From Rhodospirillaceae bacterium (GTDB lineage Bacteria; Pseudomonadota; Gammaproteobacteria; Steroidobacterales; Rariloculaceae): a stretch of DNA of 64,000 nucleotides. The stretch spans positions 1 to 64,000 of the forward strand of contig PBDA01000014.1 of assembly GCA_002718345.1 (NCBI GenBank), given 5' to 3'. Shown here in pieces: positions 1 through 64,000 of the stretch; positions within the stretch are counted from its first letter, which is position 1, and every line of letters starts with the position of its first letter. Position numbers and translations under genes: made by a program. The notes under the pieces are model-generated. The model was not told the DNA's origin. It worked only from the letters and a program-made list of their open reading frames with translations, and searched no databases.

Positions 1-244
1 CACCCTCCAATCGAGCCCAGATATTGCCGCGTCCTGGTGCTGATTCAGCTGTCTCGTAAGGAATGCCTGCTTCATCGAAAATAGCCGCAAAAAAATCCAC
101 TCCTCGCGTCTCATTACCCGGAGGATTAGTAGTATCAATCTCAACATAGGTCTCCAATCGCTCAAGCGGTGTTGTTTGACCATAGAGTGGACTTGCGATA
201 ATCACAGACAAACACATGCAAATAGCGCGAATGTATATAGACAT
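1..244 (-). CDS. M20-family metallopeptidase, N-terminal part only (runs off the window edge)
   Basis: Reverse strand translates MSIYIRAICMCLSVIIASPLYGQTTPLERLETYVEIDTTNPPGNETRGVDFFAAIFDEAGIPYETAESAPGRGNIWARLEG; signal peptide followed by the typical M20 start (IDTTNPPGNE). Not in the ORF track. Confidence 0.7.
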   Translation of the reverse strand, partial: MSIYIRAICMCLSVIIASPLYGQTTPLERLETYVEIDTTNPPGNETRGVDFFAAIFDEAGIPYETAESAPGRGNIWARLEG

Positions 245-394
245 CAATTTTCTCCTTATTTAGCAACATTCTACTGCTGTGGACACTAAAAAGGGGCTAA
301 CTCCCAATCAATTTCCATATAAAACAAATTGCCGATAGAAATTGTTTGATTAGCGCTCGATCTAAAAGACTTTACAAAAAAGATACTTGAAATA

Positions 395-414
395 TACTGT
401 ATATAATTACAGCA
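395..414 (+). promoter_or_regulatory. LexA (SOS) box upstream of umuDC
   Basis: TACTGTATATAATTACAGCA contains CTGT-N8-ACAG, 9 bp before the ATG of umuD. Confidence 0.85.
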
Positions 415-422
415 TTATAACC

Positions 423-851
423 ATGAAAGTAACCCATATCAGAAGAATGTCTGAGGAAAGTTTATCGACAATATTTGTGCCTTATTTCCTTGAACCAGTC
501 TACGCTGGATTCCCCAGCCCGGCTAGCGATTATATTGAAAGTCCCATAGACCTTAATAAACATCTTATTAAAAATTGGGCGGCCACTTTTCTAGTAAGAG
601 CTCGAGGCCATTCTATGATTGGGTCTGGAATATTAGACCAATCAGTCCTTATTGTTGATCGAAGCATAAAGCCCGTTCATAACAGCATAGTGATTGCATC
701 TATAGACGGAGAGTTTGTGTGCAAAAGATTAAAACTCAAACCAGAAATTTGCTTGATGCCAGATAACCCTGACTATCCTCCTATCTCTATTAACCATAAC
801 CAAGATTTAGAAATAATAGGTACGGTCACTGCTGCAATTAATAAATTTTAA
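423..851 (+). CDS. umuD: UmuD-like S24 peptidase (SOS mutagenesis)
   Basis: MKVTHIRRMSEESLS...GFPSPASDYIE...LVRARGHSMIGSGILDQSVLIVDRS; ATG at 423 preferred over the TTG at 387 because the LexA box lies in between. Confidence 0.88.
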   Translation: MKVTHIRRMSEESLSTIFVPYFLEPVYAGFPSPASDYIESPIDLNKHLIKNWAATFLVRARGHSMIGSGILDQSVLIVDRSIKPVHNSIVIASIDGEFVCKRLKLKPEICLMPDNPDYPPISINHNQDLEIIGTVTAAINKF

Positions 852-2125
852 TGGCGCTGGCACTAGTAGATTGCGAAAATTTTTACGCATCCTGCGAAAG
901 AATTTTTCGTCCTGACCTAAAAAACACACCCATAGTTGTGCTTTCCAATAATGATGGGTGTGTTATTGCCAGAAGCACTGAAGCAAAAGAGATGGGTATT
1001 GATATGGGCGTACCCTGGTTTAGGGTAAAAAACTCCTTCCTTAACCAAGGTGGCAAAGTATTTTCATCTAATTTCACTTTCTATGGAGATATGTCGGCTA
1101 GAGTTATGAACATTCTAGAAGGCTTTGTCCCCAAAGTAGAAACTTATAGTATTGATGAAGCTTTTTTAGAACTTGATACTCTAAAAAAACACTATGACTT
1201 ATACGATTTTGGTTGTCACATAAGAAACTTAGTGCGGCAATGGACAGGAGTCCCTGTTCGTATTGGTATAGCGCCAACCAAAACTCTAACCAAAATAGCA
1301 GTCAATGAAGTGAAGAGACTTAATATTCCAACTAATGTTTATCGTCTTACAACCAAAAAAGATATCAGAAATGCATTAGCAAATACTCCAATTCATAATG
1401 TCTGGGGAGTTGGAAAAAAATTAGATATACACTTAAAAAAAATAAAAATTACTAATGCTTTACACTTAGCAGACAAGGATCCAAGTTATATCAAGCAACA
1501 GTTTAGTGTTGTTCTAGAAAGAACCGTTAGAGAACTGAGAGGCGAAAGATGCCTCGGCATTGAAGATAACATTACAGCCAAAAAACAAATTATTGTTAGC
1601 AGAAGTTTTGGCAACCGAGTGAGAAACTTACAAACTCTAAAGCCTATTATCAGTAATTTTTCTGCAAGAGCTGCAGAAAAATTAAGAAATGAAAAACAAA
1701 ATTGTTCTCAAGTATCAGTCTTTATTAGAACTAGTAATTTTAATATCTACAAACCAAAACACATCGGTCAAAAAACTATAGATCTATCAACTCCAACCAG
1801 CGACACCAGGGACATTTTAACAGCAGCAAAAAAGGCTTTAATATTTATTTTTAAACCTGGTTATGAGTATGCAAAAGCAGGCGTTCTACTTAGCAAATTT
1901 ACCGACGAAAAATTCAAACAATACTCCTTATTTAAAAACTTCAACAAAACAAAAGCAAACACTCAACTGATGCAACACATCGATCAATTTAATGCATATG
2001 AAATTCAAATTTTTTACGCTTCACAAAACATCAGCCACTGGTCGCCCACGAAACAAAATATGACTTCGCCCAAATACACAACCAACTGGCATGAATTACC
2101 AATCGTCAATCAAGAAGAAAAGTAA
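851..2125 (+). CDS. umuC: DNA polymerase V catalytic subunit UmuC (Y-family)
   Basis: MALALVDCENFYASCERIFRPDL...VVLSNNDGCVIARS...YSIDEAFLEL; TAATG overlap with umuD. Confidence 0.93.
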   Translation: MALALVDCENFYASCERIFRPDLKNTPIVVLSNNDGCVIARSTEAKEMGIDMGVPWFRVKNSFLNQGGKVFSSNFTFYGDMSARVMNILEGFVPKVETYSIDEAFLELDTLKKHYDLYDFGCHIRNLVRQWTGVPVRIGIAPTKTLTKIAVNEVKRLNIPTNVYRLTTKKDIRNALANTPIHNVWGVGKKLDIHLKKIKITNALHLADKDPSYIKQQFSVVLERTVRELRGERCLGIEDNITAKKQIIVSRSFGNRVRNLQTLKPIISNFSARAAEKLRNEKQNCSQVSVFIRTSNFNIYKPKHIGQKTIDLSTPTSDTRDILTAAKKALIFIFKPGYEYAKAGVLLSKFTDEKFKQYSLFKNFNKTKANTQLMQHIDQFNAYEIQIFYASQNISHWSPTKQNMTSPKYTTNWHELPIVNQEEK

Positions 2126-2163
2126 TATTGGTTATTAATCCTTCCTTATAAGCAGAAAATTTA

Positions 2164-2994
2164 CTAGAGACGACCTCCCTGATTGCCACCTTGACCAGGC
2201 GGACCTACGATATGTTCAACATCTTGATTATTTTCATTACAAACATACTCCATAATATCCCAGCCAGGCCTGAGTGTTGAATCAAACTGCACCGTAAAAG
2301 GCTTTTCATAAGCGCCAGGATCAATAATAGTTACCGTCTTACGAAGAGTTCCATAATTGATTCGTTCAAAACGTTCGACTGTGTGCAACTGAGTTGAATG
2401 GGGATGACCTGCAAAATCAAACCAAAACCTATCATTAAAGCCAACAGTATCAACAACCAATACATCCCCTTCCCAATATCCAATTGAGTGCCCATACCAA
2501 GTGGGGTCGGGGTCCTCAGGGTGCTCTCGGCCATCCATAAAGATTTGACGATAACTATGCACATTTCCTTCAAAAAGAAAGTAAAAGTGAGTCACGGGTC
2601 CGCTCATGGGAGCGTGGACAATTCTCCAAGGAAATGGAGCAATGCGAGGGACGCCAGTTGGCAGGCAATTAGCCTCAGGATCATCTTTAGCCAGACGCGA
2701 ATCCATCAGTGCCTGTGCCTCTGGCAGAAGAACAACCTCTTCACCTTCTAATAAACCCACTCTGATATCCCGATGTGACCCAGTATCAACCCAGATACCT
2801 GAAAAATCCGGCTTTCCATCAGGCAACCTCGGTGCAGGCATTTGGAGGAGTTCATCTTCTGGGACTTGTGTAAGCAAATCTCCGCCTGCCCGAGAAAATA
2901 TTCTCGCATATTCGTCAGGATCAACGGCTCCTTCCTGAGCATTTAAAAATGAAGCGTAAACTAAGGCCACAAAAACCAATAAAAAATATTTCAT
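2164..2994 (-). CDS. Secreted protein homologous to the C-terminal domain of the DUF6152 fusion proteins
   Basis: Signal peptide; GKPDFSGIW; NCLPTGVPRI...DGREH...GHSIGYWEGDVLVVDTVGFND...EYVCNEN, matching the C-terminal halves of the 36564 and 16055 proteins. Confidence 0.7.
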   Translation of the reverse strand: MKYFLLVFVALVYASFLNAQEGAVDPDEYARIFSRAGGDLLTQVPEDELLQMPAPRLPDGKPDFSGIWVDTGSHRDIRVGLLEGEEVVLLPEAQALMDSRLAKDDPEANCLPTGVPRIAPFPWRIVHAPMSGPVTHFYFLFEGNVHSYRQIFMDGREHPEDPDPTWYGHSIGYWEGDVLVVDTVGFNDRFWFDFAGHPHSTQLHTVERFERINYGTLRKTVTIIDPGAYEKPFTVQFDSTLRPGWDIMEYVCNENNQDVEHIVGPPGQGGNQGGRL

Positions 2995-3010
2995 GCCACC
3001 TACCCTCCTA

Positions 3011-3445
3011 CTATTCTCTGTTGCCCATCACAACAGTGCCGTCAGAAAGGGTCACAAGCAGAGCGTTTGCCATCTTTGATCCGTCTCTAGCAAGGGTGCC
3101 CATTACCGTAACCTCATCTCCTTCTACAACAAAATATCGAGTCCAGCCATTTCTAACCATCATATTTGGGCTAGCTAATTCTAGATTCCAATTAATAACC
3201 GAACCACTTTCATCTTCTACATCAATATAAAAGCGTGCATGCGGATTAGTCCACTCGACCTTAGTTACAACACCCATCAGTTCTATAGGTTTATCTGCAT
3301 CATACTGAGCTGCAAAGGAATGGTGAGCAAGAGGTGAATCTGTCACAAAATAACAAAAGATAAAAGTAGAAACAGTCAAGTACCCAATAAATAAGTTCTT
3401 CATAATCCTCCTCCTCTTCTTATCATACCATTTATAAATTCCCAC
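3011..3445 (-). CDS. DUF6152-type secreted protein, stand-alone
   Basis: Signal peptide then AHHSFAAQYDADKPIELMGVVTKVEWTNPHARFYIDVED...GWTRY...GDEVTVMGTLARDGS. Confidence 0.75.
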   Translation of the reverse strand: MGIYKWYDKKRRRIMKNLFIGYLTVSTFIFCYFVTDSPLAHHSFAAQYDADKPIELMGVVTKVEWTNPHARFYIDVEDESGSVINWNLELASPNMMVRNGWTRYFVVEGDEVTVMGTLARDGSKMANALLVTLSDGTVVMGNRE

Positions 3446-3471
3446 TCATTTCATGAGTCAATGGACAAATA

Positions 3472-5493
3472 TTACTCATCTACAAAGTGATCCCAGTATG
3501 TCCCAGCCTGTTCTAGGATTACCGGCAAGTCATCGTTCAACAAATAACCATCTTTAACCAAATCTATTGCTTCAATTGCAAACAAGCCAAGATACTCTTC
3601 TCGCCCTGAATAACGTTCTGCTATAGAAAGCCTAGGATCACCATCAATACGACGCTCTTCATGGGTTCTAGAAAAAGGGACTAATGACCCCTGACTGCTA
3701 TTTGGACTATAAGGATTCCACCCAGTATAAGTTGCTAATGGAACTGAAAGAAATGGCGAGCGCAATCCAGCCAACTCATTTCCGTCCTGATTAACCTGAG
3801 GCACTAAAAATGGAAAAATCCCCATAGACTTTGGAGGTTCTTGAGCAATAATTCCGAGGGATTCAAACTCTGCGCCATAATCTAACCGGTATGCACGACT
3901 TACCTCTAAAGGAACAGCAGAACGAGGAATATCAGGAAATTGAAAAGCTTCTAAGCTCACTAACGTTTGCTCAGAAACCAAGGGATATTGACTCTTTGGA
4001 GGCAACCCAAGGTTCTGCACCCAATCATCTAATTTCAAAAGCAATGAACGAAGAAACCACTTGTAGTCATTAGGATTTCCTATCTGCTGTCCAGATAATC
4101 GTGTCTCAGGCAATTTTCCTGGTACATGTTGTGTCCCTGAAAAAAGATAAATTCGAGAACTTTCAGCCGGGTCCACATCTTCTGTTCCGCTAACGTTGGT
4201 GTGAATCAAAGCCGTAGGCAGTCTCCAATATTCGGTTGACGAATTTGTGTAGAATATTTTTGGAATAGTTCTCTCAGAAACGCTACCAAATAAGCTATCT
4301 TCTATCCCAGTTAATGGGTCCGTCTGAACAACATCTGAAAATGGAAACTGATCACCAGGGTGAAAATAATTTGCATCAACAGCTCTAGATGGTTGGGCAA
4401 ATCTATGATTAAAGCCTCCACGAGCATTTGATCCAGTATGAATAATCATGCCATCGAAAACTTTTCTGGAAAACTCATCCTGATTAAAACCATCATATAA
4501 ATATGTCCGTAAGTATCGACCCGCTTGAGAATCCCCAAACGCCAATGCTCTATTAATTGCCTCTGCTGGGATACCAAGCTCTTCTAATGAGTCATATTTA
4601 AGCTGTGAAACAACATCTCTCATGGCAGCAAGACCGAGCCCTGCTACGGGCGGATTCTCCGATACAAATACCACCTCATATATACGGTTAGGCTCAAAAC
4701 CACCAATTAATGAAACACGAGTTTTATCTGATACCAAACGACCGTCTTCTGAACGTGCAAAATGCCATTCATCCCGCGGAATTAATATCCTTTCACCAGC
4801 AGCCCTATCGCGGACAGTTAACATATTACGAATATCATCCGGGTTCGCTACTGAATAAGGGGCATGTTCTCGGTCTCCGAGTGAATGATCTAAAGTTAAC
4901 TGATCAACTGTAAAATCACTACGCACAAGCCCTTGAATAGGCTCGCCATTTTGGCTAGGGATTTGAGTATAGACTCGCATGAGATGCTCTCTATCCGGAA
5001 CATCAAACTGCCAACCTACATATAGAATCGTATAACCATGCCGCAAAAGAAACCCATCTCCCATATCTAAAGCTGTTTGGGGATTATTACTTGTTTCTGA
5101 ACCATTAAAATAATAAAGAATTCGCTTCCTTCCTCGATTCATTACATCTAGAAATAAAGCTCCATTTCCTGCCTCTATACGCACCGGCTTCAGGATGTAA
5201 AAGTCAGCAGAGAATTCGACAAGATTACGCTCATTAACGGGCGCAAACCCAAGATCAATAATATTTTTATTTACAGAATTCTCCGGATCAATCTCATAGT
5301 AGATTTTTCCGGTGAGCTTTTCATAAGCGCCAGCAAGGCCATAAGAGATCCCTCCTGCCACATTTTCACGGGCTTCAACTTCTACACGAACAACTTCTGC
5401 CGTGACACACGACACATGCAACAATAATAAAAAAATAACATGCCGGAATACAATCACTGAAAAATGGCTCTCTAATTTACGATTGAATCCCAA
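3472..5493 (-). CDS. Secreted alpha/beta hydrolase-domain protein (Abhydrolase_10-like), copy 1
   Basis: Signal peptide; AFGDSQAGRYLRTYLYDGFN nucleophile region; LVPQVNQDGNELAGLRSP...TYTGWN; aligns with the neighbouring paralog. Start is TTG 5493 or GTG 5457. Confidence 0.78.
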   Translation of the reverse strand: MGFNRKLESHFSVIVFRHVIFLLLLHVSCVTAEVVRVEVEARENVAGGISYGLAGAYEKLTGKIYYEIDPENSVNKNIIDLGFAPVNERNLVEFSADFYILKPVRIEAGNGALFLDVMNRGRKRILYYFNGSETSNNPQTALDMGDGFLLRHGYTILYVGWQFDVPDREHLMRVYTQIPSQNGEPIQGLVRSDFTVDQLTLDHSLGDREHAPYSVANPDDIRNMLTVRDRAAGERILIPRDEWHFARSEDGRLVSDKTRVSLIGGFEPNRIYEVVFVSENPPVAGLGLAAMRDVVSQLKYDSLEELGIPAEAINRALAFGDSQAGRYLRTYLYDGFNQDEFSRKVFDGMIIHTGSNARGGFNHRFAQPSRAVDANYFHPGDQFPFSDVVQTDPLTGIEDSLFGSVSERTIPKIFYTNSSTEYWRLPTALIHTNVSGTEDVDPAESSRIYLFSGTQHVPGKLPETRLSGQQIGNPNDYKWFLRSLLLKLDDWVQNLGLPPKSQYPLVSEQTLVSLEAFQFPDIPRSAVPLEVSRAYRLDYGAEFESLGIIAQEPPKSMGIFPFLVPQVNQDGNELAGLRSPFLSVPLATYTGWNPYSPNSSQGSLVPFSRTHEERRIDGDPRLSIAERYSGREEYLGLFAIEAIDLVKDGYLLNDDLPVILEQAGTYWDHFVDE

Positions 5494-7523
5494 ATAACAC
5501 CAGCCTGTTCCAGAATCTCTCTTAGGTCTTCATCTAACAGATAACCTTCGTCGATAAGTTGAATAGCTTCTGCTGCAACAAGTCCAAGATAGTGATCACG
5601 ATTTTCATAACGTTCTTCAATAGACAGTCGAGGATCGCCATTTTGTACTCGCTCAGATTTCGTTGCATAGAAGGGAATAAAAGATCCCGACATATGAGAT
5701 GCTGTATCCGTTGGCCCATATTCTTCGTTGTATAAATTCCACCCAGTATAAGTTGCAAGCGGAACAAGTAGTCCAGGAGTCTGTAGTCCTCCTAACTCAT
5801 TGCCATCCTCATTAACCTGGGGAACAAGTATAGGAAAGGCTGGACCAACCTCTGGCGGCTCTTTCGTAATAATACCCTCGGACTCAAAAAGAGGACCATA
5901 ATCAACCCTATAAGCTTTATGCGTCTTAGCAGGAAAATTAATATTAGGTATTTCAGGAAAATTTACATTTTCTGGAAATACTAGTGTTTCATCTGCAATT
6001 AGAGGGTATTGACTTGGAGGCGCTGGTTTATCATGAATTATCCACTCATTCATTCTGACTAAAAGTGCCCGCATAAACCAAGAAAAATCATTTGGATTAT
6101 TGAGGTTTTGGCCATTAGTCCGCGTTGGTGGAAATGCAGCAGGCAAATGCTCAGACCCGGCAAAATGATACACCCTAGCATGTTCATCCATCATTGCAGC
6201 ATCTTCCTGACCATCAACAGTTGTTGTCAATAAAGATGAGACCCTACCCCAGTACTCATAAGATGAATTAACGTTGTAAACCTTGGGCATAAACTCTTCT
6301 GGCACGTGAGACAACATACCTGCTGTAACCCCGGTTACCGGATCAGTCTGCTCCACATCAGTGAAGGGAAAAATATCCGTGGGATAAAAAAAGTTCAGAA
6401 ACGGGTGAGCATCTCTTGACGCTTGGCCAAATCGCAAATTAAAACTACCCCGAGCCGCACCGCCTATCTGGGCAATAATTCCATCAAAAGCTTTTCGGTG
6501 CTGTTCATCTTCATTAAAACCCATATACACCAGTGTTCTAAGCGTTCTACCAGGTTGAGACATTCCATAACCAATGGCTTGATTTATGGACCCAGCAGGA
6601 ATATTAAGATCGCTTGAAGAACCATATTTAAAAGCTGAAACTGCGTCTCTGAGCGCGGCCAAACCTAATCCAATTATTTCTGGATTTTCTGCTTTATAAA
6701 TTACTTCATAGATCCGGTGAGGCTCGAAGCCTGACTCAAGATATACCCGAGTCCGGTCAGGCACAACTTCACCAATTCCTTCCTGTTCATCAACATTTTC
6801 TAACCGTGCAAAGTCCCATTGTTCTCGAGGAATCACCTGACGATCATCCTCAACATCATCACGAACAGTGAGGATACTCTCTGGAGCATCAGGATCCGAA
6901 ACCGGATATGGCACATGGTTTCGATCTGCAAGCGTTCGATCAAACACCCTTTCTCTCACTACAAAGTCACTGCGTATCAAACCCTCTATTGGTTCATCAG
7001 GCTCAACTCTGGGCAAAAACGCTCGGGATCCATTTGGACGGCTCAAGGGTACATCGAATTGCCAACCAACCCAAAGCAAACTAAAACCCTGCTCCATTAG
7101 GAACCCGTCCCCAAAATGCTCGGGTGCTGTGGGATTATCAGCATCCCATTTACCCTGACCCTGATGACCATGATTAAAGAACGTCAACATTCTTCTAGTA
7201 CCACGATTGGCTACGCCAAGCACAACTGTTCCGTTTCCACGTTCCATTTGTTTTGGTTTAATAAGAACAAAGTTTGCAGAAAACTCTACATTTCCCTGGT
7301 CATTGACAGGTGCATGTTCTATATCAACAACGATTTCATTGGCAGGGTTACTGGGATCAACCTCAAAATACATGGTGCCAATCATCTTTTCGTATGGGCC
7401 AGATAATCCCCAGGATTTACCCCCCAGGACATCCTCATGGATCTCAACATCAACTCCAACCATCTCTGAAGAGGCTGAATTAGTCAGAAAAACAAAGAAA
7501 AGGGCTTTAATTATAATTCTCAT
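5472..7523 (-). CDS. Secreted alpha/beta hydrolase-domain protein (Abhydrolase_10-like), copy 2
   Basis: MRIIIKALFFVFLTNSASSEMVGVDVEIHEDVLGGKSWGLSGPYEKM; GYGMSQPGRTLRTLVYMGFN; the ORF-track extension to 7796 overlaps the amidase and is not protein-like. Confidence 0.78.
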   Translation of the reverse strand: MRIIIKALFFVFLTNSASSEMVGVDVEIHEDVLGGKSWGLSGPYEKMIGTMYFEVDPSNPANEIVVDIEHAPVNDQGNVEFSANFVLIKPKQMERGNGTVVLGVANRGTRRMLTFFNHGHQGQGKWDADNPTAPEHFGDGFLMEQGFSLLWVGWQFDVPLSRPNGSRAFLPRVEPDEPIEGLIRSDFVVRERVFDRTLADRNHVPYPVSDPDAPESILTVRDDVEDDRQVIPREQWDFARLENVDEQEGIGEVVPDRTRVYLESGFEPHRIYEVIYKAENPEIIGLGLAALRDAVSAFKYGSSSDLNIPAGSINQAIGYGMSQPGRTLRTLVYMGFNEDEQHRKAFDGIIAQIGGAARGSFNLRFGQASRDAHPFLNFFYPTDIFPFTDVEQTDPVTGVTAGMLSHVPEEFMPKVYNVNSSYEYWGRVSSLLTTTVDGQEDAAMMDEHARVYHFAGSEHLPAAFPPTRTNGQNLNNPNDFSWFMRALLVRMNEWIIHDKPAPPSQYPLIADETLVFPENVNFPEIPNINFPAKTHKAYRVDYGPLFESEGIITKEPPEVGPAFPILVPQVNEDGNELGGLQTPGLLVPLATYTGWNLYNEEYGPTDTASHMSGSFIPFYATKSERVQNGDPRLSIEERYENRDHYLGLVAAEAIQLIDEGYLLDEDLREILEQAGVIWDSIVN

Positions 7524-7563
7524 TTTTTCTCCAAACGGATTTTCTAACACCGCATAGTAGAAA

Positions 7564-9114
7564 TTATGCAGTATTAATAACTGCCGGACGACTATTTGAG
7601 TACTGGGTTGCCTTTTCAAAAGCGTGTGCAATTTGTAACACTTCAAAATCACAATGATGACGTCCAACAATCTGCAACCCAATTGGCAATCCATCAGGCG
7701 TAAACCCACAAGGAATTGAAATTGCAGGCAGACCAGTACAGGTAATTGCATAACAAGTTGCCATCCAATCAATATATGTCTGCATCTCACTCCCATTTAT
7801 ATCTCTAACCCATTCAACTTCAACAGGAAATGGCGGCACCTGTGAAACTGGCAGCATTAGAAATTCATACTCGTCAAGAAATGCCATGATTCGACGATAC
7901 AAAGCTGTCCTAGCTGTCTGGGCTGAAGCTATATCGCGAGCAGTAAGGTTTAATCCGAGTTCAGTGTTCCAAATAACAGTATCTTTAATAAGGCTACGGT
8001 GGGCCAGAAGATCATCACGTCTACTCTCAGCAAACCCCCAAGCACGCAGCGTTTGAAAAATGTCATCTGCTCCTGAAAAATCTGGCTCAGCATCCGATAT
8101 ATCACATCCTAAATCTTGAAATACGCTTTTCGAGGCATTGCATACCTGATTGACGATTGGTTCAACAGGATAGTTTCCCAAGTTCTGACTCCAAGCAATT
8201 CTTGTGCCTTGAAAATCACGATCCAATGATTCAAGGAACCTTGAGCCTGATTCATCAAGTGAAATGGGATCTCTGGAGTCTGGACCAGCCATTACTGATA
8301 ACAAAAAGGCAAGATCTGATACCGTTCGAGCCATTGGCCCATGAACAGAAAGCGAGTTCCAAGCATTTGCCGATAACTTTGGTACGCGTCCTATCGATGG
8401 TCTAAAACCAACAATATTGCAAAAGCTTGCAGGGTTTCTAAGAGAACCACCAAGATCAGTGCCATCCGCTAGCGGGACCATCCCGCACGCCAATGCTACC
8501 GCTGCTCCACCACTACTACCGCCGCATGTTTTTGATAAGTCATAAGGATTTCTAGTAGCACCAAAAACTTCATTGTAAGTTTGTGAGCCTGCACCAAACT
8601 CCGGGGTATTTGTCTTTCCAATTATAATTGCTCCAGCCTGCCTCAAACGTTCAACATAAAGTTCATCTGTGTCTGGGACAAAATTCTGATAGATCCTAGA
8701 ACCACGGGTTGTGAGCAACCCTTTTGTCAAAGAAAGATCTTTAATTGCCATTGGTAGACCAAAGAGAGCGCCAACATTATCTCCTCGACTTAAAATTCGG
8801 TCGGCACCACGAGCTTCCTCAAGCAATTCCGCACGCGGGCGTAGTGTTGGAATGGCATTTACATGAGGATCAATACGCTCTATCTGATCTAGATATTGTT
8901 GAAGCAACTCGAGAACAGATATCTCTCGCGTACGAATTTGATTTGCTAAAATTTTTGCGTCAGTAAAGATGTGTAATTCCTCTGTTTGTTGATTTTGAGC
9001 GGACACTTTTGTAAGGCCTGCCATGGTAGCCGCGGAGATACCAATCACAAAATCTCTTCTAGAAAACCCATTCACATATTTTTTAGGTTTTATATTGCTT
9101 GGCAGGTCAACCAT
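7564..9114 (-). CDS. Amidase (amidase signature family) with Tat-like leader
   Basis: FSRRDFVIGISAATMAG; MAIKDLSLTKGLLTTRGS; GKTNTPEFGAGSQT; TCGGSSGGAAVALACGMVPLADGTDLGGSLRNPASF. Confidence 0.92.
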   Translation of the reverse strand: MVDLPSNIKPKKYVNGFSRRDFVIGISAATMAGLTKVSAQNQQTEELHIFTDAKILANQIRTREISVLELLQQYLDQIERIDPHVNAIPTLRPRAELLEEARGADRILSRGDNVGALFGLPMAIKDLSLTKGLLTTRGSRIYQNFVPDTDELYVERLRQAGAIIIGKTNTPEFGAGSQTYNEVFGATRNPYDLSKTCGGSSGGAAVALACGMVPLADGTDLGGSLRNPASFCNIVGFRPSIGRVPKLSANAWNSLSVHGPMARTVSDLAFLLSVMAGPDSRDPISLDESGSRFLESLDRDFQGTRIAWSQNLGNYPVEPIVNQVCNASKSVFQDLGCDISDAEPDFSGADDIFQTLRAWGFAESRRDDLLAHRSLIKDTVIWNTELGLNLTARDIASAQTARTALYRRIMAFLDEYEFLMLPVSQVPPFPVEVEWVRDINGSEMQTYIDWMATCYAITCTGLPAISIPCGFTPDGLPIGLQIVGRHHCDFEVLQIAHAFEKATQYSNSRPAVINTA

Positions 9115-9147
9115 TAACTGACAACACTTACACTTATTATGTTTATT

Positions 9148-10140
9148 TTAAAGCCTTTCATGTCTTTCAAGCATCATTCTTCGAACTACAGCACCATAGA
9201 CGTTACCCTCACTATCCACACCAACACCCTCAGCACCTGCAGCCTCCATACTAGTAGCTTCTAAATCCTCAATAAAATAATGAAGGGCCCCATCCTTTGC
9301 ACTTCCAACTCTAATTCCTTTTTTAACGCCAGGATTCAGTACCCCATAAGATTCATTATCAGCGACATACAACATATCATCCGCGCTTATTGCCAAGCCA
9401 CTGGGCCTTCCAAATTGAGACCACTCTTCAATGAAGTTACCCTCCTGATCAAAAATCTGAACTCGACCATTGTTACGGTCACCAACAAATAAACGCCCTT
9501 GAGAGTCCATCTCTAGAGCATGTGGAATATCAAACTGCCCTTGTTCACTTCCCGTGGAACCCCATGCTTTTATAAAGTCGCCCTGACTAGTTAGCTTCAT
9601 TATCCGATTAGCCCCCATTCCATGACCATTACTTACAAAAATATTACCGTCAGGTGCCACATAAACATCAGTAGGCTGATCAAATATATTGGGCCCATCA
9701 CCTCTAATGCCCTCTTTACCTAATGTCATTAGTAACCTACCGTTAGAGTCGAATTTATAGACAACATGAGCGCGATCATCTGTTGTCCAAACATTGCCTG
9801 AATCATCTATATGAAAACCATGTGGCCTCGTAAACATCCCCTCTCCCCAACTTCTGATGAACTCACCTGAAGTGGTAAAAACGAGTATTGGTGGCTCATC
9901 TCGTTCTACACAAAGGTTTTCAAAACACCGGTGAAACACATAGATATTGCCATCTGGGCCTTGTTCTACCCCTATTGCTTGAGCCCATGCCAGGCCATCT
10001 GGCATCTGTGCCCAGGGGAAAACACGCTCATACGGATTAGGCAAGTCATTCAGTGCATTAGGAGAATCTTGGGCAATAGATAGTTGCCAGTTCAAAATTG
10101 AAAGAGAAACTACTGATAAAATGGCACTCATTGTTCTCAT
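9148..10140 (-). CDS. Secreted NHL-repeat beta-propeller protein
   Basis: Signal peptide and repeated units such as GEFIRSWGEGMFTRPHGFHIDDSGNVWTTD and GNFIEEWSQFGRPSGLAISADDMLYVAD. Confidence 0.85.
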   Translation of the reverse strand: MRTMSAILSVVSLSILNWQLSIAQDSPNALNDLPNPYERVFPWAQMPDGLAWAQAIGVEQGPDGNIYVFHRCFENLCVERDEPPILVFTTSGEFIRSWGEGMFTRPHGFHIDDSGNVWTTDDRAHVVYKFDSNGRLLMTLGKEGIRGDGPNIFDQPTDVYVAPDGNIFVSNGHGMGANRIMKLTSQGDFIKAWGSTGSEQGQFDIPHALEMDSQGRLFVGDRNNGRVQIFDQEGNFIEEWSQFGRPSGLAISADDMLYVADNESYGVLNPGVKKGIRVGSAKDGALHYFIEDLEATSMEAAGAEGVGVDSEGNVYGAVVRRMMLERHERL

Positions 10141-10312
10141 TGTTCTTCCTTTAATCAGTTAATAAGACAACAAAATCCTAAAAACACAAACTGAAACAAG
10201 AATTAATTAAAACGATTAACTTTTACGGTTTTGAGCAGAACACTAGCAAGAATGCTCAATCATTTCTCCTATAATATATCACTCAGGAGTAGCAGGTGGA
10301 GCAACCTTAATT

Positions 10313-10726
10313 ATGAACACCTTTAAACCAGCAATTCATTTAATCCTTAGTGCTGCAATTAATCTTGTGCTTAACTTGTCTGCTCAAGCTCATCATGGTG
10401 ACGCAGGTCGCTATGAAGATTCGATCATAGAGGTATCAGGGACTGTCGTAACTTTGCAATTTATGAATCCTCACTCACGACTTATCCTAGATGTGGCGGA
10501 TGAGCAAGGTCATATAATTAGGTGGCAAGCTGAATTTGGTAACCCGAATAGAATGAATTCTGAATTCGGATGGACACGAGAAACTTTAAAACCAGGAGAT
10601 CGAATAACACTCCTTGGCAGGCGTTTAAAAAGCGGTGCTCCATATTTAAACCTTACCGAAAGAGCACAAGTTAAATTGGCCCAAAGCGGTCAAGAAATAT
10701 ATAGAACGAGAGATTTCGCTGAATAA
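10313..10726 (+). CDS. DUF6152-type secreted protein, stand-alone
   Basis: Signal peptide ...SAQAHHGDAGRYEDSIIEVSGTVVTLQFMNPHSRLILDVADEQGH...FGWTRETLKPGDRITLLGRRLKSGAP. Confidence 0.75.
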   Translation: MNTFKPAIHLILSAAINLVLNLSAQAHHGDAGRYEDSIIEVSGTVVTLQFMNPHSRLILDVADEQGHIIRWQAEFGNPNRMNSEFGWTRETLKPGDRITLLGRRLKSGAPYLNLTERAQVKLAQSGQEIYRTRDFAE

Positions 10727-10744
10727 ATTATCCAAGTTAAAAGA

Positions 10745-12355
10745 ATGAACAAAATAAAAAACTCCTTGATTCTCAAAACACTTCCACTGACAGCCTTAGT
10801 TATCGCCGGATGTAGCAACGATAATGAAGACATAGCTACTCCCCTAAGTTTGAACATTGAACCTCTTCAACAAACTGCCTACTTAAAGGCATCAAATACT
10901 GGAAGCGGAGACAATTTTGGCGCAGGCGGTACGCTATTAGGGGACGCTGTTGCTTTAAGCAAAGATGGCCAAACTTTAGCAGTAGGCGCACCGTACGAAA
11001 GTAGTAACTCGCCGGGAGTTGGTGGCGATCAGACAGATGACTCAGTTTATGGCGCAGGAGCTGTCTATGTTTTTACACTAACAAACGACATATGGATTCA
11101 AGAGTCATACATTAAGGCATCTAATCCTGATCTTGCTGACAATTTTGGCTTCATAACAGAGTTAAATGCTAGTGGCGATACACTAGCTGTTTCTGCGCAT
11201 TTTGAGGCTAGCAGTACTACTGGAATTAATGGTAATGAAATTGATGATTCAATTCCCCAAGCTGGGGCCGTCTACGTATTTGTTCGCACAAATGATGGAT
11301 GGATTCAACAGGCCTATATTAAAGCATCTAATACTGGAGAAATTGGCCAAGGCGAAGCATTCGGTGATGGAGATCAATTTGGTAGTGCTCTTTCCTTAAG
11401 CGATGATGGGAATACATTAGCTATTTCATCGATAACTGAAGATGGTGGCTCAACCGGAATAAATGGAGACCAGTCTGATAATTCCGAAAGGTCTGCAGGG
11501 GCAGTTTACTTATTCAGTAGAGATGAAGAGATATGGAAACAAACAGCCTACATCAAACCCTCTAACACAGGAGCCGGTGACTTATTCGGTTACTCTCTAT
11601 CACTTGCAGCAGATGGAAAAAGACTAGCTGTGGGTAGTTTTGATGAAGATGGCTCTAATATCAGCACAAATCAGCAACAGGATGATAATTTACCAGGCTC
11701 AGGGGCCGTTTATATTTTCGATCACGATGGCCTTACTTGGCAGCAAACAGCTTATCTAAAGACATCAAATGCAGAAAGACAAGACTCGCTAGGCGTTTCC
11801 GTAGCCATAAGCGATGATGGAAATACGCTGGTTGCAACAGCATTGGATGAAGACGGGATGACTACCGGTATAAATAGCAACCCTGTACCTGACTCAGATA
11901 ATGACACCTCTACTGGTGCGATCTATGTCTATATCTATGAAAATGACAACTGGTCAGAACAGGCATATATCAAATCATCCAATACAGATAGTAACGACTG
12001 GTTTGGTTCACGACTCGCATTGAGTGGTGACGGAAATACATTAGCCGCTGGTGCTCAGCTTGAAGATAGTTTTTCGCGAGGTATTAACGGAAATCAGCAG
12101 AATAATGAAGCCACTGAAGCTGGTGCTGTGTATCTGTTTAATCGAACATCTGACACGTGGACTCAAGTTGATTACATCAAATCTTCAAATAGTGAGGCTT
12201 TTGATGAATTTGGAAGCTCAATTAGTCTAAGTCACGATGGTTCTATACTCGCGATAGGAGCACAATTCGAAGATAGTGAAGCTGAAGGTGTGAATGGCAA
12301 CCAGGCAAACAATTCAGCATTTGATTCTGGTGCAGTTTATATCTTCAGACGATAA
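10745..12355 (+). CDS. Lipoprotein with seven FG-GAP-like repeats (predicted beta-propeller)
   Basis: Lipobox VIAGC; seven units of the form W.Q.AYIKASNTG..D.FG..LSLS.DGNTLAVGA..EDS...GINGNQ.DN....AGAVYVF.R. Confidence 0.82.
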   Translation: MNKIKNSLILKTLPLTALVIAGCSNDNEDIATPLSLNIEPLQQTAYLKASNTGSGDNFGAGGTLLGDAVALSKDGQTLAVGAPYESSNSPGVGGDQTDDSVYGAGAVYVFTLTNDIWIQESYIKASNPDLADNFGFITELNASGDTLAVSAHFEASSTTGINGNEIDDSIPQAGAVYVFVRTNDGWIQQAYIKASNTGEIGQGEAFGDGDQFGSALSLSDDGNTLAISSITEDGGSTGINGDQSDNSERSAGAVYLFSRDEEIWKQTAYIKPSNTGAGDLFGYSLSLAADGKRLAVGSFDEDGSNISTNQQQDDNLPGSGAVYIFDHDGLTWQQTAYLKTSNAERQDSLGVSVAISDDGNTLVATALDEDGMTTGINSNPVPDSDNDTSTGAIYVYIYENDNWSEQAYIKSSNTDSNDWFGSRLALSGDGNTLAAGAQLEDSFSRGINGNQQNNEATEAGAVYLFNRTSDTWTQVDYIKSSNSEAFDEFGSSISLSHDGSILAIGAQFEDSEAEGVNGNQANNSAFDSGAVYIFRR

Positions 12356-12433
12356 CTTTGAGTTAGTTACCCAGAAGCGGGAAGTTGACACAATGTTAAA
12401 ATAATAAAATTTCTTTTGTACGGAACCCTCAAC

Positions 12434-13519
12434 ATGCCAAAAATAATTAGCTCTTTACGCTCGGCAATCATTCTGATGCTTTTTGTCATTTCTTCCAGCA
12501 TATCAAATGCACACGCCCAAAACATTCGTCAGTATCAATTAGAGTCAGGGCCAAATGGATCCCAACTTGTGATGCGAAATGTTATGCGGCCAGAACCAGC
12601 AGCAAACGAAGTTCTTGTCCAAATACATGCGGTATCACTAAATCGTCGGGACTTAGCAGTTCTAGATAGAAACCCGCCAAATGGATTAATTCCTACTTCA
12701 GATGGGGCTGGTGAAGTGGTCGCTATTGGCTCTAATGTCACAGAATTTTCTGTAGGTGATCGAGTGGCCGGAACTTTTTTTGCTAATTGGCCGGGGGGAC
12801 GTAGAACAGCACAAGCTTTGGCTAGTGGTCGAGGTGGTGGCGTTGATGGCATGCTCAGTGAAATGATAGTTAGCCATGAGACTGGCTTAGTATTAATTCC
12901 AGAGTATCTCAGCTATGAAGAAGCAGCCACATTGCCTTGTGCAGCCCTCACAGCCTGGCGTGCACTTTTTACAGAAGGAAATGTAAAAAAAGGACAACAC
13001 GTTCTGCTCGAAGGCACTGGTGGTGTATCTATTTTTGGCTTGCAACTTGCGGCAGCAGCTGGCGCCAAACCTATCATCACTAGTTCAAGTGATGAAAAAT
13101 TAGTTAAAGCTCGTGAGTTAGGTGCTGTGGGAACAGTCAACTATCGAACAAACACTGAATGGCAAAAAACAGTTTTGGAACTTACTGAAGGTGCTGGAAT
13201 TGATCACGTACTAGATGTGGTTGGGAGAGAAACCCTTTATCGTGCAATTGAAACTCTTGCTTTCGATGGCCATATTGCCGTTATTGGTCAATTATCTGGA
13301 CGGGCTGATGTGCTGCCATTAGGCCAAATACCACGGGGAGCATCAGTAACTAACATTGCTGTTGGCTCTCGCGATGACTTTAAGGCCATGAATGAATTTT
13401 TGACCGAACATGAACTTCGTCCTGTCATAGACCGAGTGTTTAGTTTCGAAGAAGCACCAGCCGCATATGAATATATGAATACCAGTGCCCATCTTGGAAA
13501 AATTGTAATCACATTATGA
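12434..13519 (+). CDS. MDR-family zinc-less alcohol dehydrogenase / quinone oxidoreductase with N-terminal signal-like segment
   Basis: NEVLVQIHAVSLNRRDL; SDGAGEVVAIGSNVTEFSVGDRV; LLEGTGGVSIFGLQLAAAAGAKPIITSSSDEKL; leader SAIILMLFVISSSISNAHAQ. Confidence 0.85.
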   Translation: MPKIISSLRSAIILMLFVISSSISNAHAQNIRQYQLESGPNGSQLVMRNVMRPEPAANEVLVQIHAVSLNRRDLAVLDRNPPNGLIPTSDGAGEVVAIGSNVTEFSVGDRVAGTFFANWPGGRRTAQALASGRGGGVDGMLSEMIVSHETGLVLIPEYLSYEEAATLPCAALTAWRALFTEGNVKKGQHVLLEGTGGVSIFGLQLAAAAGAKPIITSSSDEKLVKARELGAVGTVNYRTNTEWQKTVLELTEGAGIDHVLDVVGRETLYRAIETLAFDGHIAVIGQLSGRADVLPLGQIPRGASVTNIAVGSRDDFKAMNEFLTEHELRPVIDRVFSFEEAPAAYEYMNTSAHLGKIVITL

Positions 13520-13559
13520 AGCCATGCCATGATCACGACTCAAGACAATTAACTGAAGA

Positions 13560-14999
13560 TTAATTGGCTAGGTCAGGAGCATTTTGTTCAGGTATCCACT
13601 TTCTAAGCTCAAGCACTACATCAGTATATGAGGGGTCATTAGCCAAGTTATCCCACTCATTTGGGTCACGATGATGATCATATAGCTCCTCGCTACCATC
13701 TATGTAACGGATATAACGGAAGTCTTCCGTGCGCACAGAATGGTTGCCAAAACCGAAAGTTGATATAGCAGCATTATCCCAACTCGCATCAGGATTTCTC
13801 AATAGCGGGACTAGACTTGCTCCCTCAAGATAATCAGGTGGTTGTAATCCAACTAGTTCAGCAACGGTTGGAAAAATATCTATTAATGATACTGTCCGAG
13901 AACTGCGAGTTCCGGGTGTTGTAATACCGGGCGCAACAATTATAAACGGCACCCTTGTAGACTCTTCCCAAAGAGTCGTCTTACGCCAACGATGTTTTTC
14001 TCCCAAATGCCAACCATGATCCGACCAAAGAATAATGATTGTATTATCTGCTCGCCCACTTTTATCAAGAGCATCTAGAACACGACCAACCATTGCGTCG
14101 GCAAAACTTACACTTGCTAAGTAAGCTTGTACACCCTCACTCCACTTATTTGATTCAATGGACCACTGGTGTATTTCTCTTGGTGGCAAAAAAGCATGAC
14201 GCTCAAAGGTCGCACTATTAAGTGGAAGTTCAGGCAAATCATCTAAATCATTCTCAGGCACCACTGGAAGAATTATTTCTTGAAGAGGATACATATCGAA
14301 ATAACGCTTAGGGACATACCATGGGAGGTGCGGACGAAAAATTCCGATTGCAGTAAACCGAGGTGTATTGAACTCTGTCATTAACTGACTTTGAATCCAA
14401 TTGGTAACCTGACCATCTCCCATGGCTCGATCATCAACAACAACAGGGCCCCAATCAAAACGAGGATCAATAGGATTTCCATTAACTGGGCGATTAATAG
14501 GTGTTACCTCATCTGGCAACTGACGACCTAAGGATGGGTAGAAATCATCCCATGAGGAAGGGTCGTTATACCCATAAAAGCCTGACTCATAAAAAGTGTG
14601 AGCATGATAAATCTTACCAGCACCAAACGTACTATAGCCTTGATCTCTAAGAAACCGAGGGATGGTAGGCAACTCTGCAAGTGACTCTATTTCCATCCAA
14701 TTAGGATTATTACCATAAATTCCTAATGTTGAGGGACGCAAGCCTAGCATCAGGGAAGTACGAGAGGGATTACATAATGCAGCGTTTGAATGTGCATTAG
14801 TAAACAAAGTACCGCGGGCAGCTAATGCATCTATATTAGGTGTCTGTGCTTGTGGATGTCCTTCCAGCACACCCACCCAGTCATTCAAATCATCAACAGC
14901 AATAAAAAGAACGTCCAACTTGGAATGGTCTTGCGCCTGTGTGGAGAAAGTTAAAAAGGCAGCGGCTAAAATGATGTGGGGTGAAAAGCGCAACCTCAA
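13560..14999 (-). CDS. Secreted type I sulfatase (iduronate-2-sulfatase-like)
   Basis: LDVLFIAVDDLNDWVG; formylglycine motif CNPSRTSLMLG; IILWSDHGWHLGEKHRWRKTTLWEESTRVPFI. Confidence 0.9.
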   Translation of the reverse strand: MRLRFSPHIILAAAFLTFSTQAQDHSKLDVLFIAVDDLNDWVGVLEGHPQAQTPNIDALAARGTLFTNAHSNAALCNPSRTSLMLGLRPSTLGIYGNNPNWMEIESLAELPTIPRFLRDQGYSTFGAGKIYHAHTFYESGFYGYNDPSSWDDFYPSLGRQLPDEVTPINRPVNGNPIDPRFDWGPVVVDDRAMGDGQVTNWIQSQLMTEFNTPRFTAIGIFRPHLPWYVPKRYFDMYPLQEIILPVVPENDLDDLPELPLNSATFERHAFLPPREIHQWSIESNKWSEGVQAYLASVSFADAMVGRVLDALDKSGRADNTIIILWSDHGWHLGEKHRWRKTTLWEESTRVPFIIVAPGITTPGTRSSRTVSLIDIFPTVAELVGLQPPDYLEGASLVPLLRNPDASWDNAAISTFGFGNHSVRTEDFRYIRYIDGSEELYDHHRDPNEWDNLANDPSYTDVVLELRKWIPEQNAPDLAN

Positions 15000-15072
15000 A
15001 TCTCCTGTTGATCATGAGCGCTATTGGATTCTACCGGAATCAATAACGCATAATAGTAAAAAAAGGATTTGA

Positions 15073-16005
15073 ATGTCTTCTTCTAACAAAATCATTATCA
15101 CCTGTGCTCCTACAGGAGCAATTCATACCCCGTCGATGTCACCCCACTTACCTATATCTCCTGAAGAGATTGCTGAAGCGGGAATTGCAGCTGTGGAAGC
15201 AGGCGCATCAATTCTTCACCTACATGCTAGAGACCCAAAAGATGGCCGTCCTACCCAAGACCCAGAAGTATTTCAAAAATTTCTACCTACTATTAAAAAA
15301 AATACAAACGCTGTTATTAATATTACTAGCGGTGGTGCTCCGAGCATGTCCATTGAAGAACGACTTCAACCAGCCCTTCAGTTAAAACCTGAAATAGCAT
15401 CACTCAATATGGGTTCCATGAATTTTGGACTTTACCCAATGCTAAAAAGATTTAAGAATTTCAAATACGAATGGGAAAAACCCTACCTGGAAAATAGTAG
15501 AGATCTGGTTTTTAAAAATACCTTTGCGGATATTGAATATATTCTTAGCTCATGCCGAGAAAATAAAACGCGTTTTGAATTTGAATGTTATGACATTTCC
15601 CATATCTATAATCTTGCGCATTTCCTCAGCCGAGGCTTGGTAGAGCCCCCATTATTTGTACAAAGTGTTTTGGGTATCCTTGGCGGAATTGGGGCTCACC
15701 CAGAAGATTTGCAGCACATGCGCCGCACGGCAAATAGGCTTCTTGGTAAAACTTATCAATGGTCTGTGTTGGGTGCGGGACGTAATCAGATGGAAATCGC
15801 CCGCCAAGGAGCAAGTTTGGGAGCAAATGTTAGAGTTGGGCTTGAAGATTCTCTATGGGCCGGCCCAGGAAAGCTTGCTGAATCAAATGCAGAGCAAGTA
15901 AAACTTGTTAAAAACATTTTAGAAGAAATGAATATGTTAATTGCCACACCGAATGAAACCCGAGAGATACTTAGCTTAAAAGGTTCAGATCAAGTGGCTT
16001 TTTAG
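15073..16005 (+). CDS. BKACE-family (DUF849) beta-keto acid cleavage enzyme
   Basis: IITCAPTGAIHTPSMSPHLPISPEEIAEAGIAAVEAGASILHLHARDPKDGRPTQDP; VRVGLEDSLWAGPGKLAESNAEQV. Confidence 0.9.
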   Translation: MSSSNKIIITCAPTGAIHTPSMSPHLPISPEEIAEAGIAAVEAGASILHLHARDPKDGRPTQDPEVFQKFLPTIKKNTNAVINITSGGAPSMSIEERLQPALQLKPEIASLNMGSMNFGLYPMLKRFKNFKYEWEKPYLENSRDLVFKNTFADIEYILSSCRENKTRFEFECYDISHIYNLAHFLSRGLVEPPLFVQSVLGILGGIGAHPEDLQHMRRTANRLLGKTYQWSVLGAGRNQMEIARQGASLGANVRVGLEDSLWAGPGKLAESNAEQVKLVKNILEEMNMLIATPNETREILSLKGSDQVAF

Positions 16006-16054
16006 TTGGTTCTAATAATAAATTAAAAACCTAAAATAAAGTAACTTGCTGCGT

Positions 16055-17098
16055 TCAGAAATTTGTACATACGTAGGGGTTAACTGTCTCGCCTGCACGC
16101 CACACCCATTGCTTTGTCATTTTTACTGGCTCCGTAAATGTCTCTGGGTCACTTACAATAATTGTGTAATCAAGATTTACTCCATTTTCGCTAAGTGAAA
16201 ATCGCTCCTCAAAACGAGCTCTTGAGCTTTGAGGTATCCCATCCGAATTAAAGTAGTACCAATCTACTGAGTGTGTAGAAACAACAAGATCCTCTCCATC
16301 CCAACTACCAACAGAGTATCCTAGAAGAGCTGGCTGTATGCTTGCTTCTATCTGTTCCTCACCCATATGAATGGTTCGTACTAAATCATACTCTTCAATA
16401 TGAAACAGAATGTTATCGCCCTCTTTAGAAAACTTAACTGGATAAGGCTGCTGCATAATCCAAGGCATGCCCTTAGGAGTACATTCCCCTATTGGATTAT
16501 CTACAAGCGGATTAAAAGCCTCTTGGGCAGCAATAGCTGTCTCAGTAAGTGGGTACTCTTCTAAATACATGTAACGCCCCGGCCCATTAAATCTGGTACT
16601 CCAGACACGAAAAATTCCCAGATCCTCCCCGCCCTCAACACCAGCAGATAACCAGGTCTCTGACTCACCCAGGGATTCAACTGACCAGTAAGGGTTTGTG
16701 CCTGGTCTAGTAACAAGTTCTCGTCCATCTGCAAGTAGAATATTGTTGACCCACATTTCATTAACGCCACTACGAGCGGGATACCCTGCCACGGTGACTC
16801 GATCACCCTCAGCGAGCAAATCTGAACTTACATTCATTCGACTAAGAATACTTACAGAGTTAGTTTCAATTTCCCACAACTGGTCATTTGTATCTAACAT
16901 CGTGAACTTCACGTGCGGATTTCTCCACAACAAGCGAGTAATTTGACCTTCTAATTCAATCAGATTGCTCATATCAAAAATCCCCGAAAAAGCATGATGT
17001 GAAACACCGGAAAGAGGAGTTAAAAAAATACAAAACAGAATGCAGATAGTTTTTTTCAAATCAATGCCTAAGTCTGCTTCATGCCAGAAAACCTCCAT
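16055..17098 (-). CDS. DUF6152-type domain fused to the second secreted domain
   Basis: SGVSHHAFSGIFDMSNLIELEGQITRLLWRNPHVKFTML then GECTPKGMPWIM...GYSVGSWDGEDLVVSTHSVDWYYFNSDGIPQSSRARFEERF...VSDPETFTEPV...YVCTNF. Confidence 0.72.
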   Translation of the reverse strand: MEVFWHEADLGIDLKKTICILFCIFLTPLSGVSHHAFSGIFDMSNLIELEGQITRLLWRNPHVKFTMLDTNDQLWEIETNSVSILSRMNVSSDLLAEGDRVTVAGYPARSGVNEMWVNNILLADGRELVTRPGTNPYWSVESLGESETWLSAGVEGGEDLGIFRVWSTRFNGPGRYMYLEEYPLTETAIAAQEAFNPLVDNPIGECTPKGMPWIMQQPYPVKFSKEGDNILFHIEEYDLVRTIHMGEEQIEASIQPALLGYSVGSWDGEDLVVSTHSVDWYYFNSDGIPQSSRARFEERFSLSENGVNLDYTIIVSDPETFTEPVKMTKQWVWRAGETVNPYVCTNF

Positions 17099-17171
17099 GG
17101 CATAAAATGATCAAAAACCTCTTGCGCAGGATCTTTTTGCTTGGTATTTGCAGAAAGACAAAAAGAATCTG

Positions 17172-17894
17172 TTAATTGGAGAGAGATTCCAATTGTGAAA
17201 ACAATTCTTCAGGGGGCAAATACCCACCAAGCTGTATTCCATCATTGGTAAGGATCGTGGGGGTCCCTCGAACACCCGCTAGATGACCATAATCATAGTG
17301 CCCAGCAACTGGTGTTATGGAACAAATTTCCTCTGGAACCTTTCCTGCCAAAGTAGCCTCTGTGAAAGCGGTATTGCGATCAGAAGCACACCAGACACGA
17401 TCAGCCTTATCCCAAGAATCAGTATCTGGTCCAGTTCTTGGGTAGGATACATACCTAACAGCTATACCAAGCGCATTAACTTGGTCCATATCACGATGAA
17501 GTTGTCTACAGTAACCACAGTCAATATCTGTAAAAACAGTTACAGTGTGTTTTATATTTTCTGTTGCGGGACTGAAAACGATCATTGATTCTGGATCAAT
17601 ACCTGCTATTACCTTTGCACGAGCATCTGCGCGCCTTTGTTCAGTCAAGTTTTGATTCGAATCCAGGTCATATAGGTCCCCCTGGATAAAATAACGACCA
17701 TCATCAGAAACATAAGCAACTTGAGGGCCTACAGCAACTTCATACATGCCGGGCACAGGAGAAATAAAAATATCTTGAGCCTCAACACCTGGTAATGTCG
17801 CAGCAAGCTCTTCTATTGTCAGAGCCTCTCTTTCCTGCCCCCAGGAAATAGTAGAAACAAAAAATGTCAAACAAATAGCTAGCTTGGCTTTCAC
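17172..17894 (-). CDS. dsbC: Thiol:disulfide interchange protein DsbC
   Basis: HTVTVFTDIDCGYCRQLHRDMDQ; VRGTPTILTNDGIQLGGYLPPEEL; next to xerD. GTG start at 17894 gives a signal peptide. Confidence 0.88.
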   Translation of the reverse strand: MKAKLAICLTFFVSTISWGQEREALTIEELAATLPGVEAQDIFISPVPGMYEVAVGPQVAYVSDDGRYFIQGDLYDLDSNQNLTEQRRADARAKVIAGIDPESMIVFSPATENIKHTVTVFTDIDCGYCRQLHRDMDQVNALGIAVRYVSYPRTGPDTDSWDKADRVWCASDRNTAFTEATLAGKVPEEICSITPVAGHYDYGHLAGVRGTPTILTNDGIQLGGYLPPEELFSQLESLSN

Positions 17895-18002
17895 TATGCT
17901 CTCCAGTGAATGTAATTCACAAATTGTAGTCTTTATCGCTATAAAACGGCCACCTGAGCCAATAATATAGACCAATCCTATCAGATCTGAGAGTAATTAT
18001 AC

Positions 18003-18980
18003 CTAACCCCGTGGGTGATGCCGTGCATGTAAATCTTTCATCCGTTCCCGTGAAATATGGGTATATATTTGAGTGGTGGAAATATCACTATGACCTAGCA
18101 ATAATTGCACCACTCTTAAATCAGCGCCATTATTTAGCAAATGAGTTGCAAAAGCATGTCTTAGTGTATGCGGAGAGAGCGGTTTATTTATACCTGCTTT
18201 TTGAGCATAGCGTTTTATTAAATACCAAAATGCTTGTCTACTCATTTGCGCCCCACGCTGTGTAGGAAATAAGCAAGTAGTTTGGCGGTCCCGTAAAATT
18301 TCGGCGCGTGGTCCAACTATAAATTTTTCAATCCAATCCTGGGCTTCATCTCCCAAAGGGGTCAATCTTTCACGATCGCCCTTCCCCACAACACGCAATA
18401 CACCTTGATTAAGATTTACCTGTGTCATTTTCAAACTTATCAATTCGGAAACACGAACACCGGTAGCGTATAGCACCTCTAACATGGTGCGGTCACGGTA
18501 ACCTAGTGACCTGGTTGTGTCTGGAGCAGTTAAAAGTAACTCAACTTCACTTTCTGTAAGCGTCTGCGGTAACGAACGGCCAATTTTCGGTAAGTTAATC
18601 TGAGATGTTGGATCATCGGTAATTAAACCCTGAAGCAAAAGATAACTAAAAAAACGTCGAAAACTAGATAACTGTCTTGCAGTAGACCGTGATTTTGTCC
18701 CTTCATCTACTCGCATAGCAATATATTCAAGAATTTCAGCTCTAGTTGCTTCTACCAAGCTCATATTCCTAACAATTAAATATTTACTCAACCCAGAAAG
18801 ATCTGTTCTATAGGCTTTAAGTGTATTCCTAGACAAACCTCTTTCTGCCCAAATAGCATCCAAAAAACGCTCGACCGCACGACCAGAATCAGCTGCTAAA
18901 TCTTCGAAATTTGTAGAGGAAGATTTCTTCAAATCATTACCGCCTAAATTTTTTTCAGGCCTTATTGTGCTTAATTTCAC
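18003..18980 (-). CDS. xerD: Site-specific tyrosine recombinase XerD
   Basis: LLYATGVRVSELISLK; SPHTLRHAFATHLLNNGADLRVVQLLLGHSDISTTQIYTHI; xerD-dsbC order. Confidence 0.93.
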   Translation of the reverse strand: MKLSTIRPEKNLGGNDLKKSSSTNFEDLAADSGRAVERFLDAIWAERGLSRNTLKAYRTDLSGLSKYLIVRNMSLVEATRAEILEYIAMRVDEGTKSRSTARQLSSFRRFFSYLLLQGLITDDPTSQINLPKIGRSLPQTLTESEVELLLTAPDTTRSLGYRDRTMLEVLYATGVRVSELISLKMTQVNLNQGVLRVVGKGDRERLTPLGDEAQDWIEKFIVGPRAEILRDRQTTCLFPTQRGAQMSRQAFWYLIKRYAQKAGINKPLSPHTLRHAFATHLLNNGADLRVVQLLLGHSDISTTQIYTHISRERMKDLHARHHPRG

Positions 18981-19000
18981 AATTAGTTAAAACCAGTAGC

Positions 19001-19032
19001 ATAGGTAAGATAGGTAAGATAGGTAAGATAGG
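19001..19032. repeat. 9-bp tandem repeat (ATAGGTAAG, about 3.5 copies)
   Basis: ATAGGTAAGATAGGTAAGATAGGTAAGATAGG read directly, between xerD and plsC-like starts. Confidence 0.95.
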
Positions 19033-19090
19033 AGACTGCAAATTCTCATTATTCCGCTATTTAGACATATTCAAAACTAAACATAAAAAG

Positions 19091-19831
19091 ATGACTTTGA
19101 TCATTACTTCATTTACGCGCCAAGTAAAATTGCTTATGTACGGTATATATGTATGGTTTATATTTATTAGTCTATCAATTCCAGTACTAATACTATTAAT
19201 CCTAACCCCTACGCGCATAGGGCGACGCACAGTGGCACACTGGAGCGCTAAACTTCTCTTTTTTCTTATCGGAACACATGTGCACCTTGAAGGAATGAAG
19301 TGGTTACCCAAATCTAATAGCATCGTAATAGCTAATCATGCGAGCTACCTTGACGGCATCATTCTTACAGCTATGTTGCCACCTAACTTTACATTTTTAA
19401 TTAAGCAAGAAATGACAAATGTTCCTTTTGCGGGATATTTACTAAAGAGGATTGGCTCTGAATTTGTGGATAGAACAAAATTCACTCTTAGAAATAAAGC
19501 TGCCCGGCGCCTATTCAAAGCTGCCGAAAAAGGAGAGTCCTTGGCATTTTTTCCAGAAGGAACCTTTATACGTCAACCCGGTCTACAGACTTTTCATATG
19601 GGGGCCTTCAGATCCGCATACCGAGCTAAGTTACCTGTTGTTCCTATAGTAATTTCGGGATCAAGAAAAAAACTACCTGCTAACTCATGGCTATGTGTTC
19701 CTGGCTCAATTTCAGTAGAAATTCTAAAGCCAATTAGTCCAGACTCAGTGCTTTCAGCTCAAAAATTACTTCAAGAAGCAAGGACTGCCATGCTTAAATC
19801 TCTTAAAGAGCCAGATCTTGATAAAGAATAG
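19091..19831 (+). CDS. 1-acyl-sn-glycerol-3-phosphate acyltransferase (PlsC-like)
   Basis: SIVIANHASYLDGIIL (NHxxxxD); FVDRTKF; LAFFPEGTFIRQPGLQTFHMGAF. Confidence 0.88.
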   Translation: MTLIITSFTRQVKLLMYGIYVWFIFISLSIPVLILLILTPTRIGRRTVAHWSAKLLFFLIGTHVHLEGMKWLPKSNSIVIANHASYLDGIILTAMLPPNFTFLIKQEMTNVPFAGYLLKRIGSEFVDRTKFTLRNKAARRLFKAAEKGESLAFFPEGTFIRQPGLQTFHMGAFRSAYRAKLPVVPIVISGSRKKLPANSWLCVPGSISVEILKPISPDSVLSAQKLLQEARTAMLKSLKEPDLDKE

Positions 19832-19852
19832 AAGCGACCACAAAGACTAATT

Positions 19853-21793
19853 ATGAAAACTCCTATCTGGACACCTTCTGGAGAACTTTTAGAACAAAGT
19901 AATTTACAAGATTTTCTAAATTCTCATAGCGGAAAATTAAATACTAAGGACTACAAAGGTCTCTATGAGTGGAGTATCAATCAGCCCGAAGATTTTTGGG
20001 AGGCTTGCTGGCATTACAGTGGTATACGAGCAACCACTAATTATAAGCAAGTGCTGCATTCAGGTGAAAAAATGCTTGATGCCAGATGGTTTGAAGGAGC
20101 ATATCTAAATTTTGCAGACAATTTATTGCGCCCGGAATACGACGGTTCTGCTATCGTTTTTTATAGTGAAACAGGCAGTCGTGAAGAACTAAGCTGGAAA
20201 GAATTACGCAGAAACGTAGCTTCTGTAGCTAATTGTCTTAAACAATATGGTGTCGGGCCCGGTGATAGGGTTGTTGGCCTGTTACCTAATCGCCCAGAAG
20301 CTGTAATTGCAATGCTTGCCTCTGCCAGCCTCGGCGCCGTTTGGTCCTCATGTTCGCCAGATTTTGGAACAAAGGGCGTACTAGACCGTTTCGGTCAAAT
20401 AAACCCCAAAGTCATGTTTGCCACCGATGGCTACTTCTACAATGGCAAAAAAATTGATTGCCTCAAGACAGTCAATGCAATCACAACTAAGCTAGAAAAC
20501 CTTGAAGCCCTTATTTTAGTGCCCTACCTAGATGCAGAACCAAACCGCGATATTCCATCTAACTCAGTTTTTTATCATGACCTGCTAAGAGAATCTGTGA
20601 AATTGGAGTTCACCCCCCTTCCCTTCGATCATCCGCTATACATAATGTATTCATCAGGCACAACAGGAGTTCCCAAGTGCATAATTCATGGCGCCGGAGG
20701 AACTTTAATCCAGCACCAAAAAGAGCATTTACTTCATTGCAATATCAAGCCACAAAAACCTGTTTTTTATTTCACAACAACCGGTTGGATGATGTGGAAC
20801 TGGATCGTTTCAACGTTAGCTAGTGGCGCCAAACTTATCTTGTTTGATGGATCTCCTTTCTACCCAGACCCAGGAGTATTGTGGCGAATAGCCGAACAGG
20901 AGCAGCTAACATTGTTTGGAACAAGCGCAAAATATCTGAGCGCACTTGAGAAAGTAGGCTATATACCAAAAAAACAAGTTTCACTATCAAACCTCAACAT
21001 ATTACTTTCCACCGGCTCCCCCTTAGCGCCGGCTAGCTATGACTTTGTTTATCAAAAAGTAAAGGAAGATCTACAGCTTTCTTCAATTGCAGGAGGAACA
21101 GAACTAATCTCTTGTTTTGCTATTGGCAATCCTATTCTTCCTGTCTACCGTGGCGAAATTCAATGTCGCGGTCTCGGAATGAAAATGGAAATTTTTGATG
21201 ATAAAGGGGAATCAATCCGAGAGCACAAAGGGGAACTAGTTTGTACAGCCCCATTCCCATCCATGCCAATTTCTTTCTGGGATGATCCTGATAACTGCAA
21301 GTACAAGACCGCTTATTTTAATCGTTATCCAAATGTTTGGTGTCATGGTGATTATGCAGAGTTAACTGCAAATGATGGGGTTGTAATATATGGTCGCTCT
21401 GATGCAATACTAAATCCGGGGGGTGTTCGAATTGGAACAGCAGAGATATATCGGGTCGTTGAACAGTTTGATGAGGTTATTGAAGGAATAGCTATTGCTC
21501 AAGAATGGGACAATGACATAAGAGTTGTCCTTTTTATTAAACTTATTGAAGGCACTCAATTAGACCAGAAATTAGAAAAGCGTCTTAAAAAATCGATTAG
21601 AGATCAAGCCAGTCCTCGTCATGTACCTGCAAAAATAATTGAAGTACCTGATATCCCAAGAACAAGAAGCGGAAAAATTGTTGAGATCGCTGTGCGTGAT
21701 GTAGTACACGGAAAATCTATATTGAATACAGAAGCTATAGCTAACCCTGAAGCACTAGAGTATTTCAGAAATCGAAGCGAATTAGGCGAATGA
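19853..21793 (+). CDS. Acetoacetyl-CoA synthetase
   Basis: ARWFEGAYLNFADNLL; YSSGTTGVPKCIIHGAGGTLIQHQKEH; TTTGWMMWNWIVSTLASGA; IPRTRSGKIVEIAV. Confidence 0.92.
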   Translation: MKTPIWTPSGELLEQSNLQDFLNSHSGKLNTKDYKGLYEWSINQPEDFWEACWHYSGIRATTNYKQVLHSGEKMLDARWFEGAYLNFADNLLRPEYDGSAIVFYSETGSREELSWKELRRNVASVANCLKQYGVGPGDRVVGLLPNRPEAVIAMLASASLGAVWSSCSPDFGTKGVLDRFGQINPKVMFATDGYFYNGKKIDCLKTVNAITTKLENLEALILVPYLDAEPNRDIPSNSVFYHDLLRESVKLEFTPLPFDHPLYIMYSSGTTGVPKCIIHGAGGTLIQHQKEHLLHCNIKPQKPVFYFTTTGWMMWNWIVSTLASGAKLILFDGSPFYPDPGVLWRIAEQEQLTLFGTSAKYLSALEKVGYIPKKQVSLSNLNILLSTGSPLAPASYDFVYQKVKEDLQLSSIAGGTELISCFAIGNPILPVYRGEIQCRGLGMKMEIFDDKGESIREHKGELVCTAPFPSMPISFWDDPDNCKYKTAYFNRYPNVWCHGDYAELTANDGVVIYGRSDAILNPGGVRIGTAEIYRVVEQFDEVIEGIAIAQEWDNDIRVVLFIKLIEGTQLDQKLEKRLKKSIRDQASPRHVPAKIIEVPDIPRTRSGKIVEIAVRDVVHGKSILNTEAIANPEALEYFRNRSELGE

Positions 21794-22887
21794 ACTCACC
21801 CATAGAACAGTATCAACGTTACATTGATGGCGAAACAATCTCTAACGACTTATCTCAAAAATCTGCAATTGATGCACTACAACAAGTTTATGAAGCATTA
21901 ACCACGTCTACTAAAAATAAAAAAAGCTGGAAAAAAATCTTGGGAGTATGTCCGAATATATCTTCATCTCCGGTAAGGGGTGTATATCTCTGGGGTGATG
22001 TTGGCCGAGGAAAAACATTTTTAATGGATCTATTTTATAACAGCCTACCTTTCGAAGAAAAACTACGCGAGCACTTTCATCGATTCATGGGGAATGTCCA
22101 CAATGCGCTTAAAAACATAAATGCGGAGCAAGATCCCCTCCAGTTGGTAGCAGATAAGCTTGCAAAGCAGACCCGTGTTATTTGCTTCGATGAGTTTTTT
22201 GTATCAGATATTGCTGATGCTATGATCCTTGGAACTCTCTTTGAAGCATTATTTCAACGTGGAATTACTTTAGTCACAACATCTAACATAAAACCTGATG
22301 ACCTATATAAAGATGGCTTGCAAAGGCAACGATTCTTAAAAGCAATTTCACTAGTAAAACAAAACACCCAAATTATAAAACTTGAAGGATCCATTGATTA
22401 TCGACTTCGTTTGCTCGAGCGTGCTGATGTCTATCAATACCCTCTTGGGAAGCTAGCAGATAAAAAACTCGCCAAATATTTCAGTAGTTTTGCATCAGGA
22501 ATAGGAAGAGAAAATTTGGAAATTAACATTCTAGGAAGAAAAATAAGAGCTCTCCGGGAAGCACAGGACGTTGTTTGGTTCGATTTTTATCAAGTATGCG
22601 ATGGTCCACGTAGCCATAATGACTACATTGAACTTGCACGATGTTATCAAACTGTATTGATTTCCAATGTCCCTCAACTAACAAAAGAACAGGAAAACCA
22701 GTGTAGACGTTTTATTTCATTGGTAGATGAGTTTTATGATCGACGAGTAAAATTAATCTTATCCGCTGAAAAAGAACTTAATAATCTTTATATTGGAGAA
22801 AAGTTAGTATCAGAATTTAGACGCACTAAAAGCCGGCTTGAAGAAATGCAAAGTCATGATTATCTGGCCCAAGCTCATCTCCCATGA
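21790..22887 (+). CDS. zapE: Cell division protein ZapE (AFG1-like ATPase)
   Basis: GVYLWGDVGRGKTFLMDLFY; HFHRFMGNVH; VICFDEFFVSDIADAMIL; ATGA overlap with upstream gene. Confidence 0.92.
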   Translation: MNSPIEQYQRYIDGETISNDLSQKSAIDALQQVYEALTTSTKNKKSWKKILGVCPNISSSPVRGVYLWGDVGRGKTFLMDLFYNSLPFEEKLREHFHRFMGNVHNALKNINAEQDPLQLVADKLAKQTRVICFDEFFVSDIADAMILGTLFEALFQRGITLVTTSNIKPDDLYKDGLQRQRFLKAISLVKQNTQIIKLEGSIDYRLRLLERADVYQYPLGKLADKKLAKYFSSFASGIGRENLEINILGRKIRALREAQDVVWFDFYQVCDGPRSHNDYIELARCYQTVLISNVPQLTKEQENQCRRFISLVDEFYDRRVKLILSAEKELNNLYIGEKLVSEFRRTKSRLEEMQSHDYLAQAHLP

Positions 22888-22935
22888 ACATTATCTGTTG
22901 ATATCATAGTCCAATGCTCAAACAATACGGTCACA

Positions 22936-23700
22936 ATGAATAGCAATACCAAAAAAATTGGCACACTGGTCATGATCCGGCATGGTCAGAGCGAATGGAA
23001 CCTCAAAAACCTTTTCACTGGCTGGGCTGATGTTGACTTAACAGACCAAGGCGTAGAAGAGGCTCAAGCTGCTGGTCAACTCTTGAAAAATGAAGGATTG
23101 GTGTTTGATCTTGCGTATACATCAGTACTTACCCGTGCAATTAGAACCCTATGGCTGGTACTTGATGAAATGAATTTAATGTGGATACCTGTACAACGGA
23201 ACTGGCGCCTTAATGAAAGGCACTATGGAGCACTTCAAGGCCTAGATAAAGCAGAAACAACCGCCTTACACGGCGCTGAACAAGTAAATATATGGAGGAG
23301 AAGTTATGACATTCCTCCACCGCCCATTGACAACAAAGATGAGCGTCATCCTAAAAATGATCAACGTTACAAAAATCTTATGAATAGCGAACTACCTGAG
23401 GCGGAATCCCTAAAAATGACTCTAGAGAGAGTCCTTCCTTACTGGAAAAAAATCATCGCTCCAGAGCTGATAATGGGGCGAAATGTCCTTATTACAGCTC
23501 ATGGAAATAGTCTACGAGCCCTTGCCAAGATGCTCGAGTCTATTTCTGATGAGGCAATCACAGAGTTCAATATCCCCACAGGGGTCCCCCGAATTTATGA
23601 GCTTGACAGTGACCTGCAACCATTGAGTGCTAATTACCTTGGGGATACCAAAAAAATTGATGCTGCAGCTACGGCAGTTGCTAACCAAGCAACACAATAA
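22936..23700 (+). CDS. gpmA: 2,3-bisphosphoglycerate-dependent phosphoglycerate mutase
   Basis: [59 protein letters not shown]. Confidence 0.95.
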
Positions 23701-23766
23701 ATAAACATTATCTAGAAAAACAAATTATGCTAGGCATATAATAAATAATCCGGAGAGTTCTTATCC

Positions 23767-24288
23767 GTGCTCTATAACCTTGGAAAAAGTAGCATTCAAA
23801 CTGATGGTGATCATTTCTATGTCGCTCCAACCGCTACTGTAGTTGGAAAGGTTATTCTCGGCAAAGACTCAAGCATTTGGTTTAACTCGGTGCTGCGAGC
23901 TGATAATGACGTGATCACCATAGGTGAACGCTCTAATGTACAAGATGGTTCAGTATTTCATGTAGACCCTGGTATGCCTTTAGTTCTAGAGAAAGAAGTC
24001 ACTGTCGGTCACTCTGTAACAGCGCATGGTTGCTATATTGGGGAAAGATCCTTGGTCGGCATGGGCGCAACCATACTTAACGAAGCTGTAATTGGTAAGT
24101 ACTGTATAGTGGGCGCACAAGCTCTGATAACGGAAGGTAAAGAGTTTCCTGATCGTTCCCTGATTATAGGATCACCTGCTAGACGTATCCGCGAAGTAAC
24201 CGACAAAGAAATTGAGTCAATAAAAGAAAATGCTGAGCACTACGTTCAGCGTGGCATTTTTTATCGCAAAGAACTGAAATCCCTGTAA
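23767..24288 (+). CDS. Gamma-carbonic anhydrase family hexapeptide protein
   Basis: VGKVILGKDSSIWFNSVLRADNDVITIGERSNVQDGSVFHVDPG; VTVGHSVTAHGCYIGERSLVGMGATI; GTG start. Confidence 0.9.
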   Translation: MLYNLGKSSIQTDGDHFYVAPTATVVGKVILGKDSSIWFNSVLRADNDVITIGERSNVQDGSVFHVDPGMPLVLEKEVTVGHSVTAHGCYIGERSLVGMGATILNEAVIGKYCIVGAQALITEGKEFPDRSLIIGSPARRIREVTDKEIESIKENAEHYVQRGIFYRKELKSL

Positions 24289-24321
24289 ATAATCGCTTAA
24301 AAAAACACAAAGGACCTCGCC

Positions 24322-25320
24322 ATGGGCATTTCAACACCCAAAATTATTTTTGCTACACTTATCTCAGCAAATCTTGTCAGCATTTCTACTAAGGCGCAGC
24401 CGCAAAGCTCAGTTATCAAGCACTCAAATGCACCCTATATATCACTTGAACAATCACTACCGGAGTCCGGTAGTTCCTGGGAACTTCATCTGGTACTGAC
24501 ACGCGATGAGATCTACGTGCCAATCGGAGTAAGAAAGCCAGACGGCAACGGCCCATTCCCTCTTATTCTTGTTGGCTCAGGCCAAGGGAGAGACGGACTA
24601 CTTAAGATTGATCAGGCAATGAAGGATGTTGAAGAACTAATGGATCGGCTCATAGAGCGTGGTTATGCGACAGCCTATTTAAATTTTCGCAATGAGATTC
24701 CAGAGTTATATAACGAAAGAACATCACCTGAACTTCTTGCAGATACTGTTAGCGGAGGAAACAATAGACTGCAGTCTGCAGCAACTCTAGATTCTGATGA
24801 CTATATTTCTATTGTGAAACATGTTCAGGCGCTGCCATATACTGACCCACAAAAAATCGGTGCAATTGGAAGTAGTCACTCGGGCGAAATAATTCTAAAA
24901 GGTACGGCACTTATGAACATTGGTGCCGGAGTCGCAAGCGAGGCAGCTGCGCTAGAATATCTTGCGGTTGACGTGTCAGCAACCTCTCTTAACTCTGCTG
25001 GTGAAAGAGATCTCCATAACATTGAGATTGCTCGAAGTGTTTCTGATAAAGAGATTTCCATGCAGCGAATCAGGCAATCAGAAACACCATTATTGATTCT
25101 TGGCCGTGAGCATGATCATTTACAGGGCCTCTATCAACTTGCCTATGAGTGGTTTGTCGAGGCTGGCAAAGAAGTTGCTTGGGCATCTTTCGATCATCCT
25201 GAACATGGCTATTCACTATTACGTCAAAGACCAGGCGGTCCATCACAACCTGATGAGGTTCAAGAGGAGGTTTTTTCCTTATACATGAAGTTTTTTGATA
25301 AGCATCTAAATAATCAGTAG
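24322..25320 (+). CDS. Secreted alpha/beta hydrolase (dienelactone-hydrolase-like)
   Basis: Signal peptide; GPFPLILVGSGQGRD; IGAIGSSHSGEII; TPLLILGREHDH; DHPEHGY. Confidence 0.7.
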   Translation: MGISTPKIIFATLISANLVSISTKAQPQSSVIKHSNAPYISLEQSLPESGSSWELHLVLTRDEIYVPIGVRKPDGNGPFPLILVGSGQGRDGLLKIDQAMKDVEELMDRLIERGYATAYLNFRNEIPELYNERTSPELLADTVSGGNNRLQSAATLDSDDYISIVKHVQALPYTDPQKIGAIGSSHSGEIILKGTALMNIGAGVASEAAALEYLAVDVSATSLNSAGERDLHNIEIARSVSDKEISMQRIRQSETPLLILGREHDHLQGLYQLAYEWFVEAGKEVAWASFDHPEHGYSLLRQRPGGPSQPDEVQEEVFSLYMKFFDKHLNNQ

Positions 25321-25352
25321 AGAAAGTTATTCTGAAACATTAGGCATCAAAA

Positions 25353-26219
25353 CTAATTAGTTTCTGGCCAAACACGAATCAACCCTTCCTGAGCAGTTGA
25401 GGCAACTAGTGTTCCACCTGGGGTAAAGAACCTTCCTGTAGCCAAACCTCTAGCTCCCGATGCATTTGGACTCTCTATCGCATACAGAAGCCATTCATCA
25501 GCCCTAAACGGGCGATGAAACCACATTGCATGATCTAGGCTTGCCATCTGCACATTTCTCTGCTCCCATCGGATTCCGTGTGGCTGAGTTGCTGTTCCAA
25601 CAAAATAATAGTCTGACAGGTATGCTAATACACTCCTATGTAGATCCGGATCATCGGGCAATTTATCAACTGTACGAATCCATACATGACGAACTGGGTC
25701 CCGAGGTTCACGACTAGTAAAATCAATTGGATCTACTGGTCGCATTTCCATTGGTCTCTTGCGAGTCAGAAAACGTCGAATCTCCAACGGTAGAGTTTTA
25801 AGAGTTTTTTCTGTAACACTGCTGATATCAGAAAGATCATCTGGCCCCGGTACATCCGGCTTGTTTGCTTGATGTTCAAATCCCTCTTCAGGAATCTGAA
25901 ATGATGCAGCCATATTAAAGATAGGCCTTCCATGCTGAATCGCAACCACGCGGCGATTGGTAAAACTTTTCCCATCACGAGCACGATCAACCTCATAAAG
26001 TATAGGCGCCTTAACATCCCCTGGTCTCAAAAAATAAGCATGTAGAGAATGTACCTCGCATTCCTTAACCGTATAGTTTGCGGCCATAAGAGCCTGGCCT
26101 AGAACCTGGCCACCAAAGACACGGCTACTGCCTACATCACGACTTTCACCACGAAAAAAATTATCTTCTAACCGCTCTAATTCAAGCAGTCGCAAAAGAT
26201 CAGCTAAAATATCTTTCAT
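25353..26219 (-). CDS. tesB: Acyl-CoA thioesterase II
   Basis: DNFFRGESRDVGSSRVFGGQVLGQALMAA; SLHAYFLRPGD; ASLDHAMWFHRPFRADEWLLY. Confidence 0.93.
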   Translation of the reverse strand: MKDILADLLRLLELERLEDNFFRGESRDVGSSRVFGGQVLGQALMAANYTVKECEVHSLHAYFLRPGDVKAPILYEVDRARDGKSFTNRRVVAIQHGRPIFNMAASFQIPEEGFEHQANKPDVPGPDDLSDISSVTEKTLKTLPLEIRRFLTRKRPMEMRPVDPIDFTSREPRDPVRHVWIRTVDKLPDDPDLHRSVLAYLSDYYFVGTATQPHGIRWEQRNVQMASLDHAMWFHRPFRADEWLLYAIESPNASGARGLATGRFFTPGGTLVASTAQEGLIRVWPETN

Positions 26220-27097
26220 TACTCACTTTTATGCCGATTAAGCCGTGCGATAAGACTGGATGTATCCCAGCGATTACCGCCCATTCTCACAACATCTGCA
26301 TAGAATTGATCTACAAGGGCGGCTACTGGAAGCTCTGCACCATTTCGGCGTGCCTCGTCCAAACAAATACGAAGGTCTTTGCGCATCCATTCCACAGCAA
26401 AACCAAAATCAAATTCATCATTAACCATTGTTTTCCAACGATTATCCATCTGCCAGGATTGTGCAGCTCCTCCACAGATCACATCAACCACAGCCTCAGG
26501 ATCAAGCTTTGCCTGCAAAGCAAAATTAAGAGCTTCAGCCAAACCCTGAACTAAGCCTGCTATAGCAATTTGATTAACCATCTTTGTTAGCTGGCCACAA
26601 CCAGCTGGACCTACTAAGCGAACTGTTTTGGCATAAGACCGTATTAGAGGTTCTGCGCTTTCAAATGCACTATTCTCACCACCGACCATCACGGTAAGTT
26701 GCCCTCCCTCTGCACCAGCTTGTCCCCCTGACACCGGAGCATCGAGACATTGAATACCTTTTTCAGAACCGGCTTTCTCGATCTCACGTGCCATATCTGC
26801 TGATGCTGTAGTGTGATCAATGAATAGCGCGCCTGATGCCATTCTTTCAAAAACCCCTTGTTCAAGTATTACTTCCCGAAGATCAGGATCATCACCGAGA
26901 CAGCTAAAAACAGCTTCAGCACCATTAGCAGCATCAGCCGGCGTTTCTGCCTTTGTCCCTCCATATTCTTCACACCAACGCTCAGCTTTTTCTGCGGTTC
27001 GGTTGAAAACAGTAACTTCAAGGCCAGCACGCTGTAACCAACCAGCCATGGGAAACCCCATGACACCAAGACCTAAAAAAGTGACATTTTTTATCAC
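26219..27097 (-). CDS. NAD(P)-dependent oxidoreductase, 3-hydroxyisobutyrate dehydrogenase family
   Basis: VTFLGLGVMGFPMAGWLQRAGLEVTVFNRT; LDAPVSGGQAGAEGGQLTVMVGG; GQLTKMVNQIAIAG. Confidence 0.92.
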   Translation of the reverse strand: MIKNVTFLGLGVMGFPMAGWLQRAGLEVTVFNRTAEKAERWCEEYGGTKAETPADAANGAEAVFSCLGDDPDLREVILEQGVFERMASGALFIDHTTASADMAREIEKAGSEKGIQCLDAPVSGGQAGAEGGQLTVMVGGENSAFESAEPLIRSYAKTVRLVGPAGCGQLTKMVNQIAIAGLVQGLAEALNFALQAKLDPEAVVDVICGGAAQSWQMDNRWKTMVNDEFDFGFAVEWMRKDLRICLDEARRNGAELPVAALVDQFYADVVRMGGNRWDTSSLIARLNRHKSE

Positions 27098-27138
27098 AAG
27101 AGACTCCGTGTTCCGTGTAATTTTGTTACAGAGGACAG

Positions 27139-28035
27139 TTACCTTAGCATCGCTGCCATGGAGTCAGCAAAATAGCTGACTTTAGAATTCTTATCTTCAT
27201 CATTTATCTGAGTTAACGCCCAGAAATATGCGATCAGTTTTTCTAGTCTTATGACCTCATTTAACTGTTTTTTGCTGAACGGAACTGGATCCTCTCCATA
27301 GTAAGATTCTACGAGCAACAAACTCTGTTGCATACTAAGTGCGTTCAACGCTGATAGACTAGCAATATCCAATATTGGATGCGCCTGAACAGCGTACTCG
27401 AAATCTACTAACCATAACTGCTGAGCATCAAGTATATTTGTCCCTGTTAAATCGTGATGGCAAAGTGTAATCGGGGGGAACTTTTTTTCGTATGCTTTTG
27501 CCAAAGTTGCAAATTCTTCCTGCCAACTCTTTTGTTCTTTTCTTAATTTCCTAACTCTACTTCCCACTGGAGTGATCAAAATATCTAAAAACTTTTCACA
27601 GAGCTGAGCTGGCCTAAACGAAGGGAGCGTAAAATCTAATTTTATTGAGTGGAGAGTACGAAGTGTCGTTGCAATTCGTTTTAAATTCTCTGGCTGGCTT
27701 GCTATTTGAGCGTTCCAACTAATAGCGTTTTCTATATAAAATGTTACTAGTGCTCCTGTATGTTTATCGTCAAAGAATAATGCTGGAGTTATCCCCGCGT
27801 TAGCTACCACTTTTAGCAAGCGACTTTCTATTGAGACATCCAGAACTTTCAACTGCGACTTCTGTCCTTTTTTAGGTAACCGAACCATCCAGTTTTTTTT
27901 ATGACAAGAAAAAAGAAATCCTCTATTACTTAACCCTCCAGATAGAGATTTAACTGATACCTGCTTTGGGTTTAATTTTAGCCGCCTACATAAACGCTTT
28001 ATCTCTTCAGCATGTATTCCGTTATTAAGATTCAC
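27139..28035 (-). CDS. APH/choline-kinase-fold phosphotransferase, probable thiamine kinase by context
   Basis: SGGLSNRGFLF; LCHHDLTGTNILDAQQLWLVDFEYA; lies in the TPP-riboswitch operon. Confidence 0.7.
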   Translation of the reverse strand: MNLNNGIHAEEIKRLCRRLKLNPKQVSVKSLSGGLSNRGFLFSCHKKNWMVRLPKKGQKSQLKVLDVSIESRLLKVVANAGITPALFFDDKHTGALVTFYIENAISWNAQIASQPENLKRIATTLRTLHSIKLDFTLPSFRPAQLCEKFLDILITPVGSRVRKLRKEQKSWQEEFATLAKAYEKKFPPITLCHHDLTGTNILDAQQLWLVDFEYAVQAHPILDIASLSALNALSMQQSLLLVESYYGEDPVPFSKKQLNEVIRLEKLIAYFWALTQINDEDKNSKVSYFADSMAAMLR

Positions 28036-28615
28036 GATATTCTCGCCACCATGTCCTCAACCCAATAACGATCAAAAAAATATAAATAAGAAATAAAAGA
28101 GCAGTGAAATACAGCTCACGAGACAAATAAAGATAAATTGAAACGCAATCGATTATGAACCAATAGATCCAGTTCTCCAGCACCTTACGAGCAACCATGA
28201 AGGTCGCCACTACCGCACCAATTGTCGTAAAAGCATCTAAAAATGGGAATACGGATTCAGTATGACTCATAATCCAGCCAAACAACCATGAAAATGTGCC
28301 AATAATCATGATTACTATGACATGCTTACGAATACGCCAAGTATTTATTTTTATACCAACGTCTCGCTTTATGCCATGACGCCACTGATACCAACCATAA
28401 ATTGCCATTACTACATAGAAAATTTGCAGTATGGATTCCATATATAACTGCACTGAAGAAAATATGCCGATGTATAAGACTGAACTTAAAAAAGCCGCTA
28501 ACCAACAATAAATATTTTGTTTTATAGCTAGAACAAGATAAATCACCGCAAGAAATACAGCCATGAATTCGGCAAATGATACTGCCGAAAATGCTGAAGC
28601 CAAATTCTCACTCAC
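28025..28615 (-). CDS. PnuC-family transporter, probable thiamine transporter (PnuT-type) by context
   Basis: LAIKQNIYCWLAAFLSSVLYIGIFSSVQLYMESILQIFYVVMAIYGWYQWRHG; multi-TM; overlaps the kinase start. Confidence 0.82.
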   Translation of the reverse strand: MSENLASAFSAVSFAEFMAVFLAVIYLVLAIKQNIYCWLAAFLSSVLYIGIFSSVQLYMESILQIFYVVMAIYGWYQWRHGIKRDVGIKINTWRIRKHVIVIMIIGTFSWLFGWIMSHTESVFPFLDAFTTIGAVVATFMVARKVLENWIYWFIIDCVSIYLYLSRELYFTALLFLIYIFLIVIGLRTWWREYRES

Positions 28616-28663
28616 AATAGTTTTCTTTTAAAATGAAATAATCCTTTTCAATTGCGTTCGGCA

Positions 28664-30817
28664 TTAAAAAGAATAACGTGCCGCAAAACCTATGACCCTG
28701 GGCTCTCCATATTGATAATAAGTCTCATTTTTCCACCCTTTTCTAGGATCATTTCCAAAGTAAAAACCGTGAACAGAAAAATCTTTATCAGACAAATTTC
28801 TTCCCCAAAATAAAAGCTCTGTTTTACCCATTTGATAACTTAGGCTTGCATTCAATAGATCGTAACCTTCAATTTTTTGTGCATGGTAGTAACCAAAAGT
28901 ACTTGCATCTCTGCCTTCAAGCTCCAATTGAAAACTCATTCTATCCGTCAGGGAAATATTAGCTCCAAAATGGTACTGCCAATGTGGAGATTTAGTCTGA
29001 TCAATATTTTCTCGATCTACAAAATCATAAATATCCAGATCGTACGTTTTAATATTCTCCACCTCAGCCTCAATCAGACCAAGGGAGCCTAACAACTGAA
29101 CTCTGTCTGAGAATTGATAACTAATCTCAGTCTCCAACCCCCAGTTAGTCCCATCAGCATTATCGAGAAATCCGATCCATAGGTATCCAGCAGCGTCATA
29201 CATCCAAGACTCCAGCTGTGCATTGTCTCTACTCATATGGAAAACTGAAGCTCGCATAGTTAACTGGTCATCAAGATAGAGCCCTTTTATCCCAATTTCC
29301 CTATTAACCAAAGCTTCTCTGCCAAACACTAGTCGAGGTCTGATAAATGCCTGGAAAGCTGTTTGCATAGAAGCCAGCTTTGCACTAGCTTCTGTGTTTA
29401 TCCCACCAGCCTTAGCGCCACTAGATATGGTCGCATAAAGCAGCGAGTTTTCACCCATAAGATATGTAAGGGTTAAGTCACCAGTTCGGAGGCGGTCATC
29501 GCTATTTGAGTTAAGTGCGACACTATCTCTATAAGCATCCTTGAAACTTTCATATCTCATACCAGCAGTGATGCTCAACCGCTCAGTAAGGTCAGAATCT
29601 ATTTGGGCATAAATAGCGCTTCTTTCAGTCTCATAAAAACTAAAAAAGTCTCCATAAGACTGTCTGTGTAAATCCTCATCCCTTCTCTGTGCATATACGC
29701 CCAAAACATATTGCGTATTGCCTAAACCTATAAAAGAAAAATCTCCCAACAAACGCGAATCAAAAGATATTTCGTTCCGATCTCTTAGATAACTATCTGT
29801 ATTGGAATAATAATCTAGTACGGGATCACACAATGTTCCGTCACATATTCCAACATAAGTCCAATCTTCATCAAAACTATATTCAAGGTCACTATCTAAC
29901 CAAGTAGCAACTGCTTCCAAGTTTACAAATTCACTTAATTGCCAAAAACCTCGCAAAGCTAACGCTAGGGTATCCTGATTATCATGGCCTGGCTTATCTG
30001 ACAAAGTATTTCTTGAATTGTCTAGCGAAAAAGCATCGTAACCATTGTTACCATCGAAATAGAAGGCTGTCACTTCAAAACTCGAACTATCCTTTGGCTG
30101 CAACTCGATAGATGCTCGTATGGTGGTTTCATCATAACCATTGGTATTAGAACGCCCTAAGTGGATATTATTGATATATCCATCTCCAATGTTCTTGTGC
30201 ACAGAAAGTCGCCCTGAGGTACTTGCGCTAATAGGGCCGCTTATTACGCCACCTGCATTTTGACTACCATAATCCCCTACCCCAATCTCAGCATAACCTT
30301 CAAAGTAATTTGTTGGGCGATTACTGCGAATATTCACAAGCCCTGCCAAAGCGCTTGTCCCAAATTGGGTACCTTGTGGCCCCCGAGAAATCTCAACCTG
30401 ATTAACATCAAACAGCATCCCGGCATTTGCAGTGCCTCCAAAATTGATATCATCAATCAAAATCCCAACAGAAGGAAAATGCTTAGGATCAACAAACTGT
30501 TCTAAATCACCAACTCCCCTAATTTGCACAAAACGTGAACGAGAAGAACCACCTGAATAATTAACATTTGGAGAGACACTTAATACTGACTCTAAGTGTT
30601 GTGCTCCGCGATTGCTGACAACAGACTCATTTATAACGGTGATACTACCCGGGCTAGTCATTAGGCCTTGTTCACGAAAACCTGCTGTTACCACTACTTC
30701 TTCAAGCGATGTGAAAGAATCTTGCGCTAAAACAGGCAGGGGTGAACTAAAGCCCAAAATAATTAGAGCTGCAGAACCGATAAACTCTAGAAAAAACCGC
30801 CAACAAGTACTAATCAA
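28664..30817 (-). CDS. TonB-dependent outer-membrane receptor, probable thiamine-family substrate by context
   Basis: SLEEVVVTAGFREQGLMTSPGSITVINE; QIRGVG; C-terminal PRVIGFAARYSF; strong SD GGAGG 6 nt before TTG at 30817. Confidence 0.88.
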   Translation of the reverse strand: MISTCWRFFLEFIGSAALIILGFSSPLPVLAQDSFTSLEEVVVTAGFREQGLMTSPGSITVINESVVSNRGAQHLESVLSVSPNVNYSGGSSRSRFVQIRGVGDLEQFVDPKHFPSVGILIDDINFGGTANAGMLFDVNQVEISRGPQGTQFGTSALAGLVNIRSNRPTNYFEGYAEIGVGDYGSQNAGGVISGPISASTSGRLSVHKNIGDGYINNIHLGRSNTNGYDETTIRASIELQPKDSSSFEVTAFYFDGNNGYDAFSLDNSRNTLSDKPGHDNQDTLALALRGFWQLSEFVNLEAVATWLDSDLEYSFDEDWTYVGICDGTLCDPVLDYYSNTDSYLRDRNEISFDSRLLGDFSFIGLGNTQYVLGVYAQRRDEDLHRQSYGDFFSFYETERSAIYAQIDSDLTERLSITAGMRYESFKDAYRDSVALNSNSDDRLRTGDLTLTYLMGENSLLYATISSGAKAGGINTEASAKLASMQTAFQAFIRPRLVFGREALVNREIGIKGLYLDDQLTMRASVFHMSRDNAQLESWMYDAAGYLWIGFLDNADGTNWGLETEISYQFSDRVQLLGSLGLIEAEVENIKTYDLDIYDFVDRENIDQTKSPHWQYHFGANISLTDRMSFQLELEGRDASTFGYYHAQKIEGYDLLNASLSYQMGKTELLFWGRNLSDKDFSVHGFYFGNDPRKGWKNETYYQYGEPRVIGFAARYSF

Positions 30818-30880
30818 AATGGACCTCCTTAATAACAAGAAATCCAGTTCGTATAGCGAGCAGGGATGACTATAGAACTT

Positions 30881-30980
30881 TCCGTCCCTTCGCCGGTACT
30901 AACCGGATCAGGTTCAAAGGGTTAACAAACCTTGCGGTTAGCTTCTCAGGTCGTTTCCGACCACCCCTCGGCCACTGAAG
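30881..30980 (-). ncRNA. TPP riboswitch (THI element)
   Basis: Minus strand: CGAGGGGTGGTCGGAAACGACCTGAGAAGCTAACCGCAAGGTTTGTTAACCCTTTGAACCTGATCCGGTTAGTACCGGCGAAGGGACGGA; has conserved GGGGTG, CTGAGA, ACCCTTTGAACCTGATC and CGAAGGGA elements. Confidence 0.95.
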
Positions 30981-30987
30981 CCTCTAT

Positions 30988-31518
30988 TTAACTATTCTCT
31001 TTTAACCGAGGCAAGAGCTCGACGAGATTACACGGCCTAGTTCGATAATCTAATTGCAATGAAATAATTTTTTCCCATCCAGTTATACACGCATTAGTTG
31101 ACCCAGGAAGACAAAAAATATAAGTGCCATTTGCTACGCCTGCAAGGCATCTTGATTGAAGGCTTGAAGTGCCAATTTCTTCATATGACAATGCACGAAA
31201 TAATTCGCCAAAACCATCAATAGTCTTTTCAAGTAACGGCTCTATTGCCTCTGGTGTTCCATCCCGTCCTGTAACTCCAGTTCCTCCTGTAGAAATAACC
31301 ACCTCAACATTATTATCAGCAATCCATTTTGATATTTGGTCGCTTATTTCTTTAAGATCATCCTTGACAATAACCTTTTCATACAATTGATGACCTACAC
31401 TGCTTAAACTCTTCACAAGCTGCGCACCCGACTGGTCAGTAGCTTCATTTCGCGTATCAGAAACACTAAGTATCGCAATACTTAATGGAATAAATTCTCT
31501 TTCTATCAACTGAGACAT
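30988..31518 (-). CDS. moaB: Molybdenum cofactor biosynthesis protein MoaB
   Basis: IAILSVSDTRNEATDQSGAQL; EVVISTGGTGVTGRDGTPEAIEPLLEK; FCLPGSTNACITGWEKII. Confidence 0.92.
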   Translation of the reverse strand: MSQLIEREFIPLSIAILSVSDTRNEATDQSGAQLVKSLSSVGHQLYEKVIVKDDLKEISDQISKWIADNNVEVVISTGGTGVTGRDGTPEAIEPLLEKTIDGFGELFRALSYEEIGTSSLQSRCLAGVANGTYIFCLPGSTNACITGWEKIISLQLDYRTRPCNLVELLPRLKENS

Positions 31519-31608
31519 TTACTCTCCATTGATTTGTTCCACTTAAAAATCATCAACTAGAAAATAAGTAATCTTGCCTAACAAAATAACAAAGTAAAAG
31601 AATGAATT

Positions 31609-32106
31609 TTATCTAACAGCAATCATCTGTAGCTCTACTTGAGCACCAACATTTAAGGCGGCAACCTGTACCGTAGCCCTTGCAGGGGGATCATTTGGAA
31701 AATACTCTCTATAAACTGAATTAAACTCTGGAAAATCATTAATATCAGTAATAAAAGCTGTAACTGTTGCAACATTTTCCAAACTCATATCAGCAGCTGT
31801 CAGGACTTCTTGAATATTAGCTATAGCCTGACGAGTTTCAGCCTGAATACCCCCCTCCACCAACTCAGTTGTCTGAGGATCTCGGCCTAGATGACCAGAT
31901 ATATAGAGCGTATCTCCCACAAGAATTCCAGGACTGTAGGGAAACCCAAAGTAAGGGTAATTTTCAGGACTAATTACAGAACGTCCTGACTGAGTTTGGT
32001 GCCAGTTAGGCTGACTCCATGCAGATGTAAAAGTTATCTGAAAGCCAATAAATACCCCCAACACAAGAACTAGCAGAGAAAGAGAAATAACATTACTTTT
32101 TTTCAC
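31609..32106 (-). CDS. RidA family protein with N-terminal signal peptide
   Basis: Hydrophobic leader; GILVGDTLYISGHLGRDPQT; TRQAIANIQEVLTAADMSLENVATVTAFITDINDF; PPARATVQVAALNVGAQVELQMIAV. Confidence 0.88.
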   Translation of the reverse strand: MKKSNVISLSLLVLVLGVFIGFQITFTSAWSQPNWHQTQSGRSVISPENYPYFGFPYSPGILVGDTLYISGHLGRDPQTTELVEGGIQAETRQAIANIQEVLTAADMSLENVATVTAFITDINDFPEFNSVYREYFPNDPPARATVQVAALNVGAQVELQMIAVR

Positions 32107-32148
32107 AATAACTCCCCTAAAATTTAAATGTATTACCGAAAAAATTGT

Positions 32149-32556
32149 TCAGACATCAGTCACAGCCATAAGATCAACCTCAATTAAAAAGTCCTTATCA
32201 GCTAATTCTGTTACACCAATTAGGGTTGTTGGTGGTGGGTTATCTGGATCACCAAATTCTGGCGCCCCCTCTCCCCTTGTTTTACTTTTAAACTCTTCAA
32301 CATCGAGAACAAAGATTCGTCGAAAAACCACATCATTCCAATCTGCCCCTGCTGCTTTCAATTGTATTTCTAGATTTTTCATTACCGCAATGTACTGTGC
32401 ACGATAATCTCCAACGGATACAGGATAATAATTTTCATCAGATGGTGTTTGTCCTGCTATAAAAATCAATTTCATTGGTCCTTTCACAGTAATAATTCGC
32501 GTGAAATTGGGATGTTTATATAAGCTATCAGGGTTAATTCTTTCAATTTCCATCAT
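32149..32556 (-). CDS. RidA family protein
   Basis: LIFIAGQTPSDENYYPVSVGDYRAQYIAVMKNLEIQLKAAGADWNDVVFRRIFVLDVEEFK; TLIGVTELADKDFLIEVDLMAV. Confidence 0.85.
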   Translation of the reverse strand: MMEIERINPDSLYKHPNFTRIITVKGPMKLIFIAGQTPSDENYYPVSVGDYRAQYIAVMKNLEIQLKAAGADWNDVVFRRIFVLDVEEFKSKTRGEGAPEFGDPDNPPPTTLIGVTELADKDFLIEVDLMAVTDV

Positions 32557-32591
32557 AATTTTTCCGTGACGTTATAAACACAGCACAATCC

Positions 32592-33056
32592 CTAGGTACT
32601 ATTTTTTATAGCTCTTCGATTATCTAGAGCAAGCCAATTCTGCCCAATTAATACAAGTAAAACCCAATAATAAAATCCATAATGCATAACAATGTGAACA
32701 CCACTCCAGTTTTGCCGAACTGTGTGTCCAAACATAAGCAAAACATAAAAAGAAATACCTGCCAATAAAGCCCAGCGCGTATAGAAACCTAGAATAGTCA
32801 TAGCGCCCAACACTACTTCAATATATGGAATCATGTTTAGAAACGCATGGACAATTATCATTGGTAAAAACGTCCCCTGAAAAGTTGCAGCCATAGGTTC
32901 TTCCCAAACTGCTACACCACCGGGCTGAATGATTCGCATAAAACCATGAAAAAATAAATTTATGCCTAATAAAATACGCATAAAAAAGTAACCGATCTGC
33001 ATATTTGTTGGAGAACTTCCTGCAGTTAGTTCATCTAAAAAATTATTATTCATCAT
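32592..33056 (-). CDS. DoxX-family membrane protein
   Basis: FFMRILLGINLFFHGFMRI; FLNMIPYIEVVLGAMTILGFYTRWALLAGISFYVLLMFG. Confidence 0.75.
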   Translation of the reverse strand: MMNNNFLDELTAGSSPTNMQIGYFFMRILLGINLFFHGFMRIIQPGGVAVWEEPMAATFQGTFLPMIIVHAFLNMIPYIEVVLGAMTILGFYTRWALLAGISFYVLLMFGHTVRQNWSGVHIVMHYGFYYWVLLVLIGQNWLALDNRRAIKNST

Positions 33057-33188
33057 TACCCCTTTGAGGCTTACAATTCATGAAAAATTTATAACTACGG
33101 AAAAAATCTAATGAATTAAAAACACTAAATCAGTGAAAAAATCACCAGCCAAATTTAAATATTCTTAGTAAAGGTTGGTTTAATAAGA

Positions 33189-34157
33189 TTACAAACCGGC
33201 TTGATCATGAACCCACAAAGCGGCATCAGCTAAAGTACCAAACCAAACACCCTCTTTAGTTTTCATGTAGCCAATAAGCCCTTCCAAAGCCACAATGCTT
33301 GCTCGATGACCTATGACATGAGGGTGCATAGTGAGAAGAAACATTGTTTGTTCTTCCCATGCGCGGTCAAAGTCATCTATCCATACTTGCAGTATATCTC
33401 TGGGATTCATATACCGATTGCCCAAAGCATTAAAAAATGGAGCATCATCTAGAACCCAGTCTACTGGTAGCTCAATCAGTCCTGTTGGTTCGCCATTTTG
33501 AAGCAACTCATACGGCCGATCATCAGCAAACAAAGAACTTTCATAAAGAAACCCCATCTCACGAATAATACTCAGTGTATTAGCACTATGATTCCATGAA
33601 GGTGCCCTGTAACCAACCGGTCGAACCCCACTTATCGCCTCAATAGTGTCAGTAGCCTGGCGCAAAAGACGTTCTTCAGTTTCCCCATCGAGAGCAGTAT
33701 TCATTTCATGAATCCAACCATGCACACCAATTTCATGCCTGCCTGATGCCATAATTATTTCCGCCTGCTCAGGAGCTATTTTTAAACTCCAAGCAGGAAA
33801 AAAAAATGTTGCTGGTATGGCTTCGGCATCTAGAACGCTAAGCACACGTGGAAGTGCAACACGGGCACCATATTGTCCTTCTGAAAGAGTACCTATACTG
33901 GGATCTCCTGTACGTAAGCCCTTAACCGTTTCGTTATCCACATCAAATGAGAAAAGAACAGCGACACGCGAGTTATCAGGCCAACTTGATGGATTAAGAT
34001 CACGACCAGCTCGAACCTGATTAACCACAGAATGCACATAGTCATCAGACCAGTTCCACGGCTCAGAAGGATTCTCTTCTTGTGCAACAACGACAGGTAC
34101 AGTCCATAGGACAGGTAAAACACAATAGAACACACGCATCAGAATATTTCTTTTCAT
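33189..34157 (-). CDS. Secreted polysaccharide deacetylase family (NodB-homology) protein
   Basis: RVAVLFSFDVDNET; SGRHEIGVHGWIHEMN; GYRAPSWNHSANTLSIIREMGFLYESSLFADDRPYE; start MKRNILMRVF after AGGAAT. Confidence 0.88.
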   Translation of the reverse strand: MKRNILMRVFYCVLPVLWTVPVVVAQEENPSEPWNWSDDYVHSVVNQVRAGRDLNPSSWPDNSRVAVLFSFDVDNETVKGLRTGDPSIGTLSEGQYGARVALPRVLSVLDAEAIPATFFFPAWSLKIAPEQAEIIMASGRHEIGVHGWIHEMNTALDGETEERLLRQATDTIEAISGVRPVGYRAPSWNHSANTLSIIREMGFLYESSLFADDRPYELLQNGEPTGLIELPVDWVLDDAPFFNALGNRYMNPRDILQVWIDDFDRAWEEQTMFLLTMHPHVIGHRASIVALEGLIGYMKTKEGVWFGTLADAALWVHDQAGL

Positions 34158-34179
34158 TTTTATTCCTAGGGGAAGTACC

Positions 34180-36567
34180 TTAATCATTAACTGATTTTAA
34201 AGTGAGTCGGTGAGCTGCTCGGCTCTCAACAGCTTCTTTTGTGTTTAGGAGAGGAAAATAGCTTCCATTTCCTAGGGTTTCAGTCAGATCTCCATAAAAA
34301 GGACTACCAGGTTGTGCTGATTGTCCAGGGGCATTGGTAGCAACAGAACGATCTAAGTCCGCCAAATCTATAATCCGTCGAAAGTTTGCTCCTGTAGCGT
34401 TAAGGGATCCAAAGCCACCTGGTCTCTCAACTGCTGGCAAATTAAAGTCAGGAATAAACATATGTTGGAGCGGGCTTGCATGCACACGACCGTGGCGCCA
34501 CTGATCTCTATCAGGCCCAAGTTCTTGTGTTAAACGTTCAATAGCTGATCTGAGTCCTGCCTCTATATGAACGCGACGCTGTTGGAAGGCAATATCAGTC
34601 TGTCTCGCTCTCTCATCCACTTCTTCATTCCAACGCACATAAAGCGCGCCAGCAATACTGTCTCTAGAAAGCGTTGCATCCCAGGTTTCAATCAATTCCC
34701 TTGCCCATTCAATATCAGAATCATCTGAAACCCACCCACTAAACAAAGGAATGTCCCTCTCACCTGCCAGAGAATAGGCATCTTGCTGCATCTCAATATG
34801 TTCTTCGATTGAAGGTGCTTCGACCGAGCTTAAAAGCTGATGAAGTCTTGTTATTCTCGACGTTTCAACGCCTATAGAGGAATGGTAAAAAACTGGCCTG
34901 CCCTCATAACCAGACGGATGAACATTGTTGTTGGCAGTAGCTATATAACCTCTCTCAGGATTATATTCCCGCGGAAGATCTGTACGAAAACCACGCCATT
35001 CGTATTGACCCGTTCCTGGCACCGGCAACCGACCGTTCCAACCATTACGGTCTGGTGTGAAGCCGGTCACCTGCAGAGCAATATTTCCTTCCACATCCCC
35101 ACAAATGAGACTATGACTAGGCACTAGCCAGTGCATTGCTCTATCAAAGAAATCCTCGCAACTTTCAGCTTGAGCCATCTGAAAGCTTCCCTTATATGCA
35201 GCAGTTCCATGTTCCTGAACAACTGATCTAACAGAGAAGGCACGGCGATTATCAATATCTTCAAAAAAAACAGGTCCATGACGACTAAATTTCAAAACCA
35301 CAGGTTCCGGATCCTGTCCCTTTACAGGTATTTCCTCTTCAATAATATGAAGAGGCTCCCAGCCATCTTGCCATCTCACTAAATTAGGGTCGTCAGGATG
35401 CAACTCTTCAACAAATACATCGACCATATCAGTACCTGCAAAAGTGAATCCCCATGCTAAATGTTCATTATTCCCTGCATCCACACCAGCAAACGGTGGT
35501 TCGCCACCCCCAATGACATTCCATCCCGGGGCAACAAGATGCACAAAATAACGAAGGGCTGGCATTTCTATGCGGCGGTGCGGATCATTTGCCAAGATTG
35601 GAACACCTGTCGGAGATCGGTGTGGGCTCATTACCCAGTTGTTGCTTCCCTCTGTTGCAATTGGCCTCGGGGAAATCTGTGAGACCTGTAAATTTTCTGA
35701 CGAACCCATTGAGGCGTATGGTTCAATAATTTCTAAGGGAGGCAGTCTCCCTGTAACAAAAGGATCATCATCACCTTTACGCATAGCTTCAAGCAGCTCT
35801 TCAGTAAAAATGCTTATATCTAGTCCTTCAGGAACTATTAGTTCATCCCATGGATCTGGTGCTGCGATACGATTAGCCTCCTCCACACCAAGTTTTGCAA
35901 CATTTAATGCAAGCTGAACTTCATGAATTGCATGCCCACGAACACTTGGTACTGCAAGCGATGCCCAGCGCAAAACAATAGTTTCTGCAGACCAGGGCTC
36001 TGGGGAAATGCCAGTCATATGAAACTCTACCGGGAGGTTATCTTTATTATCTTCAATAAATGCGTTGACACCATTAGCATGGGCCGTAAATAGTTTTTTA
36101 GCATCAGGATGATAGCTAGTCCACTCATCCTCATTGAATGGGCCCCTAAACATCATTAAGCGAGTACGGCGATCATAATCGAGTGCTACTGGCCCAAAAA
36201 TCTCAGCGAGTCGACCTTCACGCCAGCGCCGCCACATCTCCATTTGCCAAAGCCGGTCTTGGGCCATGACATACCCTTGGGCAAAAAACAGATCCTCTTC
36301 ATTTTGAGCATAAATGTGAGGAATTCCCCACTCATCACGGATAACTTCGACTGACTCACGTAGCCCTGAAACCTGAATTTCGCCATCTATCTGTGCCAAA
36401 GCATCCAGCGCTAAGCCTTCTAAAGACTGTATAGGGTCTGAAGATGTACAGCTAAAAGCCGTAACTGCTAAACAGAAAATGGTGGCCCTTAAAAGAGGAT
36501 TGAATGCTTTGTAATTACCCGAAGGCAAACATAAACTCTCTTGGCTCGAATATTTAATTTTTTTCAT
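34180..36567 (-). CDS. Penicillin acylase-family Ntn hydrolase, probable lipoprotein
   Basis: Lipobox VTAFSC; VIRDEWGIPHIYAQNEEDLFFAQGYVMAQDRLWQMEMWRR; maturation site GSNNWVMSPHRSPTGVPILANDPH. Confidence 0.92.
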   Translation of the reverse strand: MKKIKYSSQESLCLPSGNYKAFNPLLRATIFCLAVTAFSCTSSDPIQSLEGLALDALAQIDGEIQVSGLRESVEVIRDEWGIPHIYAQNEEDLFFAQGYVMAQDRLWQMEMWRRWREGRLAEIFGPVALDYDRRTRLMMFRGPFNEDEWTSYHPDAKKLFTAHANGVNAFIEDNKDNLPVEFHMTGISPEPWSAETIVLRWASLAVPSVRGHAIHEVQLALNVAKLGVEEANRIAAPDPWDELIVPEGLDISIFTEELLEAMRKGDDDPFVTGRLPPLEIIEPYASMGSSENLQVSQISPRPIATEGSNNWVMSPHRSPTGVPILANDPHRRIEMPALRYFVHLVAPGWNVIGGGEPPFAGVDAGNNEHLAWGFTFAGTDMVDVFVEELHPDDPNLVRWQDGWEPLHIIEEEIPVKGQDPEPVVLKFSRHGPVFFEDIDNRRAFSVRSVVQEHGTAAYKGSFQMAQAESCEDFFDRAMHWLVPSHSLICGDVEGNIALQVTGFTPDRNGWNGRLPVPGTGQYEWRGFRTDLPREYNPERGYIATANNNVHPSGYEGRPVFYHSSIGVETSRITRLHQLLSSVEAPSIEEHIEMQQDAYSLAGERDIPLFSGWVSDDSDIEWARELIETWDATLSRDSIAGALYVRWNEEVDERARQTDIAFQQRRVHIEAGLRSAIERLTQELGPDRDQWRHGRVHASPLQHMFIPDFNLPAVERPGGFGSLNATGANFRRIIDLADLDRSVATNAPGQSAQPGSPFYGDLTETLGNGSYFPLLNTKEAVESRAAHRLTLKSVND

Positions 36568-37709
36568 CGGTTTACTGCCTGATTATCATTAAAATTAATA
36601 ACAGCCTCTTCAAACTCTGTAAAGGACTCGTCATCTAGACAAACAGATTCCTCCAATCGCCAATTAACTGTTTGAAAAACCCGACGTGCAGTCCAAGGCT
36701 CAGGAAATGCAATAGGATCTTCAACTGTTATATCAATAACCAACTCATTTTCACCAGTACGCTGTATACGTTCAATAACACGCAATTGATCACTATGTGG
36801 AAGACCACGCCGATCAATCCAGGTTTTGTCATTAAAGTTTCTTGTATCAATAACAAGGACATCATCATCCCAATACCCGATCGACTCTCCCATCCAAGAA
36901 GGGGGCCTACCTTGGCGGTGTTCTCGCCCATCTGTATATACTTGGCGAACCCAACCCTGATACTCATACGAAATCATAACTCGGTTGGGTGTATGAATAA
37001 TCTCAAATGGAGCGGGGTGAGCATAAATCCTTGGTACGCCCGGCGGGAGGCACTGATAAGCAGGGTCATTTGTTTCGCCAACAGCAACACCACGAGGCCC
37101 GAAAGTGGGTTTTGAATCATCAAAACGAACCCTTGCCCAATCTGTCATAACAGGCAAATCTTCTGTAAATGCGTAGTTCTGCCATCTAGCGTTGTAACTC
37201 CACCTCCACATACCAGTAAGATCTGACCCAGAAACAACTTGTTCTGAAGACGCCACTTCAGTCACAATCGGGCTAGCTGCACGCCCCAGAGTTGTTCCAC
37301 CCAATAGTGCAACACCATCAGCGTCTATTATTCTACGTATACGCATCGATGGGGCGCCATTTCTAGCAATTTCACCTGAAATTTCTATTGCATCACCAGG
37401 CTGAAGTGTTTCGGTTGTCCAACGTACAATATTAGTTGCTCCTCCGCCTCCAACTCCGCGCGCTAACCTGTTTGGAGTAGTCATTTCCCCAGACCATTCC
37501 ACAACCTGTCCATCTTCACTCTCCACAGAGAAATAAACAAGCACATGAGGATAAACAAATCTAAATTGAGTTACCTCGCCGCGGAAAGTAACCTGTTGAG
37601 TTAAGTCATATACGGCACCGCCATGATGTGCGCTTAGGCTTGAACACATACCACACAGCCCGACTACTGAAAGGTTTAATAAATTTCTTAATATCATCTT
37701 ATTTTTCAT
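36564..37709 (-). CDS. DUF6152-type domain fused to the second secreted domain
   Basis: SLSAHHGGAVYDLTQQVTFRGEVTQFRFVYPHVLVYFSVESEDGQ...QCLPPGVPRIYAHPAPFEIIHTP...DGREHRQGRPPSWMGESIGYWDDDVLVIDTRNFNDKTWIDRRGLPHSDQLRVIER; ATGA overlap with acylase gene. Confidence 0.75.
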   Translation of the reverse strand: MKNKMILRNLLNLSVVGLCGMCSSLSAHHGGAVYDLTQQVTFRGEVTQFRFVYPHVLVYFSVESEDGQVVEWSGEMTTPNRLARGVGGGGATNIVRWTTETLQPGDAIEISGEIARNGAPSMRIRRIIDADGVALLGGTTLGRAASPIVTEVASSEQVVSGSDLTGMWRWSYNARWQNYAFTEDLPVMTDWARVRFDDSKPTFGPRGVAVGETNDPAYQCLPPGVPRIYAHPAPFEIIHTPNRVMISYEYQGWVRQVYTDGREHRQGRPPSWMGESIGYWDDDVLVIDTRNFNDKTWIDRRGLPHSDQLRVIERIQRTGENELVIDITVEDPIAFPEPWTARRVFQTVNWRLEESVCLDDESFTEFEEAVINFNDNQAVNR

Positions 37710-37782
37710 TTTTTTCTCTAAAGACGAATTAGATTACAGTGTACTCCATGAATAGGGCTAACAAAGCCTATATGACTCCTTT

Positions 37783-38262
37783 TTAACAGGAATCTATCGA
37801 TGCTAACCCAGAATTTAGTCTGCGATGCAGACAAATTGCATCATCTTTCCCAGCATAATAATCATGTTTTACGCTCTCCTCATAAAAGCCTAAACGATTA
37901 TAAAAGCCCATGGCACCGGTATTAGAAGCACGTACCTCAAGACTCATAATCTTGCGTCCAGATGTTTTAGCAGAGGACTCAAGCCACTCTATCAATTGTC
38001 TGCCTATACCCTGGCGTTGGTAACCCTGGCTAACAGCTAATAGATCAAGATGAATTTTGTTATAAGTAAATTCTGCTATAGCAAACCCTGCGACTTGTCG
38101 AATGTGTCGAGCCACTACCACTACAAAGCTAGAATCAACAAGGCAATTAAGAACCCTGTCTTCATTCCATGATGATGGGATGCCATGCTCAACTAAATCC
38201 CGCGACATTAAAGCAATAACAGGCGCTTCTCGCCTTCTAGCCAGGCCCAAACGAATTCGCAC
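37783..38262 (-). CDS. GNAT-family N-acetyltransferase (RimI-like)
   Basis: HLDLLAVSQGYQRQGIGRQLIEWLESSAKTSGRKIMSLEVRASNTGAMGFYNRLGFYEE. Confidence 0.88.
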   Translation of the reverse strand: MRIRLGLARRREAPVIALMSRDLVEHGIPSSWNEDRVLNCLVDSSFVVVVARHIRQVAGFAIAEFTYNKIHLDLLAVSQGYQRQGIGRQLIEWLESSAKTSGRKIMSLEVRASNTGAMGFYNRLGFYEESVKHDYYAGKDDAICLHRRLNSGLASIDSC

Positions 38263-38394
38263 TAACTTTCTATCCTTTAAATCCTATTATTACTTTCTAT
38301 CAAGCACTATCTGCTCTAATTAGTTCTATAACCAAAAAGGCTAACAAGAAAACCCCACTCCTTAAAGTTTTAAACCTAAGTTATAGTTCGTGAA

Positions 38395-39003
38395 ATGACC
38401 AAATCAGATAATCACAATAACAGTTACCTTTGGAGCTTGATTCTGGCAGCCGGTGACTCAAGTCGACTAAAGTCTCCTAAGCAATTTTTGAGATACCAGG
38501 GTCGAAGTTTAATTGCACATGCAGTAAATACTGCAGAACTTGTGACACCTGATAGAGTACTTGTTGTTCTTGGAGCACATGCATTAAGAATACAGAAACT
38601 ACTTCAAAGTCAGCACCCAAATGCCTGCACAATCACTAATTCAGAATGGAAAAAAGGGATGAGCAGCTCTCTTTCAATAGGACTTTCCTCATTACCTGAA
38701 TGCGCAAAGGCAGCATTAATTTTAGTCTCTGATCAACCTTATGTAAGCATTAAATCCCTAAACCGTCTTGTTCAAAAATGGAGCCAATGCCCGTCACATA
38801 TAGCCGCAGCTTATTATGAAAATAGGCTTGGTGTGCCTGTAATTTTACCTAGAACATTTTGGAGTAAAGCACAAACAATTGAAGGCGATATTGGTGCCCG
38901 AAAATTGATTAGAGACAGTATCAAACCGATTAGTGCCGTACCCATGCAAGAAGCTTCTTTCGATATTGACACAAAAGAAGACGCGGAAAACTTAAAAAAC
39001 TAG
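38395..39003 (+). CDS. MobA/MocA-like nucleotidyltransferase (molybdenum cofactor cytidylyltransferase type)
   Basis: SLILAAGDSSRLKSPKQFLRYQGRSLIAHAVNTA; ALILVSDQPYVS; FDIDTKEDAENL. Confidence 0.85.
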   Translation: MTKSDNHNNSYLWSLILAAGDSSRLKSPKQFLRYQGRSLIAHAVNTAELVTPDRVLVVLGAHALRIQKLLQSQHPNACTITNSEWKKGMSSSLSIGLSSLPECAKAALILVSDQPYVSIKSLNRLVQKWSQCPSHIAAAYYENRLGVPVILPRTFWSKAQTIEGDIGARKLIRDSIKPISAVPMQEASFDIDTKEDAENLKN

Positions 39004-39056
39004 ACTTTTGCCAGCTGTTGACTGTGATAAAAGGTAAATTCTCTGCTTTCAGGTTC

Positions 39057-39491
39057 CTATGTATTACCGGTTTGACAATTAATCCAACTAGAATTTCCGT
39101 TAAGATAATACTCTTTCTTCCATATAGGAAGGCGATGCTTTAATTCATCAATGATATAACGACACCCCTCAAAAGCCGGGCCACGATGCATTGCGCTTAC
39201 TCCCACCCAAACTGCGCAATCGCCAATCTGAAGATGGCCAATACGATGAAAACTTCTAGCTGCTATAAGCTCAAACTTTTCAATTGCTTCAACAAGAATT
39301 TTTTCACCTTCACTAGTGGCAACTGCTGTATGTGCTTCATATTCTAAAGAAATAACAACTTTACTATCATTAAGGTTACGGACCCAACCTTCAAAAGATG
39401 CGTAGGCACCAGCAGATTCATCTCTCAATTCTTGGTTTAATGAGGTGATACTCATAGGTTCGCTAGCAATTTTAAAAACAGGACTACTCAC
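39057..39491 (-). CDS. moaE: Molybdopterin synthase catalytic subunit MoaE
   Basis: GAYASFEGWVRNLNDSKVVISLEYEAH; RIGHLQIGDCAVWVGVSAMHRGPAFEGCRYIIDELKHRLPIWKKEYY. Confidence 0.93.
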   Translation of the reverse strand: MSSPVFKIASEPMSITSLNQELRDESAGAYASFEGWVRNLNDSKVVISLEYEAHTAVATSEGEKILVEAIEKFELIAARSFHRIGHLQIGDCAVWVGVSAMHRGPAFEGCRYIIDELKHRLPIWKKEYYLNGNSSWINCQTGNT

Positions 39492-39505
39492 GAATCTATG
39501 AACTT

Positions 39506-39748
39506 CTAGCCACCAGCAACCGGTGGAAAAAATAAAACTTCGTCCCCTTCAGAAATAACAGAATCCCAACCAGCGAGTTCATCATTGATAGCTACTTTAC
39601 AATTCATCACAGGGTCAGAAAAATTATGAAGAATCGCAACCTCAGCATAAAATTCTCTAGCAGTTTCTACGCTGGTAGATAGAACTTCAGCTTCTATACC
39701 TGCCTGTTCCCGAAAGACGGCAAAATATTTTGCAGTGACTTGAATCAT
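39506..39748 (-). CDS. moaD: Molybdopterin synthase sulfur carrier subunit MoaD
   Basis: IQVTAKYFAVFREQAGIEAE...ISEGDEVLFFPPVAGG with C-terminal GG. Confidence 0.92.
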   Translation of the reverse strand: MIQVTAKYFAVFREQAGIEAEVLSTSVETAREFYAEVAILHNFSDPVMNCKVAINDELAGWDSVISEGDEVLFFPPVAGG

Positions 39749-40221
39749 AGTTTCTCTAATTCTAAAAAATCTGTCTTTCCTCCAGTCTTAGATACCAAGA
39801 CGACCTTTTGAATCTGTATTTCATGAGATAATGATTTGCACATATCATAAACGGTTAATGCTGCTACTGAAGCTCCTGTTAATGCTTCCATCTCAACGCC
39901 AGTCTTATGAGTTGCTCTCACAGAACATAGAACTTCAAGTTCTTTTTTAGCGTTCCATTCTATTTTTATAGAACAGTCTTCAATAGGAATAGGATGACAA
40001 AAAGGAATTAGATGGTGAGTTTTTTTTGCCGCCAAAACCCCCGCAACTATGGCGGTATCAATTACAGGGCCTTTCTTTGTTAACAAAGGGTCTTTATCGG
40101 CCTCTATCAAATCCTCAGGAAAAATAATGACTGCTCGAGCGCAAGCGGTTCTATGAGTCGTTTCTTTTTTGCCTACATCAACCATCGTGGGATGGTTAGA
40201 CTTGTCTACATGGCTAAGCAT
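39745..40221 (-). CDS. moaC: Cyclic pyranopterin monophosphate synthase MoaC
   Basis: PTMVDVGKKETTHRTACARA; AKKTHHLIPFCHPIPI; HKTGVEMEALTGASVAALTVYDMCKS. Confidence 0.95.
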   Translation of the reverse strand: MLSHVDKSNHPTMVDVGKKETTHRTACARAVIIFPEDLIEADKDPLLTKKGPVIDTAIVAGVLAAKKTHHLIPFCHPIPIEDCSIKIEWNAKKELEVLCSVRATHKTGVEMEALTGASVAALTVYDMCKSLSHEIQIQKVVLVSKTGGKTDFLELEKL

Positions 40222-41271
40222 TTAGCCACCCATCCTGTACATTTCCACTCTTGAATTTTCAGTTTTTCGAATCTCGTTGTTTTCTCTTCTCTGTTCACTA
40301 TAACGATCTTTCCTGTTTCTCCATATACCCTGTAAGAAACCAATTAGGTCTGAATCACTAGCTCCTGCTCTTAGCTGCTCTCTTATGGAAATGCCATCCT
40401 TAGCAAACAAGCATGTGTAAATAGTACCGTCGGCCGATATTCTCGCGCGATGGCAATCACCACAAAATGGCTCACTAACGGAAGAAATAAATCCAACTTC
40501 ACCTTTACCATCCTCAAAAATATAGCGATTGGCAACCTCACCTAGATAATTTGGCTCTACAGGCTTTAATGGCCACCGCGCCGATATCTGTTCAACGAGA
40601 GAAGCAGAGGATACGACTTCATCTAGGCGCCAACCGTTAAGTGTTCCAACATCCATGTATTCAATGAAACGTACGATAGTGTCAGAGCCACGAAACTGAT
40701 CTATCAAGTCTAGTACTGTATGATCATTCTTACCCTTTTGTATTACAACATTTATCTTAATCGGAGTAAGACCCACACTTTGAGCAGCTTCTATTCCTTG
40801 CAAAACACGAGATACCTCCCCTTTTCTTCCGCTCATTTCACTAAATACCGACTCATCAAGACTATCCAAACTTATAGTAATTCTTTTAAGTCCAGCTTTC
40901 TTTAGGTCCTTTGCATGGGACGCCAGCAAACTACCATTAGATGTTAAAGCGAGATCAAGCCCTGGCAAATCACTTAATGAGCTTACTATCTCCACAATAT
41001 CTTTTCGCAGCAACGGCTCCCCACCAGTTATCCGTACCTTGGCAACTCCTAACTGTATAAATAAACTAGCAATTCGCTTAATTTCCCCAGCAGTTAACCA
41101 ATGTTTTCTTGATAAAAACTTGTATGACTCACCATAAATCTCTGCTGGCATGCAATAAGGGCATCGATAATTGCAACGATCAATTACAGAAATGCGTAGA
41201 TCATGAAGTGGCCTACCAAAAGCATCTTTAACATCCACAGGCGCTGCTAATTGAGTTATGTTTTTGCTCAT
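40222..41271 (-). CDS. moaA: GTP 3',8-cyclase MoaA (radical SAM)
   Basis: DAFGRPLHDLRISVIDRCNYRCPYCMP; VRITGGEPLLRKDI; EPFCGDCHRARISADGTIYTCLF; ATG at 41271 preferred. Confidence 0.92.
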   Translation of the reverse strand: MSKNITQLAAPVDVKDAFGRPLHDLRISVIDRCNYRCPYCMPAEIYGESYKFLSRKHWLTAGEIKRIASLFIQLGVAKVRITGGEPLLRKDIVEIVSSLSDLPGLDLALTSNGSLLASHAKDLKKAGLKRITISLDSLDESVFSEMSGRKGEVSRVLQGIEAAQSVGLTPIKINVVIQKGKNDHTVLDLIDQFRGSDTIVRFIEYMDVGTLNGWRLDEVVSSASLVEQISARWPLKPVEPNYLGEVANRYIFEDGKGEVGFISSVSEPFCGDCHRARISADGTIYTCLFAKDGISIREQLRAGASDSDLIGFLQGIWRNRKDRYSEQRRENNEIRKTENSRVEMYRMGG

Positions 41272-41384
41272 GATGAATATACTACCTGATCCAGCTAAGA
41301 GGGTTTCAGATCTTGGGCATATTGTTCCGCCAAAAAGACAAATTTTCTTGATTCCTTGATCTCTGATCAGAGACACTTGAACTA

Positions 41385-42158
41385 ATGATCCCAGACAGTG
41401 CAATCAATTTTTTTCACGAGAACCAAAATCTGTTGTGGTTAATCACACTGATCTTGGATCTCTCCATGACGTTGTTACTTTACCGGCTTTTTGGGCGTAT
41501 CGGTCTGACCGCAGCAATCGTTCTCGCAATACTGCTCGCCAACCTTCAAGGGCCTAAGCTGACTCAGATTATGGGAATGGAGACCAGCTTGGGAGTGATA
41601 TTTTATTCAACAATCTTCTTTGCTACTGATTTACTTGGAGAAAAACATGGACGCGTAGCAGCCAGTAAGGCCGTCCTTCTTGGTTTTTCTGTAAGTGTTA
41701 TTGTCGTAGTAATGATGAGCATGAGCCTGCTTTACCTTCCTTCTACGCGTCCAGAATCAGTAGTGCTATCTGGCGAAATTCACCAAGCATTCTCTAGTAT
41801 TTTAGATTTTACACCAAGGTTCGTTTTCGGCTCGCTTCTAGCATATCTTATAAGCCAAAGTTTCGATGTATGGTGTTTCCACCAATTAAAACGATGGACA
41901 AAAGGTAAACATTTATGGATCCGTAATAACATATCAACAATAACATCTCAGGCCCTCGACACTATCCTTTATGCGGTTATTGTCTGGTGGGGAATTTTTG
42001 ATTTAATCACCGCCTTTAAACTTGCTTTAGCAAAGTATGTTTTCAAGGTATTTATTGCAGCCTTTGATACCCCATTTATTTATTGGGCAAGAGGCTGGGA
42101 AGTACCGGATATTGCGATCAAAGAGGAGGTGCAAACAATAACTGCGAAAAAACCGTAA
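41385..42158 (+). CDS. VUT/YhhQ-family queuosine precursor transporter
   Basis: FYSTIFFATDLLGEKHGRVAASKAVLLGF; FVFGSLLAYLISQSFDVWCFHQLKRWTKGKHLWIRNNISTITSQALDTILY. Confidence 0.88.
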   Translation: MIPDSAINFFHENQNLLWLITLILDLSMTLLLYRLFGRIGLTAAIVLAILLANLQGPKLTQIMGMETSLGVIFYSTIFFATDLLGEKHGRVAASKAVLLGFSVSVIVVVMMSMSLLYLPSTRPESVVLSGEIHQAFSSILDFTPRFVFGSLLAYLISQSFDVWCFHQLKRWTKGKHLWIRNNISTITSQALDTILYAVIVWWGIFDLITAFKLALAKYVFKVFIAAFDTPFIYWARGWEVPDIAIKEEVQTITAKKP

Positions 42159-42178
42159 TTTCAATTTAAAAAATATAT

Positions 42179-43879
42179 CTAGCTTTTCTTTGTTGATTGA
42201 GTTATCGCTTGTCGCTCAATTTTTGCCCACGAATCTCTGAGTGTGACTGTACGATTAAAAACAGTTTGCTCCGAAGCTTCTGAGTCAATCATGAAATACC
42301 CTTGACGCTCAAACTGAAACCTCTCATCAGGCTTAGCATTTTCCAATGAGGGCTCAAGCATTGAATTTTTCAGGATTTCAAGGGAATCAGGGTTTATATA
42401 TTGTTTAAAATCTCCATCCCCTTTATCAGGATTTGGGGCCACGAAAAGTCTATCGTACAAATGTAAATCTCGACAAATAGCATGTCTTGCAGAAACCCAG
42501 TGAATTGTACCTTTAACCTTTCTTTGTCCTTGCTCAGTACCACTTTGCGTCGCAGAATCATAAGTACAATGTAACTGAACAACTTTGCCAGACTTATCTT
42601 TAATTACACTTTCACACTTAATGATATATCCATAACGTAACCGCACCTCCACACCAGGACTTAATCTTCGAAACTTACGTGGCGGATCTTCTCTGAAATC
42701 ATCACTTTCAATATAGAGCTCTTTGCAAAAAGGAATCTGTCGAGTACCTAATTCTGGGCGGTTTGGATGATTAGATGCATCTAACCACTCTTCTTTGTCT
42801 TCAGGATAATTCTCAATGATTACCTTAAGGGGCCTCAGAACAGCAAAACGCCTAGGAGCTATTTCATTCAACTCCTCTCTTAGACAATTTTCTAGGGAAC
42901 CAAGCTCAATTGTATTATCTTTTTTTGTGACCCCAACTCGACCAATAAAATCTTTAATAGATGCAGCAGTATAACCACGCCTTCTTATACCAGAGAGAGT
43001 TGGCATCCTTGGATCATTCCACCCCTCGACATACCCTTCATCAACCAACTGGGATAATTTGCGCTTGCTCATAACTGTAAACATCAAGTTCAAACGAGAA
43101 AACTCTATTTGACGTGGTTTATTTGCAACAGGAAGATTTTCTAAAAACCACTCATACAAAGGACGATGATCTTCAAATTCAAGGGTACACAAAGAATGAG
43201 TCGTACCTTCTAGTGCATCGGAAAGAGTGTGCGCAAAATCATACATTGGATAAATACACCATTTATCACCTGTTCTCTGATGAGACACTTTTCTAATACG
43301 ATATAAAGTAGGATCACGCAGATTAATATTTGGAGATGTCATATCGATTTTGGCGCGCAGAACATGCTCACCTTCCTCAAATACACCACTAGCCATTTCT
43401 GCAAATAGCGCTAAATTTTCCTCAGTGGAACGATCTCGATAAGGACTATTCTTACCTGGGTCCTTTAGCGTACCGCGAAGCAACCGAATTTCTTCAGAGC
43501 TCAGACTATCAACATAGGCTTTTCCCTCCCGGATAAGGTGTATCGCTAGATCATATAGTTTTGAAAAATAGTCGGATGCATAGGAAAGGCGTCCATCCCA
43601 ACTATAACCAAGCCACCTCAAATCCTCTTTTATTGCCTCGACATACTCAATGTCCTCTTTCTCCGGATTAGTATCATCAAACCTCAGATAGCATTGCCCA
43701 GCAAACTCATTCGCAATTTCGAAGTCAAGACATATAGCTTTAGCGTGCCCAATATGCAGATATCCATTTGGCTCTGGTGGAAATCGTGTTTGTACCCTGC
43801 CATCATTTTTTCCAGCAGCAGTATCAGCTTCGATAATCTGCCGAACAAAGTCTTTACTAATTTTTTCCTCAATATCCAT
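42179..43879 (-). CDS. glnS: Glutaminyl-tRNA synthetase
   Basis: [85 protein letters not shown]. Confidence 0.97.
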
Positions 43880-44013
43880 ATACGTAATTGTCTGTCATGC
43901 GGACCCTTCTACACAATTATGTTCGATAAAAAGCTGCGTATTTTTTCTTTTCTTAGCGTTAATCATAAATATTAGACAGATCAGACAAACTTACCACCTT
44001 TCTAGAAATACAA

Positions 44014-45129
44014 TTGAATGGCAGAATGAGAGCCATGCGTCGAAGAAATTTTCTATATGGTGGTTTAGGAGCTCTTGCTGCCTGCAGTCAAACAGAGGAA
44101 TCATCTTCCTCCGCAGAGTCATTAGAACGGGTTAGGTGGCGCATGGTAACTTCATGGCCACCTAACTTTCCAGGTCATGGAACATCAGCTAATCGCCTAG
44201 CGCAGCGTCTTGAAGAGTTATCAGGCGGAAGAATACAAGTGGATGTATTTGCAGGCGGCGAATTAGTACCTGCATTGGAAGTGCTTAATGTGGTTTCTCA
44301 GGGTGATATAGAACTAGGTCACTCCGCACCAATCTATTGGCGGGGACAAATACCTGCTGCCCAACTATTTGGAAGTATCCCATTTGGCATGCTGCCAAAT
44401 GAATTCAATGCCTGGCTTTATTTTGGCGGAGGTCTGGAACTTTGGCAGGAAGCTTATGAGAATCTTGGTGTCATTCCTTTTCCAGCAGGAAACACTGGCT
44501 CACAAATGGGTGGGTGGTTTAATCGCGAAATAAAATCTGTTGAAAACCTCAACGGCCTGAAGATGCGTATCCCAGGTCTTGGCGGGGAAGTTATGCAAAG
44601 AGCGGGAGTGCTACCAGTCAATATTCCACTCTCAGAAATTTACACTGCTTTGCAGACAGGGACTATTGATGCAACAGAATGGGTTGGGCCGTATAACGAT
44701 CTAGCAGCTGGTCTATATGAAGCTGCTGAGTATTATTATTACCCCGGCTGGCAAGAACCCTCAGGGGCTCTGGAATGCCTTGTATCCATACAAGCTTACG
44801 AAAGGTTGCCTGAAGATCTAAAAACCATTGTTCGTACCGCATGTATTGCTGAAAATGATTACATCCTTTCTGAATTCAACGCACGTAACCAGAGAGCATT
44901 GAGAACATTAGTTGAGGAGCATGGCGTTCAACTCAGGCGGTTTCCCGATGAAGTGCTTGAAGTCCTTCGTGATATCAGTCTTGAAGTTATGGAGGAATTA
45001 GCAACTCAAGATGAAATGAGTGGCAAAGTCTATGAATCCTATAAAGCTTTTGCACTTGAGATAGGCGCATGGCTAAGAATTACTGAAGACTCAATCACAG
45101 ATATTCGTAGCAGCCTGCCACAAAACTAA
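44014..45129 (+). CDS. TRAP transporter substrate-binding protein (DctP family), Tat/lipoprotein-like leader
   Basis: RRRNFLYGGLGALAACSQ; SWPPNFPGHGTSANRLAQRLEELSGGRIQVDVFAGGELVPALEVLNVVSQGDIELGHS; GPYNDLAAGLYEAAEYYYYPGWQEP. Confidence 0.92.
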   Translation: MNGRMRAMRRRNFLYGGLGALAACSQTEESSSSAESLERVRWRMVTSWPPNFPGHGTSANRLAQRLEELSGGRIQVDVFAGGELVPALEVLNVVSQGDIELGHSAPIYWRGQIPAAQLFGSIPFGMLPNEFNAWLYFGGGLELWQEAYENLGVIPFPAGNTGSQMGGWFNREIKSVENLNGLKMRIPGLGGEVMQRAGVLPVNIPLSEIYTALQTGTIDATEWVGPYNDLAAGLYEAAEYYYYPGWQEPSGALECLVSIQAYERLPEDLKTIVRTACIAENDYILSEFNARNQRALRTLVEEHGVQLRRFPDEVLEVLRDISLEVMEELATQDEMSGKVYESYKAFALEIGAWLRITEDSITDIRSSLPQN

Positions 45130-45140
45130 TTTTAATTAAT

Positions 45141-45183
45141 TTAGCGTATTTTAGCGTATTTTAGCGTATTTTAGCGTATTTTA
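45141..45183. repeat. 10-bp tandem repeat (TTAGCGTATT x4, plus partial)
   Basis: TTAGCGTATTTTAGCGTATTTTAGCGTATTTTAGCGTATTTTA read directly after the dctP-like stop codon. Confidence 0.95.
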
Positions 45184-45222
45184 AATGATTTTTTAAGCTA
45201 TTTGAACTAAATCTAGTAAATC

Positions 45223-46614
45223 TCAATAAAATATCCCGCGTGAGCTATCTATCTGCTGCCTACTTAAAGTCACGCTCCCTTCTATATTTTTCAAAAACTG
45301 CCTGAGCCAGGCATACGAAATCACACCAAATAATAGATGAGATATCGTATTCGCCCAAAAAATTCCACTTATACCAACTAGGACTGAAAGACCCCATGCT
45401 AAGGGCAGGTAAAAAACGAAGAACTTTAGAAACGTCAATACAGCCGCAGGCATTGGGCGGGCAAGTGAATTAAAAACGGCGACTGCAATCATCATTATAC
45501 CGAATGCTGTATAGCTGAGCGGAACAATCCGAAGGTATGCAACCACAACATCAACAACCAAAGGATTATCATCAAAAAAGGTCGCAATTGGTCTGGCAGT
45601 AGCAAATAATATTATTGTCATCAGTAGGCCATAGAAAATAAAAAAGTTAACTGAAGAGTTGACCGCGACTTGCACTCTGTTTAATTTCCCCGAGCCATAG
45701 TTTTGCCCTACAAATGGACCCACAGATGACTGCAATGCAAATATTGCTATAAATACAACCGACTCTATTCTTGAGGCTACGCCAAACCCAGCAACAGCTC
45801 CTGGTCCAAAACTTGCAACCAAAGCTGTAATAACCCCCATGGTTACAGGAACAAGCAAATTCGTAGCAGTTACCGGCACGCTAATGTGAAGAAGCTTCTT
45901 CCATGAATCCCACAAACCAGAAAAACACAGGAACCCAGGCAAAATTAATTTTTCACGCTTGGATAAAACAAAGATTGCTGCAACAAACGTAACGCTATTT
46001 GCAACTACTGTAGCGATAGCCGCTCCCTGTAATTCGAGCCGCGGAAACCCTAACAATCCAAATATCAATAAGGGGTCTAAAATAATGTTAAGCACGGCTG
46101 ATAGGGTCAAGATGATGGCGGGCACTAAAGCATCGCCTGTCGCTCTGATAGCAAAATTCCCTATCATCGGCAAAATCAGAAAAATACTTCCTAGGTAATA
46201 GATCTCTATGTAGTCTGTTATGAATGGAATTGTTCGTTCATCAGCGCCTAATGCCTCAAAAACTGGCCGAATTGTTGCTAAGCCAATAATAGAAATTAGC
46301 AAACCAAATATTACCCCTAAAAATAAGGCATGAGTTGTAATCCTTTGGACTGATTTTCTTTCTCCCATTCCAAGTAATCGCGCAACCAAACTAGACGTGC
46401 CGATACCAATCCCTAATCCAACAGAAATCATCGAGAAGGTTATCGGAAAGGTAAAACTCATGGCAGCCAGAGGGAGTGTTCCTAACTGACCGACAAAATA
46501 TGTATCAGCAATGCTATAGGAGTTTAAAGCTACGAACCCTATAGCCATTGGTACAGCCAGCGCTCTTAGCCGTAGACCAACAGAACCTTCAGTTAATCGT
46601 GGCAAAGAAGACAT
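45223..46614 (-). CDS. MATE-family efflux transporter
   Basis: SYSIADTYFVGQLGTLPLAAMSFTFPI; LGIGIGTSSLVARLLG; VGPFVGQNYGSGKLNRV. Confidence 0.92.
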   Translation of the reverse strand: MSSLPRLTEGSVGLRLRALAVPMAIGFVALNSYSIADTYFVGQLGTLPLAAMSFTFPITFSMISVGLGIGIGTSSLVARLLGMGERKSVQRITTHALFLGVIFGLLISIIGLATIRPVFEALGADERTIPFITDYIEIYYLGSIFLILPMIGNFAIRATGDALVPAIILTLSAVLNIILDPLLIFGLLGFPRLELQGAAIATVVANSVTFVAAIFVLSKREKLILPGFLCFSGLWDSWKKLLHISVPVTATNLLVPVTMGVITALVASFGPGAVAGFGVASRIESVVFIAIFALQSSVGPFVGQNYGSGKLNRVQVAVNSSVNFFIFYGLLMTIILFATARPIATFFDDNPLVVDVVVAYLRIVPLSYTAFGIMMIAVAVFNSLARPMPAAVLTFLKFFVFYLPLAWGLSVLVGISGIFWANTISHLLFGVISYAWLRQFLKNIEGSVTLSRQQIDSSRGIFY

Positions 46615-46675
46615 TACAAAAAAGTAATCGCAACAATATTGAGCTGCTCAAAAATTTATTCTTTTCTTTTAATAA

Positions 46676-47398
46676 TTAATAAATCTGATCAAGTTGATAA
46701 ACAAAACTTCGACAAGCAGGCCGATTCCTCTCATTCTGATCCTCAGACCAACCTTTATAGTTAGATAACATTAATGCATCAAGTGTTGGCGCAAGAAAAA
46801 TCCGATCTGTTAGTTCAATAAAATGTGGATCCTGTACCCTCCCACTCGAATCAACCTGGAAGCACACCACTGCACGACCCTCTTTAGCTTCGCGAATAGC
46901 TATACGCGGATACCTTGGTGTAGCTAAAACTTCTGGAATCAGTGGCTCGGTCATGTATATAGGTTCGCCAGATGGGCTTATTAGCGCCTTAGAAGCAATT
47001 TCAGGTTCAGCCTCAGAGCACCACCAACCTCCAATAAGTGGGGAAGCTTCCCACCCACCGCCAAGAGCTGTTCGTGATAAATCCGCATTATAAGTACGCT
47101 GCATACGCGAGTCTGTAAAACTTAACCAAACCTCATCTATTTGCCAACGGGATAAAGGCATCCATGGCTGCTGTGTATTCTGCCTTGGCCTTGCAATACG
47201 AGTTGAACCATCTGGTCCAAAGTTAAGAATTACTCTCTCATCCCCAGCTGCAGGATCACCATATAAGATACAGTTCCAAACACCCAGATGATTAATAAGC
47301 TCGGGTTCCAATATTGGCTGTGCTCCCCGGCTCTGTGTCTGGCCAAAAGAAAAAGGCGCAATCCACAACAGAAGCAAATACAAACATAAAGGTCTCAA
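46676..47398 (-). CDS. Secreted protein with TonB C-terminal-like domain
   Basis: Signal peptide; ATPRYPRIAIREAKEGRAVVCFQVDSSGRVQDPHFIE...FLAPTLDALMLSNYKGW. Confidence 0.65.
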   Translation of the reverse strand: MRPLCLYLLLLWIAPFSFGQTQSRGAQPILEPELINHLGVWNCILYGDPAAGDERVILNFGPDGSTRIARPRQNTQQPWMPLSRWQIDEVWLSFTDSRMQRTYNADLSRTALGGGWEASPLIGGWWCSEAEPEIASKALISPSGEPIYMTEPLIPEVLATPRYPRIAIREAKEGRAVVCFQVDSSGRVQDPHFIELTDRIFLAPTLDALMLSNYKGWSEDQNERNRPACRSFVYQLDQIY

Positions 47399-47406
47399 TG
47401 AAGGTG

Positions 47407-47970
47407 CTATTGGTGGTCCTCCATAATAACCCGAGGACGCAGACCTCGTTCGTTAATCATTCCCCTCAGCTGTATAACCTGCCTTGCATCTGAGTTAATC
47501 CCTGCTGCAACAGCAAGGTCTGATTCTGCTTCAGATAGCCTCCCCAACAAGTAATAAGCGTAAGCCCGATTGTTGTATGCTCGCCAGTTCCTTTCTTCCA
47601 ATCTTATAGATTCAGTGCAGTAATCTATCGCAATGATTGGTTCACCACGGGCAGCATGGGCTGCACAAAGGTTAGATTGAGCAGCTGCTCGATCATCTAA
47701 ACTAGGCTGATACCTGGTCAGACCAAGCTGGGTAAGGCGAATACCTTCATCATATTGGCCCATACGAATAGAAAATGCTCCAGCAGAAAGAAATTCATTG
47801 CCCCTACCAATAATGGTGCGATTATTCCCTTGTATTTGCCCCCAAAGCGCGCTTGTGGCAAGACAGCCTATTAGACTGAACAGTATTATACGGCCCATTT
47901 CAGTCTCCTTAATTACATTTAGTATAGCACTGACCAAATAAGCGAAAAAAACCCTAAAGATTGAAAGCAA
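47407..47970 (-). CDS. TPR-repeat secreted protein
   Basis: FSIRMGQYDEGIRLTQLGLTRYQPSLDDRAAAQSNLCAAHAARGEPIIAIDYCTESIRLEERNWRAYNNRAYAYYLLGRLSEAESDL. Confidence 0.78.
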   Translation of the reverse strand: MLSIFRVFFAYLVSAILNVIKETEMGRIILFSLIGCLATSALWGQIQGNNRTIIGRGNEFLSAGAFSIRMGQYDEGIRLTQLGLTRYQPSLDDRAAAQSNLCAAHAARGEPIIAIDYCTESIRLEERNWRAYNNRAYAYYLLGRLSEAESDLAVAAGINSDARQVIQLRGMINERGLRPRVIMEDHQ

Positions 47971-48049
47971 CGCTGAAAATCAATAACTTAAAGTAATGGA
48001 GACCAATTAAAATGGATATTAGAACTTATTTATATATTGGATATACAAA

Positions 48050-49249
48050 GTGACGGATGTTGCTGAAGCTGAGAGCTTGATTCTTGAGCATATGCAATCG
48101 CTCTCCTCTGTGGTTCGACCACTAAGCGAAACAATTGGCTGTGTATTACAAGAAGAGGTACTAGCTGAGCGAGACCTACCACCTTTTAACCGTGTCACTA
48201 TGGACGGAATTGCCATTAAATTTAATGACTGGGAACAAGGCTTACGACGCTATCATCTTGTTGGCTCTCAAGGTGCAGGTGTTCAACCGCTTACAGACAT
48301 AAAAAACTCAGAATGCATAAAAATCATGACTGGTGCGATGCTACCTGACACAGTGGATACCGTAATTCCTATAGAGCAGGTGACCATAAATCAAAAAAAC
48401 GTCTTAGTTGAGAGCAAAATCAGTATATCCAAAGGACAATTTATTCACTCGCGTGGATCTGATCGTAAAATAGGAAGCAATTTGCTATCTCCAGGTAATT
48501 TAATTGGGCCGCCTGAGATGGCTATCCTTGCAAGTGCTGGTTACTCAAAAATTAAAGTTTCAGAAAGCCCTCTAGTTGCGTGCATTTCAACAGGAGATGA
48601 ACTAGTTAATCTAGAAGAAAAAATTTTGCCCCACCAGATTAGATCGTCAAATGAATATGCAATTGAGGCAAGCCTTGAGCGCCACTGCCGGGCAAAAGTT
48701 ACCCGAGAAAATCTTAAAGATGACCCAAAAGTCATGTTAAAGAAAATTTCCGACCTACATGACAAGAGCGATGTAGTAATTTTAAGTGGTGGTGTTTCCA
48801 TGGGTGACTATGACTTTGTACCAGAAGTGCTTAATAAGCTTGGTGCGAGACCTATCTTTCATCGCATTGAACAACGACCTGGTCGCCCAATGTGGTTTGG
48901 AATCAGTAAAGATCATAAGCCAATTTTTGGTTTACCAGGAAATCCAGTTTCTACTCTCGTATGTCTGACCCGTTATGTAATCCCTGGATTACAACATGCA
49001 ATGGGACTACACCATAAACAACCAGAAACTACCTATCTGGCCGAAGAAGTGGTGTTTAAAGCGAACCTTGCCTTTTTCCTTCCGGTAAAACTGAAGGCGG
49101 GCAGAAACGGCATATCATTGGCGCATCCCTGCCCAACCAATACCTCGGGAGACTTTGTTTCTCTCGCTCAAACAACGGGATTTATAGAACTACCTCGTAA
49201 ACAAAATCGATTTAGTGAAGGCACAGTTACGAAATTATTTCGCTGGTAA
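48050..49249 (+). CDS. moeA: Molybdopterin molybdenumtransferase MoeA
   Basis: ERDLPPFNRVTMDGIAIKF; IKIMTGAMLPDTVDTVIPIEQV; SGGVSMGDYDFVPEVL; GLPGNPVSTLVC; GTG start. Confidence 0.94.
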   Translation: MTDVAEAESLILEHMQSLSSVVRPLSETIGCVLQEEVLAERDLPPFNRVTMDGIAIKFNDWEQGLRRYHLVGSQGAGVQPLTDIKNSECIKIMTGAMLPDTVDTVIPIEQVTINQKNVLVESKISISKGQFIHSRGSDRKIGSNLLSPGNLIGPPEMAILASAGYSKIKVSESPLVACISTGDELVNLEEKILPHQIRSSNEYAIEASLERHCRAKVTRENLKDDPKVMLKKISDLHDKSDVVILSGGVSMGDYDFVPEVLNKLGARPIFHRIEQRPGRPMWFGISKDHKPIFGLPGNPVSTLVCLTRYVIPGLQHAMGLHHKQPETTYLAEEVVFKANLAFFLPVKLKAGRNGISLAHPCPTNTSGDFVSLAQTTGFIELPRKQNRFSEGTVTKLFRW

Positions 49250-49335
49250 TGTTTAAAAATTAATTGATGATTAAATGCCGAAACTCACCTTGAATCTAAT
49301 TTATTCTCTAATCTCTGCAACTATTTAAAGCTAGG

Positions 49336-50649
49336 CTATGGAACTCCATTTAGCGGTGTTCCAGCAATCCACACAGAATGAATCTCCCTGGTTGCACGAA
49401 TGTCCTCAAAAGGATTAGCGTTTAGAACAAGCAAGTCCGCCCATCTCCCTGGTTGCAAAACACCAACATCCTGGTCAAGCCCCATAGCTTTGGCTGCACC
49501 GCCTGTAGCTGATACAAGGGCCTCCATGTTCGACATTCCAGCATCTACCATCATCTCTAACTCTGTATGTTCAAAGTAACCCTGCCATTGCCCATTATTT
49601 GTTCCAGAATCACTTCCCATTGCTATGACGACACCAGCATCAGATAGTGTTTTAAGATTTTCAGTCCCCTGTGCTAATCCTTCCTTATCCACCTGCCTCT
49701 GCGGACTCCTACTTAAAGCCTGATATTCATCTCCCGTAACATAATTAACATCCCCCTGATAAGCGCTAACCCTACGCAAGAAGAACGGATCCTCCAGAAA
49801 GTCTGGTCTTGTTTCATAAACAAATCGTGCTAAATCCCTTGTTAGAGTCGGAATATAAGGAACATTCTGTTGAAGCATCTTTTGAATCAATGCGTTATCA
49901 ACTGCCTGATCTCGAACACTATGCGCAATAACATCTACACCCGCATCCAAAAGCCCATGCGCGTCATCCAAGTAATAAAGATGTGCTGCAACACCGAGGC
50001 CCCGTGAATGCGCCTGATCAATAAGTGCCCCGTATACCTCAGGCGTCATATCATTGGGTCCACCAGTTATGTGGATTTTTATGATATTTGCCCCTGCATT
50101 AGCATACTCGTTAACTCTCATTCGAGCTTCATCTGCCGTAGCAAGATTTTGCAAACTATCCCCTGCTACATATACCCGGGCATGGTCTAAACCTAGCTGA
50201 TCTTGTTCATCATTTATAGTGTCTGCTACTACAAGTTCTTCAAAAGAAAAAACACCGAGAACAACAACCGAAGTAACCCCATAATCTGCATATAGTCTAA
50301 GCTGTTCAGTCAACTTAGTCCTTATAGGCCTATCTGACTGATCTTCGTTTAAGTGTCCATGAGCATTGATAAATCCTGGTAGAATTGTCTTACCAGAAAG
50401 ATCTATTCTCTCAACATCGTCTGGTATATCTACATCACCTAAGGCACCTACCATTTCTATTCGGCCATTTCTTATAACGACAACTGACTCTTCATGAGGA
50501 TCACGTCCAGTTCCATCAAACAAGCGCGCACCCACTAACGCCACAGAAGCACTATCAGATATCTGGGCATTCAAGCCCTGAAAACAGGACACGAAAACCA
50601 ATAATGAGTTAACTAAAGTTACTGCCAAAGGCCTGAGATAACGTTTCAT
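49336..50649 (-). CDS. Secreted amidohydrolase family protein
   Basis: Signal peptide; LSGKTILPGFINAHGHLNED; GVAAHLYYLDDAHGLLDAGVDVIAHSVRD; GSDSGTNNGQW; GRWADLLVLNANP. Confidence 0.9.
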   Translation of the reverse strand: MKRYLRPLAVTLVNSLLVFVSCFQGLNAQISDSASVALVGARLFDGTGRDPHEESVVVIRNGRIEMVGALGDVDIPDDVERIDLSGKTILPGFINAHGHLNEDQSDRPIRTKLTEQLRLYADYGVTSVVVLGVFSFEELVVADTINDEQDQLGLDHARVYVAGDSLQNLATADEARMRVNEYANAGANIIKIHITGGPNDMTPEVYGALIDQAHSRGLGVAAHLYYLDDAHGLLDAGVDVIAHSVRDQAVDNALIQKMLQQNVPYIPTLTRDLARFVYETRPDFLEDPFFLRRVSAYQGDVNYVTGDEYQALSRSPQRQVDKEGLAQGTENLKTLSDAGVVIAMGSDSGTNNGQWQGYFEHTELEMMVDAGMSNMEALVSATGGAAKAMGLDQDVGVLQPGRWADLLVLNANPFEDIRATREIHSVWIAGTPLNGVP

Positions 50650-50825
50650 TTTTATGTTCCCTTGGGTTTATTTATAATTTGCAGGGCGATCTTTAATTTT
50701 ACACCGTGATAATACACCACCTGAAGTGTCTCGATAACGCCCAAATAAAAGACTTTTTTCAATAATTAATTATTTTGCAATCTAAAAAACTACCACCATA
50801 GTTTGTAAATTATTATAAAAAACAC

Positions 50826-51554
50826 TTACTCTCCCCATGACTCTCTAATCCATGGAACGGCTGCTGCTAAATGCTCCTGATATCGAGGAATCTCATAGTG
50901 GCCCACACCATCCAAAACAACAAGTTGCACGGGACTATCTCTTGATTGTAATTCTTGAACAACCAACTGATTAGGTTTAAGTGCAAGAACTTGGTCCTGA
51001 GCACCATGGATTACATAAATTGGTATTTGCCAATCAATAGATCCAGAATTAGATTCTGGTAATCCAGCAATTGGGAGAGCGGCTCTGAAATAGTCCTGAT
51101 TTCTTGACGCAAGATACCAAGTCCCTCTACCACCCATGCTATAACCAGTAACTAATGTTTTTTGTTCATCGATATTATAAACCCTCATCACGTGAGTAAG
51201 CAGTTGCAAAACATGTTGCTCAGCCTCAGGGTTTGACCAATCTCCCGCCGCGCTGTCTGGGGCAACGAGGATCGCGCCTAAGCCTCTAAGAGCAGGCTCA
51301 ATTAAGTTCTCAAGCAACCCTCGTCCATAAAAGGGCGTTACGCTCCCTCCATAATGTAGAGACAGTACTAGGGGAACAGAATCTCCCGGCGAATAGCCCT
51401 CAGGAACAACTATTGTGTAACGCCTATCTGTACCCGGTAATATCAGCTCGTAAAATCCAGGCTCTATCCCCTCTAACTCTGAAATCAACTGCGCTTGAGA
51501 AAAATAGGGAACTAAGACCACAAACACTAAAGCTATCTTCATTAAGATTTTCAT
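50826..51554 (-). CDS. Secreted esterase/PHB depolymerase-like alpha/beta hydrolase
   Basis: RRYTIVVPEGYSPGDSVPLVLSLHYGG; VTGYSMGGRGTWYLA; IPIYVIHGAQDQVL; VGHYEIPRY. Confidence 0.85.
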   Translation of the reverse strand: MKILMKIALVFVVLVPYFSQAQLISELEGIEPGFYELILPGTDRRYTIVVPEGYSPGDSVPLVLSLHYGGSVTPFYGRGLLENLIEPALRGLGAILVAPDSAAGDWSNPEAEQHVLQLLTHVMRVYNIDEQKTLVTGYSMGGRGTWYLASRNQDYFRAALPIAGLPESNSGSIDWQIPIYVIHGAQDQVLALKPNQLVVQELQSRDSPVQLVVLDGVGHYEIPRYQEHLAAAVPWIRESWGE

Positions 51555-51592
51555 CTTATAACTCTCTACTCGATCAACACTATGTGCATTTT

Positions 51593-52633
51593 TTAACCTA
51601 CCTTACAAGCAAAAGTCGCGTGTATTTCCGCCAATAAAGACAACGCAATACTTTCAGGATCAGTCGCCCCAATGTCCAGTCCCACAGGACCTTTTAATCG
51701 CTTACGAAGAGTGGCAGCTTTTGAATCAAGAGAATCGAGTAGTCTTTTTTTGCGGTCGGCAGGCCCAAGCACACCAATATATCCTATATTAACTTCAGCT
51801 AGTTGTTCTAAATAAACCTGATCAGTTAATAAATGATGGCTCATGACAATAACCGCATCAAAACTACCAGGGTTTAACTCTTGGCTCATTTGTTCAGGTT
51901 CAATGAGCATTGAACGTTCTGCTAATTCAAAAATCCCTTTTTCAAGATAGGCTTTGCGATGATCAGCTATCGTAACTCTCCAACCCAATTCACTTGCCAT
52001 ATTTACCACTGGCAATGCATCAAGACCCGCACCTAGGACCAAAATCCGTCGTATAGGTTGCAGGGGTGAATACAATACAGTCATTTCATTTTCCCCAGAA
52101 CTCAATATCACTTCATTAGCATTGAGCGCAGCATGGCAACCTGCTTGCAAACATTTAAGCTCTTTGGACACGTTGTCACCATCAGCCCATAATAAAGTGG
52201 CGCCAACCGGCAGATTTCCGGTATTACTATTAATCACTGTTGCTACTGCTTTACGAACCGACCCTTTAAGATTTTCAACAATTTGTGAAAAAGGTTCATA
52301 CCCATCTATAGCCGTCAGTGGCTGAAGAAATACACGAATAAGTCCATTACAACCTACACCAAGACCCCATAGATCATCTGCATCATCGCGCATATCATAT
52401 GTTATTGTAGTTGGCTCATTAGCATCTATAACTGCCTTAGCGCGTTCTGCAAGATCACCCTCAAGACACCCTCCGCTTACCAGCCCTTGATAGTCCAAAT
52501 TAGATGCAATAAGAATTCGATGTCCAGCTTTACTATAAGTTGAACCCTTAGTCTCATACACAGTAGCAAGCACCATTGGTTCGCCCGTGTGCCGCCAACT
52601 GTCGAATGCTTGAATTAGCCCATTTGTACTCAT
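51593..52633 (-). CDS. xdhC: XdhC/CoxF-family protein (Moco insertion accessory)
   Basis: PMVLATVYETKGSTYSKAGHRILI; GLVSGGCLEGDLAERA; LVLGAGLDALPVVNMASELGWRVTIADHR; IGVLGPADRKKRLL; LDIGATDPESIALSLLAEI. Confidence 0.85.
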   Translation of the reverse strand: MSTNGLIQAFDSWRHTGEPMVLATVYETKGSTYSKAGHRILIASNLDYQGLVSGGCLEGDLAERAKAVIDANEPTTITYDMRDDADDLWGLGVGCNGLIRVFLQPLTAIDGYEPFSQIVENLKGSVRKAVATVINSNTGNLPVGATLLWADGDNVSKELKCLQAGCHAALNANEVILSSGENEMTVLYSPLQPIRRILVLGAGLDALPVVNMASELGWRVTIADHRKAYLEKGIFELAERSMLIEPEQMSQELNPGSFDAVIVMSHHLLTDQVYLEQLAEVNIGYIGVLGPADRKKRLLDSLDSKAATLRKRLKGPVGLDIGATDPESIALSLLAEIHATFACKVG

Positions 52634-52801
52634 TAATCAAATTATAAAAAAATTAATAATTCACCATAACCCAGCGTCTCAGAATCGTAAAATATCATTT
52701 GTTCTAAATTAAAGATCTGTAAAATACATCCTTGCACAAGAACTTAACCAGACTTAGACTGCTTCGCCACTGTGTGATGCTAACAAGCACATAGGAAAAA
52801 A

Positions 52802-53386
52802 ATGACTCGTCCAACTAGAAAAGATGCTGAGAAGGCTGTAAGGACCCTGCTGAACTGGATAGGCGAAGATCCCGGCCGGGAAGGCTTGCAATCTACTCCT
52901 GCCCGAGTTGCAAAAGCTTACGAGGAATGGTTCTCTGGATACCAAGAAGACCCAGTAGATTTTCTGAGGCGCACTTTTCAGGAAGTGGATGGTTACGATG
53001 AGCTAGTTGTTCTAAGAGATATTGATTTTGAATCACACTGTGAACACCACCTTGCTCCAATCATTGGAAAGGTTCAAGTTGGATACCTACCAGACCGCAA
53101 AGTTGTAGGAATAAGCAAATTAGCAAGAGTTGTAGAAACCTTTTCCAAGCGACTACAGGTCCAAGAATCAATGACCGCACAGATTGCTAACTGCATCAAT
53201 GATGTACTTAAACCTAAAGGAGTTGGAGTTGTTGTAGAGGGAGTCCATCAGTGTATGACTACTAGAGGTATACATAAACCTGGTGTATCCATGGTAACCA
53301 GCAAGCTACTTGGTCATTTTCGGTCCGACCCAAGAACCCGAGCTGAGTTTTTAAATATCATTGGTAGATCCAGAAGGGTTAATTAA
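52802..53386 (+). CDS. folE: GTP cyclohydrolase I
   Basis: [75 protein letters not shown]. Confidence 0.96.
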
Positions 53387-53416
53387 CAAATAGTTTTTGT
53401 AGAGTTGACGTTTCGG

Positions 53417-54001
53417 TTATTCAGCGCTTTCGCCTTTCACGCCCTGCCAGCGTCTTACAAGGTCTGAATCCATTTCAAAAAAATCTAATACTCTTCCAAC
53501 GGTTTGATTAACCATTGCATCAAGACTTTCAAGTTTGGCGTAAAAAGAAGGGGCAGGAGGAAAAATAATTCCCCCCATCTCAGTTACTGTAGTCATATTT
53601 CTAAGATGCACTAAATTGAGAGGAGTCTCCCTGACCATGAGAACCAAACGACGTCTCTCTTTTAACACAACATCCGCTGCTCTAGATACTAAATTATCTG
53701 CAAAACCAGTGGCTATGGCAGCCAACGTCTTCATAGAGCATGGGGCTACAATCATGCCTTCAGTTTTGTAAGAACCACTTGCGATTTTTGCTCCTATATC
53801 CCTATCGGAATGAACTACATCTGCCATCGCCTCAAGGTCACTTCGACGCATATCGAGCTCTGTAGCTACATTTAGAAAACCGGCCCGAGAAACAACAAGA
53901 TGAGTCTCAATCTCTGCATTTTGTCTCAGTTCTTCTAGCAAGCGAACACCATACACTGATCCAGCTGCACCGGTTATAGCTACTATAATTCTTCTTGGCA
54001 C
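53417..54001 (-). CDS. ubiX: Flavin prenyltransferase UbiX
   Basis: IIVAITGAAGSVYGVRLLEEL; IVAPCSMKTLAAIATGFADNLVSRAADVVLKERRRLVLMVRETPLN; PAPSFY. Confidence 0.94.
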   Translation of the reverse strand: MPRRIIVAITGAAGSVYGVRLLEELRQNAEIETHLVVSRAGFLNVATELDMRRSDLEAMADVVHSDRDIGAKIASGSYKTEGMIVAPCSMKTLAAIATGFADNLVSRAADVVLKERRRLVLMVRETPLNLVHLRNMTTVTEMGGIIFPPAPSFYAKLESLDAMVNQTVGRVLDFFEMDSDLVRRWQGVKGESAE

Positions 54002-54104
54002 GGCAAATACCTACGGTTCTGATGTAGTGCAGAATACCACGCCAGACAGCTAACGGGGTGTAGATTGCATTGACAACTCTTCTCTCGACTGGCTTCATCA
54101 ACAC

Positions 54105-54782
54105 ATGGACTCATTGGATCTCGGGCCAGTTTGGCTAAGCATTCAACTTGCAACGGTTACAGTACTAGTGTTGCTTGTGATTGGTACTCCACTGGCTTGG
54201 TGGCTTGCAAACACTCGCTCACGAATTAAACCTGTTCTTGAGGCGCTCATAGCATTACCCCTAGTCTTACCACCAACAGTTCTTGGTTTTTACCTCTTGA
54301 TACTACTAGGACCCGCTGGTCCTGTAGGACGTTTTTGGGTACACCTAACAGACTCTACACTCACTTTTTCATTCTCAGGCTTGATCATTGCATCGGTAAT
54401 TTATTCGTTCCCTTTTGCAATTCAACCGTTACAGAATGCATTTGAGAATATAGGCCCAGACCCCTTGGAAGCAGCGGCAACATTAGGGGCTAAACCAATT
54501 GATGCATTTGTCACTGTTGCATCCCCAATGGCGCTAAGAGGTTATGTTACTGCGATGATTCTTAGCTTTGCTCATACATTGGGAGAATTTGGTGTAATTT
54601 TGATGGTCGGTGGAAATATCCCCGGATCTACGCGAGTTGTATCAATTGCAATTTACGAACACGTAGAAACACTATCTTACGAACAAGCTCATATTTTATC
54701 TGCTGGATTACTCATTTTTTCCTTTGTTGTATTGCTATCCGTTTACATATTTAACCGCCGGCTTCCGCTAAACAGGTTCTGA
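54105..54782 (+). CDS. modB: Molybdate ABC transporter permease
   Basis: GPVWLSIQLATVTVLVLLVIGTPLAWWLA; ALPLVLPPTVLGFYLLILLGPAGPVGR; FAHTLGEFGVILMVGGNIPGSTRVVSIAIYE. Confidence 0.92.
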   Translation: MDSLDLGPVWLSIQLATVTVLVLLVIGTPLAWWLANTRSRIKPVLEALIALPLVLPPTVLGFYLLILLGPAGPVGRFWVHLTDSTLTFSFSGLIIASVIYSFPFAIQPLQNAFENIGPDPLEAAATLGAKPIDAFVTVASPMALRGYVTAMILSFAHTLGEFGVILMVGGNIPGSTRVVSIAIYEHVETLSYEQAHILSAGLLIFSFVVLLSVYIFNRRLPLNRF

Positions 54783-54785
54783 CTT

Positions 54786-55880
54786 GTGCCTCTACTAAAT
54801 ACACATATACAACTTCAACTCGATAATTTTATGCTTGAGTCTGATGATGCACTTGAGCTAAAGGGAATAACTGCTGTTTTTGGTCCTAGTGGAGCAGGCA
54901 AAACTACTTTCTTGCGTATTCTTGCCGGGCTTGAGAAAAATGCAAGCGGTTCTCTTTCTTATGCAGATGAGGTATGGCAAAACACGCAAAAAAATATATT
55001 TCTACCACCTCATAAAAGAAGGATTGGTTTTGTATTTCAAGATGGAAGGCTCTTCACACATTTAACTGTAGAAAAAAATCTTTACTACTCTTATAAACGC
55101 GCCAAAAAATCACTTCACAAGAGGAACCACATAGATTTTTCTAAGATAGTTGAATCACTAGAACTGCGCACACTCCTGAGTCGCTTCCCAGATTCACTTT
55201 CAGGTGGTGAAAAACAGCGGGTTGCAATAGGTAGGGCCCTCCTACAAAACCCTCAACTGCTGCTTATGGATGAACCGCTTTCTGCACTAGACCGGGCGCG
55301 TAAAGTTGAAATAATTCCGTACATAGAACACACAACCAAACATTTTCAGATACCTATTCTGTACGTAACACACAATATTGAGGAAGTTGCCCGTTTAGCA
55401 AATGAAATAATTCTAATATCATCTGGCCGTATCAAGGCAACCGGAACAACTGAAAATATTCTAGAGCGAGTTGACCTTAGACATCTGACGGATCAACTTG
55501 ATGAAGGTGCAATTCTCCAAGTAACTGTTGATTCAACTTCTGAGGGAATAACAAACCTTTTAATCGGAAAAGAAACGCTTAAAGTACCCGCCATTAACCT
55601 TAAGCCAAAAACCAAAGTTCAACTCCTAATTCGAGCAAAAGAAGTAGCGATAGCCACTCAACCCCCTCATCATTTAAGTATTCGCAATATTTTAAACGCC
55701 AATATTTTAAACATAGATATATCAGATAAAGTTTTTGCAGAACTTACACTCAATGTTAGCGGACAAAGTCTGCGCTCAAGAGTGACGCTTAATGCCGTTA
55801 AAGAGTTAGGATTAAAAAAAGACCAACATGTCTATGCACTTATTAAGAGCGTGATTTTTGAAGGTCGCATTCTATCCTGA
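54786..55880 (+). CDS. modC: Molybdate ABC transporter ATP-binding protein with C-terminal TOBE-like region
   Basis: VFGPSGAGKTTFLRILAGLE; RRIGFVFQDGRLFTHLTVEKNL; LSGGEKQRVAIGRALLQNPQLLLMDEPLSALD. Confidence 0.92.
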   Translation: MPLLNTHIQLQLDNFMLESDDALELKGITAVFGPSGAGKTTFLRILAGLEKNASGSLSYADEVWQNTQKNIFLPPHKRRIGFVFQDGRLFTHLTVEKNLYYSYKRAKKSLHKRNHIDFSKIVESLELRTLLSRFPDSLSGGEKQRVAIGRALLQNPQLLLMDEPLSALDRARKVEIIPYIEHTTKHFQIPILYVTHNIEEVARLANEIILISSGRIKATGTTENILERVDLRHLTDQLDEGAILQVTVDSTSEGITNLLIGKETLKVPAINLKPKTKVQLLIRAKEVAIATQPPHHLSIRNILNANILNIDISDKVFAELTLNVSGQSLRSRVTLNAVKELGLKKDQHVYALIKSVIFEGRILS

Positions 55881-55889
55881 TTAATATCT

Positions 55890-57221
55890 TTATGAGAGAA
55901 GATGAGGGAGGTAAAGGGTTAAAGGCGGAACCAAAATTAATAACCCAACACGAACAACTCCTGTAAGCAAAAATGGCATAACACCACGAAATATGTCACG
56001 CATGGGAACATTGGGTGCGTGGTTATTGATAATTAAAACGTTGATTCCCACCGGAGGTGTAATCAAGCCTGCCTCCACAACGATAAGCGTAACAACCCCA
56101 AACCACATTTTAAGATCTGCCTCAGGCATCCCAAAATCAAGACCAGACATAATCGGCCAAAAAATTGGAATTGTTAGAAAAATCATTGCCAAACTGTCCA
56201 TTAGGCACCCTAAAATCAAGTAGGCTAGAAGAAATAAAATCAAGATTAAATATGGACTTAGACTACTGGCTTGAGCCAACTCAGATAATTGTCCCGCGAC
56301 TCCAGTAAGAGCAAAAAAAATATTGAGAAAACCTGCACCGAGCAAAATAAGAAAAATCATCCCTGTTGTCTTTGCCGTGTTTTTAATACAAGAGCTCAAA
56401 CTTTTACCATCAAGGCCACCCTTCCAATAAGCCAAGATACCTGCTCCAAATGCTCCAACTGCTGCCCCCTCTGTTGGGTCAAAAATACCAAAATAAATAC
56501 CTCCGATAACAATCAGAAATAAACTTATGGTTGGCCATGTTTCAATGAGGGCTTGAATTCGCTCCTTAGAACTAGCTCGTTCTCCAACTGGTCCTGACTC
56601 CGGAGAAACCCGCACCCAAATAAATATAGCTACAAGGTAACCTACAAGCCCCAAAATTCCTGGAATAAGTGCGGCCTGAAACATTTGTACAATATTTGCT
56701 TGAACGGCAATTGCGTAGATAATCAAGGCTACAGAAGGCGGTATGAGAATCCCTAATGTACCTCCAGCAGCAAGCGCACCGGTAGCTAAACTTCCTGAGT
56801 ATCGATAGCGTTCAAGCTCAGGTATTGCCACTCTTGCCATAGTACCCGCAGTTGCAAGTGAGGAACCGCATATTGCGCCAAAAGCACCACAACCGCCTAC
56901 TGCTGCCATAGCAACCCCTCCTCGGCGATGTCCCAAAAAAACATTAGTGGCGGCAAATAATGACCGACTCAATCCAGACCTAGCAGCAAACTCTCCCATT
57001 AATAAAAACATTGGAATGACAGTAAAATCATAGGAGGCGAACTGCCAGAATGCCGCAGTCTTCATGTAGGCAAGTAACGGATCAATTCCTGATAAAGTTA
57101 TATAACCAGTGATACCTACGGCGAGCATCGCGATCGCAACTGGCACTCTAACGATTAGAAGCACCAGCAGAACAATGAGTCCTAAAAATGCTAGTTCTAA
57201 ACTACCCATCTTTGCGATCAC
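55890..57221 (-). CDS. TRAP transporter large permease (DctM family)
   Basis: Multi-TM; FTVIPMFLLMGEFAARSGLS; GGCGAFGAICGSSLATAGTMARVAIPE; GTLGILIPPSVALIIYAI; GLITPPVGINVLIIN. Confidence 0.93.
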   Translation of the reverse strand: MIAKMGSLELAFLGLIVLLVLLIVRVPVAIAMLAVGITGYITLSGIDPLLAYMKTAAFWQFASYDFTVIPMFLLMGEFAARSGLSRSLFAATNVFLGHRRGGVAMAAVGGCGAFGAICGSSLATAGTMARVAIPELERYRYSGSLATGALAAGGTLGILIPPSVALIIYAIAVQANIVQMFQAALIPGILGLVGYLVAIFIWVRVSPESGPVGERASSKERIQALIETWPTISLFLIVIGGIYFGIFDPTEGAAVGAFGAGILAYWKGGLDGKSLSSCIKNTAKTTGMIFLILLGAGFLNIFFALTGVAGQLSELAQASSLSPYLILILFLLAYLILGCLMDSLAMIFLTIPIFWPIMSGLDFGMPEADLKMWFGVVTLIVVEAGLITPPVGINVLIINNHAPNVPMRDIFRGVMPFLLTGVVRVGLLILVPPLTLYLPHLLS

Positions 57222-57705
57222 ATAAGTAAACCGTCATGTTGTAAAAACACGCGATAGCCAGTAAAGAGAAGGATGCAATACCAAATGGATATGCAATCCA
57301 CAACGGAACTCCAACAATCATGGATATATCTTTATTGTAAATAGTGTCTGCTAAGCCAAAAAGCATTTGCCATGAAAAAATGCTGGCAACAATACCAAAA
57401 AGAAATGAGGCGAAGGCATCTAACAACCTCTGAATACTGGGCGGCATTTGTTTAAAAAAAATATCCACAACCACATTACCATGTTCTAAATAGCAGTAAG
57501 GCAAAAACAAGAAAACTGATATCGCTGTACCAATACCAACAATTTCAAAGTCGCCAGGTATAGGCCTAGAAAATACTGTTCACCCAACAATACTAGTAAA
57601 GACGAGAAAAACCAGTAACACTAAAAAAGCACCACCTACTAACGCAAAAACCGATGAAAGTTTACGTAGCCCCTCCAAAAAGAAATTTGACTGGCCTGTA
57701 TTCAT
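57202..57705 (-). pseudogene. TRAP transporter small permease (DctQ family) interrupted by in-frame TGA at codon 42
   Basis: From ATG 57705: MNTGQSNFFLEGLRKLSSVFALVGGAFLVLLVFLVFTSIVG*TVFSRPIPGDFEIVGIGTAISVFLFLPYCYLEHGNVVVDIFF...; TGA at 57582-57580; rest of frame open to the natural stop overlapping dctM. Confidence 0.82.
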
Positions 57706-58649
57706 TAATTTAAATCAAAGCCATATAAACGATCAGGATTATCTACTAATACTTTTTTTTGTAGTTTTTCGTCTGGCATAAATAATGGAATCAGATCAAC
57801 GAGATCTCCATCATTTGGCATACTTCTAGCAATATTAGGATGAGGCCAGTCAGTTCCCCAGAGTATACGATCTGGTGATACCTCCAAAAGGGCCTTTGCA
57901 AATGGGATAGCATCAGTAAATGGGGGGCCCATGGTTGATATCCTCTCAGCGCCACATATTTTAACCCAGCAATTCTTTCTCTTTAACGCATCTAGTAACA
58001 AACGGAACGCAGATTGATTAGTACCCTGATTTGTTGGTACGCGTCCCATATGGTCAATCACATAGGGAACAGGTAAGTCTTCTAAAAGTGATTTAAACTG
58101 TAAAAGGTCTGATGCATCAAAATGAAGTACTAAATGCCACCCCAGCGGACTAATTCGATCTACTATGCTATGGAAGATCTTCATATCTGGAGCGCCCCCT
58201 AGATGCTTCACAAAATTAAACCGCACTCCACGAATACCCCCTTCATTTAAACTTCTAAATTCTTCATCCGAAAAAGACTGATCAACATTGGCTACTCCCC
58301 GATATTGCCCGTCACTTTGAGCAATAGCATCAAGAATTACTGAGTTATCAGTGCCATGGCAGCTAGCATTTACTAAAACAGCTCTTTCAAGACCTAGTAT
58401 TGATTGAAGTTTTCGAAATTTTTCTAGTGGTGCATCCGGTGGTGTATAGCTCCGCCCAGGCGAATAGGGGTATATATGTCCAGGGCCAAAAATATGACAG
58501 TGCGCATCACAGGACTTAGCTGGTAAAACAAAACTAGGCTTGCGTATATCCCAATCAGGTGCTCTACACATAGGTATTTTTTTCATAAACCCATAGTAGC
58601 TGCTATGAGCTAAAAATTCTCTTCGCATACAGTTAATATGCCAACACAT
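57705..58649 (-). CDS. Amidohydrolase family protein (2-pyrone-4,6-dicarboxylate lactonase-like)
   Basis: PAKSCDAHCHIFGPGHIYPYSPGRSYTPPDAPLEKFRKL; GIRGVRFNFVKHLGG; VIDHMGRVP; ILWGTDWPHPNI; TAATG overlap with dctQ. Confidence 0.88.
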   Translation of the reverse strand: MCWHINCMRREFLAHSSYYGFMKKIPMCRAPDWDIRKPSFVLPAKSCDAHCHIFGPGHIYPYSPGRSYTPPDAPLEKFRKLQSILGLERAVLVNASCHGTDNSVILDAIAQSDGQYRGVANVDQSFSDEEFRSLNEGGIRGVRFNFVKHLGGAPDMKIFHSIVDRISPLGWHLVLHFDASDLLQFKSLLEDLPVPYVIDHMGRVPTNQGTNQSAFRLLLDALKRKNCWVKICGAERISTMGPPFTDAIPFAKALLEVSPDRILWGTDWPHPNIARSMPNDGDLVDLIPLFMPDEKLQKKVLVDNPDRLYGFDLN

Positions 58650-58662
58650 AGAGATTAATTTA

Positions 58663-59202
58663 ATGACCTCCTATATCTACAAATTTTGTCCTTCTTGTAA
58701 AACTGAGCTAGAAGAGAGACTACTCGGCGGCCTAGTCCGTAAAGCATGTTCTAGTAAAACCTGTAGCTTTATACATTGGGGAAATCCAATACCTGTAGTT
58801 GCAGGGATTGTAGAACGTGCTGATAGAATCATTCTTGTACAAAGTCATGGATGGCCTAAAGACTGGTATGGATTAGTAACCGGTTTTTTGGAGATGGGAG
58901 AGAAACCAGAGGATGCAATAGTCCGTGAAGTAAAAGAAGAGATAGGGATAGAAGCAAGTGTTGCCTCTTACCTTGGTGCCTATCCATTTGATCAGATAGG
59001 ACAAATTATTTTAGCTTTTCACCTAATTGGAGCGACAGACCCTATCAAGCTTTGTCAAGAGGAACTCTCATCTTATAAAGAAGTCGCCATTAAAAATCTT
59101 AAACCTTGGGAAAGGGGAACTGGTCCCGTCGTAAAAGAATGGCTCGCTAGTCGTGGGCTACACCGTCCATTTCTCAAGAGAACGCCGATAACAAAAGCAT
59201 AG
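58663..59202 (+). CDS. NUDIX hydrolase with N-terminal zinc-ribbon-like Cys motif
   Basis: FCPSCKTELEERLLGGLVRKACSSKTC; Nudix box GFLEMGEKPEDAIVREVKEEIGIEA. Confidence 0.9.
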   Translation: MTSYIYKFCPSCKTELEERLLGGLVRKACSSKTCSFIHWGNPIPVVAGIVERADRIILVQSHGWPKDWYGLVTGFLEMGEKPEDAIVREVKEEIGIEASVASYLGAYPFDQIGQIILAFHLIGATDPIKLCQEELSSYKEVAIKNLKPWERGTGPVVKEWLASRGLHRPFLKRTPITKA

Positions 59203-59285
59203 GAAAAAGCAATCAAATAGAATAAAGTGGCTAACTGGTGGAACGCGCCACACTTCGCTCAAAGTTATTAATTCAAGGAAAAAAT

Positions 59286-59915
59286 ATGAATGAGCCCTCA
59301 CAACCCGCATCAAACAAAAATATATTCAAAAGCATTTCAATTGCAGCAGTAATAGGAGCGGTATTGTTGGTTACCATTATTTTGCCAGCAGAATATGATA
59401 TTGACCCACTGGGTATTGGAGGTCTTTTAGGGCTCAGTGTAATGAACTCTGCTCCTACGAGAACAATCGAAATCGTTGATGTTATTGGCGGCAATGAACG
59501 AGTTACGGAAGTTGAAATTCCCGACTTTGGAGATCCAGTGCCACTACCAAACCCTTCTGTACATCAAGATGAAACAGTAGCGCCTGAAACACGTACCCTT
59601 CAAATATCTATTGGCCCAGAAGAAGAGACAGAAATTAAAGCCATACTTGGAGAGGGAAAAATGATCCTATATTCCTGGGAAGTTAATCAGGGAGATATCT
59701 ATTCTGATTTCCATGGACATAGCCCTGATTTTGGCACAGAATTTTGGGTACGTTATGAGGAACACCAAGAAGGTTCTGGCAATGATGGTTCGCTTGTTGC
59801 TCCTTTTGCTGGAGAGCACGGGTGGTATTGGCTTAATTATAATGAATTTCCTGTAGTGGTCACTCTAACTATCAATGGTTATTTTGATGAAATCATTGAT
59901 TATGGAATATTTTAG
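59286..59915 (+). CDS. Membrane-anchored conserved protein, single N-terminal TM ('transmembrane anchor protein' type)
   Basis: ISIAAVIGAVLLVTIILPAEYDIDPLGIGGLLGLSVMNSAP then periplasmic domain WEVNQGDIYSDFHGHSPDFGTEFWVRYEEHQEGSGNDGSLVAPFAGEHGWYWLN. Confidence 0.65.
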   Translation: MNEPSQPASNKNIFKSISIAAVIGAVLLVTIILPAEYDIDPLGIGGLLGLSVMNSAPTRTIEIVDVIGGNERVTEVEIPDFGDPVPLPNPSVHQDETVAPETRTLQISIGPEEETEIKAILGEGKMILYSWEVNQGDIYSDFHGHSPDFGTEFWVRYEEHQEGSGNDGSLVAPFAGEHGWYWLNYNEFPVVVTLTINGYFDEIIDYGIF

Positions 59916-60002
59916 AGTTCCTTAAGTAGCCATGATGACACTCATTTAAATAACCTTTTTAGGTAGGTGCATATAGCACAATAAAAACGCCTGAGCTTTT
60001 AT

Positions 60003-61211
60003 CTATTCAGATTTATTTTTACTGCGTTTTCTTGCTATAGAAAGGGTCTCTGGTACCATCAGTAGAAAAACTAACCCCCCTGCTAACCCTAATCCCGCTG
60101 TAGAAAAACTAGCTAACGAAAGGCTTGCTAGGTCAACCATAAGTCCCGCTAATAATGGGCCTATTGCCCAACCTGAATCACTAATAAGTCTCCATACGCC
60201 AAGAAATTCGCCGCGTACGCCTGGAGGAGATAGATCCATTCCTATTATCTGTACTAAACCCACACTGAGACCATTAGCTAATCCCAGCAGAATGCCAGCG
60301 ACAAGGAGAGAATAAAATCCCTGAGACAAAGGCAAAACTATAAAACCAATGATAAAAAACAAAATACTTGGTAGACCTGTCCATTTCCGTCCCCAACGAT
60401 CCATAGCAATACCAACAGGGTAAAATAAAGACATATCGACGGCAGCAGAAAGCGCATAGATAAGGCCGATTTTTGCCGCATCTAACCCTACCATCACACC
60501 AAAAAGAGGTAATAGTAACTGGCGAACAGATCTCATGAACTGAAATATGAGAGCTACAGAACCAGCAGTTGAGAAAATTTTCTTATTAGACTGAAAGATA
60601 TTAACAATAGTCTTATAGTGATTGGTATTCGGGGTTTTAGATGAATTTATATTGTTCGTATATAGAAATGATAAAAGTGCTGCGAGTGCCGCTATCCCCC
60701 CGCCTATAAAAAAAGCCGTTGAATAACCAAACTCCTGTGCGATAAACCCGCCAGCCAATGGACCTGCAAATGCTCCGAACCGCTGTATACCTGCTATTAC
60801 AGAAGTCGCACGACCTCTTTCGTTTGGGGAACAGCTAACTGTAATATGGGAAAGCCACCCAAGAAACCATGCAGCGTGAGCAGCCCCAAGAGGTATCACC
60901 AGTAAAGCTATCAGCCACTCAGCCGAAACCACTGCTAATAAAAGCATTACTATTGAAATTATTGTTAAACCGCTAATCAGGACTAATCTATTACCCAATC
61001 TGCTAACTAACACACCAGCAGGAACATCGAAGAAAAGGACACCGAAACCACGCAAACCCATCACTAACGCTGCAAATGCAGCACTGCCACTTAGTTCCAA
61101 CGCATAAAGCGGTAAAAGTAGGAACATCGCTTGATGGGCTACCGCCATCAATAGCGATGGGAGGTAAATAGGAATAAGTAGCCGATTGTAAGGTGATGGC
61201 AACAAAGCCAT
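60003..61211 (-). CDS. MFS transporter
   Basis: About 12 hydrophobic segments; FDVPAGVLVSRLGNRLVLISGL; RGRATSVIAGIQRFGAFAGPLAGGFIAQEFGYSTAFFIGG. Confidence 0.9.
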   Translation of the reverse strand: MALLPSPYNRLLIPIYLPSLLMAVAHQAMFLLLPLYALELSGSAAFAALVMGLRGFGVLFFDVPAGVLVSRLGNRLVLISGLTIISIVMLLLAVVSAEWLIALLVIPLGAAHAAWFLGWLSHITVSCSPNERGRATSVIAGIQRFGAFAGPLAGGFIAQEFGYSTAFFIGGGIAALAALLSFLYTNNINSSKTPNTNHYKTIVNIFQSNKKIFSTAGSVALIFQFMRSVRQLLLPLFGVMVGLDAAKIGLIYALSAAVDMSLFYPVGIAMDRWGRKWTGLPSILFFIIGFIVLPLSQGFYSLLVAGILLGLANGLSVGLVQIIGMDLSPPGVRGEFLGVWRLISDSGWAIGPLLAGLMVDLASLSLASFSTAGLGLAGGLVFLLMVPETLSIARKRSKNKSE

Positions 61212-61229
61212 TAATCGAACAAAAGAAAA

Positions 61230-62420
61230 CTAGAGAACTGCAACAATTGAATCTACCACATAATCAACATTTGACTGATTAATACCTGCAACATTAATTC
61301 GGCTTGTTTCCACCATATAAACATGGAACTCTTCACGTAATTTAACTACCTGCTTCCTAGATAACCCAAGAAAAGAAAACATGCCTTTTTCTTCAGAGAT
61401 AAAAGAAAAATCACGAGGTGCATTTCTTCCTTCAGCTTTTTCCACAAAAAGTTGACGCAATGAATTAATGCGCGTTCTCATTGTTCCAAGTTCTTTAAGC
61501 CACAGTTTATTAAGCTCACCATCGCTTAAGACTCGTCCAGCAACTGCAGCCCCATGATCAGGCGGCATAGAATAAATGCCTCTTGCTACATTACCTAAAT
61601 TAGATTGCGCTATTTTTGCGCGCTCGACATCTTTGGACACTAAACTAGTCATCCCTACCCTTTCTCGGTATAAGCCAAGGTTCTTCGAGCAGGAAGTAAC
61701 TACAACAACTTCATCCAGTCTTTCTGCCATTAATCGAACACCATAGGCATCTTCTTCAAGGCCATTAGCTAGCCCCTGGTATGCTATGTCTATAAATGGA
61801 ACAATACCGCGCTCCTCAAAAAGGTCAGCAAGTAAATTCCATTGCTCCTTAGAAAGATCAGCACCACATGGGTTATGACAACACCCATGTAGCAATACAA
61901 TATCGTCAGACCTTAGTGTGTTAAATGCGTTGATCATTGCATCAAAATTTATGCAATGCTTGTCGTAGTCATAGTAGGGGTATTGCTCAAGATTCAAACC
62001 TGAAAGTTTTAATAATGGCATATGATTTGGCCAAGATGGATCACTCAACCAGACCCGAGCCTCCGGTTTTGCCCGTACAATTGTATGCCCAGCCACACAC
62101 AGCCCACCGCTGCCGCCAGGAGTTTGGATCGATGAAATTCTTCCAGCTCGAAGAGTAGGATGGTTAACGCCAAAAAGCATTGATTCCATGCTTTTGTTAA
62201 AACCTGCATTACCAGCAATTCCAACATAGGATTTGGTGCTCTGCTCCTCAAGAATTTGTTGCTCGGCAATGCGCACACAATCTAGTACCGGCGTTTTTCC
62301 TGAATCATCCTGATAAACACCAACACTAAGATCCACCTTACGCGGATCATTATCCTGTCGGTAAAGCGACATGATGCCGATAATGGCATCAGGAGGTAAA
62401 GCTTCTAGGCTCTGGAACAA
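61230..62420 (-). CDS. Aromatic/aspartate aminotransferase (class I, AspC/TyrB type)
   Basis: KVDLSVGVYQDDSGKTPVL; QTPGGSGGLCVAG; LLHGCCHNPCGADLSKEQW; VVTSCSKNLGLYRERVG; SRINVAGIN. Confidence 0.94.
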   Translation of the reverse strand: MFQSLEALPPDAIIGIMSLYRQDNDPRKVDLSVGVYQDDSGKTPVLDCVRIAEQQILEEQSTKSYVGIAGNAGFNKSMESMLFGVNHPTLRAGRISSIQTPGGSGGLCVAGHTIVRAKPEARVWLSDPSWPNHMPLLKLSGLNLEQYPYYDYDKHCINFDAMINAFNTLRSDDIVLLHGCCHNPCGADLSKEQWNLLADLFEERGIVPFIDIAYQGLANGLEEDAYGVRLMAERLDEVVVVTSCSKNLGLYRERVGMTSLVSKDVERAKIAQSNLGNVARGIYSMPPDHGAAVAGRVLSDGELNKLWLKELGTMRTRINSLRQLFVEKAEGRNAPRDFSFISEEKGMFSFLGLSRKQVVKLREEFHVYMVETSRINVAGINQSNVDYVVDSIVAVL

Positions 62421-62462
62421 AGATAGTCCTCAATTAGGTGCAGTGTGCAAACCGGTGGAGGA

Positions 62463-62517
62463 TACTAAACGATAATCTCCACCTTTGGTACTAAACGAAA
62501 ATTAATCTCTACCTTTT
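62463..62517. repeat. Imperfect direct repeat, two copies, 26-bp phase
   Basis: TACTAAACGATAATCTCCACCTTTGG / TACTAAACGAAAATTAATCTCTACCTTTT, intergenic, upstream of the aminotransferase. Confidence 0.8.
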
Positions 62518-62548
62518 AAAGACCTACTACCAAACTAGCACTGGCACA

Positions 62549-64000
62549 CTAACCACCAAAAAAAGATATAACTCTTGGAATCAACTGCTGCCATATTAAT
62601 ACCAATGAAAGTCCAGTAAACACAAATAGACTAAACCAGCCAAACCACTTTGCAAAAGCAGATGGGTAAAAAGTTTTGTCGTCCTTAGGAATCACTGTAA
62701 AACAATAATATAGATTGAGAAAGAAAATCACTGGGGCTACAAAATATGCTAATGCTGAAGCTACAAGGACCAGAAAAACTGGCCGAGGAATAAATAAAAT
62801 AAAAGCTGCAGAAGTAATCAAAGAGAAAAACATACTCAAACGATAAATGTTGTACTCAGAATACCAGCACTGCAGGTCCTCAGAACTGAGCTCGTCTTTA
62901 GTTGTGCCTGGCCGGCCAGCTGTTGCTTTAAAAAGATTTCGGCAACACGCACCAACAACTCTTGGCCATCCATCAAAATAATTAAATGCTGTAGAGTATG
63001 TTGCTGCCATAGCACCAACGAGAAATACAATCATCATTCCAGGGCCTACACTGTCAGTGAATATACGTGCTATCTCACCCATAACGGCATTACCCTGAAC
63101 TTCACTAGGGAACATCCAAACAGCAGCTAACAGCAGGAATATACAAACAAGAAAAAATGAAATAATGTGTCCCGCGCGAAAATCAATCAGTCCTATCTTG
63201 AACCACCTTCTACAGTACTCTAAAGCATGAGAAGGCATCAGCTTTGTATTGACAGCAAGATCTTCTTTACCGCTGGAAAACGCATTGAAACGGGCTGCAA
63301 TACCCTCATCTTCTAGCTTTTCTCGGATTCTCCCCATTCCAACTTTTTTTGCTTTCCCCCACTCAGAAGCCTGCAATGAAACATCAATTCCAGTCGGTAG
63401 TAAGCCTAAAAATGATGCAATGATCAGCCACGACCCTTCAGGAGTATCCAATTGGAAAAAGTGAACGAACTCGCTTACTGGGGCAGGGCTAACAACGTAA
63501 ACACCTAAGCTACAGACCAATAAAGTACCGGCTGCAATCTTTGTTACCAATTCAACAGCTTCGTACCTACCCCCAAGAATAATTGCTACCGAACTTGCGC
63601 CAATTAATAGACCGTAAAGCCCCAGTTCCAAATCATCTGCGATACCGGGGATATCTACCCCCAAATATTCTCGAAAAAAATAAAACAGAACCGCAGCCGC
63701 TGCAATTAACCTCCCAGCCTGACCTATCGCTGACTGAATAACCGTTGTGATAAGAACATACCAAACTGGTATTTTTTTCCATGCGGTAGCATAAGCGTCC
63801 AGCATGCTTCGTCCAGTTGCATGAGTGAAACGAAATGCCATTTCAAAACCGTAATACTTAAAGATGTAAGCAATAGGAATACACCAAAGCAATGCATAAC
63901 CGAAACGACCACCGGCTACAGGCGCTGTTACAAGATGACTGGTACCAATGCCGGTCATCATTAAGATCATCCCAGGTCCAAATTGGCGAATTAGGCTTGA
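62549..64000 (-). CDS. Nramp-family metal transporter-like protein, 5' end beyond window
   Basis: Frame stays open to window edge: SSLIRQFGPGMILMMTGIGTSHLVTAPVAGGRFGYALLWCIPIAYIFKYYGFEMAFRFTHATGRSMLDAY; multi-TM. Confidence 0.82.
   Translation of the reverse strand, partial: SSLIRQFGPGMILMMTGIGTSHLVTAPVAGGRFGYALLWCIPIAYIFKYYGFEMAFRFTHATGRSMLDAYATAWKKIPVWYVLITTVIQSAIGQAGRLIAAAAVLFYFFREYLGVDIPGIADDLELGLYGLLIGASSVAIILGGRYEAVELVTKIAAGTLLVCSLGVYVVSPAPVSEFVHFFQLDTPEGSWLIIASFLGLLPTGIDVSLQASEWGKAKKVGMGRIREKLEDEGIAARFNAFSSGKEDLAVNTKLMPSHALEYCRRWFKIGLIDFRAGHIISFFLVCIFLLLAAVWMFPSEVQGNAVMGEIARIFTDSVGPGMMIVFLVGAMAATYSTAFNYFDGWPRVVGACCRNLFKATAGRPGTTKDELSSEDLQCWYSEYNIYRLSMFFSLITSAAFILFIPRPVFLVLVASALAYFVAPVIFFLNLYYCFTVIPKDDKTFYPSAFAKWFGWFSLFVFTGLSLVLIWQQLIPRVISFFGG

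Follow-up and report, generated by a model that had tools for sequence, protein, structure and literature searches.

Predicted N-terminal His-His and a third invariant histidine suggest a histidine-brace-like metal site on the OB-fold of DUF6152 proteins

We propose, with a confidence just above even, that DUF6152 proteins carry a histidine-brace-like metal site, probably for Cu(II), on an OB-fold and that they act together with the membrane protein DUF6644; we infer the metal, the geometry and the function of this site from several computed results. These are a predicted export box directly at a His-His pair, the invariance of three histidines, an OB-fold prediction, and gene linkage to DUF6644 and to a secreted partner domain. 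Four family members lie in the window, the whole stretch of 64,000 nucleotides analyzed here (positions 1 to 64,000 of contig PBDA01000014.1, Rhodospirillaceae bacterium). A literature search returned no paper naming DUF6152 or DUF6644; both are known, unnamed Pfam families, and what is new here is the analysis of the signal box and its His-His, the linkage of DUF6152 to DUF6644, and the partner domain.

DUF6152 copies in the window and the source genome

The ORFs of all four proteins are present in the window, three on the minus strand and one on the plus strand, and in a Pfam scan all of them match PF19649 (DUF6152) at E-values from 1e-27 to 2e-15; their scores of 96.4, 67.6, 58.7 and 56.8 bits against a gathering cut-off of 27 bits make them members of the family.

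3011..3445, minus strand: DUF6152 copy 1, single domain; PF19649 E 1e-27, OB-fold model pLDDT 91.5; mature chain 3014-3325, His-His codons 3320-3325, codon of the NPH histidine (H29) 3239-3241
10313..10726, plus strand: DUF6152 copy 2, single domain; His-His codons 10391-10396; PF19649 E 1.1e-18
16055..17098, minus strand: DUF6152 copy 3 with fused C-terminal partner domain; His-His codons 16994-16999; PF19649 E 6.5e-16
~16058-16600, minus strand: partner domain of copy 3; partner HMM 162 bits
36564..37709, minus strand: DUF6152 copy 4 with fused C-terminal partner domain; His-His codons 37623-37628; PF19649 E 2.4e-15
~36567-37220, minus strand: partner domain of copy 4; partner HMM 222 bits

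The junctions that a preliminary description of this DNA had given as signal-peptidase sites (SPLA↓HHSFAAQYD, AQA↓HHGDAGRY, GVS↓HHAFSGIF and LSA↓HHGGAVYD) are present as quoted, as are the internal motifs TNPH, MNPH, RNPH and VYPH. For copy 1, the ATG at 3403, 14 codons inside the listed GTG start, yields a normal 26-residue signal peptide and is probably the true start. In the Pfam scan no family other than DUF6152 scored above cut-off in the window copies, the CopC, DUF1775 and LPMO models being unmatched, and a PDB sequence search with DUF6152 found no relative (best E 0.92). The source genome (2.29 Mb, 86% complete) holds 57 DUF6152 domains.

Predicted export site and invariant histidines

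Each of the 57 copies in the source genome has the HH pair as well as the P-H of the internal motif, and each has a predicted export box at HH. The residue at position -1 to HH is A in 36, G in 8, S in 7, T in 5 and C in 1; position -3 is A in 15, V in 11, S in 7, G, T and L in 6 each, and I in 4, with one P and one N; position -2 is mixed and includes F, H, W, Y, K and R. Judged from sequence, this pattern of -1 and -3 residues directly at HH is the signature of signal peptidase I. The wider family agrees: among 324 distinct full-length DUF6152 members all have HH, the residue at -1 is A in 282, G in 18, S in 14, T in 7, P in 2 and C in 1, and a hydrophobic stretch lies upstream of HH in 323. 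A permissive signal peptidase I rule for -3 and -1 is satisfied at HH in 97% of these members, compared with 0-66% at shifts of -6 to +4 from HH and 85% at a shift of +5 (H-H-S-F-A↓A). Eighty loci were collected with search patterns that themselves contain HH or NPH; in the subset found with the Pfam HMM only (n = 115), HH and the third His are each present in 115/115. The placement of HH relative to the predicted cleavage site is far beyond chance. The preliminary description had claimed a mature N-terminal His-His, and had named cleavage away from HH and poor conservation of HH in the wider family as grounds against this; what we found instead is a -3/-1 rule that fits HH and a pair that is kept throughout, in good agreement with the claim.

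True cleavage might nevertheless lie five residues deeper, with His-His lost together with the signal peptide, and the fit of the permissive rule to the +5 shift in most members speaks for it. We regard this as highly improbable, because a signal peptide would not retain this His pair in all 324 members, because an unusually long c-region (~11 residues in copy 1) would be required, and because it is at the HH site that -3 and -1 are restricted while -2 is free; the invariance of HH would also be left without explanation.

A second conserved His beyond the N-terminal one had been claimed as well, and this can be confirmed: the His of the NPH motif, H29 of the mature chain, is kept in 324/324 members (its P in 321), and H2 is invariant too. 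In an alignment of 143 sequences, mostly 22-60% identical to copy 1, no column other than H1, H2 and H29 is invariant; G18, N27, P28, W46, G60 and G69 reach 90%, and in the larger alignment W46 stands at 95% and E49 at 92%. As in histidine-brace proteins, the predicted mature chain begins with His and contains further invariant His (H2 and H29). The standard brace consists of one N-terminal His and a distant His, from which the two adjacent invariant N-terminal His of DUF6152 differ.

Predicted fold and coevolution

AlphaFold2 modeled mature copy 1 with the 143-sequence alignment at a pLDDT of 91.5 and a pTM of 0.83. The model has the element order of an OB-fold, b1-b2-b3-helix-b4-b5, in a five-strand barrel, and places H29 in L12, the loop that joins strands 1 and 2; a Foldseek comparison with the PDB returned the OB-folds of SSB, Rim1 and PriB (E 3e-4 to 1e-3, TM ~0.6). 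Coevolution in 323 sequences recovered the OB strand pairs R31-N47, M17-T73 and L48-A86. It also coupled Y8 of the N-terminal segment to R31 (z 3.3, 25/30 bootstraps) and to E49 (z 3.6, 21/30 bootstraps), which lie on strands 2 and 3 beside L12, and the same segment to strands 4 and 5 (F4-N87, Q7-A79). This evidence comes from variable columns only; DCA scores for H1-H29 and H2-H29 were discarded as zero-variation artefacts of invariant columns. The coevolving neighbors agree with H1 and H2 lying close to H29, which weakly suggests such an arrangement and falls short of proof.

Two broader claims of the preliminary description can now be taken in parts. Its view of these proteins as small secreted metal-binding beta-domain proteins gains from the export box, the invariance of the His and the confident OB-fold, and the metal binding itself stays putative. 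The likeness to a histidine brace holds as far as the N-terminal His and the further invariant His go, but by fold DUF6152 is no member of the LPMO or CopC groups. We rejected membership of the CopC, YcnI and LPMO families on the lack of a sequence match and on the fold, which is an OB barrel and not cupredoxin- or immunoglobulin-like.

A secreted partner domain and other neighbors

Copy 1 lies between a secreted protein of the partner-domain family and an Abhydrolase_10 protein.

2164..2994, minus strand: secreted partner-domain protein, directly downstream of copy 1; no Pfam match up to E 1
3472..5493, minus strand: Abhydrolase_10 protein, next gene upstream of copy 1; PF20091 E 1.4e-29
5472..7796, minus strand: second Abhydrolase_10 protein; PF20091 E 5.7e-32; start codon uncertain, ORF overlaps its neighbors

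Of the 57 DUF6152 copies of the source genome, 23 carry the partner domain as a C-terminal fusion, among them 16055 and 36564, and a further 21 have it next to them on the same strand, so that 44/57 are fused or adjacent to it; a partner scan found none within 2.5 kb of copy 2. None of 80 partner-family members matched a Pfam family and no PDB chain was matched in a sequence search with the domain, of which the fetched loci contain 384 ORFs at E 1e-10. Its consensus is PDLxGxW...CxPxGxPR...GxWEGDTLVV...GxPHS...ER...ExxC, with two invariant Cys. The AlphaFold2 model (pLDDT 89.2, pTM 0.87) has calycins (UnaG, CRABP) as its nearest PDB folds, with a weak likeness (E 2e-3, TM 0.33).

Another secreted family of ~220 aa, without a Pfam entry, adjoins several partner-less DUF6152 copies of an HHSH type; on impression only, its sequence is PsbP-like.

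L107:6178-6849, L113:4373-5029, L112:8035-8715, L115:3646-4299, L120:3352-4020 and L117:3575-4234: ~220-aa secreted family beside HHSH-type DUF6152

A different subfamily of DUF6152, of an HHGW type, occurs in single-copy genomes (L072, L074, L081, L083, L084, L086), mostly with DUF6644 adjoining and with the calycin-like partner missing.

Other neighbors of DUF6152 in the source genome belong to diverse families (amidases, FAA hydrolases, transporters, Abhydrolase_10), and the neighbor censuses otherwise gave scattered catabolic and housekeeping genes. Abhydrolase_10 also stands between partner and DUF6644 in one locus (L207:5693-7180, PF20091 E 1.7e-100). A GMC oxidoreductase that neighbored DUF6152 in three loci was dropped, at least two of those genomes being from one genus. 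Elsewhere in the window, the molybdenum cofactor genes MoCF_biosynth, MobA-like and MoaE (30988-31518, 38395-39003 and 39057-39491) lie around copy 4 and its penicillin-amidase neighbor, and tandem RidA-like (Ribonuc_L-PSP) genes (31609-32106 and 32149-32556) lie near a TonB-dependent receptor (28664-30838).

Linkage to the membrane protein DUF6644

In genomes with a single DUF6152 gene, the usual next downstream gene encodes DUF6644 (PF20349), a four-helix membrane protein. Of 299 Pseudomonadota genomes, 31 have DUF6152 and 29 have DUF6644, with 26 having the two together (Fisher p 3e-29, a value that ignores kinship among genomes, with DUF6644 presence called at E 0.01), and DUF6152 is present in all 15 genomes whose DUF6644 exceeds its Pfam cut-off. 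The two genes are on the same strand and at most 1 kb apart in 18 of 21 single-copy genomes; in the remaining ones they belong to one gene run in G343 and G345 and not in G127. In one of the 18, G076, the DUF6644 match is weak and lies upstream of DUF6152. DUF6644 was also present in 10 of 80 named loci, several of them from Acidobacteria. No more than two DUF6644 genes occur in the source genome; they directly adjoin each other in one operon (L109), flanked on each side by a DUF6152 gene.

G000:C8:36000-50000, one strand: L109 operon with fused DUF6152-partner, DUF6644, DUF6644, DUF6152, three partners, DUF6152, partner

One DUF6644 member exceeds the cut-off of CopD (PF05425) at E 8.9e-9 (36.1 vs 32.1 bits), and 2 of 14 members match CopD at E 0.05 or below. 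Equating DUF6644 with CopD by profile comparison was tried and failed, direct comparison of the two profiles giving an hhalign probability of 2.4% and the iterated profile an E of 0.25 at best. Kinship to CopD is suggestive and no more. DUF6644 members also give weak matches to COX15-CtaA (E 0.0076), the family has a single invariant His, located in the membrane, and in L221 the gene is followed by a ferric-reductase-like flavocytochrome. Besides DUF6644, no classical copper genes recurred in the neighbor censuses of the source genome and the single-copy genomes.

A proposed metal site and its alternatives

According to our proposal, signal peptidase I would cleave DUF6152 upon export and leave a chain starting with His-His, and the mature protein would fold as a small OB barrel with its N-terminal segment near L12 and the NPH histidine. 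The terminal amine together with His1 and/or His2 and His29 might then bind one metal, most likely Cu(II), in a histidine-brace-like manner. The basic module would be DUF6152 with DUF6644, the latter maybe a CopD relative, in which DUF6152 probably captures periplasmic Cu(II) and, by analogy with CopC or YcnI and CopD, hands it to DUF6644 or regulates that protein. In the bacterial family to which the window belongs, DUF6152 has multiplied to dozens of copies, mostly fused or linked to the calycin-like secreted partner, which would serve other uses; a putative oxidative role in this expanded lineage is possible. We infer copper, for which the linkage to the weakly CopD-like DUF6644 offers contextual support; against the proposal stand the thin link of DUF6644 to CopD, the lack of recurrent classical copper genes among the neighbors, a copy number of 57, which exceeds what copper uptake should require, the absence of a nearby DUF6644 from most DUF6152 copies in the source genome, and the deviation of two adjacent N-terminal His from the standard brace. 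If copper is bound, DUF6152 would present a histidine-brace-like centre on an OB-fold, the DUF6152 and DUF6644 proteins that co-occur in Pseudomonadota and Acidobacteriota would gain a function, and the retention of dozens of copies by some bacteria, far beyond the expected needs of copper uptake, would call for an explanation.

The three His could instead hold zinc, nickel, iron or heme, with DUF6152 and DUF6644 serving that cofactor in a way comparable to the OB-fold heme chaperone CcmE, an option that we find unlikely while giving it some weight. OB-folds serve several cofactors, such as heme in CcmE and copper in CusF, and His ligands alone cannot discriminate between metals; the weak COX15-CtaA matches of DUF6644, its one invariant membrane His and the flavocytochrome in L221 would fit as well. 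However, the match of DUF6644 to CopD is stronger than that to COX15, its one invariant His is too few for a bis-His heme, and a free N-terminal His typically marks a Cu(II) site (PMC10952591). That the His are not metal ligands, and serve instead to bind or convert an organic ligand, or to contact DUF6644 or the partner domain, seems to us distinctly unlikely, since they are kept in members with differing partners or none and since metal chelation is the typical reason for needing both residues at a free N-terminus. Strict conservation alone would fit a protein-protein contact, the partner domains are conserved in linkage, and the loop region of an OB-fold, which here holds H29, often serves ligand binding.

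Copper could also be put to a different use, in an oxygenase or peroxygenase whose OB domain is the reactive copper centre and whose calycin-like partner binds the substrate, with paralogs differing in their compounds. The many copies fused or adjacent to a barrel of ligand-binding type, the dozens of diverged paralogs, the scattered catabolic neighbors and the catalytic role of the histidine brace in LPMOs (PMC10952591) would all be in keeping with such an enzyme. Yet neither an electron donor nor a known substrate is consistently linked to DUF6152, the neighbor families vary from copy to copy, the likeness of the partner to calycins is weak, and single-copy forms do without the partner and keep only DUF6644. 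An oxygenase or peroxygenase seems to us quite improbable.

Comparison with known systems

The closest functional parallels come from copper proteins. CopC and YcnI hold Cu(II) via their mature N-terminal His, CopD frequently neighbors the genes of CopC and DUF1775, and YcnI exchanges Cu(II) with the CopC domain of YcnJ (PMC12362106). Like CopC, which acts with CopD and forms a domain of Bacillus YcnJ, DUF6152 is predicted to be secreted with a mature N-terminal His, has further invariant His and has a multi-helix membrane protein encoded next to it (PMC12362106); it differs in its OB-fold, in its two consecutive N-terminal His, in the absence of a Pfam CopC match and in a partner, DUF6644, that is weakly CopD-like. 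The mono-histidine brace of YcnI (DUF1775) combines its N-terminal His with a Glu and a Trp (PMC12362106), and DUF6152 likewise has an N-terminal His together with a conserved Trp (W46) and Glu (E49). The neighbor of YcnI is CopD (PMC12362106) and that of DUF6152 is DUF6644, possibly of CopD type; YcnI, however, is cupredoxin-like in fold and is anchored to the membrane at its C-terminus, whereas DUF6152 is modeled as a soluble OB barrel and has no Pfam DUF1775 match.

In the histidine brace, as reviewed in PMC10952591, copper is held by the amine and side chain of the N-terminal His and by another His. LPMOs, PmoB, PmoF1 and X325/DUF6595 share with DUF6152 an N-terminal His and another His, which hold copper in those proteins (PMC10952591). 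The fold of DUF6152 differs from theirs and it has no sequence match to them. CusF and CcmE are small periplasmic OB-fold chaperones for metal or heme, and DUF6152 resembles them as a small, predicted periplasmic OB-fold for which we propose that it carries a metal or cofactor. CusF has its ligands (His, Met and Trp) in the interior of the barrel and CcmE uses a C-terminal His, so that neither relies on an N-terminal His, unlike DUF6152, which also has no sequence match to either.

Expansion and distribution of DUF6152

Most genomes of the same family (G000-G021) have dozens of DUF6152 copies, many of them at least 70, and first-look candidates number up to 192 in one 4.5-Mb genome of that family, compared with 57 in 2.3 Mb here. 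In other families of the same order DUF6152 is mostly absent. Finally, a MAG labeled Bordetella parapertussis (L125) contains a DUF6152 protein 65% identical to copy 1 that ranks among Acidobacteria matches, and its label is probably wrong.
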